Origin: a virus
IMG/VR virus record: IMGVR_UViG_3300007508_000014
Location: 1-41,833 of that record
DNA: 41,833 bases
Strand: one strand, 5' to 3'
Part shown: positions 1-41,833 of the stretch, in pieces
Numbering within the stretch: the stretch's first letter is position 1
Layout of the letters: the number at the start of each line of letters is the position of its first letter
Position numbers and translations under genes: made by a program
The notes under the pieces: model-generated
The model's database searches: none
The model's input: only the letters and a program-made list of their open reading frames with translations
What the model was told of the DNA's origin: nothing

Positions 1-6174: not shown

Positions 6175-6489
6175 TTATGCTTGTGGTCCTGGGATCACGT
6201 TTGTAGCACAAGGCCCTTTCTCACTGTTAACTTCCGTAAATTCTACTCTCTGTCCTTCGGAAAGAGTTTTGAACCCTTCCATCTGAATTTCAGACATATG
6301 TACGAATAAGTCACGCGAGTCTACTTCCGCAGATAGAGCGTCACCGTCATTAGTGGTACTTGTTGATAAAGGGGTGGGAGTTATAAACCCAAAGCCTTTT
6401 TTATCGTTAAACCACTTTACTGTTCCTGTAGATACTCCATTACGAGGAGCTGTCATTGTTTCTTCTGTTACTTCTGTTACGTTTGTCAT
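6175..6489 (-). CDS. cold-shock domain protein
   Basis: 104 aa with a CspA-type domain: [18 protein letters not shown] (21-38; RNP1 KGFGFI at 31-36) and DLFVHMSEI (60-68; RNP2). A polar insertion (about 39-59, Ser/Thr/Asp rich) lies between the two RNP motifs, unusual against the roughly 70-aa family norm. An extra 20 residues precede the domain. Such proteins bind single-stranded nucleic acid and melt RNA structure. AAGGAA lies upstream of the ATG. Overlapping short frames just upstream (for example 6491-6574) might encode leader peptides but are not convincing. It ends at a strong terminator. Confidence 0.9.
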
Positions 6490-6561
6490 ATTATAATATG
6501 TTCCTTATTACTGTTGTTAGGTACTTTATTGTACTATTACTTACTTCTGTGTTACTGCGCT

Positions 6562-6651
6562 TTAACGGACGCATTGTGTTTGTTGTGTTTCCGGTACAGG
6601 TTCTTTTTTTATTTCTGGTATATCACCATATTGTGGGTATGCCAGTAGCAT
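6562..6651 (-). CDS. possible small ORF (29 aa)
   Basis: ATG (6649-6651) preceded at ideal spacing by AGGGAG, ending TAA. The peptide is Pro/Glu/Gln rich without a membrane segment. The ribosome binding site is the main support. It lies between the AAA+ gene and the cold-shock gene and may be a leader ORF of the latter. Confidence 0.4.
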   Translation of the reverse strand: MLLAYPQYGDIPEIKKEPVPETQQTQCVR

Positions 6652-6698
6652 GATCTCCCTATACTCGAGTCCTGCAATTATTGTGCACTTCTACTCTT

Positions 6699-8225
6699 TT
6701 AAAAAGGTAGCTTTTTGTTGGGTGACCCAAACTTGTCTTTCATTGAGTCGAACCCAATCTTTTTAGCAAGTTTCTGGTAAAACATGTCTGCGTCATCAGC
6801 ATACTTGTAAACTTCTTTTAGGTCTTCTTTCATAGAATCTTTCACTTCTTGCACTAATTTTGTTGTTATCTTTTCAGCTTGAGAAGATACTACATAAGAA
6901 AAAGTAGACTGTGCTAGCTCTTTTATCTGTGCACCTGACATATTATCTACAATAGGTTCAAGCTTTTTGGCTTGAGTTTTTGTGATCTTAAAGTCTGGTT
7001 CAAAATATATCTTTGCACAATCCACAGCGTCTTGCCCTCTCAATGTCCCTACTTCTAATAGTTTATCTATTCTTCCAGGACGTTGTATAATTCTAGGCTC
7101 AATTGCCTCAGGGAAATTAGTAGTGAAAATTACATAAGCCCCGTTTTTGTTTGGCTTCTGATTTACCCCGTCTAGAAAATTTAGCACACTTGATGATGCA
7201 CCGCCTGTTGGTGACTGTCCTCCGAACGCTGCTTCAGCATCCTCGAGTATTGCTATCGTAGGTACTCCATGTTTTGCACAAGATGCCAGATGACTTGCAA
7301 GTAAGTGTATTTCTGTACAAAATACTACACTTTTACTATCAGAGTGCTCACGCGCCACTCTATAGGCCATCGAGGTCTTCCCAGTTCCCGGAGGCCCGAT
7401 TAGTGCAACCTTTCTAGTCCCAGGCATTCCATATCTAGTGTATAGATCGACATTATTGAAAAAGAAGTCAAGATCTTTATCTAATGTTCCTATAGTAGGG
7501 TGTACTGTTGGTATCTTATTTGGTTTCTCAACGGGAGCGTAATATATCGTTCCGTGCCCGATATCTTCTAAAACATATGTTCCCGGTTTTGGCTTGGAGT
7601 TGTATCTCCGATGTTTGTGCAACATTTTTTTGTACTTGTACCAGGTTTTTGTTTCTGTAGCAGCTATGCCGTCGACTGAAGCATTCGCACCGCCTCCAGA
7701 TCTCCACTTTGCAAGATACATATAATACCGTGTCGTTTCATCTTGTTTCGTTACTTTATTCTTAACGGTTTCCTCAAAAGTAATCTTGAAGACGCCCAAC
7801 CTGTCCTCAGCAAGAATTTTACCAGGCTTGTACTTAACGGGTCTTAACTTAAAACTACAGTTCGGTACTATGTCTTGTGATAGAGGGGTAATGTCCTTGA
7901 TATGGAAAGTGCGCTGGTTATGTCTTCGAGCATGATGTCTCCATGCTACTAGCATTTCCCATTGTAATTCTGTATCACCTTCTGTTGTTACAAATCCGTC
8001 AGGATCCACTCCTTGTATCAGTGTGGGTACCTGTGCGGGTACCACTGCCTTAGCCTTACCCTTAGCCTTAGATGTATTTTGTCTTGCGGTTTTGGCATCG
8101 CCAGGAGTTTTTGTTTTTGCTGCAGCAGGTGTTTTTGCTGCGGCACCGGTTGATACAAGCAGACGGGCATTTTCTTTATATTGTTTAATTAAGTAATTAT
8201 TTACTATTTCAAATTTTGTCGCCAT
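6699..8225 (-). CDS. AAA+ ATPase with long N-terminal extension
   Basis: 508 aa. Residues 26-62 are Ala/Lys/Thr-rich and probably disordered. A phage-specific N-terminal domain follows (about 70-240). The classical AAA module has Walker A GPPGTGKT (277-284), Walker B IAILED (324-329), sensor-1 Asn in IFTTN (366-370) and the arginine pair of QRPGRID (381-387), as in FtsH/BCS1/proteasomal AAA proteins. All catalytic residues are present. No protease domain is attached, so a remodelling or chaperone role is likely. AAAGGAAA precedes the ATG. It ends in TAA and has no TGA codons. Confidence 0.9.
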   Translation of the reverse strand: MATKFEIVNNYLIKQYKENARLLVSTGAAAKTPAAAKTKTPGDAKTARQNTSKAKGKAKAVVPAQVPTLIQGVDPDGFVTTEGDTELQWEMLVAWRHHARRHNQRTFHIKDITPLSQDIVPNCSFKLRPVKYKPGKILAEDRLGVFKITFEETVKNKVTKQDETTRYYMYLAKWRSGGGANASVDGIAATETKTWYKYKKMLHKHRRYNSKPKPGTYVLEDIGHGTIYYAPVEKPNKIPTVHPTIGTLDKDLDFFFNNVDLYTRYGMPGTRKVALIGPPGTGKTSMAYRVAREHSDSKSVVFCTEIHLLASHLASCAKHGVPTIAILEDAEAAFGGQSPTGGASSSVLNFLDGVNQKPNKNGAYVIFTTNFPEAIEPRIIQRPGRIDKLLEVGTLRGQDAVDCAKIYFEPDFKITKTQAKKLEPIVDNMSGAQIKELAQSTFSYVVSSQAEKITTKLVQEVKDSMKEDLKEVYKYADDADMFYQKLAKKIGFDSMKDKFGSPNKKLPF

Positions 8226-8290
8226 TAATGTTTCCTTTAACTTTGTTTATTTAGCTTTATTACTGTTACTACTAGTTACGAAGTTATGTA

Positions 8291-8335
8291 GTTGTTACTG
8301 TAATTGTTATGTAATTGTTATGTAATTGTTGTTAT
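8291..8335. repeat. short tandem repeat, unit about 11 bp
   Basis: The unit GTTATGTAATT recurs three to four times, imperfect at the ends, between the AAA+ gene and the 69-aa gene. It could be a slippage product or part of the regulatory region. Confidence 0.6.
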
Positions 8336-8541
8336 TTTTGGGAGTGTACCCATGTTTTTTTAAGTATTTGTGCCATTTTACCTAAAATATCGTTAAAATC
8401 AGGTGTTTTTGTACTCATTTTAGGTATTTGTGCTAATTCTTCGTCTTTTTGGTCATAAATATAGAGATTTTGACGTTCAGGTTTGATAGGATGTTGTATT
8501 TTTAATACTTTCTGTATTTGTCGTTGTTTTTGTTCATTCAT
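8332..8541 (-). CDS. small basic protein next to the iteron region (69 aa)
   Basis: Start taken at ATG 8539-8541, preceded by AAAGG. An in-frame GTG at 8584-8586 would add 15 residues, but it lies inside an iteron and is less likely. The protein is Lys/Gln rich with a basic N-terminus (MNEQKQRQIQKVLK) and a helical C-terminus (FNDILGKMAQILKK). Its position beside the iteron arrays makes it a candidate iteron-binding protein or regulator, but no helix-turn-helix is obvious. Confidence 0.55.
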   Translation of the reverse strand: MNEQKQRQIQKVLKIQHPIKPERQNLYIYDQKDEELAQIPKMSTKTPDFNDILGKMAQILKKTWVHSQK

Positions 8542-8578
8542 GCTGGGTACCTTTGGTTTTGAGTTAGTAATAGTTGTA

Positions 8579-9074
8579 TTTACCACGTAAATGGCGGATT
8601 TACCACACGTTTACCACACGTTTACCACGCTTTTTTGGCGATTTACCACAAAAAATTGTAAGTGAATGCTATAATTGCTATTATTGCTTAACTTAGTGTG
8701 GAACTTGGGTTGTTGTGAAAAGGTTGTAAATCTTATTATTGCTATATTTAAGGTTGGTTCCTTCAAGTAAAAAAAAGAGGCCTTTTATACTATGTATAGT
8801 ATATTAGTTGTAGTATAAGTTTAGTATAAATGTTATTATTTACCACACTTTTATTATATAGGGCTACGTGTAGAAGCATTTTTTATTTTTTAGATGTTGT
8901 TTTTCTCCTTACGTAGGGGGCTAGTACTCGAAACACGTGGTAAGCTGAAAACAACACTTTATGTATCAGTACGTAACTTAAATTATTGTTAAATATACAT
9001 TCACAACCTTACGTGTGGTAAAGTTGTGGTAAATGCGTGGTAAGTACGTGGTAAATGTTAAAAAAACGTGGTAA
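8579..9074. other. putative replication origin or partition site: mirrored iteron arrays
   Basis: Twelve copies of a 7-mer are arranged symmetrically. TTACCAC (plus) begins at 8580, 8600, 8611, 8622, 8643 and 8840; its complement GTGGTAA begins at 8937, 9015, 9026, 9037, 9048 and 9068. Within each array the spacing is 11 or about 20 bp, so sites fall on one face of the helix. Many copies extend to TTTACCACACG or its complement. The AT-rich space between the arrays holds a palindrome (8787-8802, arms ATACTA/TAGTAT). No gene fits from 8587 to 9289. This matches iteron-type origins, centromere-like sites or a multi-operator switch. The 9-mer TTTACCACA resembles a DnaA box only loosely. Confidence 0.7.
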
Positions 9075-9079
9075 ATCAA

Positions 9080-9165
9080 TCATTATCATTGTTTGCCCCT
9101 ATTTTATTATTATTGTTTGCTCTTATTATCAGTATTGCTCTCATCATCAGTATTGCTCCTATTAA
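9080..9165. repeat. degenerate ATTATTGTTTGCTC-type tandem repeats
   Basis: Four imperfect copies of about 18-24 bases (ATCAGTATTGCTC, ATTATTGTTTGCTC and variants) follow the right iteron array. An AT-rich tract beside iterons could be a DNA-unwinding element; this is inference. From here to 9289 I see only weak hairpins and no gene. Confidence 0.5.
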
Positions 9166-9289
9166 ATACTCCGCAGGTGTTTTGTAATTGGTGCTTATAT
9201 AAAAAGGGATAGTCAGCCCTGCGAAATATGTTGCTTACATCCCTCTAGCAAATTTTATCTTGTTGCTAAATCACCGCCAATGGCACCTC

Positions 9290-9541
9290 TTATAATGTTC
9301 AGAGGGGCCAATTGAACGGGGACTTATCATTTCCTTTCTCAATTACAAAAATAAAAAGAGCTATTACTAACCCTATTGTTATTACGTAACTAAGAAAAAC
9401 ACCTAGTAGCTGTATTACTGAGAATACTATTGGTGCTAAAAAATAGACCAGTAATCCTGCAACTAGTAATTGAGATCCAAACAATAGGACATCACTGTGT
9501 CGTTCATTAATTGCTAGGATCTTGTCATAAAGTTTATCCAT
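9290..9541 (-). CDS. membrane protein, in-frame UGA near the C-terminus (83 aa)
   Basis: ATG (9539-9541). TGA at 9299-9301 is followed two codons later by TAA (9290-9292), so under code 4 the protein ends ...PFNWPL-W-T-L. Two or three hydrophobic spans (about 18-36, 37-55 and 56-68) occupy most of it. It overlaps the end of the 118-aa gene by 8 bases. A small phage inner-membrane protein of unknown role. Confidence 0.75.
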
Positions 9542-9890
9542 ACACTACCTCATTGAAAACTGCTAACTGTATTATTGTGTCGTAGTCATTTGCATCCATA
9601 TTACATACATCACTTGGATATTTTTGAGTATTATAATACTTCTCTATCCCACTTTTTAATTTTTTTAAGTTTAGTACTTTAAAAGATCCGTCGTCTTCGT
9701 AAAGTTCTAAGGAACCGCCTCTTGAAATGACACTGCTAGCAAATTCCCCGCCTTTATAATCATTACTAACAACGTTAGCTTTTTCGCACCAGTAGTTTAT
9801 TCCACCTTCTAATGCTCCTACTAAAAGATTGTCGACGTCATCTTCCGACAATGATATGTTTCTTTGAACTTTGATATTAATTAATTCCAT
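9534..9890 (-). CDS. conserved phage hypothetical protein (118 aa)
   Basis: The combination of SEDDVDNLLVGALEGGINYW, EFASSVISRGGSLELYEDDG and a C-terminal QLAVFNEVVYG matches a family I have seen in many phage genomes as hypothetical. Soluble, acidic, no membrane span. ATAGGAG precedes the ATG. It is the first gene of the leftward transcription unit. Confidence 0.8.
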   Translation of the reverse strand: MELINIKVQRNISLSEDDVDNLLVGALEGGINYWCEKANVVSNDYKGGEFASSVISRGGSLELYEDDGSFKVLNLKKLKSGIEKYYNTQKYPSDVCNMDANDYDTIIQLAVFNEVVYG

Positions 9891-9913
9891 ATTTACTCCT
9901 ATTTACTTTAAGT

Positions 9914-9935
9914 TAAAATAAGGCGTTAGCCTTAT
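9914..9935 (-). terminator. terminator or attenuator hairpin
   Basis: A 7-bp stem ATAAGGC/GCCTTAT (9918-9924, 9929-9935), loop GTTA, then TTTT on the minus strand. It lies between the promoter-like element at 10024-10033 and the gene that starts at 9890. Confidence 0.65.
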
Positions 9936-10022
9936 CTTCCGATGCATTATTCATTAAGAGATGATTTGTGGCCCACCTCAATGACCCACAGATACATACT
10001 TTAATTGTACCTGTTCGATATT
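9914..10022 (-). ncRNA. putative small RNA or attenuated leader
   Basis: About 110 bases from a GGTATAAGA element to a terminator hairpin. Contains a TGTGG/CCACA hairpin and a 13-codon ORF that runs into the terminator, as leader peptides do. It could be an independent small RNA like those at 2861 and 5986, or an attenuator for the 9534-9890 gene. Confidence 0.4.
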
Positions 10023-10023
10023 C

Positions 10024-10033
10024 TTCTTATACC
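10024..10033 (-). promoter_or_regulatory. GGTATAAGAA element (copy f)
   Basis: Minus strand GGTATAAGAA in the divergent region between the left and right gene blocks. Confidence 0.55.
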
Positions 10034-10041
10034 ATATTCTG

Positions 10042-10070
10042 TTGATTTGTTGTGTTTTTATGGTTATACT
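10042..10070 (+). promoter_or_regulatory. sigma70-like promoter for the rightward block, apparently leaderless
   Basis: TTGATT (10042-10047), a 17-base spacer and TATACT (10065-10070), then 5 bases before the ATG of the spike gene. This is the same TATACT-N5-ATG layout as at 5300-5311, and no ribosome binding site is seen. Confidence 0.6.
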
Positions 10071-10075
10071 AAACT

Positions 10076-11815
10076 ATGGGAATACTAAGAGACAGAGTCG
10101 CAAATACGGCGGTGACCAGGGTTTATAGAGCATTCGTAATAAGTGTCGATAACCCACCTAGAGGCTCCGCAAATGCGGGGCATGCAAAGATATGGATTCG
10201 AGAAGTAGGCGTTCCTGCGGACACGCCGCCCAGAGAAGTGAACCCACCTTCCCCAATACCCGTCGATGACTACGGGTCAGGGGCAGTGTCACTACCCGAC
10301 CCAGGGTCGCAGTGCCTAGTATTTGAGAGCGAAGACTTAGACATAGCTCAAATCTTGACTTATATAGCATTACCGGGGATGAGCGTATTTGGGAACTTAT
10401 CAACAGAAAAACCAGGTATTGGAGGGTTCTTTACTAAGATAGGTGGCAAATTCAAGACAGTTATAGGACAAACAAAGTCAGGCGTTATAAAGCTAATGGC
10501 CGGGCAGTTTTCTAATATAAAGATTAACGCCAAGCAAGAGAAAGTTGACATATCGGCTAAGAATTATAATAAAGTATCAGCAACAGGCTTTCAGTCGGAC
10601 ATCTTCGAAGAAAATACCTCTACACCATTGATTGCTGAGAGTAGAACTAGGCACATGTCTGTGTACACACAGAGCAAGGAGTCTAAAAGGGAAAGTGACG
10701 TTTCTTCTATTCAATCTGGCTTAGGTACCGAAGAAGTGTCCTTAATACCACTAGTCAATAATTATGTTGGAAAGGCAGTTATAAGAGCCGGGCAAGTATC
10801 GAACAAATCTCATGGTTACTACGGACAGCCCACTCATACATATGAAATAGATACTAGACAATCTACAGGAGCGTCCTCCACCCAGAAAGATACAGTCACC
10901 AATTTTAAGTTAGGTTACCAAGGAGAGCACTTTCCTAATTCTACAACAACGTGGAATTCTGGAGGAGCCATGGTAGAAATGACTGCAAAAAGAAACGTGC
11001 CAATGGATATATCCTCTTATGTATTTAGGTATGGTAAATCATTAGGTGACTCTGGGTCAAAGTTCCCCGACGCATCTCCCACTGCTCTTCCAGGAGGAGA
11101 GAAACTGAAGGGGGAAATTTTTAGGCACCAGATCCTTGATGGGCTAAATTATGGCATTCCTTTTGGTACTCCTATTGTAAACCCGCTAGGTGAGGGACTT
11201 GGTTACGACCGAAGTTTGGTTACTTCTGCTGAGAGAGTTTACTCCGAATCTTTTGGAGTTTTAGACTCTACTTTATTGGTCGGTGATGAAGAATACGGCA
11301 GCATATGAAGACACACGATAGGGTCTTTTGATACAGCATTACTCGGCGGCATATCATACAGCAGGCAATTAGGGGGAGGAGCCATAGCTACGCCAACTAT
11401 GCTAAAATCAGAGGTGTTAAGTAACCCAGGAGGAGTCCAGTCTGCAAGGCTTGTAAAGGATTATACTCAAACGGTGACCGGTCCCAAGTATGTCTTGTCT
11501 TCGGAAGGATTGCCAGTCTCCGGGGAAGCAAAAATAGAGCTGGAGAACGGCCCAACTGCCTCAAAGGTCAAAGTCAGCGCAGGCAGTGCCACCAATGCAC
11601 CCGCTGCGGAAGTACTTATAGGAGTTTTGGGGACTGATGGGGATGATTCAGGTGTCCAACAATTGGTTACTAAATCATGGGTGATGAATTTGTTTAATAG
11701 CCATGTGCATCCCACGGCAGCCGTAGGACCTCCTTCTCCCCCAATGCCAATGCCAGACGTAACTGTACCACATTTGCCAGTATCTAACTTTACATCAATT
11801 TTAAAAGCGGAGTAA
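10076..11815 (+). CDS. baseplate spike/hub protein (gp5/gpV-like), in-frame UGA
   Basis: 579 aa when TGA at 11306-11308 is read as residue 411; the frame continues seamlessly to TAA. The N-terminal 110 residues look like the OB-fold domain of tail-tip proteins (...CLVFESEDLDIAQILTYI). The middle is Ser/Thr/Gly-rich beta structure. The C-terminus has the metal-ligand-style motif NSHVHPTA and a Pro-rich tail, as in membrane-piercing spikes. It is the first gene of the rightward late block and would form the needle of a contractile-tail baseplate. Under the standard code it would appear as two genes (410 and 138 aa). Confidence 0.8.
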
Positions 11816-11818
11816 ATA

Positions 11819-12271
11819 ATGTTAAAAAAAGACACTTTAGTAAGTTATATTATCAGTATTTTAGGAAAGAAAACACATAGTGTATCTCAAGGGTTTGTTC
11901 CAAAAGATGACGGAAGCATGGAGACTGTCCCTGTTATTCAGCCTTACTCCGCAGATTGGGGAGTTGACGGGCCTCCAGATGAGTTAAAGCACTTAATAGA
12001 GGCTATAGCGGAAGGAGTTGTAAAACATATACAAAAAGATGCCGAGTTTTCATTTAATACAGTAGTTGGACATTCTGTTACCCCTTTAGCGTCTTCGATG
12101 ACTGTTTTGCCTGGGATATCTACAGCAGGAAGCCCAGCAGCACAGGTTACAGTATCTCCTGGTACCGCCGTTCTTTCGTCATTTGATGTATTAAATATGA
12201 CAGCAGGTCCAGCTAATACAGATGAAAATGCATTTGTCCCACCGATTACTGCAAAGCAATGGATTAAATAA
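11819..12271 (+). CDS. probable baseplate/tail structural protein (150 aa)
   Basis: Starts 3 bases after the spike stop and ends TAA two bases before the next gene. The N-terminal third is helical; the rest is Pro/Ser/Thr/Val-rich with repeated VSPGTAV-like beta segments and ends ITAKQWIK. Position directly after the spike suggests a baseplate component. No family recognised. Confidence 0.65.
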   Translation: MLKKDTLVSYIISILGKKTHSVSQGFVPKDDGSMETVPVIQPYSADWGVDGPPDELKHLIEAIAEGVVKHIQKDAEFSFNTVVGHSVTPLASSMTVLPGISTAGSPAAQVTVSPGTAVLSSFDVLNMTAGPANTDENAFVPPITAKQWIK

Positions 12272-12273
12272 TA

Positions 12274-12984
12274 ATGAGTATATCAAGAGAAGATATAGCA
12301 TCTAAAGCTATAGAAATAGCTAGTGAATACTATGGCGACAACAGTTCTTTATCGGACGGCTCTTTGTCTAGCGACATACTAGCTGGAAAAACAGTTACGG
12401 CTACATTGCTAAGATGTGAACTAATTACGTCAGGGCTAACGGGGGAGTTAATATGGGAAGATACTGGTGAGCCTGCTAACGAGGAATCCCCAAAAATGCA
12501 CTTAGTCAATGAGCACGATGATGAGCTTGAGTACACAATGATTTCAGGTGGTAATATTTTTTATTCATCGACTGGGATTCCTGAAGAGCAGAGAATAATG
12601 GAAACCACCCCTATGGCCGTAAACGGGTTGAACATTCAAGGAGATCCTCCCACTTATTGGACTAATACTCCTGAGTACGAGTACTTTACTACTGTGTCTT
12701 ACGTTGTAAAAGAGGATTTATCAGAAACAGACTGGCAAATGCTGGTTGACAATGGAAAAATTCCTCCTGAGTATGAACATACTGTACACGACAAAGACAT
12801 ACATGGAGATCCTAAAGAAAGTGACGAAGAAGCCGCAACTACGTCTGTAAGCCTTACAGTGTCGGAAAAAGGAGAGTGGTACTCTGATGACCATAAAGAT
12901 GCGGTAATAGCTGCAGCAGTGTATGAGCTGTTAAAAGATCAAATAACTGACTTAACAGCTAGGGTCGAATCTCTAGAAGGATAG
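12274..12984 (+). CDS. probable virion protein with C-terminal coiled coil (236 aa)
   Basis: Very acidic. Short helical N-terminus, a central Thr/Glu/Tyr-rich region, and a C-terminal helix ending in LTARVESLEG, typical of a short trimerising coiled coil. It follows the spike and the 150-aa gene with minimal spacing, so it is probably in the same baseplate operon. It ends TAG; a promoter for the next gene follows. Confidence 0.6.
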   Translation: MSISREDIASKAIEIASEYYGDNSSLSDGSLSSDILAGKTVTATLLRCELITSGLTGELIWEDTGEPANEESPKMHLVNEHDDELEYTMISGGNIFYSSTGIPEEQRIMETTPMAVNGLNIQGDPPTYWTNTPEYEYFTTVSYVVKEDLSETDWQMLVDNGKIPPEYEHTVHDKDIHGDPKESDEEAATTSVSLTVSEKGEWYSDDHKDAVIAAAVYELLKDQITDLTARVESLEG

Positions 12985-13000
12985 TTAGGACAATTAGGAC

Positions 13001-13029
13001 TTGACTAATTTTTAAGTGATTCCTATATT
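13001..13029 (+). promoter_or_regulatory. sigma70-like promoter
   Basis: TTGACT (13001-13006), 17-base spacer, TATATT (13024-13029). About 43 bases of leader follow, with AGAGGAA before the ATG at 13079. Confidence 0.65.
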
Positions 13030-13078
13030 GAAGTGTTAATGGATTGTAAAGTATTAAATAAAATAAGAGGAATAAAAT

Positions 13079-14755
13079 ATGACTAATTTATTTGTGACTG
13101 AACATGGGTTCGAAAAAACTGCAAATACTAAATTAGACTCTGACCATACTCGCTGGGTGAAGCAAATTATCACCAACTTTTTAACGCAGTTTCCGATGCT
13201 ACAGGATCAAGAAGTTTCTGTACAATGGGTAAGCAAAGACGTAGAGAAAGGAACAGCAGTAGGTGCACTAAAAGTTGCGGGAGGAACAGTTCCCGTTATT
13301 ATTAACAATTATGAGCTATCAGCATTGGATGTTATTCTAATGAACGGAAGAGTATACCCATTAACACAGCTCACAATTCAAGAATTAATGACCAAAACTG
13401 ACCCTTTTAAAGGGGTTGCACAGTCTCCACCAAAAGGTGTGACTAGCTTGTTTTCTGGCAACGCACAATATTCACCGGTAGAGTCTGTTTTTAATAGCGC
13501 GTCCGGGACGGAACGTCCTGCTAAGTACGCATCATTCATAGAAAAAGTGTCGTCAGTCAGTAGGGATGACGTAGTTTCTATGTTGAAAGAAATAAATGAG
13601 GACCGAGACTTGCGTAATAATTTCATAACTAATGGACACGAGGCAGTTCTAGAGAAACTAGCTGGTAAAGAGTTCATGACTGAGGAAGGAGAGATGAAAA
13701 ATATGGTAAGAAACTTACCTATAGATAGACAGTTAGTATACTCTGATGACTTGGGGAACCGCTTTGTAAAGCAGGCGAATTCTTCCGTAGACTATGTATG
13801 GACTACTAAGATATCCGACAGCGAAGAAATGAGTAATTTGTTTGCTCAGGATGAAGAGACTGAAAAAACTGCTAGTAATGTTGTTGGGGAAGAAGAATCC
13901 GGTAGTATGCCTAAGTTAGGAAGTTACGGAGCTTGAAAAGTTGGAGAAACATTGACCAAGCCTTTTGAAATCATAGGCATGCAAAAAACTGCTGAAAACG
14001 GAAGTTTTGAGGTTATAGGGTGGACAGGGTTAGACAAAATAGCTTATTACCCGATTAGAGTTCATTCCGATAAGTTGCTTGACCATGACTCCGTACGAGG
14101 AGCCTTTTATGTACCAGGGAATGCAGAGTTTATAGAGATGGAGCAGGAAAAGGTTTCTAGCTTGTCAGACCAGATTAGGGACAAACAACCAGCAGAGAAT
14201 AATGTTTTTAAAGATTCGGTAGGTTTATATTCGTTTTCAGGACCTGAATTTGAGAAATACGGAGAAAGTAATTCTGTAAGAGATTTGTCAAAGACTGACG
14301 CTATTTGGACAGCAGTTCATTGTAATTGCCCAGAAAGTGTAGTAGCAGAAATTAGCAAGCTAGCTAATTGCAGCACTGTCCATATTAAAGAGCCCATTAA
14401 GTCACCAAAGTCGGTAAAAGATATAAAGCGTGACTTACTTGAAAAAGTGGGAGAGTTTAACGAGAAGGTTTCTATCATAATGCCTAACTTGATTAAAGAG
14501 GCTGCAGTTGTAGATGATTCTGCAACAGTAGACGCTTTATTATCGCTAGGAATGGTAAATAAAGGTAATATCATGGAATTTGTGAATATGGTTCCACAGT
14601 ACGAAATGGTATTATCAGAATTAGCTAAAATGCTCATTATATCAAGACTTGGTAAAAGCCAAGTTCCTGAAGACGCAATTCAGCGCGCAATGAGCGGATT
14701 ATCGGAAGTAATTTTAGCATTAAAACAAGTTGGCACTATAGTAGCTGACCAATAG
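13079..14755 (+). CDS. large structural protein with repeated KTA motifs, in-frame UGA
   Basis: 558 aa when TGA at 13934-13936 is read as residue 286; otherwise it would split into 285- and 267-aa pieces in the same frame. The start has AGAGGAA upstream. KTA tripeptides occur in FEKTAN near the N-terminus, in EKTASN just before the TGA, and in GMQKTAEN just after it. The pattern KTA[EN] recurs in the head proteins of this genome and may mark prohead-protease sites. N-terminal segments such as VPVIINNYELSALDVILMNG suggest a globular domain. Possibly an internal or tail-associated virion protein; not assigned to a family. Confidence 0.7.
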
Positions 14756-14765
14756 GAGAAATAGA

Positions 14766-15269
14766 ATGAATATATATGAAAAAGCAATTCTAGACGGGTT
14801 TAAAGAAGGGTTAACAAAAGAAGCTGTAGGCCTTGACGATGTTTCTAAGTTTGTAGACCACTTATTACAAGGTTGGAAGGGAAGCGCATCTTATAAGGCT
14901 GGCAAGTCGGCCGTAGACGCTGCAGGCGGAGCTGACTTAGCCGCTGCTTATAAAGGATACGGGGATAAAGCGGACGATGTGATGTGGGACCTTAAAAGGA
15001 AAAGCATTGATAGCGATAAAATAGACGAATTAGTCAAAAACGTTGAAAAAGCTCAATCTCGGGCAGACGAGTCACTCCTACGAGACGGACGATTCACTAC
15101 TACAAAGAGACGGAGGCAAAGAGCTGCTGCAGCGCTAAAGGGACGTTTAAAAAGAATGTCTGACTATATAGACGAAGAGGGCAAAGCTCCAATGGCCACG
15201 AGCATCGGCCGGCACGCGGACAAGGGACTAGCAGCCGCATTAGGCCTTGTTGCATTAACGTCAGATTAA
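14766..15269 (+). CDS. hypothetical Lys/Arg-rich protein with N-terminal KEA motif (167 aa)
   Basis: AGGAG at good spacing, ATG to TAA. It begins MNIYEKAILDGFKEGLTKEA, close to the start of the 24515 gene product (MNDIEKRALIDGFAQEI), suggesting a shared N-terminal signal variant. The middle is helical and very basic (TTKRRRQRAAAALKGRLKR), and an Ala/Gly/Leu hydrophobic stretch ends the protein. Probably a DNA-associated internal virion protein; inference. Confidence 0.6.
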   Translation: MNIYEKAILDGFKEGLTKEAVGLDDVSKFVDHLLQGWKGSASYKAGKSAVDAAGGADLAAAYKGYGDKADDVMWDLKRKSIDSDKIDELVKNVEKAQSRADESLLRDGRFTTTKRRRQRAAAALKGRLKRMSDYIDEEGKAPMATSIGRHADKGLAAALGLVALTSD

Positions 15270-15336
15270 CTAGGGTTCGCACGTACAGAGCGATTTTTTA
15301 ATTTTGTATCTTATCGCACACCTTTAATTACTTAAT

Positions 15337-15714
15337 ATGTTAGAAGCCCCAATTTTTATCACAACTAGAGCATCCGAAGTACTTTTAGATGCTCTTTTGT
15401 TTATAGATGACATAAAGGGCCCATATACCCGTATAGCGGCATACGAAGAAGTAGGTGAAAATAGTGTAAAGCTGCGTTTTAAGGTAGAACAAAACGAGGA
15501 AATGGGCGAATATGACAAATTATACTACTCTGGTAGCCATGTTTTTGTTATGAATGAGGCTGTTTATAGTATTTTATGTGGGTTTATCACTAAATTAGAC
15601 TATAATGGAGAGAAATTTGTATTTAAGTCACGTGATGTAATGGATAGTAATATGTGGAATGATTTACAAGAAGAATGCGGTATATCTGGAAATTACGCCC
15701 ATTTTTTAACGTAA
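15337..15714 (+). CDS. hypothetical protein (125 aa)
   Basis: ATG to TAA. Mixed alpha/beta composition, acidic, without membrane span or metal motif. It lacks the N-terminal tag of its neighbours. A clear ribosome binding site is not obvious. Function unknown. Confidence 0.6.
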   Translation: MLEAPIFITTRASEVLLDALLFIDDIKGPYTRIAAYEEVGENSVKLRFKVEQNEEMGEYDKLYYSGSHVFVMNEAVYSILCGFITKLDYNGEKFVFKSRDVMDSNMWNDLQEECGISGNYAHFLT

Positions 15715-15778
15715 AAAAAATGCAGGCGCCTATAAAGGATTTGAAGGTGTGTAAAAAGAATATGTTATTAACATACTA

Positions 15779-15788
15779 CTCTTATACC
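15779..15788 (-). promoter_or_regulatory. GGTATAAGAG element (copy g)
   Basis: Minus strand GGTATAAGAG in a plus-strand gene region. It would drive a short RNA antisense to the end of the 15337-15714 gene. A TATGTT/AACATA hairpin followed by TTCTTTTT lies just downstream. Confidence 0.4.
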
Positions 15789-15816
15789 ATAAAAAAACAA
15801 GAAAAATAGGCCTAAT

Positions 15817-15984
15817 ATGGGCATAAATTATATTAAAAAATGCGACAAATGCGACAAAATGGCCCATTTAGTAATTATATGCATACTACGAAGGGCTTGG
15901 CAGTGTAATGCCTGTGGACACAAACGAGGCTGATTGATAGACAACATAGATGAGGAGCTTAAGGACGCTATTATTAGTACTTAG
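15817..15984 (+). CDS. probable small zinc-ribbon protein with in-frame UGA (55 aa)
   Basis: ATG to TAG, with TGA at 15931-15933 read as residue 39. CDKC (9-12) and CNAC (30-33) form two knuckles and are followed by GHKRGW. This is a textbook zinc-ribbon layout, and the UGA-encoded aromatic residue follows the second knuckle. A weak AGG lies upstream. Under the standard code it would end at 38 aa. Confidence 0.55.
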
Positions 15985-16115
15985 GACTTAGAGTAAGGGG
16001 TGGGGGTCTTAATCTTAAGGGATTAGGTTCCATAGTACACCCCCCATGCTAATAACCAGGTGAAACGCAGAATGTTTTTACCAGGCAAATCGAGTCCTTA
16101 GAATTTTTTTAAAAT
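15985..16115 (+). other. non-coding structured stretch
   Basis: AGGACT (15984-15989) can pair with AGTCCT near 16095-16102, which is followed by an A/T-rich run with seven T. Inside, GGGGGT pairs with ACCCCC around a CTTAATC/GATTAGG hairpin, and ACCAGG occurs twice. It may be a small plus-strand RNA or a 5' leader. No ORF of note. Confidence 0.3.
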
Positions 16116-16174
16116 TTTTCAAAAAAAGCCTATAAGGGCAAAATTAACATAACAACATAAAGAGGAATACAACA

Positions 16175-16388
16175 ATGAATAAAGCAGTTGCTTAAGATTA
16201 TGAAGAAGTTAAACAGTAGCAAGACTAAAAGCCAGAGATTGCTAGATAAAGCAACGAAAAAAGGGCTCCCCCTTAGGCACTTAGAAGAGAAGTCGAAAAA
16301 ATACTATGATGATGCCGGGAAATTCATCGGCGTATCACACTATGTAGGCGGCGGGGATGCGGACTTTGCTAGATTTATAGCCTCATAA
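16175..16388 (+). CDS. small basic protein, frame-disrupted at its tagged N-terminus
   Basis: AGAGGAA precedes ATG 16175, but that frame stops after six codons (MNKAVA, TAA). The +1 frame, open from TTG 16188 or ATG 16200 to TAA 16388, encodes a Lys-rich protein with SQRLLDKATKKGLPLRHLE and GKFIGVSHYVGGGDADFARF. Joined by a +1 shift, the start would read MNKAV-LKIMKKLN, resembling the tag of the neighbours (KAxxxFxKLA). So this is a frameshift mutation, sequencing error or programmed shift; or else translation starts at 16200. Function unknown. Confidence 0.5.
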
Positions 16389-16411
16389 ATAATAAAATAG
16401 AGAGGCATAAC

Positions 16412-17197
16412 ATGAGTAAAAAAGCAGAACATGTATTTCAAAAGCTAGCACAACTTCATGGAGATCCACTAGAAAACACTCCTAAGTCTGTCACTGACGC
16501 TGCTAATCAAAACAGTACACAACCAAATAAGCCCTCAAAATCAACTTACCAAAGAGCGTTTAGTTTAAAAATTGGGGGTGGGCAAAAAGAGCCTGTACAG
16601 CCAGCAACGTCACCTAATATTCCTGACGACTACCAAAAAAGAATAGATGCTATGCGAAAAAAATATGGAAGTGCAGTGCCTTCTAATTTAGAAAAAATCG
16701 CAATTTCTCGTAAGTATTTACTCGATAAAGTAACGGGAGCGTTGGGGAAGACTTTCTTTTCACACACAACATCTAAGGAAGCCTTACCATCTATTTTAAG
16801 TTCGAGTAAATTGAAGACTGGGGCATCGTTAGGTAATATGGGGCAAAAATTGAGAAATTTGGACAGTATGAGTCCTGATGTCCTCAGTAATTCTATAAGT
16901 ATGGGGAAAGATGTAGTATACTCTAAAAGTGGGGACAAGTTTTTTGCTGTAATTAAAAGAAACTCGCCTAGTAATGCTCCAACTCATTTAGGAAAAGAAA
17001 CTTTGTTTAAAGGGGATATTCCTCTTTCCACAAAATCTACTCTTGTAGCGGTTCCAAGAGCATTGGTACCTTCTTATAAAAAAAAGTTTAGTGGTTATAA
17101 GTTTATCGCAAGTGAGGATATACCAAAAAGTAAAGTTGTAGATTATAAAAAAGCTACAATGGATCCTGAATTGCTAGATTTTTTTTTAAAAAGCTAG
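16412..17197 (+). CDS. tagged protein with ADP-ribosyltransferase-like features
   Basis: 261 aa. Begins with the tag MSKKAEHVFQKLAQL. A low-complexity Pro/Ser/Thr linker (about 20-70) leads to a C-terminal domain containing FFSHTTSKEALPSILSSSKL (115-134) and DVVYSKSGDKFFAVIKR. H-x-T-S followed by LPSIL and a downstream G resembles the first strand-helix of the KptA/DarT-type H-x-x ART folds. The catalytic Glu cannot be fixed by eye. T4 Alt is a packaged, injected ART, which makes a tagged ART attractive. AGAGGCA lies before the ATG; ends TAG. Confidence 0.55.
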   Translation: MSKKAEHVFQKLAQLHGDPLENTPKSVTDAANQNSTQPNKPSKSTYQRAFSLKIGGGQKEPVQPATSPNIPDDYQKRIDAMRKKYGSAVPSNLEKIAISRKYLLDKVTGALGKTFFSHTTSKEALPSILSSSKLKTGASLGNMGQKLRNLDSMSPDVLSNSISMGKDVVYSKSGDKFFAVIKRNSPSNAPTHLGKETLFKGDIPLSTKSTLVAVPRALVPSYKKKFSGYKFIASEDIPKSKVVDYKKATMDPELLDFFLKS

Positions 17198-17242
17198 CGA
17201 GATAAGGGCTAAAGAAAATTTAACAGGAGACACTCTATTTAA

Positions 17243-17983
17243 ATGTCATACAAAGCACAACACGTTTTTCAAAAAATAGCGGTCAGTTTTGGAGTTACCC
17301 GCTCTGCTTTACGTGCTTTAAAAAAGGCTGGTATAAACTACACAAGAGATGCTTCTGTTGCATTTGATAATGCCCAGCATTTAGTAAAAGACAATAAAAG
17401 TGTAACTACAGCTCTTTTTTCTCCTAGTAAAAACCTTGTTTTTGTTGGAAAATCTGCGACAAGTCCCACAAACACGTTATTACATGAAATAGGGCATGCA
17501 TTTTCTACGGGGAAAGCTGATAAACAAGTAAGAAGGGCGTTTTCTGACTATAAAAGGGGTAGAATATGGGGTCACCAGTTTACTGACCTACTTAATAGAA
17601 AAGCTTTGCAAATAGAGTATAATGCTAATAAAAAAGCTAAGAAACTAATAAAAAAGTACTCCAGTAACCCTCAAAAAGACTTAAAAGACTTTAGTAATAG
17701 GGTAAATCAGGATATAAAGACATATCAAGAAAATTCTATCTTAGATTTACTTCCTTTAAAGGGGTTGATTGCCCAGGCACATGCAGTAAACCCGAAACGT
17801 TATGAAGCTTTAGTAGATTTACGTAAAAGTTTAAAAGGCTCACATGACATAGAAGGACAGTTTTGGGCAGCAAGACATATTAGGAATATGAGTCCGGAGT
17901 TTAAAAAGGCTTATTCTGATGCTTACTACAAAAATAAAGCACGGTTTCATAGAGATGGGTTTGGGAATCTAAAGAGAGAATAA
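17243..17983 (+). CDS. tagged zincin-like metalloprotease candidate
   Basis: 246 aa. Tag MSYKAQHVFQKIAVSFG, then a domain with TNTLLHEIGHAFSTG (HExxH at 81-85) and a possible third ligand Glu125 in LQIEYNANKK. A beta-strand region (LVFVGKS) precedes the HExxH helix, as in zincins. The C-terminal part is long, helical and Lys-rich. AGGAGA lies upstream of the ATG. Together with the tag this suggests a protease delivered with the DNA. The substrate is unknown. Confidence 0.65.
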   Translation: MSYKAQHVFQKIAVSFGVTRSALRALKKAGINYTRDASVAFDNAQHLVKDNKSVTTALFSPSKNLVFVGKSATSPTNTLLHEIGHAFSTGKADKQVRRAFSDYKRGRIWGHQFTDLLNRKALQIEYNANKKAKKLIKKYSSNPQKDLKDFSNRVNQDIKTYQENSILDLLPLKGLIAQAHAVNPKRYEALVDLRKSLKGSHDIEGQFWAARHIRNMSPEFKKAYSDAYYKNKARFHRDGFGNLKRE

Positions 17984-17989
17984 TATAAA

Positions 17990-18208
17990 ATGAGTAAAAA
18001 AGCACGACATATGTTTGAAAAGATTAGATAAATAATGCTACATTTGACACAATTTAGGCTAAAATGGGAATCTCCGCCGTCGATTGCCCAAGAATTGCCC
18101 AAAAATAAAACCAAAATGGGCAGGATTTGGGGTAAGGATGTGATACAAGATACCTACAACTGTGTAGGATGTCGCTGTGATTGCCCAATTGCCCAACTTT
18201 TTCAATAA
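17990..18208 (+). pseudogene. remnant of a tagged gene: tag-only mini-ORF followed by in-frame open stretch
   Basis: ATG 17990 encodes MSKKARHMFEKIR and stops at TAA (18029-18031). The same frame then stays open for 57 codons from ATG 18035 to TAA 18206-18208, with a Cys cluster (CVGCRCDC). A tag without a body suggests a decayed member of the tagged family. Alternatively the downstream part is non-coding, because it contains four TTGCCCA sites. Confidence 0.4.
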
Positions 18209-18390
18209 AATCTAAATTAGGAAAAAATTAATGAATATAATATATATAATATATATAAATAAGTTTAAAACCATGGGCAGAGCGGGCAATTGGGCACGAT
18301 GTGCCTAGAAATGCGTTTAAATGCACTTTTTTCTATTTTTCGTGCCCATTTTGCTTAAAAACAAGCCATTTTTTGGGCAGAAAATGGGCG
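18084..18390. repeat. cluster of ten TTGCCCA/TGGGCA sites
   Basis: TTGCCCA begins at 18084, 18095, 18181 and 18189, and TGCCCA at 18343. The complement TGGGCA (or TGGGCG) begins at 18117, 18274, 18291, 18374 and 18385. Pairs are often 11 bp apart, and left sites face right sites. AT-rich DNA (TATATA runs) lies between. It looks like a second iteron-type or operator cluster. Confidence 0.55.
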
Positions 18391-18492
18391 GAGATAATTA
18401 CTACCAACCACACACTAAACAAACTATCGTATGAAAGAGTTGGTAGGAAAAATTAAAAATTAATGTAAAAAAGATACTAAACTAAAATTACT

Positions 18493-18515
18493 TCTGGCTA
18501 ACACCAGATTTTATT
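18493..18515 (+). terminator. intrinsic terminator
   Basis: TCTGG/CCAGA stem (18493-18497, 18504-18508), 6-base loop, followed by TTTTATT. It separates the repeat region from the 18582 gene. Confidence 0.55.
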
Positions 18516-18581
18516 AGTATATTAAATAAATTATGTTAAACTAAGTATATTATATACATAAACGCAAGGAGAAGTATACCG

Positions 18582-19925
18582 ATGGGTAAAGCAACGAATA
18601 TTTTCACTAAACTGGCTGAAGTCAAGTCAAAAAACCCAGAACCTTATACAACATCTTTTAAAGAAGAGATTAGTCCGTATTATGACGGAAATGTAGAAGG
18701 TGGTTTTAGAGGAGCAGTCAAAAGTGCAAAAAAAGCACAAAAAAATTCCACCCATGGCATGAATACACCGGCTTTTAACTTACGTAACGCACGTATAAAT
18801 ACCCAGGTTCCAATAAGTTTCGGACAGATGCCAAAAGGATACGAAGGCAACGCTGGCGTGTTCATTCCGGAGGGATATAGCGTTCCGGATACGAATTTTA
18901 CTTATCCTCGCTCCATTATTAGGTTAATGCCTATTAAAAAGTTTCCGTCGAAGGAGTCCTATAAGTCTACTGTCGATCACGAGTTAACTCATTTTATAGG
19001 GGGAGATATGAAGGACAATGAAGCCGAAGTGCTTGATAGAGGTAGGGCTTACAACAGTAGACGTGGAGAGTTAGACCCAAGAGCAGCACATATTAAGCGT
19101 CAGTACGCAAAAAATAAAAAAGTTCTCGTTAACACGCCAGAAAAAGCGGAACAGGCTATCAATTGGTATAAAGAACAGCTCAAAAAACCGTCCCGAAAAC
19201 GAAAAGCTGCTGGTGTCCATACACATGGAGGAGAAAACCACTGGTTAATTGGCCCTAGGGGAGAAAAAAATACCAATTATTTGATAAATAGGATGCCTGA
19301 AGTAGTGGATAATACAAAAAAAAGCCCTAAGAACCCTCTTGATCAGCAAGAACAACCAAAATTAGCACATATTATAAATGTGGGAGAACATAACATGAAC
19401 AAAGCAGAAACACTGTTTAGTAAGTTAGCACAAGCAATGCCGCGTAGATTGACCCAAAAAGAGTTAGGAGTGCGTATTACGCCTGACCAAGACATCAAAA
19501 GAACCGAAACACAGGGGTTAGTTACCTTTAATAAAGGGGATAATACTCAAAAGAAGCGAGATATTGTGAAACAGCTGTCAGAAGGTGTTACTGACAACCC
19601 AAAAGTGCAGGAAGTTATCTCTAATAACTGAGAAAACGCTGAAGTAAAGACGGATTCCACCTTTTTACCCGGAAAAATGATGCCCGATGGGAAGCGGAAA
19701 CTAACTTCTGTGAAAAATTCTATTAAGCATAATAATGCTTGGCACCCTTTCTGGACAGGAGAACCTAACAAGGACGCGTCAAGAACACGAATAGAAGATT
19801 ACCTTACAAAAAAGAAGTCAGTTACTAATGCAATTGGGCGCGATTCAAAAACAGACTATGATGTAGAGATTGAGGACTCTAAGTTCTTTAATAACCCTTC
19901 ACCGTCTTACTTGGATTTGAAGTAG
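18582..19925 (+). CDS. tagged zincin-like metalloprotease fused to a second tagged segment, in-frame UGA
   Basis: 447 aa, start preceded by AAGGAGAA. Tag MGKATNIFTKLAEV, then a domain with STVDHELTHFIGGDMKDNEAE (HELTH 133-137; Glu147/Glu149 as third-ligand candidates). At residue 272 a second complete tag appears (MNKAETLFSKLAQ), preceded in the DNA by GGGAGAACATAAC, which looks like a ribosome binding site and spacer. This suggests gene fusion or an internal start. TGA at 19629-19631 is residue 350; reading through it joins the C-terminal part ending in TAG. Under the standard code there would be two fragments. Confidence 0.65.
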
Positions 19926-22483
19926 TGGACGAGTCAAGAAAAAAACGTTTAAAGTATCTAGCGGCCGCCGGAGTCGGAGGGGCAGGATTAGCAGTTGGAA
20001 GAAAATTAAAATTACCTAAATATCACGAGGCTGCGCAAAGGTTTAGTAAAAATATTGGTAGTAACTTGACTTGGTACGGGTCCGACGATGTTAAAAGAAT
20101 GAAAGATCTTGGAATTACCTATAAGAGCGAGGCGGAATCTTTGGGAATAGGCGTAAAACCAGTAAAAGACATAAAGTCTGGTGATAAACTTCCTGGCGGT
20201 TTTTACGGACACAGAGGGGACATGTCAAAGAACTTTGCGTCTGACAGTGACTTCTCTAAAGCAAATATTCAAAATAAAGTTTATAATATGCCGTCAGTGA
20301 CTAAAGATTTGGAAGATAACTGGAAATGGTACGAGCAAGTAAAAGGAGAAGGTGTACCAAAAACTGTGAGAGGTGACCAAGTTAAAAGGTACGAAGATGT
20401 AAAAGATGCAGTTGGTGATGATTACATAGTAAAATCTAGATTTGGGTGAGGCAATAAAGGTATAGTTTCAAAAAGCGATTTTAAGTCTAGCCCAAAAAAG
20501 TACTTGAATAAAGATTACATTATTCAAAAGAAAGAAAATTTAAATAGGGAGTATAGAGTTTTAGTTGGTGAAGGTAAAGGTATATACGTTATACCTAGAA
20601 AAAATAATGAATTTGTAACCGTGCCCACTCCCCACTTAGCTAAGGAGAAGGGCAAGGTACTAAGCAAGGCAGAGGAGATTATAGGAAGAATGAAGAAAAA
20701 TCGTAATGAGTTACATAGCCTTGACTTAGGGGTTACAAAAAAAGGGAAAGTAGTTGCGTGGGAAGATAATTCCGCACAAGGGGGGAATATGTTCCTCAGT
20801 GGGGACCACTTAGACGCTTTCAAACTGTTTGCTAAAGGAAAAATTAGGGTGCCGTACGTGCAGGCTAGAAAAGGGACGATGTTACAGGGTGCAAGCGTAG
20901 CCGGATCAGCCGGGATAGTAGGGCATGAGAAGTTTGCGTTCTCAAGAGATTCTTTTGATAAAGCAAAAATTAAACGTGACCAGGGTTTAAAAAAGATTGA
21001 CTCTATCACAAACTTAGACAATGTTCAGTCCGTAAAAAGTTTAGACAAGAAAACTAGAAAAAATTTAGGAGTAGCAGGGGCTTTTGGAGTTAGCGGAGGT
21101 GCGGCAATTATGGCGTCTAAGAGATTAAAAGATTTTAGAATACAGTCCAATGGTGACCCGAACGTGAAAAATATAGCTGTCTTACATTCACCAAAAAAAG
21201 TAGGAGGCGGGCACATGGCTGCAGCCCAGGCTACAGTTGAGAAGCTAAACAAAATTCACGGTGTAAACGCCAGAGCTTTCGACACGGGGGATTATGGTAC
21301 TTCCACCTTTAATAATTTGTTAAAAAAAGTTGTACCAGCCAGTGACTACGAGAAAACGGTGCAGAGAGACCCCGGCAGTATCTTTAGATCTCACTTAGCC
21401 ACTTTTCCTAAACAGAATAAAGTCTCAGGCGTATTAAATAAAGTAAAAAACTTTTTTACCGGATTAATCGCCGAGGGGCATTCAGAGCTGAGCAGCGAAG
21501 GAAGGCAGTTATCTAAAGCATTAAGAGGTTTTAAGCCAGACAAAATAGTTTCAACATACTTTGGGTCAATACCCGGATTAAAGGACTCAGGTAGAGCCGT
21601 AGATTTGGTTACCACAGATTATGAGATATCACCTTTTATTTGGAAGACAAAGAACGCTGGAACGTACTTTACTTCAAGTGACGCTGCTGAAAAAACAATG
21701 AGAGATGCCGGCGTTTCTGCTGATAGGGTTGTAAATTTAGGGGACGTTCCCGTTAGTGCAAAAAGTTGGCCTAAGATTAAGACTGGGACTAAAGTAAAAA
21801 AAGTAGTAGTAATGGGAGGTCAGCTGGGTCTCAGGACGCACGAAGTAGGGCCAGCAGTAGCAAAGCATTATTTAAAAAAGGGTAAAGATGTACAGGTTAC
21901 TATATTACCAGGAAAATCGGGCACGTTTGCGAGACAAGAGTTGTCCAGGGGCAAGAAAAAACTACCAAAGAATGCCCACGTATGGGACCCACAGCTAGAA
22001 GGAGGTGGAAAGTCTTACATGAAGTATATGGCGGAAGCAGACTTAATTGTTACTCGACCAGGTGGCGCCACTACTGCAGAGCTTAGAAGTTTGGGTAAGC
22101 CTACAGTTACTTTTAGTGAGGTTCCAAACGATTGGAAAAACCATGAAGGTGGGAACATAAGAGCTCTTACCAGAACAGGGCAGGCTAAGCATATGGAACT
22201 TCCATTAAAAATTGATACCACATCTAAAGAATTACATAAAATAGTATCAAAATCTCTTGATAGTGTAGATAAAGATTATAGCCAGATGCTAGAAGGAGGT
22301 AAAAAGGCTGCTAAGGAGTCTCATAAAAACCAAAGTAGTGTAGCACAAAAAATACTTTCTACCCCGTCTCTTTCATCAAAGTCAAGGTCACTTCCCTTTA
22401 AAGCTTGGGTAGGTACTAGCGCTGTGGCTGGGTCTTTAGGGTTAGTAGGTGCTTATTTAGCAAGTAAGTCTAGTAGAAAATAA
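19925..22483 (+). CDS. ATP-grasp-like domain fused to GT28/MGDG-synthase-type glycosyltransferase, in-frame UGA
   Basis: 852 aa from GTG (overlapping the previous TAG) to TAA, with TGA 20447-20449 as residue 175. A short N-terminal hydrophobic Gly/Ala segment comes first. Residues about 165-290 resemble an ATP-grasp fold: YIVKSRFG-W-GNKG (nucleotide loop, containing the UGA), DYIIQKKEN, EYRVLVGEG, DLGVTKKGKVVAWEDN. Residues about 415-770 resemble GT-B family 28: IAVLHSPKKVGGGHMAAA at the N-lobe start (GGGH 427-430) and ADLIVTRPGGATTAELRSLG (about 704-723) as the nucleotide-sugar motif. A C-terminal hydrophobic helix ends it. It may ligate and glycosylate an envelope or surface substrate; this is inferred. 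I know no such phage fusion. Confidence 0.7.
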
Positions 22484-22484
22484 A

Positions 22485-22859
22485 ATGCCAGTAAACTCCA
22501 AAGACTCTTTAAGTAAGTATAAGAAGAAGTTAGAATCTATGAGAACTAAGGGGCTAGGAACTGGAAAGGTATTAATTCCTAAGGACGAGTTTACAAAAGA
22601 GGATCTTTTAAACACCTACGGGTTTAAAGAGTCCAAGATTTCTATAGGAGAGAAAGGGGAGGTTAGTAGTGTATCTTATAGGCACCCAACTACGGGGCAT
22701 CATATACACAACCACAGAAATTACTGAGTAATGCATAGAGATAAGTATAAGCCTGGAGTAAGGCACGTCATAAAAGAAGGGATCCCGTCTTATTTAAAAA
22801 AAATTACTAGTACAAAAAGTAAGACTACTGTTAAAGAACTTGTTGATAATAACAGGTAA
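22485..22859 (+). CDS. hypothetical protein with in-frame UGA (124 aa)
   Basis: ATG directly after the previous stop. TGA at 22725-22727 is residue 81, and the frame continues to TAA 22857-22859. Segments SVSYRHPTTGHHIHNHRNY (His-rich, before the UGA) and a Lys-rich C-terminus are visible. Small and basic, no membrane span. The His cluster could bind metal. Not recognised. Confidence 0.6.
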
Positions 22860-22928
22860 TAAAAAAAGTTGTTTTTTAGCACATAAGGTAGTAAATTAAA
22901 ATACACGGAGATTTTAAAGGAACGCAAA

Positions 22929-23741
22929 ATGAGTATAAAATCAAACAAAATTTTTAAAAAGCAAGCAGGTGTAATGAACGCAGTTCATACTGGCTTAGAT
23001 GTAGTTGGCATGATACCCGGATTCGGAATTGTAGGAGACCTGGTAAATGCGGGTCTATATACGGTTCGTGGGCAAGCTGGTAATGCAGCAATATCCATGG
23101 CAGCTGCCATACCTGTTGTAGGTCATGCGGCGACGGCTGGTAAATGGACTGCTAAAGCTGCAAAGGCTGGAAAAGTATTTGCTCACGGAGGAGGCTCTAC
23201 GGCTAAAGTTATAGGTGGTGGTAAAAACACGATCGGTAAGGTCCTAAAGGACTCAGCCGGAAATCCGTTAGTTAGAGAGTCTCTAAAAAATACAAGGTTT
23301 ATGCCTAAAAGTATGCAGTCAACTTGGAATGTTTTACGTGCTCCGGTTCAGAATTTAAGGGGCGCAACAGGAAGTTTGGTGTCTAAGGTACCAGGCGGTA
23401 AAGCATGGTTAAAGAGATCAGATGGGTGGGCTAAAAGCATACAACCGGAAGATTGGCTAAAACACCGACAAACTACCATTAACCCTTTTAAAGCTTTTAA
23501 GGGGAGCAAGGGATACGCACGAAGCGTTTTTAATCCTAAAAATTACAAACAAAAAGGGTTTATACAGGGTAAGATTCTCCGTGGTGCTGGAGACGTAGGA
23601 AAAGGTTTTAGATCAGATAGATTAATTATAGACCCCATTTTAAGTAAAATTTTACCGGAAGAAAAAGCACTTACCACTCCTAACACACTTAAAAGTGAAA
23701 GATACTTAAATATAGTAAACAGTCTTTATGACCGATATTAA
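22929..23741 (+). CDS. tagged protein with pretoxin-like hydrophobic domain (270 aa)
   Basis: Tag variant MSIKSNKIFKKQAGV. Residues about 18-80 match the style of the membrane-linked pretoxin segment found before toxin domains in polymorphic toxins: LDVVGMIPGFGIVGDLVNA, then NAAISMAAAIPVVGHAATAG and Ala/Lys repeats. The remaining 190 residues are basic (about 100-270) with no toxin motif I recognise. Its end overlaps the next gene by 14 bases. It may help a packaged effector cross or sit in the host membrane; inference. Confidence 0.6.
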   Translation: MSIKSNKIFKKQAGVMNAVHTGLDVVGMIPGFGIVGDLVNAGLYTVRGQAGNAAISMAAAIPVVGHAATAGKWTAKAAKAGKVFAHGGGSTAKVIGGGKNTIGKVLKDSAGNPLVRESLKNTRFMPKSMQSTWNVLRAPVQNLRGATGSLVSKVPGGKAWLKRSDGWAKSIQPEDWLKHRQTTINPFKAFKGSKGYARSVFNPKNYKQKGFIQGKILRGAGDVGKGFRSDRLIIDPILSKILPEEKALTTPNTLKSERYLNIVNSLYDRY

Positions 23742-24309
23742 AAAAATAGCAGAAACATTGTATGTAAGAGTTCCTCTTGAAGAGAAACAAAGAGGGTTTT
23801 TCGGACACACTCGCAGAGGCATGGCTTCAGCTGGTGTACCATCGGCCCTAATATCAGCAATGTTCGCAGGGAAGGGGCGTAGGCTACAAGCAGCAGGATC
23901 TGCAGCAGCAATAATGACACCCATTGGTGCCCTTCTTAGTAAAGTATCACAAAGTGCTTATAATTCAAAAGTAAAAAACTTGAAAGCTATACACACGGCA
24001 CACCTGGAGAAGAATGGACAGTTTATAAACAGGCACGCTCCGCGCCCTATTTTACCCGAGCTACAGGCTGTAAATCAAGAGGACCACGATGAGGCAGCAA
24101 GAAAAGCTGATGCTAAAGAAAAATTTATGGATAAAATGTTTAGGAAAAACCGAACTAAACACTACAACTGGGATCACGAAATAACTGTCGGAAGGCAGTT
24201 AGGATACTCAGACAGACAGCTAAAGGATATGAAAGAAAAAGCTGACAGTGACCGCAGAGCGTATAAAGAGTATAAGTACAGGACTAAAGGAGCTGTTATT
24301 AAAGACTAA
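23728..24309 (+). CDS. tagged hypothetical protein (193 aa)
   Basis: Starts inside the previous gene (14-bp overlap) with MTDIKKIAETLYV, a divergent tag. A Gly/Ala-rich hydrophobic hairpin (about 36-72) is followed by a highly charged helical C-terminus (KADAKEKFMDKMFRKNRTKH). Architecture like the 24515 and 25047 products: tag, charged helices, hydrophobic Gly/Ala segment. Unknown function, probably virion-internal. Confidence 0.6.
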   Translation: MTDIKKIAETLYVRVPLEEKQRGFFGHTRRGMASAGVPSALISAMFAGKGRRLQAAGSAAAIMTPIGALLSKVSQSAYNSKVKNLKAIHTAHLEKNGQFINRHAPRPILPELQAVNQEDHDEAARKADAKEKFMDKMFRKNRTKHYNWDHEITVGRQLGYSDRQLKDMKEKADSDRRAYKEYKYRTKGAVIKD

Positions 24310-24314
24310 TACCA

Positions 24315-24503
24315 ATGCCAGCATCAACACAAAAGCAAAAAAGATTTTTTAAACTCATCTTGCTTTATAAAGCAGGAAGACTAGATATAGATAAGTTACC
24401 TAAACAGTTAGCAGCAAAGATTAAAAAGGTTGCTAACGGAATAACCTTAAAACATGCTAGAGATATGGCTACACAAAAAGTTGTGCCATCAATTAAAAGC
24501 TAG
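24315..24503 (+). CDS. small basic protein, DUF3008-like (62 aa)
   Basis: Begins MPASTQKQKRFFKLILLYKA and ends with HARDMATQK. The MPA-x-S-x-x-Q-x-RFF opening and Lys-rich helical body resemble the small phage/bacterial DUF3008 family, whose role is unknown. Five bases separate it from the previous stop; ends TAG. Confidence 0.6.
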   Translation: MPASTQKQKRFFKLILLYKAGRLDIDKLPKQLAAKIKKVANGITLKHARDMATQKVVPSIKS

Positions 24504-24514
24504 GAGACAAAGAT

Positions 24515-25045
24515 ATGAATGATATAGAAAAAAGAGCGCTAATAGATGGATTTGCTCAAGAAATTGACTTGGAAAAAAATGCAAATATTTTTCATCAAAT
24601 GCTTTTTAGACCTTTTACTGGGACGTACAATGTTGCGAAAAAAGTTGGTAAGAGTTTATACGAAGGTTTTAGACCGTCTACTTTAATAGCTGAGGCTAAA
24701 AAAGCTGCAAAAGTTTCGTCTGAAGCTAGTAGCCTTAGGGCAGGAAAAAGGGACGTAAAAAATTTGAAGAAAGAAGTACAACAACACATAAATCCTTCTA
24801 AAGTGGACTCCCTAAATAAAGAAGTAAAAGACTTAAAGGATGCTTTAGTAAGAGCTCAGAAAGGAGAAAATATATCAGAAGATCTTGTAGAAAGTAAAAC
24901 AAGAATTTGGCCTTGGGCTTTAGGCGCAGCGACATTAGGTGCCGGCGCTTATGCAGTTAATAAGCTAGGTACTCCAGCGAATTTATACCCAAGCGAACGA
25001 GAAAAAGTTATAATGAACCTAAATAGTAGGTACAGAGGTCAATAA
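24515..25045 (+). CDS. hypothetical virion-type protein with C-terminal hydrophobic segment (176 aa)
   Basis: AGGAGA at good spacing. The N-terminus MNDIEKRALIDGFAQEI resembles that of the 14766 product. Lys/Ala-rich coiled-coil region (about 68-130), then a membrane-like GALGAATLGAGAYAV-type segment and a short polar tail. Ends one base before the next gene. Likely an internal or membrane-interacting virion protein. Confidence 0.6.
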   Translation: MNDIEKRALIDGFAQEIDLEKNANIFHQMLFRPFTGTYNVAKKVGKSLYEGFRPSTLIAEAKKAAKVSSEASSLRAGKRDVKNLKKEVQQHINPSKVDSLNKEVKDLKDALVRAQKGENISEDLVESKTRIWPWALGAATLGAGAYAVNKLGTPANLYPSEREKVIMNLNSRYRGQ

Positions 25046-25046
25046 A

Positions 25047-25823
25047 GTGGATAAATCAACTATAGTTTTTGAAAAATTAGCGTCAATTGATACTAACTAC
25101 ATTGACATATCTACAGTCACCCAAAACCAAGCAACTATGCAAGGTTTTGAATATGAGATGCAGAAGAATGCTAGTAGCTGGAAGGTTAAAGCTTTAAGGT
25201 CCCTTTTAAAACCTAGAGCAGCTGTATCCGCGTCTGGCAAAGCAGCAGTAAGTGGGGCACGCGATGCAACGAAAAGATTATCAGTTACACCGTCTGGTTT
25301 AGTAATAAGACCACGTAAAAATACTGTATGGGACAAAGTAAGATCGGTATTTTCTGATGAGTATGCAAAAAAGTACAAACAGTTAGATTACAAAGCCAGA
25401 GGACTTGCAGGATCCGAAACAAAAGCTGCCAATAAAGCTATAAGATTAGCAGAAGAGAAAGCATTGAAAGCGAAGCAGGTAGAGAGGGTTACAAAAGTTT
25501 TAAATAAAAAAGTAAGAGTTATCCCTAAAAAAATTAGGTCCGTACCTTATAATACAGTACCGATTAAGGTCGATGAAGCATCACACGTACTGCCAAATAT
25601 AGGAAACAGTACTAGATCTAGAGCAGGTATTGGTAATAAGAGCGCTGTAAACCCAAAAGTATCTCCTAAAACCTATGCTCCCGACAGCGATGATAAAGGG
25701 CTAGCAGAGTCACTAGGAATAGACAAAAACCCGCTACCATGGTTAGCAGGAACTGGGGCATTAGGTGCTTTACTAGGAAGCGCGCTTTCAAGTGATGGTA
25801 AGGATACTTACAGAAATTATTAA
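25047..25823 (+). CDS. tagged basic protein with C-terminal Gly/Ala hydrophobic segment (258 aa)
   Basis: GTG start one base after the previous TAA. Tag MDKSTIVFEKLASI. The body is strongly basic (many Lys/Arg, pI high), consistent with DNA binding in the capsid. Near the C-terminus WLAGTGALGALLGSALSS looks membrane-active. Same architecture as the 24515 product. No enzyme motif seen. Confidence 0.6.
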   Translation: MDKSTIVFEKLASIDTNYIDISTVTQNQATMQGFEYEMQKNASSWKVKALRSLLKPRAAVSASGKAAVSGARDATKRLSVTPSGLVIRPRKNTVWDKVRSVFSDEYAKKYKQLDYKARGLAGSETKAANKAIRLAEEKALKAKQVERVTKVLNKKVRVIPKKIRSVPYNTVPIKVDEASHVLPNIGNSTRSRAGIGNKSAVNPKVSPKTYAPDSDDKGLAESLGIDKNPLPWLAGTGALGALLGSALSSDGKDTYRNY

Positions 25824-25850
25824 TACTTACACAGATAACGCACGGAGAGA

Positions 25851-26483
25851 ATGATGGAATACGGGGGAATACTTGATTTTTTAGTAGCTATAAAGGAAGT
25901 GGTCGGGATAGCAGTATCCTACTTTTTAATAAAAAAGAAGATACATGATAATCATAACGAGATAAAAAGAAACTTTGACGGGCCAACAGTAGGAGAGTTA
26001 ACTGCTGAGGTAGAAAATAACGAGGTGATAAGAAATAGATTGTTACAATTAATGGATAAATCTAATGCTAATAGGGCTTGGTTGTTTGGGTTCCACAATG
26101 GACGACAATATTACACAACTAAGCATCAGACAAGAGCAACTTGCTTAGTAGAGGTAGTAGATGATGCAGTACCTATCATAGACTCATACCAGAGCATACC
26201 TGTTCATTTATTTCCTATAGCAATATCAGGGGTAGTAAAAGAAGGAAAAGTACAAGTAAATGTCAATGATATGCCAGAATGGGCATCGATAGAAAAAACG
26301 TCTTACGAAAAAGCTAAAACTAAGTATTTGTACGCTAAAGCAATAGAAGATTCTACAGGACGTACGGTCGGATTTATTGGGTTATCATGGACAAAGAGAC
26401 CTTTTCCTAAAACCGAGGCTAAGTTAACTAGACTAATTGAAGACGTAGAAAATACAGCTGGAAGAATAGAAGGTTTGTTTTAA
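25851..26483 (+). CDS. membrane-anchored GAF-like phage protein (210 aa)
   Basis: Tandem ATG ATG start preceded by GGAGAG. One N-terminal transmembrane helix (about 7-27), a short linker, then a GAF-like domain: NRAWLFGFHNGRQYY, two central strands, LFPIAISG, and TKYLYAKAI followed by GFIGLSW. The FHNG motif marks a phage family I know only as GAF-like hypothetical. Such domains bind small ligands; the ligand here is unknown. No tag. Ends 3 bases before the next gene. Confidence 0.7.
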   Translation: MMEYGGILDFLVAIKEVVGIAVSYFLIKKKIHDNHNEIKRNFDGPTVGELTAEVENNEVIRNRLLQLMDKSNANRAWLFGFHNGRQYYTTKHQTRATCLVEVVDDAVPIIDSYQSIPVHLFPIAISGVVKEGKVQVNVNDMPEWASIEKTSYEKAKTKYLYAKAIEDSTGRTVGFIGLSWTKRPFPKTEAKLTRLIEDVENTAGRIEGLF

Positions 26484-26486
26484 AAC

Positions 26487-26714
26487 ATGTATATATTATT
26501 AGAACATGATGGTACGGAAGAAAGAGCTAAACTGGCACAGGATATTAGTTACTATCTTGAGAATAACTTAGGAGCGACTTGCGATGAAGTTGTAGGTGAC
26601 GATAGCCAGGCTGTGGGCATTTACGATGGGAGCTTTAGCAAGTTAGCATCTTTTAATAAATTACCTACAGAAGCAGAACTTAATTTTTTTGTAGCATTAA
26701 TAGACGAGGAATAA
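26487..26714 (+). CDS. hypothetical acidic protein (75 aa)
   Basis: Compact, acidic, alpha/beta-like (MYILLEHDGTEERAKLAQDI). Contains FSKLASFNKL, an internal copy of the FxKLA motif. Closely packed between neighbours (3-base gaps). Not recognised. Confidence 0.65.
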   Translation: MYILLEHDGTEERAKLAQDISYYLENNLGATCDEVVGDDSQAVGIYDGSFSKLASFNKLPTEAELNFFVALIDEE

Positions 26715-26717
26715 ATT

Positions 26718-27005
26718 ATGAGTGAGATTGTAATAAATGATAGGGACCCAAATAAAGATGAGGCTCTTATCTCTTTTTTAGAAGGTAATGCTTTTGTAAA
26801 GAGAGCGAAGGCAACTACACCTGTTACAGATGCTGATTTTGAAAATATCTTTACAAAGTTAGCGGAAGAAACAAACCCTAAGTCATTTGATGAGTTTAAA
26901 GTTACTGTGGACGAAATGTTTGGCGGTAAATTAAACACTAAGCTAGCTAAGTGGGAAAAAAAGCTTTCAATAGATAAAACCAGACTACAAGATGTCTTTG
27001 GCTAA
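26718..27005 (+). CDS. hypothetical protein with internal FxKLA motif (95 aa)
   Basis: Charged helical protein with ENIFTKLAEE at about residues 47-56, the same core as the N-terminal tags, then FKVTVDEMFGGKLNTKLAKWE. Its end overlaps the next gene by 14 bases. It may be scaffold-like or protease-processed; inference. Confidence 0.6.
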   Translation: MSEIVINDRDPNKDEALISFLEGNAFVKRAKATTPVTDADFENIFTKLAEETNPKSFDEFKVTVDEMFGGKLNTKLAKWEKKLSIDKTRLQDVFG

Positions 27006-27189
27006 AACTCTTAGAGAAAGAAGAAAAAAAGAAATAAAAAAACGTTCGGTCAGCAAACCAGCTGTCGGGAGACAATGCATTGTATGCGGTGGTACTAACA
27101 CAAGACTTCACATAGTAGTGGATTCTCAAGGTAGTAAGCGAAGGCGTACAAAGTGCTTCAATCCCAATTGCAAAGCTGAGCGTGGGTAA
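26992..27189 (+). CDS. small zinc-finger protein (65 aa)
   Basis: Overlaps the previous and next genes. Very basic N-terminus (TLRERRKKEIKKRSV), then CIVC (29-32) and a second knuckle CFNPNC near the end. Together they form a C2-x-C4-type zinc ribbon suited to nucleic-acid binding. TAA stop. Confidence 0.7.
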   Translation: MSLAKTLRERRKKEIKKRSVSKPAVGRQCIVCGGTNTRLHIVVDSQGSKRRRTKCFNPNCKAERG

Positions 27190-27649
27190 CGATAAAAGAA
27201 AAAAACAATATAAAGATGGTTATACACACCTTCCAACTAATTTAGATATAAAGGATTGGGATTATGTTTACCAGATTCATAAAAATAATAACGGAACACA
27301 TTTTGATCTTAGGCTTTATTGCCCCAGTGATTCAGAAAGTGTTTTTTCGTTTTCAGCAAAGCACAACGTGTTAGACAGAAACTTTCCTACACCATTAAGA
27401 AGGAATAGGGACCATACCCAAGACACGCTGACTTTTGAAGGTACCTTTCAGTCTAAGAAAGGAAAGACAAATACTTTGGCTACGATAGAGAGCGGAGAAG
27501 CAACATTAATAGATATAGATAAAACAGGAATGATATTCGAAACAGAAAAACGAATCTTTAGATTAAAGCATATAAGCGGTAAAAAGTACGCGTATGTACC
27601 TGTTTATGAGAAGTTAACACAGAATAAAAATTACATAGAAGAGATATAA
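27182..27649 (+). CDS. LigD-type 3'-phosphoesterase-like domain protein
   Basis: 155 aa from GTG inside the previous gene. DYVYQIHKNNNGTHFDLRLY (27-46) reproduces the core Q-x-H...H-[FY]-D-x-R-L of the LigD phosphoesterase domain (His33, His40, Asp42, Arg44). It is followed by a TLTFEGTF-like strand and a KKYAYVPVYE end. In bacterial NHEJ this domain trims 3'-phosphates and ribonucleotides. Here it is a stand-alone unit amid accessory genes; it may heal DNA ends after injection. The second half is divergent, so activity is uncertain. Confidence 0.65.
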   Translation: MGNDKRKKQYKDGYTHLPTNLDIKDWDYVYQIHKNNNGTHFDLRLYCPSDSESVFSFSAKHNVLDRNFPTPLRRNRDHTQDTLTFEGTFQSKKGKTNTLATIESGEATLIDIDKTGMIFETEKRIFRLKHISGKKYAYVPVYEKLTQNKNYIEEI

Positions 27650-27650
27650 C

Positions 27651-27971
27651 ATGAACAAAGCAGAGAAAGTATTTAACAAAGTAGCAGGCTATACAGATCA
27701 CGGTCGTGAAATGGAATTAGGGAGAACTAAGGCAATGGTAAAAATGCGGGACACTTTAAGAGCTGCCAATGACGACTATCCGGGGATTGCCCTGCTTAAG
27801 GGGTATCAAGGCATGGATACATTATACACCTTGATGGCACGTAAGCAGGCATACAAGGCAACTCTTGATGGGTTAGAAAATATAAAATCACACGTACCTT
27901 TTGTTGGTATGGGGGCAAAAGGTAAGCAAGCATTAGCAGACCTAGAGTCAGCTATTAAAAGCGGGGAGTAG
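27651..27971 (+). CDS. tagged helical protein (106 aa)
   Basis: A clear example of the tag: MNKAEKVFNKVAGYTD. The rest is a compact helical protein with Lys/Ala/Leu and a GMGAKGKQALADLE end. Begins one base after the previous stop, ends TAG. Function unknown; packaging with DNA is inferred from the tag. Confidence 0.65.
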   Translation: MNKAEKVFNKVAGYTDHGREMELGRTKAMVKMRDTLRAANDDYPGIALLKGYQGMDTLYTLMARKQAYKATLDGLENIKSHVPFVGMGAKGKQALADLESAIKSGE

Positions 27972-27978
27972 GACACCT

Positions 27979-28212
27979 TTGAAATTCTTCAATAAACTAG
28001 CTGGAAAGTATAGCCCCGTACAGGATACTTTTAAATACTATTTTTTTAAAAAAGGTATGACGAAGACACAAGCACGGATACTTGCCGCAGAAGCTAGAGA
28101 AACTGGAGTTTTTCCTAAGTGGGTTAACGACAGAATGGTGAAAGAAGTAGAAAAGAGAGACAAGGAAGTAAAAGTTTTAAAAGATAAAGCTAAACAACTA
28201 AACTTATTTTAA
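27979..28212 (+). CDS. tagged small basic protein (77 aa)
   Basis: TTG start (no ATG available), beginning MKFFNKLAGKYSP, i.e. the tag core FxKLAG at the very N-terminus. The rest is Lys/Arg-rich helix with a coiled-coil-like C-terminus. Spaced 7 bases from the previous gene and 3 bases from the next. Confidence 0.6.
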   Translation: MKFFNKLAGKYSPVQDTFKYYFFKKGMTKTQARILAAEARETGVFPKWVNDRMVKEVEKRDKEVKVLKDKAKQLNLF

Positions 28213-28215
28213 ATA

Positions 28216-29079
28216 GTGCAGATACCTTACATTAAATACGTAGAAACACTGGTCGTTGGCAGGATGTCTGCTGACGCAATTCACGATAACTTAATTTTAT
28301 TAGGATTGGAATTTCCCATACCAGGTATTCAACAAGTGTATGATTATTTCTATAAAAAACAAGCGAAGTACTTCACTACTAAATCTGAGGAAATAAACCC
28401 GGATTGGCTAAAGCGTTGGGACATGGAAAGAATGTATGGCCATATGTTTAACTTCCCAGTAGACACCGTCGAAGGTGTAAAAGGTTCCTTAGCTATAATG
28501 AATGATTCTTTAATGTATAGATTAATAACGTCAATGGCGCTGGCTAATATTACTGACGAAGATATAGAATTGATTGTTAATGGTAAGTATAATATGCAGT
28601 ATTCGTCAGACGACGTTCAGTGCTTTCTTAAGTATTTTTTTAACGTTGCAGAATGGGGAATACAAGAAAAAAGGGAGTATGTAAACCAAACAAAAGATCC
28701 AGGGTTAAAACGTTTTTATAAGATAGCATTAGATGGAGATAAAGATTATTTGCTGTGGAAGTTAGGAGCAGCGCCAGAAAAAAGTTTTGATACAATGTTA
28801 AAAGATATGATGACAGATTCGTATTATAACTTTAAAGAACGATCAAAGTCTGACCCAGACTTAGCACAAAAATGGGGATCATTAGCAGTAAAGCTAACTG
28901 ACAGATTAGACAAGTTAGATAAAGATACAGATAAGAAAAAAGATATTTTTGAGGAAATAACTTTTAAAATAAAAGGTATGGATGCAGACGTTACCATGTC
29001 CAGTAGTAGCGAAAGTACAATACCGCACATGTCAGAAATTAATAAAGACATAATATTAACTAATAATAAAGAGGATTAG
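28216..29079 (+). CDS. hypothetical protein upstream of the terminase module (287 aa)
   Basis: GTG start, ends TAG. The N-terminal 45 residues (YVETLVVGRMSADAIHDNLI) could form a helix-turn-helix-like bundle. A mostly helical middle follows, then a Lys/Asp-rich acidic tail. Size and position 2.2 kb before TerL make a small-terminase-like role possible, but this is weak. Confidence 0.6.
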   Translation: MQIPYIKYVETLVVGRMSADAIHDNLILLGLEFPIPGIQQVYDYFYKKQAKYFTTKSEEINPDWLKRWDMERMYGHMFNFPVDTVEGVKGSLAIMNDSLMYRLITSMALANITDEDIELIVNGKYNMQYSSDDVQCFLKYFFNVAEWGIQEKREYVNQTKDPGLKRFYKIALDGDKDYLLWKLGAAPEKSFDTMLKDMMTDSYYNFKERSKSDPDLAQKWGSLAVKLTDRLDKLDKDTDKKKDIFEEITFKIKGMDADVTMSSSSESTIPHMSEINKDIILTNNKED

Positions 29080-29081
29080 TA

Positions 29082-30230
29082 ATGGATACCAATAAAATAG
29101 CAGTGAATATTTTAAATAAATATGCTCAGAAATCTAGGGAAATATCGTATTATACGGGGACCGACTCAACTAAAGATGCACCGAAACAACCTTTTGGAAA
29201 TTCAACCGAAGCAGCGAAACCTAAACAACAAAATAAACAACAACCTAAAAAACGTACCTTCGGAGAGGCAGCAAAAAACTTTGATTCAAAAAACAGCGGG
29301 TTTTCTGACATAAATGCAGCAGTTAAAGCTAGAAAAGCTGCATCAGGTGATAAGAATTCTGATGCTTATAAAAAAGCACAGGGAGCTATAAACGCTGCGT
29401 ACGGAATAGGATCCAACAGCGGAAATTCAGCGACTCCAAAAGAGCCAGCAGCAACAAGTGTTGCTACTGGTGTAGGTGCTACTGGTGCAGGTGCTACTGG
29501 TGCGGCAGCAACAAACGTACCATCAGACTATAAACCTTCGGCCGCCGCAAGCCAGTTAGGTGGAAAGTTCTTTGGAGGGGGAAACAGAACTATGGGTAAC
29601 TCCCTTAGCAAAATACCTTCCAGCCCTTACAGTAACGCACAACAACCTGCAGGCCCGGGTACGGCTGGTATGCTTGATGGCGGTATGGCCCAAAATAATG
29701 CAGCAAAGGAGCTGGCACCTTTTAATGTTAACAGGAAGGCTAACCAAGATGTAAATACTAGTAAACCTGGTATAGACAAAGATTACAAGGCAGGTGCAGA
29801 GTTTACACAGAAAGCAGAGACTGCACTATTAAATGCTCCGAGAAATATGGGGAATGCTATAGTAAATGCCGGCCAGTTTCTTGGCGGAGCAACCGCTGAA
29901 GCAGCGATAGGAACTGGAAGATTGTTTGGAAGAGGAATAGGCGGAATTTTAGGAGGAGTAGGAAAAGGGTTTACCTTTGCAAGCAATCTTTTAAAAGGAA
30001 AATCCCAGCCAATGGGGACAGGAGCAGGAACCACTCCTACAGCAGGAGCAGGAACCACTCCTATAGGAACCACTACTCCACCTAATAGTAAAGCTCAGTC
30101 AACGTTTCAAAAAAATAGATCTGTAGCCAAAGAAACTGCGCTAAAGGGTGTTAAAAACAGTAAAGAAAATCAAGAAAGTAACACACCGGCTGAGGTCGTT
30201 TGGGATAATAACAATCCTGGGTCCCTTTAA
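29082..30230 (+). CDS. low-complexity Gly/Ala/Thr-rich protein, tag-like start (382 aa)
   Basis: Starts MDTNKIAVNILNKYAQKS, a divergent tag. Residues 30-260 are low complexity (Gln/Lys/Asn and Gly/Ala/Thr). A Gly-rich hydrophobic stretch (FGRGIGGILGGVGKGFTF) follows, then a TTPTAGAGTTP repeat encoded by a 24-bp tandem repeat. Typical of flexible or membrane-interacting virion proteins. No enzyme motif. Confidence 0.6.
   Translation: MDTNKIAVNILNKYAQKSREISYYTGTDSTKDAPKQPFGNSTEAAKPKQQNKQQPKKRTFGEAAKNFDSKNSGFSDINAAVKARKAASGDKNSDAYKKAQGAINAAYGIGSNSGNSATPKEPAATSVATGVGATGAGATGAAATNVPSDYKPSAAASQLGGKFFGGGNRTMGNSLSKIPSSPYSNAQQPAGPGTAGMLDGGMAQNNAAKELAPFNVNRKANQDVNTSKPGIDKDYKAGAEFTQKAETALLNAPRNMGNAIVNAGQFLGGATAEAAIGTGRLFGRGIGGILGGVGKGFTFASNLLKGKSQPMGTGAGTTPTAGAGTTPIGTTTPPNSKAQSTFQKNRSVAKETALKGVKNSKENQESNTPAEVVWDNNNPGSL
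30021..30063 (+). repeat. 24-bp tandem repeat in coding sequence
   Basis: The 19-mer GGAGCAGGAACCACTCCTA occurs at 30021-30039 and 30045-30063, with a partial third copy after it. Confidence 0.8.
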
Positions 30231-30236
30231 TCTATA

Positions 30237-30965
30237 ATGTTAAAAACCTCCGGCATACTAGATAAGCCTCAAAATACTTTAGCTAAAGATATATGATCTG
30301 ACGCACAAACACTCCTCCCGAGAGTAAGAGCTCAGATCTTAAAGTATTTATATTCTTGGATACCATCATCTCAAATAAAAGAGGTGGTGGTACTCGGGTC
30401 TATTACTGGCTATAAGTACAAGTCTACGTCGGATGTTGATATTAATGTTAAGGTTACCGGAAAAGAAAACGCAGCTAAATACCATGCTCACCAAGACACG
30501 TTAAATGGACAACTTGTATCTGGGACAAAACACCCAATAAACTTTTTTATACAAGAGCATGATGATGAACATAAGAGTGTTTGGCAAGACTCCCATTTTG
30601 GTGTTTATGACGTACTAAATAATAAATGGTTGTCTCCTCCCCCAAACAGAGAAGATGTCAGGGACCCAGAAGATCAATATCCATTAGAGCTTCTTATAGG
30701 ACAGATGATGGCAAGAAACTATAAAAGAAAGGCTGATGACTACTTAGACGATAAAGACGAGACAGGCGATGATTTAGAACAGTTACAGTCGGCATCAGAA
30801 ACAGCAAAGCTGGACCGTAAATTACAATATTCCAAAGGATGGGGAATACCAAGAAAAAGTTTTAGAAATATACTGTACAAATTATTAGAACATAGTAAGT
30901 ATGGAGACCTGTTCTATGACATGAAAGAAAGTAAATCCAAACCAATAGTAGGGAATGAAATATAA
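30237..30965 (+). CDS. nucleotidyltransferase-fold protein, in-frame UGA
   Basis: 242 aa from ATG 30237; TGA at 30294-30296 is residue 20. Pol-beta-type NTase signature: VVVLGSITGYKYKSTSDVDI with GS (54-55) and DVD (66-68). The N-terminus resembles an IW...L-P-V-R-x-x-I-L segment seen in phage NTase relatives, which supports Trp for UGA. A long charged C-terminal region follows. The standard code would remove the first 49 residues. It could be a nucleotide- or RNA-modifying enzyme; the target is unknown. Confidence 0.75.
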
Positions 30966-31317
30966 GCGGAAGACTAACGTAAGTTACGACCAGTATACCA
31001 ATAAATCATACAACGCTAACAAAGGAAGCACACAGGGTAGCTGAAAAGAAGAGAAAAAGAAGGAACAGAATGACTCAAGCCCACTGTCTGTGCAAGTACA
31101 CAACAATAATATAGAATCTGCAATACGTGTCTTTAAGCGTAAGATTGACGATGCAGGCATCATGGACACACTGCGGAACGGTAGATATTATGAAAAACCT
31201 TCTTCTATAAAGAGGGAAAGAAAGAAAAAACAGGTTTTTAAATATAAGATCGCACAACAACAAGAAGACGCAGCAAAAACTTTGCGTAATAGAAGTAAGA
31301 GAAGGAAGAGAAAGTAG
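30955..31317 (+). CDS. rpsU: phage-encoded ribosomal protein bS21 homologue with N-terminal extension, in-frame UGA
   Basis: 120 aa; the start overlaps the previous gene's end. TGA at 31042-31044 is residue 30. The core (about 46-92) matches bS21: NNIESAIRVFKRKIDDAGIM then GRYYEKPSSIKRERKKK; the C-terminus is a basic tail. A 45-residue Lys/Ser/Asn-rich extension precedes the core; typical bS21 is about 70 aa. Phage bS21 proteins are thought to replace the host copy on the 30S subunit and bias initiation. Read with the standard code it would begin downstream of the UGA. Overlaps TerL by one base (TAGTG). Confidence 0.85.
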
Positions 31318-32858
31318 TGTCCCAAGAAGTATCCTTATCTAGAAGTGAGTTTACAGAAAACTTCCTATATTTAGATGGTAGACCGTTTTCTTTAAATGAT
31401 TACCCACATATGAGAGCTATCTACAATTCCAGTAGTCCTGAGATTGTTTTAAAAACCAGCCGTCAGGTTGGTAAGTCGACGTCTTTAGCTAACATCATGA
31501 TTACTAATAGTGCTATGATTAAGTACTTTAGAACCTTGTTTGTAGCTCCAACCGTGGAGCAAACTAAAGTATTTTCTCACGACAGAGTTAACCCCGCACT
31601 AGAAGGTAGTCCTTTTATTAAAGATTATTATATGAATAGTACTATTGTACAGAACGTGTTTATGAAACAACTTCTAAACGGATCACGTATGTATCTTAGA
31701 TATGCTTTATTGTCAGCCGACAGACTTAGGGGGTACAGCGCAGACATGCTATGCTTTGACGAGGCCCAGGACTTGAGAGCAGAGGTTATACCAATTGCTC
31801 AAGAGACTATGAATAGGTCTATGTACAAACATACGCTTTATGCAGGAACCCCGAAACGTTCGAGAGGCACACTAGCGGACTTATGGTTTGACTCGTCTCA
31901 AGCAGAGTTTATGCCTAAGTGTGAATCTTGTAATCATTGGAACTTACTTGACTATGACAGTATAGGAGAAGAAGGACCGATATGTAAAAAGTGTGGAAGA
32001 ATACTTTCTCCAGAATCTTTAAAAGCAGGACAATGGGTTTCTACAGGGTCTAAAGATCCCGACATGGAAGGTTACAGAGTGTGTGTTCTTCATTTTACCT
32101 ATGCACCTTGGATTGATTGGAAAAGAGATGTAATAGAAAAAAGACGAAGACAACCAAGAGCTATTTTTTTTAACGAGACTCTTGGCCTTGAATACGATGA
32201 GGGTACTTCACCTATTACAAAGCAGGATATTGTAAATTGTTGTGATCCATCCTTTTCTATTAAAACTCCTCCGAACCCCAGAGAGATCCCGAGCACAATA
32301 ATGGGGCTAGACTACGGACCTGTTAACTCAGAGAAGTCACATACAGTGTCTGCGGTAGTATCTACAGAAGGTAGTAAGTATAGAGTGCATCATATGAAAA
32401 AGTTTCTTGGAAAAGAGGCAGATTATGCTTATATTCATAAGGAAGTCCCTAGAATGTTATCTAGGTGGAATGCACAACATCTTGCATCTGATTACGGTAT
32501 GGGTGAAGCTCCGAATTCAGAGATAAGATCAAAAATAGGGTTTGAGCGTGTCATAGCATTTCAACATGTACCTTCTCAGAAGGAGAAGGTCAAGTGGAAT
32601 GTTAAGATGCCGGCTTATACGCTTAACAGGACACAGGTTATTACTGAGTTATTTAAACTTATAAAAGACCAGAGAATTATTTTCCCTAAGTGGGAAGAAA
32701 CGGAAGAGTTTGCAGAAGATCTTTTAAATGTGTATGCGGACTACGACGAGGACCGAAATTTAATGAAGTACATAAACGTAGGTCCAGATGACTTTTTACA
32801 TGCCCTTATATTTGCAGTTATCTCTAACGAGATGATAAGCGGGTTAAATAATTTTTAG
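31317..32858 (+). CDS. terminase large subunit
   Basis: 513 aa from GTG. ATPase: Walker A SRQVGKST (48-55), Walker B MLCFDEAQDL (144-153), coupling motif YAGTPKR. A zinc-finger insertion (CESC 202-205, CKKC 223-226) lies between ATPase and nuclease, as in gpA-like terminases. RNase-H-fold nuclease: GLDYGP (Asp332), ASDYGMGE (Asp392) and PDDFLHALIF near residues 492-501. Powers DNA packaging through the portal and cuts the concatemer. Complete, ends TAG, all Trp as TGG. Confidence 0.95.
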   Translation: MSQEVSLSRSEFTENFLYLDGRPFSLNDYPHMRAIYNSSSPEIVLKTSRQVGKSTSLANIMITNSAMIKYFRTLFVAPTVEQTKVFSHDRVNPALEGSPFIKDYYMNSTIVQNVFMKQLLNGSRMYLRYALLSADRLRGYSADMLCFDEAQDLRAEVIPIAQETMNRSMYKHTLYAGTPKRSRGTLADLWFDSSQAEFMPKCESCNHWNLLDYDSIGEEGPICKKCGRILSPESLKAGQWVSTGSKDPDMEGYRVCVLHFTYAPWIDWKRDVIEKRRRQPRAIFFNETLGLEYDEGTSPITKQDIVNCCDPSFSIKTPPNPREIPSTIMGLDYGPVNSEKSHTVSAVVSTEGSKYRVHHMKKFLGKEADYAYIHKEVPRMLSRWNAQHLASDYGMGEAPNSEIRSKIGFERVIAFQHVPSQKEKVKWNVKMPAYTLNRTQVITELFKLIKDQRIIFPKWEETEEFAEDLLNVYADYDEDRNLMKYINVGPDDFLHALIFAVISNEMISGLNNF

Positions 32859-32876
32859 TAAATTACATAATAGTAC

Positions 32877-32905
32877 TTGACACAAAATTAGATAGGAGAT
32901 ATATT
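32877..32905 (+). promoter_or_regulatory. consensus sigma70-like promoter, near-leaderless
   Basis: TTGACA (32877-32882), 17-base spacer, TATATT (32900-32905), then 6 bases to the ATG at 32912. GGAGA lies within the spacer, so it could serve as ribosome binding site only for read-through transcripts. Confidence 0.7.
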
Positions 32906-32911
32906 AAACTA

Positions 32912-33925
32912 ATGATTACATCATATGAGCTCAGCAATCTGGGTAAAAATATTGCGAAAGACTACGTTTCTAACAATTCTAGTATTACAGAAGGCGTTGT
33001 TAAGGTAGCAAAAGACAGAGGACTTTCTCAACAACAAATTTCTAGGATTACAGAATCAGCAAATAACGAGACTTACCTACAATTAATGAAGACATCATCT
33101 GACAAGTATTTAGATTACCCGGTAGGAAATGCGGACGAAGCATACGAAGCAGTGACTGGTATTACAAAAGAGTCTAGTTTAAAAGCTTCTGCGGACCACT
33201 ACAGCGAGCCAGTACCACTTATCACAGACTTAGAACTATACCCAGGACTGGAAAAAACTGCTGAGTCCGACCCCATTAATCAGGGAGCCTTACGCCAAGA
33301 AGTAGAAAGGCTAAATGGTAATATTTCCTTTTTAAATAATTCTTTATCGGAAGCTTCTCTTAACTTCGAAGAAAGTATAGAGGGATTAAAGAAACAAGCC
33401 GAACAACTGGTATTAGGCGGTACATCTTATAAAGACGTGTCTAACATAATGAAGGTAGCAATGCCGTGGTTAAACAGACCAATTGATATGATCATTAAAG
33501 ATGAGCTGTCCACAAAGATACCGCATGTAGATTTTGAAAAAGACGCTGAGTACACAACTGCTCCCGACACTGATAGTGACATATATAAGCAATCAGAAGA
33601 AGTGTTAGAAAACTTTAAAAAATTTGCGAGCATAAGTGGCACTGTGTCCCATTTTCAAGATAAATGTGAAGAAATTATACAGGATAGTACACAGAAAAGT
33701 TTAACAAAAGAAGCTACCTGGGTCCCTACAACCTTTGTAGGTAAACTAGGTAAGGAGCTCATAAACTTTGCAAAAAATCATAAAGTATTGGCTACTTTAG
33801 GGGTTGCAGCGCCAGTAGCGTTCGCAGCAGGAAAGGAAGCCGGCAAACAGGAGCAAAAAGTACTTTTAAATAAAGCTATTGCTGAACTAGCAATACCTAA
33901 AACTAGACGGAGAGTTTTACCATAA
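32912..33925 (+). CDS. probable head-associated structural protein (337 aa)
   Basis: Lies between TerL and the protease. Contains LEKTAESD (about 113-120), a KTA-E site like those in the scaffold proteins, then a coiled coil (EVERLNGNISFLNNSL). The C-terminus has an Ala/Val/Gly hydrophobic segment (VLATLGVAAPVAFAAG) and a basic tail. It is too short and lacks the look of a portal. Its TAA overlaps the next ATG. Confidence 0.6.
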   Translation: MITSYELSNLGKNIAKDYVSNNSSITEGVVKVAKDRGLSQQQISRITESANNETYLQLMKTSSDKYLDYPVGNADEAYEAVTGITKESSLKASADHYSEPVPLITDLELYPGLEKTAESDPINQGALRQEVERLNGNISFLNNSLSEASLNFEESIEGLKKQAEQLVLGGTSYKDVSNIMKVAMPWLNRPIDMIIKDELSTKIPHVDFEKDAEYTTAPDTDSDIYKQSEEVLENFKKFASISGTVSHFQDKCEEIIQDSTQKSLTKEATWVPTTFVGKLGKELINFAKNHKVLATLGVAAPVAFAAGKEAGKQEQKVLLNKAIAELAIPKTRRRVLP

Positions 33926-34380
33926 TGAAGAAAACATCATCAATAGATTCTAAAACAATTGCGGCGTTAATTGGCGTATCAGCAGCTGCAGGAGTAGTTA
34001 CTAATATAGTTGGGATTATAATAAAAAAATTACAGGATATGCATGTAAAACATCAAAGCGCAGAATACTATAAAAAAATGCTTGAGGCACATCCTAAGTT
34101 AAAAAAAGAAGACCCAGAGGTTGTAGCTAAATACTGGGCGTCTTTGTACCACTTTTCCCCCTTTATGGCGCAAGATCCTTTGTCAGCAGGGGCATACATT
34201 AGACAATCTCTTGACAGAGGTTTAGAAGATTTAGGCGGTCCAGGCCATGACACTGTAAATGTATTAGCTGATATTAATAGGAAAATGGTAGGACCAGGAA
34301 ATGCTCAAGGACATGATACTGTCCAAGGCGTGCTTCACAATGAAATTGGTAATCAACTGGTAACGGGCGTCACCTCTTAG
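33925..34380 (+). CDS. membrane-associated protein of the head module (151 aa)
   Basis: Starts MKKTSSIDSKTIAAL (KTS near the N-terminus). One hydrophobic helix (about 13-34, AALIGVSAAAGVVTNIVGI). A helical charged domain follows, with a Gly-rich C-terminus (GGPGHDTVNVLADINRKM, with GHDTV repeated). Ends TAG. Confidence 0.55.
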   Translation: MKKTSSIDSKTIAALIGVSAAAGVVTNIVGIIIKKLQDMHVKHQSAEYYKKMLEAHPKLKKEDPEVVAKYWASLYHFSPFMAQDPLSAGAYIRQSLDRGLEDLGGPGHDTVNVLADINRKMVGPGNAQGHDTVQGVLHNEIGNQLVTGVTS

Positions 34381-34393
34381 TACAAACTTTTAC

Positions 34394-36166
34394 ATGGATA
34401 AAATTATAGAATTTGAATATGGCGATAACTCGTCAGAAGTATTTACTTTAGTAGATTCTTCTCATATGAATAAAACTGCTGAGTACTCACCAGAATTACA
34501 AGAGTATATTAAAGCACTAGATTCAAAGGAAGGAAAACTTTATGCGCTCGTTAATGCGCTATCTGCTGGAGAATACTTTGGAAGTAATCGTAATGGAGAC
34601 TATTTTCCAGAAGGAGTTCTAAAAAAATATCACAAAACATTTGAGGCTTTAGGGCATGTTTACAAATACCATGTAAATAAAGACCCAAAGAAGTCAATGG
34701 GAAAGGTAGTCTTCTCCCACTATAATCCAAGGATGAAGAGAGTCGAACTAATTCTTGAATTGGATAACGAAAAAGCCAGCCCTGTCGTAAAGAAGTTAGA
34801 GGGTGGCGAATTACCGAGTGTCAGTATGGGATGTAGAGTCCCTTACGACTGCTGCTCTGTATGCGGAAACAAGGCAAAAACTTTAAAGCAATACTGTGAT
34901 CATTTAAAGTACAGGATGAACGAAGTATTACCAAGCGGGCAAAAAATCTACGCTATAAATACTATGCCCAAGTTTTTTGATTTAAGTGTAGTAACAATCC
35001 CTGCGGATAGGACTGCTGGATTTCTTACGAAGGTAGCAAGTGTCGAAGAAACGAGAGTAGTGCCTAGCGCAGAAAGAGCTGAAATGCTAAAGAAAGAAGG
35101 AAATATGGTTAATACAGCTGAATTAGAGAATACTGCAACTATAAAAAAAGAAGTGTCTGCTGAGATAAAAAATATCGAGTCAGACCCTAAACTTTTAATT
35201 TATAATTCGCAGCCTCGATTCGACAAAGAAAAACTTGAGAAGTTATCAAGTTACCCATTGAACGATGTGCTCTCCACCTTCCTCGGACTTAGGATTATTC
35301 CTAAAAAAGAGGATTTTCAAAAACTAGCACTGTACTCTCTTGGAAAAAAGGACTTAGCTGATAAATTAGAGAAGGAAGGAATATGCTTTGACATCCCTAG
35401 CGATACAGAAGCTACAGTTCCGGACGACTTGTCTTTAGATAATTTTAGTGAGAAAATAGCAGGGTTGTTAGAAGAAGATGTACCGTATATGTCCATGACA
35501 AAGCAGTTAGTAACCGCTAGAGTATTAACTAAGCTTGCGCAAGGAACAGATAGTAATTTTAATGCGTTCTCTAAGTACCCAGGTGCTGAGAGAGGGCATG
35601 ATAGAAGTTTGTTAGCAAAGCTTCTTTTTTCTCAGAAAGAAGAACCTAAGTTAACCCCACATAAAAATCCTATAATCCCTATGGGAATATTAGGAGGATT
35701 ATATATGGGATACTTGAAGATAGCTGGTCAGTTTGCTATGAGCCCATCCAAAAGCGGCTTTAAAGCATTCCTGACTACGCACCCTTGGTTAATGCCATTA
35801 ATGGTAGGAGCCGGAGCACTGGGTACGATAGCATTTCAAGATCACTTGTTTACTAAAACAGCTGGGAGTGTTTCTAAATTCTTAGAGCTTTCGTTGTTTT
35901 CTGTTCCAGCATCGTATACATATTCTTTCATGCAAGAAAATAAAGCTAGGAAAGGGGTTCCTATTTCCGAGTTTCAAAATTTTGTAAAAAAACATCCATT
36001 TCTATCTGCAATGGCGGCAACGTCTGGTGGAGTATGGGGATCAAATAAGCTTTCTAAGTCTTTTTCTAAGACTGCAGAAGCTGTTTATGCCCTTAATTCC
36101 GGGGACTTAAATGCTGTGTATAGGGACTTAATAATGAGTAGTATTAATAATAAAGTGGAGGAGTAA
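34394..36166 (+). CDS. prohead (head maturation) protease with membrane-like C-terminal extension
   Basis: 590 aa. The N-terminal about 215 residues have the phage head-protease pattern: YFGSNRNGDYFPEG, His93 in YKYHVNKDP, a Ser nucleophile candidate in LPSVSMGCRVP (142/144), a zinc-knuckle-like CCSVCGNK...YCDH (153-170), and KFFDLSVVTIPADRTAGF. A long acidic linker and a C-terminal part with two or three hydrophobic segments (MGILGGLYMGYLKIAG; LMPLMVGAGALGTIAF) follow, unusual for the family. KTA motifs occur at residues 27-29 and near the C-terminus (FTKTAGS, FSKTAEA), possible autoprocessing sites. Expected to cleave scaffold and capsid proteins. Confidence 0.8.
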   Translation: MDKIIEFEYGDNSSEVFTLVDSSHMNKTAEYSPELQEYIKALDSKEGKLYALVNALSAGEYFGSNRNGDYFPEGVLKKYHKTFEALGHVYKYHVNKDPKKSMGKVVFSHYNPRMKRVELILELDNEKASPVVKKLEGGELPSVSMGCRVPYDCCSVCGNKAKTLKQYCDHLKYRMNEVLPSGQKIYAINTMPKFFDLSVVTIPADRTAGFLTKVASVEETRVVPSAERAEMLKKEGNMVNTAELENTATIKKEVSAEIKNIESDPKLLIYNSQPRFDKEKLEKLSSYPLNDVLSTFLGLRIIPKKEDFQKLALYSLGKKDLADKLEKEGICFDIPSDTEATVPDDLSLDNFSEKIAGLLEEDVPYMSMTKQLVTARVLTKLAQGTDSNFNAFSKYPGAERGHDRSLLAKLLFSQKEEPKLTPHKNPIIPMGILGGLYMGYLKIAGQFAMSPSKSGFKAFLTTHPWLMPLMVGAGALGTIAFQDHLFTKTAGSVSKFLELSLFSVPASYTYSFMQENKARKGVPISEFQNFVKKHPFLSAMAATSGGVWGSNKLSKSFSKTAEAVYALNSGDLNAVYRDLIMSSINNKVEE

Positions 36167-36170
36167 ATCA

Positions 36171-36401
36171 ATGGGTTTAAATATTGACGAAATTCTCGCT
36201 TCTTTAGAACAGGAAAAAACGGCGGAAGAAGTTTTCGCTGAAAAACTAGAGGAAGGATCTGATAAGGAAGAAGCTACTGAAGAAGTTACTAAGGAAGCGG
36301 AAGCTACTGAAGAAGCTACTGAAGAAGTTGTCGAATCGGAAAAATTAGCTGGAGCAGACTTAATAATACATAATTTGTATAATAAATATTCAGGAGAGTA
36401 A
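36171..36401 (+). CDS. small acidic scaffold-like protein (76 aa)
   Basis: Glu/Ala/Thr repeats (EATEEVTKEAEATEEATEE) between an EKTAEEVF motif (residues 15-22) and a C-terminal SEKLAGADLI. Composition, size and position between protease and capsid fit a prohead core/scaffold component. Both KTA and KLA motifs are present. Confidence 0.65.
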   Translation: MGLNIDEILASLEQEKTAEEVFAEKLEEGSDKEEATEEVTKEAEATEEATEEVVESEKLAGADLIIHNLYNKYSGE

Positions 36402-36406
36402 TTAAA

Positions 36407-36721
36407 ATGGCAAATCTATTAGAAGTATATGATAACATGGTAAAGACAGCAGAAGAAGTTGCAGTTGAAGAGCAAGCAGTAGCTGTTGACCAAGAAAAAA
36501 TCGAAGTTTTAACTAAGTACGCTGAAGCAGCAGACTCACTTTTAAGTGAAGAGTACGGCGATGATTATGAAGAAGCTGATGTTGAAAAATTAGCTGAAAT
36601 GATGATTGACTACGACTTGGAGCAAGAAGAAGCTATGAATAAAGTAGCTGAGTACCATCAAGCTGGCCAGATCATGGCTCGTGGTTTCATTGCTGAAGTA
36701 AACGCAGTAGAAAATAACTAG
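36407..36721 (+). CDS. acidic helical scaffold-like protein (104 aa)
   Basis: MANLLEVYDNMVKTAEEVAV opens with a KTAEE site (residues 13-17). The rest is Glu-rich helix (LTKYAEAADSLL; AEMMIDYDLEQEEAMNK). TAG stop. Likely prohead scaffold or core together with its neighbours. Confidence 0.65.
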   Translation: MANLLEVYDNMVKTAEEVAVEEQAVAVDQEKIEVLTKYAEAADSLLSEEYGDDYEEADVEKLAEMMIDYDLEQEEAMNKVAEYHQAGQIMARGFIAEVNAVENN

Positions 36722-36730
36722 AAGTAGTTA

Positions 36731-37048
36731 GTGAAAGACACTCTTCAAAAACAGGCGGCGCAAGCCATAAAACAACTACAAGGAGAATTAGGTGATATTA
36801 CCGACGAGTTTGCCTTGTACAAAACTGCGCATGACTTGACTTTAAAGCTGTATAAGCTTGGAGCTTTGTCTGCGGAAGATATAAACCTAGTTTTTGAAGA
36901 CTATCGTCATAAGACTTATGACGAACTTACTGTTATTGAAAAAGCAGCAGAACTAAATAAAGAAGGTTTATCCTTTGGAACTCTTAGTACTGGCTTTCAA
37001 GATGATGGTACGATAGACCCTTTAACAAGAATGTTGTTAGAGGATTAA
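36731..37048 (+). CDS. head-module helical protein (105 aa)
   Basis: GTG start. KQAAQAIKQLQGELGD near the N-terminus and ALYKTAHDL (about 28-36), another KTA site. Helical, acidic C-terminus. Probably a scaffold/head component. Confidence 0.6.
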   Translation: MKDTLQKQAAQAIKQLQGELGDITDEFALYKTAHDLTLKLYKLGALSAEDINLVFEDYRHKTYDELTVIEKAAELNKEGLSFGTLSTGFQDDGTIDPLTRMLLED

Positions 37049-37077
37049 TAAGATAAATAATACGGAGGATTTTAAAA

Positions 37078-37512
37078 ATGCTTAAAATTTTAAGTAGCTT
37101 AAATCTATTGAACCGAATTGATGTTGAAAGTGCATTCTCGTCTTCTGACGCGGCTGTTACTGGAACATGGGCTGCATATGATGCGACAGGAAAATTAGAT
37201 TTTCCGACTGCAGGTGCTAAGGCTTATGTAATTTGGTCTGAAAATCGTGGCACTACTGCTGCGGGATTTAGCCCCGACATCGATGCCACCGGAAACCTTA
37301 CGATTTTGATGGGACAGCTTCATGCTGTAACTGACCAAGTTGCAGCTTCTGGTATTTCTGCAGGTGACGCCCTTTCGGTCGGTACTGACGGAAAATTGGC
37401 AGCAGCATCAGGTTCTGATATTGTGGTTGGTTATGCAACACAAGTAGATATGGACGGCGTAGAGTACTACGGGTCTACATTTAATAACTGTATTGAGTTT
37501 ACAACGGTTTAA
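37078..37512 (+). CDS. capsid decoration-like protein (144 aa)
   Basis: CGGAGG ahead of the ATG. Ser/Ala/Gly/Thr-rich beta composition with AAYDATGKLDFPTAGAKAYV and ISAGDALSVGTDGKL, as in small head-decoration proteins encoded just upstream of the major capsid protein. It lacks KTA motifs. The assignment rests on composition and position. Confidence 0.65.
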   Translation: MLKILSSLNLLNRIDVESAFSSSDAAVTGTWAAYDATGKLDFPTAGAKAYVIWSENRGTTAAGFSPDIDATGNLTILMGQLHAVTDQVAASGISAGDALSVGTDGKLAAASGSDIVVGYATQVDMDGVEYYGSTFNNCIEFTTV

Positions 37513-37527
37513 CGGAGGAATTAGATA

Positions 37528-38448
37528 ATGGATAATGTTTCAGCACAAACAATAAATGAGCTGTTTATTCAGAAGTTGAACTCCCCTGAAGGACTTGAAA
37601 AAGTAGCTCAGGAAGGTTCTGCTTTTATTAGACAGAAGCTTCGCGAAGTTTCATTCGCACGTAAGATCATTCAACCACAGTATGTTACTAAGGTTGATTT
37701 ACAACGATCAGTTAACCACGATGGATTAGTTAAAATCGTAGATATTGAGCCAGACTCAAAAGCTATGACTGTTAACTTCCGCGGTAACCCAACGACTAAC
37801 TACGTAATGGGCGAACGCTATGAAATTCCTTTCTACATGGTATCTAGTGAAGATTTCCAGAAGACAGAAGAAGAATTATTAGCTTATGATATGCCACTTA
37901 CTGAAGTTATCGAACGTAACTCTGTACTTGATATTCAACGTACAGAAGACGAGTCGTTCTTAAAGACAGTTGATTCTGCAATGGAATCTTCTAAAGCTTT
38001 TAATGCAACATTTGCTTCAGACGGGACAATCAAGAAATTAGACATGAAAACATTGTTTGATCATCTTGATGGCGATGAGTTGCGTGCAGAGGTCTTGTTA
38101 ATGGATTCAACTATGTATAACCGTTTATTTTTATATGCGGCTACTACAGCAGGCGATGCCATTGGTTCAGAGACTCATGTTAATGGTTATACATATGCTA
38201 CGTTCTTAGGACGTAGACTTGTGGTTTCTAACAAAGTTAAGGATCAAGCAGGTTCAGATTTCTTAAATAACAAAATTTATGCTTTTACTGCTCAAGATTT
38301 CTTGGGACAGTTCTGTGTATTAAATGATACTAAATTCTGGATCGAAAAGAAAAAGAATATCATTTCTTGGGCAGCTTATGAAAGCATTGGTATTGGTATT
38401 GGAAATTCCCGTGCTATGGCAAGAATGACATTTACTGGAACTGACTAA
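37528..38448 (+). CDS. major capsid protein (HK97-fold)
   Basis: 306 aa, CGGAGG ribosome binding site. The N-terminal 33 residues are helical and contain GLEKVAQEGSAF, a KVA-x-E motif plausibly cleaved by the prohead protease. Then come the N-arm/E-loop style VDIEPDSKAMTVNFRG, a P-domain helix (LAYDMPLTEVIERN...) and A-domain strands ending WAAYESIGIGIGNSRAMARM. Position after scaffold genes and a strong terminator right after it fit high-level expression. Confidence 0.85.
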   Translation: MDNVSAQTINELFIQKLNSPEGLEKVAQEGSAFIRQKLREVSFARKIIQPQYVTKVDLQRSVNHDGLVKIVDIEPDSKAMTVNFRGNPTTNYVMGERYEIPFYMVSSEDFQKTEEELLAYDMPLTEVIERNSVLDIQRTEDESFLKTVDSAMESSKAFNATFASDGTIKKLDMKTLFDHLDGDELRAEVLLMDSTMYNRLFLYAATTAGDAIGSETHVNGYTYATFLGRRLVVSNKVKDQAGSDFLNNKIYAFTAQDFLGQFCVLNDTKFWIEKKKNIISWAAYESIGIGIGNSRAMARMTFTGTD

Positions 38449-38481
38449 TAGTTAGTAAAAGTAATAGTTTTTTATAGAAGA

Positions 38482-38511
38482 GAGGCCGGCATTGTTCGGC
38501 CTTTCTTTTTT
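38482..38511 (+). terminator. intrinsic terminator after the major capsid gene
   Basis: AGGCCG/CGGCCT stem (38483-38488, 38497-38502), 8-base loop, followed by TTCTTTTTT. Confidence 0.9.
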
Positions 38512-38521
38512 ATAAATAGGG

Positions 38522-38550
38522 TTGACATTTTTTTACCTTAAGGTTATATT
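38522..38550 (+). promoter_or_regulatory. consensus sigma70-like promoter for the fibre module
   Basis: TTGACA (38522-38527), 17-base spacer, TATATT (38545-38550), 18 bases before the ATG at 38569, with AAAGGAAA as ribosome binding site. Confidence 0.8.
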
Positions 38551-38568
38551 AAAAAGGAAACTTACATT

Positions 38569-38847
38569 ATGTTGGTACTAACAAAAATATTTAAAGATTA
38601 CATAAAAGATTTAGGAGAAGACCCTCAGGTATATCCTCTAACTGACGTAGGAGGGTGGGGAAGTTTATCTACCTTTGATTCGGATTTTGCGGATCTTACT
38701 TTTAACGACGTATTTTTACATATTAAAACTATGGAAAAAAATCTTTTAAATGTGACCAGTACCACAAAGTCTAAGTTAACTCTGAATACTTTAAATAAGT
38801 CATCGACTACGGTAGACTCTAAACTTAGGACTATAAATTTAAAATAA
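38569..38847 (+). CDS. hypothetical protein of the appendage module (92 aa)
   Basis: First gene after the capsid terminator. Mixed composition, ending in Ser/Thr/Leu repeats (TKSKLTLNTLNKSSTTVDSKL). No motif. Probably a small virion or chaperone protein of the fibre operon. Confidence 0.6.
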   Translation: MLVLTKIFKDYIKDLGEDPQVYPLTDVGGWGSLSTFDSDFADLTFNDVFLHIKTMEKNLLNVTSTTKSKLTLNTLNKSSTTVDSKLRTINLK

Positions 38848-38860
38848 CAAGGCGGACAGC

Positions 38861-39199
38861 ATGACTGATACCTTCACACTGAAAAGACACGACACACGCC
38901 CCCATCTAGATGTTAACTTGCAAGAAGGCGGGGAATATATTGACCTTACGGCTACATCTGGAGTTACCTTTACTATGATCGATGCTGATGATAAAACTAT
39001 AAAAGTAAATGCATCGTCCTGCTCTATAGTAGACGCAGAGACTGGGGCAGTAAGATACAGCTGGGTGCCAGCTGACACAGATACTGCGGGAGTTTACTTG
39101 GGAGAATTTCAAGTTACATACTCTAACGGAGATAAAATGACTGTACCTGTATCCGAGGTACTAGTTGTAGTAATTTTAGAAGACTACGATAATGCCTAA
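38861..39199 (+). CDS. BppU N-terminal-like (Ig-like) baseplate/fibre protein
   Basis: 112 aa matching the style of BppU/DUF2479 N-terminal domains: FTLKRHDTRPHLDVNL, ATSGVTFTMID, DAETGAVRYSWVPADTDTAGVYLGEFQVTY cut into strands, and a terminal MTVPVSEVL. Such beta-sandwich modules anchor receptor-binding proteins to baseplates. Stand-alone here. Confidence 0.75.
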   Translation: MTDTFTLKRHDTRPHLDVNLQEGGEYIDLTATSGVTFTMIDADDKTIKVNASSCSIVDAETGAVRYSWVPADTDTAGVYLGEFQVTYSNGDKMTVPVSEVLVVVILEDYDNA

Positions 39200-39207
39200 A
39201 TAGACTG

Positions 39208-39615
39208 ATGCCTGAAGTAATACAGACCGTCCCCGCAACATCTACTTTTGCCAACGGTAGGCAAACTTGGAATAGTAATGATACTATACTTCAGTCCAGG
39301 ATAGATGAGATTGAGACAGAAAATGCTCAGTATTACGAAAGATTTAGTGGGAGCGATAAAGAAAATATAACTTTAGGATCAAAATTTATAGTGTCTTTAG
39401 GGACAGGTGAATCAATGAGGAACGGCTCAGTCACGGTATTAATAAATGGTGTTTACTACTTATCTAATACAGACCAAACTAATACTCAAATAAGCTCCGA
39501 TTTTCATATAGGAGATACATACATTGTTATACACGACCTTAGCAATGGGGGGAGTATAAACATAGAAAATAACGATATGATAGGAATATACTATCAAAAG
39601 GTAACAGCACAATAA
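39208..39615 (+). CDS. probable fibre/appendage protein (135 aa)
   Basis: Short helical segment (LQSRIDEIETENAQYYERF) followed by beta-strand-rich sequence (GSVTVLINGVYYL, SSDFHIGDTYIVI). Typical of a short trimeric fibre or collar. Ends TAA before CGGAGG of the next gene. Confidence 0.6.
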   Translation: MPEVIQTVPATSTFANGRQTWNSNDTILQSRIDEIETENAQYYERFSGSDKENITLGSKFIVSLGTGESMRNGSVTVLINGVYYLSNTDQTNTQISSDFHIGDTYIVIHDLSNGGSINIENNDMIGIYYQKVTAQ

Positions 39616-39629
39616 CGGAGGATTGATAA

Positions 39630-41024
39630 ATGCCAATTATAGATTTAACAAGACAAACTAACCTTACAGTAAATGACGGGAGCGAATTAGCTATAAACGG
39701 CTCAATAGATATTGTACAGGATGGTTTACAAATAGCAAACACTGCTGTGACCACGACTGCAGCTGAATTAAACATATTAGATGGAGCAACACTTAGTACT
39801 ACAGAGTTAAACTATGTAGACGGCGTTACTTCTTCTATACAAACACAGCTGACCAACATCGTGGATGGGACAACTGATTTTACAGGTAACATTGATATAG
39901 GAAGTACTGGGTCACCTAAAAATTTAAAAATTTGGGGTGACTTAGAGGTAGTAGGTTCTGGAGTTTCTTTTGATGTGAGCCAAGTTCAAGCTGAAGATCC
40001 CATCATGCAATTAAACTACATTAGCGGAGCAGCTCAAACTGCATCTGATGGTGGTATACAGGTTGGAAGATCCACAGGAGATGATGCCCAGTTAATATGA
40101 GATGAATCAGCAAGTAGGTGGATATTTGGAGACGTAGGGTCTAGTCAAAACATAGTAGGGCCTAGTACAACCGATACTTTAACTAATAAGACTATAGATA
40201 CTGACAATAATACTATTACAATCGGTGCTATGACTAACCAGAATAAAGTTTCTACTAACTCGGCAGTAAATACAGCTTTTAATGCATTAGACACCGCATG
40301 GCAAGATTTAGGAACAGCTGGAGTGGATACTAAAGGTGCGCATATGATAGGTATTCATGACACTAACGCTCGTATTACAGCTACGACGGTAGAAGGTGCT
40401 TTAGATGAAAATAGGAGCGCAATCGATACTCTAGAAGCTACGTCTTGGACAGCCACAGCAGGAAATGGTTTAACAGGGACAGCATCGGGAAGTATTGGAG
40501 GAGCTGTATCTTTTTCATTTGCAGTACCGGACGGGACTTACACAACGGTAGGGGCTGATAGCTTTGATGTAGATACTACAGCTTTATATGCTAATTTAGA
40601 CGATCAAGCCTTAACTTGGGCGTCAGCACAAACTTTTAATGCAGGAGCAGTAGTTCCAACAGGACAAGATATAACTTTAACAGACCAGCCTTCAGCCAAC
40701 ACTGATGCAGTAAATAAAGTTTATGTTGACACTCAAACTCCTAATCAATGGTTTGCAGCTTTAGCTAATACATCAGGTTCTTATAGCTCATCAAGTGAGG
40801 CTATTTTTACAGGTAAGCAAGTAGATTCATCATTTCATTCTGCTGGAACAGCATCTGATTTAAACCAGTGGTTAGTCTTTGTGAACGGCCAACTTTTAGA
40901 GAAAGAGGCTATCACCAGTATTGTAAATGTGTCAACTGATATAGTAGTCACAGTAAATACAACTAATCTTGGATACTCATTAGCATCTGGAGATGAAATT
41001 TCACTTTGGGGACCAGTAAGTTAA
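39630..41024 (+). CDS. tail fibre-like protein, in-frame UGA
   Basis: 464 aa with TGA at 40098-40100 as residue 157. The context DDAQLI-W-DESASRWIFGD matches a common motif in phage appendage proteins where Trp is usual. Repeats such as TTAAELNILDGATLSTTELNYVDGV (in two halves) and NLKIWGDLEVVGS are typical of marine/gut phage fibre stalks. C-terminal QWLVFVNGQLL and SGDEISLWG resemble tail-fibre ends. Under the standard code it splits into 156- and 264-aa pieces. Confidence 0.8.
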
Positions 41025-41043
41025 TAACAAACCAAATTAAGTA

Positions 41044-41385
41044 ATGAAAACACCGACATCAATTTTAACTGCTAGGCAAGAAGGACTTTCTAAACAAAGA
41101 GAGCTTGTCCAGCAGTTAGAATCAAACAAAGTATCAGCACAAGTGCAGGTTGCAAAACTTGAAAATACTATTGCAAAGGAGTCTGCTAAACTAGAAGAAA
41201 TGAAGGATTCTTTATCTTTTATTAATGGGTTACTCTCGTCTTTAAATGAGACTTACGATGCAGATATAGAAGCTGCAAAGCAAGAAGGGTTTGAACAAGG
41301 ATATATTACTCACAAAAAAGAATCTAAAAATCCAAAGAAACCACTGCCTAAAAAAGACGCATCTCGAAAAAAGAGGATAAAGTAA
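41044..41385 (+). CDS. coiled-coil protein with Lys-rich tail (113 aa)
   Basis: A long heptad region (QEGLSKQRELVQQLESNKVS, then QVAKLENTIAKESAKLEEMK), then a basic Lys/Pro tail. Between two fibre genes; may be an assembly chaperone or trimerisation partner of the fibres. Confidence 0.6.
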   Translation: MKTPTSILTARQEGLSKQRELVQQLESNKVSAQVQVAKLENTIAKESAKLEEMKDSLSFINGLLSSLNETYDADIEAAKQEGFEQGYITHKKESKNPKKPLPKKDASRKKRIK

Positions 41386-41386
41386 A

Positions 41387-41833: not shown

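Follow-up and report, generated by a model that had tools for sequence, protein, structure and literature searches.

A well-supported ATP-grasp module and a GT28 glycosyltransferase are fused in a single 852-residue protein of the uncultured phage whose 41.8-kb, 38% GC virus record (IMGVR_UViG_3300007508_000014, 41,833 nucleotides; the window) was analyzed here. The families themselves are known, and their combination is new. The best explanation for it, to which we assign a probability of roughly 0.45, is a two-step enzyme that modifies the envelope, is tethered to the membrane and is possibly delivered by the virion. Coordinates of its features are collected in Table 1.

The reading frame begins with GTG at position 19925, ends with TAA at 22481-22483 and contains one in-frame TGA, codon 175 (nt 20447-20449). 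Translation with table 11 breaks it into two pieces, 19925-20449 (174 aa) and 20504-22483 (659 aa). The sole relative found is carried by another uncultured phage (IMGVR_UViG_3300003494_000020, L002) and is 70% identical over residues 4-852. Codon alignment revealed that codon 175 is TGA in the window gene and TGG in the L002 copy, and that the reverse holds for Trp codons 50, 133 and 687. When three other genes were included, the number of Trp positions with TGA in one phage and TGG in the other rose to eight across the four genes, with exchanges running both ways; one L002 TGA in the same comparison of homologous genes is aligned to an Ala codon. None of the 43 code-4 ORFs ends in TGA (29 end in TAA and 14 in TAG), and 10 of the 120 Trp codons in the window are TGA. 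The exchanges at Trp positions establish UGA as a sense codon, a minor codon for Trp, in this phage, and rule out its use as a stop, as Gly (code 25) or as a site of programmed readthrough. Reassignment of TGA to Trp in phages has been predicted before (PMC11210395). No tRNA genes were found in the window.

The original prediction had described a single 852-residue product containing a UGA codon and split by the standard code, and this holds, with exact coordinates. It had also stressed that the UGA lies in the Gly-rich nucleotide loop. The position is correct (inside K170-SRFGWGNKG-I180) but the emphasis is misplaced, because UGA serves as a minor Trp codon and TGG takes its place in L002, which makes its location in the loop incidental. 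Elsewhere in the window, the minus-strand genes at 1-9890 contain no sure in-frame TGA, the sole case, in 2273-2713, lying four codons ahead of the stop. Most TGA codons fall in the plus-strand late genes, in numbers too small to test.

Comparison of the window and L002 genes gave pN values of 0.14 for the ATP-grasp core, 0.15 for the GT C-domain and 0.20 for the GT N-domain, with pS at about 0.7-0.8 and synonymous sites near saturation. Both halves are under equally strong purifying selection, with both enzymes being kept.

Searches of IMG/VR with the whole protein, its two-row alignment or pieces of it (each half alone and conserved fragments) returned nothing beyond L002 and the window contig itself. 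Scans with a neighbor gene and the terminase recovered contigs of the same lineage, none of which, except L002, reaches the fusion gene. No relative of the fusion protein was found in GTDB genome contigs; these scans, like those of IMG/VR, rely on exact short peptide matches, by which distant relatives can be missed. In tblastn searches of 50,697 phage records (INPHARED), neither half gave a match at E<0.01, and matches at E<10 were at chance level. PHROG and PADLOC yielded no match, and no published phage ATP-grasp and GT28 fusion was found in the literature covered, mostly outside subscription papers. The tblastn results bear out the earlier view that the arrangement is unmatched in known phages.

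Table 1. Features of the fusion gene and protein (window coordinates; res, residues)
Feature	Position	Strand	Basis
ATP-grasp + GT28 fusion ORF (code 4), 852 aa	19925..22483	+	Full-length L002 copy at 70% identity
N-terminal Gly/Ala-rich weakly hydrophobic segment, res 12-30	19958..20014	+	Hydropathy; stronger in L002
Putative pre-ATP-grasp domain, res 43-140	20051..20344	+	Position and model secondary structure (inferred)
ATP-grasp catalytic module, res 141-312	20345..20860	+	Weak Pfam R2K_2, hhalign to R2K.2, Foldseek
Catalytic K170 and 9-residue Gly-rich triphosphate loop SRFGWGNKG-I, res 170-180	20432..20464	+	Invariant in both copies; loop rule PMC4431377
In-frame TGA read as Trp175	20447..20449	+	TGG in L002 relative
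ExR motif E209-Y-R211, amide-ligase-type ATP-grasp	20549..20557	+	Invariant; aligned with R2K.2 ExR
D267 and ExN (E280-D-N282), Mg/ATP motifs	20723..20770	+	Invariant; aligned with D and ExN of R2K.2
HEKFA, res 334-338, near-match to KxA motif between the halves	20924..20938	+	Sequence alignment; HEKFS in L002
Middle weakly hydrophobic Gly/Ala segment, res 380-398	21062..21118	+	Hydropathy; conserved in L002
GT-B N-terminal (acceptor) domain, MGDG_synth type	21155..21784	+	Pfam MGDG_synth E 4.1e-6, above cut-off; L002 1.3e-7
GGGH signature, res 427-430	21203..21214	+	Aligned with GGGH of MGD1 4wyi
GT28 C-terminal (UDP-sugar donor) domain	21803..22318	+	Pfam Glyco_tran_28_C E 1.6e-6, above cut-off, profile 2-161 of 166
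Donor motifs PGGATTAE (res 712-719) and NHEGGN (res 739-744)	22058..22156	+	Aligned with PGGITLTE of 9wde and QEAGN of MGD1
C-terminal weakly hydrophobic segment, res 829-847	22409..22465	+	Hydropathy

Judged by its sequence, the C-terminal half is a complete GT28 enzyme of the GT-B type, nearest to the UgtP/YpfP diacylglycerol glucosyltransferases. Two Pfam families matched it above their cut-offs in both copies, as expected of the complete MGDG-synthase/MurG-type half originally proposed: Glyco_tran_28_C over residues 627-798 (28.7 bits versus a cut-off of 22; 22.9 bits in L002) and MGDG_synth over residues 527-606 (27.4 bits versus 25; 32.3 bits in L002). The nearest NCBIfam entry was diglucosyl-diacylglycerol synthase PRK13609 (UgtP/YpfP), with an E value of 2.8e-9 and 36 bits versus an equivalog cut-off of 500, and the PDB match was the processive diacylglycerol beta-glucosyltransferase 9wde (E 2.9e-5). 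The fusion has in common with UgtP/YpfP and MGD1 the order MGDG_synth followed by Glyco_tran_28_C, the GGGH acceptor motif and the PGG-T-T-E and E..GN donor motifs, but it scores far below the equivalog cut-off, carries an attached ATP-grasp module and is phage-borne. GT28 enzymes bearing GGGH as a rule use lipid-linked acceptors. Matches of the fusion protein to Pfam DHHA1 and Epimerase_2 were below cut-off and were discarded.

The identity of the N-terminal half as ATP-grasp, which the original prediction had named as its refutable element, is well supported by motifs, a recurrent weak R2K_2 match, profile-profile comparison and a Foldseek search with a poor model. This superfamily is marked by a Lys at which RAGNYA strand 2 ends and, in the kinase-like half, by an acidic strand-4 residue and a final strand bearing ExN (PMC4431377); K170, D267 and E280-D-N282 are present in both copies. 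So too is R211, corresponding to the strand-1 arginine (ExR) of the kinase-like half, a mark of amide/peptide ligases, and the module was placed with these ligases because of it. Pfam scans of the isolated half gave R2K_2 as the best match in both copies (E 0.002 and 0.00077; 18.5 and 19.8 bits versus a cut-off of 26.2) and R2K_3 in one (E 0.04; 14.5 bits versus 26.3), these being the only matches; a phage Myrna protein, used as a control, scored 56.6 bits. Profile-profile comparison by hhalign with nine R2K.2 sequences from plasmids and phages gave a probability of 89% (E 2.1e-6), with ExR, D and ExN in register, as against 0.1% for the GT half, the negative control.

The AlphaFold2 model of residues 43-312 was poor (mean pLDDT 49.5), and the order of its secondary structure elements agrees with ATP-grasp. 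Among the Foldseek matches listed for this model, 50 of 50 were ATP-grasp enzymes (best E 6.1e-4). VIA-align of the low-confidence model gave Z values of 4.9 or less, mostly over ∼70-80 aligned residues, with nearly all rows being ATP-grasp. The full protein, modeled from two sequences, reached a pLDDT of 34.5 and was unusable on its own. The sole PDB profile matches of the ATP-grasp half, eL22 ribosomal proteins (E 0.013), aligned over the Gly loop and were rejected as chance.

K170, the Gly-rich loop, ExR, D and ExN are common to the fusion and the ATP-grasp amide/peptide ligases (R2K families 2 and 3, RimK/LysX, D-Ala-D-Ala ligase and PurK). R2K members, however, are said to have lost the 9-residue Gly-rich loop and the linker Lys (PMC4431377), whereas the fusion protein keeps both, as SRFGWGNKG and as K146 in VPKT, the latter assigned to the linker by eye. 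In addition, the loop lysines are 8 apart rather than 5 as in the aligned nine-sequence R2K.2 set, and the scores lie below every Pfam cut-off. Because the loop and linker Lys are retained, the fusion protein is no clean member of the R2K clade.

Hydrophobic segments at both ends of the protein had been taken as a hint of membrane attachment. They are real but weak, and a third segment, at residues 380-398, had been missed. The best 19-residue Kyte-Doolittle means in the window protein were 0.96 (N-terminal), 1.23 (middle) and 1.33 (C-terminal). All three segments are conserved in both copies, with peak means of 0.96-1.43, below the usual level of a transmembrane helix. A peripheral or ejection-type contact with the membrane is possible.

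The fusion gene sits in a late block of virion type. It shares 1 nt with the stop codon of the upstream gene, and the downstream gene begins 2 nt after its end. Downstream on the same strand are genes for ribosomal protein S21, the large terminase, a probable head maturation (prohead) protease and the major head protein. Several neighbors of unrelated sequence, on both sides of the fusion gene, begin with an MxKAxxxFxKLA tag. The motif [FILMVY]xKxA has 19 occurrences within the N-terminal 30 residues of the proteins examined, versus 2.6 ± 1.6 after shuffling, always on the plus strand (window 13079-38448), and 9 versus 1.3 expected in L002; the motif was chosen after the window sequences had been viewed, so the shuffle count somewhat overstates the evidence, and L002 is a partial, non-independent check. 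Seven copies each are present in the proteins at 13079, 32912 and 34394 (scaffold-like and protease), and the major head protein has one near its N terminus. By analogy with T4 and SPN3US, the motif looks like a set of prohead-protease sites and a capsid-targeting tag (PMC5694885). The window neighbors share a short N-terminal tag and a repeated prohead-protease-like motif with the T4 internal proteins and Alt (capsid targeting sequence) and the SPN3US ejection proteins, but the window motif is [hydrophobic]xKxA rather than LxE/AxE. Both copies of the fusion protein are without the N-terminal tag; its own sequence thus lends virion packaging no support, and packaging is read from the company that the gene keeps.

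Inspection of the neighborhood revealed several further features. The ORF at 18582-19925 has a HELTH zincin motif and a weak MPTase-PolyVal match in its first part; an internal ATG at 19395, with GGGAG upstream, opens a fresh tag (MNKAETLFSKLA), and L002 has two separate ORFs there. This ORF probably represents either two genes joined through stop loss or nested starts. The tagged neighbor at 17243 (within 16412-17983) has a HEIGH zincin-like motif, and the one at 16412 contains a stretch, FFSHTTS...I, that looks ADP-ribosyltransferase-like by eye, for which databases gave no support. A long Gly-rich hydrophobic stretch (GLDVVGMIPGFGIVGDLVNAGLY...) in the 22929-23741 protein resembles, by eye, the pre-toxin hydrophobic domain of polymorphic toxins. 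A possible LigD-type 3'-phosphoesterase domain is encoded at 27182-27649 (Pfam LigD_N, E 0.011, below cut-off). The L002 terminase (13300-14391) diverges from that of the window after ∼140 residues, with an apparent intein-like insert (CKTHLHQYLTLRGWVDVKDL...), and the terminase matches of two other contigs, L024 and L025, cover residues 128-513 only.

The preferred reading, a membrane-tethered envelope-modifying enzyme, can be described by the following model. One frame would yield one bifunctional enzyme, in which the ATP-grasp module would activate a carboxylate as an acyl phosphate and couple it to an amine, and the GT28 module would glycosylate a membrane-borne acceptor, e.g. diacylglycerol or a polyprenyl-linked precursor, with a UDP-sugar as donor. 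The weak Gly/Ala-rich segments that flank and separate the two modules would hold the protein at the membrane. Judging by its gene context, the protein would be produced late, alongside head and ejection-type proteins, and may ride in the virion, enter the next host and modify an envelope lipid or wall precursor at entry. The virion-type neighbors (prohead protease, major head protein and terminase), the shared tag and the HELTH protein speak for this model. Against it stand the missing KxA tag, the sub-transmembrane segments, the poor models, an R2K_2 score below cut-off and the existence of two copies only. A more specific version, in which the virion enzyme would attach first a sugar and then an amino-acid-like group (or the reverse) to a membrane lipid or polyprenyl precursor, chemically rewriting the host envelope at entry as one of a set of tagged, ejected effectors, is rather unlikely.

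Virion-delivered multi-enzyme proteins, termed polyvalent, are a known phage strategy (PMC5512222). A polyvalent protein unites at least two enzymatic domains, unrelated to each other, in a single polypeptide of phage or plasmid origin, as the fusion does, and a virion-gene neighborhood and a zincin-like neighbor are further points in common (Iyer et al. 2017, PMC5512222). The fusion differs in having just two enzymatic domains and in that its virion delivery is read from gene context. No glycosyltransferase was found in the main text of that paper.

The same two enzyme domains could instead act outside the virion, late in the infected cell and on its envelope, in superinfection exclusion, receptor change or the making of a glycolipid for lysis or release. 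This is a real possibility, if not a probable one: the fusion sequence has no packaging-like tag, GT28 membrane-lipid enzymes work from the cytosol on the inner leaflet, and a late-operon position suits either timing, but tagged virion-type proteins are encoded nearby on both sides. It is clearly unlikely that the protein is instead a modifier of host or virion proteins, in which the GT half would glycosylate the target to which the ATP-grasp half would attach an amino acid or peptide (a reaction proposed for R2K and RimK-like enzymes). The usual lipid-linked acceptors of GGGH-type enzymes argue against it, as do the membrane-type segments conserved in both copies, although the structural matches include RimK, TTLL6 and graspetide ligases, and phage ATP-grasp relatives have been predicted to be protein modifiers (PMC4431377, PMC7824862).

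The strong divergence from every known family would suit a degenerate virion component with its folds kept and activities lost, but the ATP-grasp and GT28 catalytic motifs are all intact and invariant in both copies, making this very unlikely. Standard-code ORF calls do break at the TGA, as would be expected of two separate proteins with an end and restart there, or of a sequencing artifact. That reading is extremely improbable given the TGA/TGG exchanges, the lack of ORFs ending in TGA and the constraint that runs on across codon 175.

Phage glycosyltransferases and phage ATP-grasp ligases are each known. Their pairing in one protein points to a reaction on a membrane-borne substrate of a kind that phages are not known to carry out. 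Ordinary gene calling with code 11 would overlook the fusion. The tagged neighbors offer a testable model for how effectors of this kind get to the next host.
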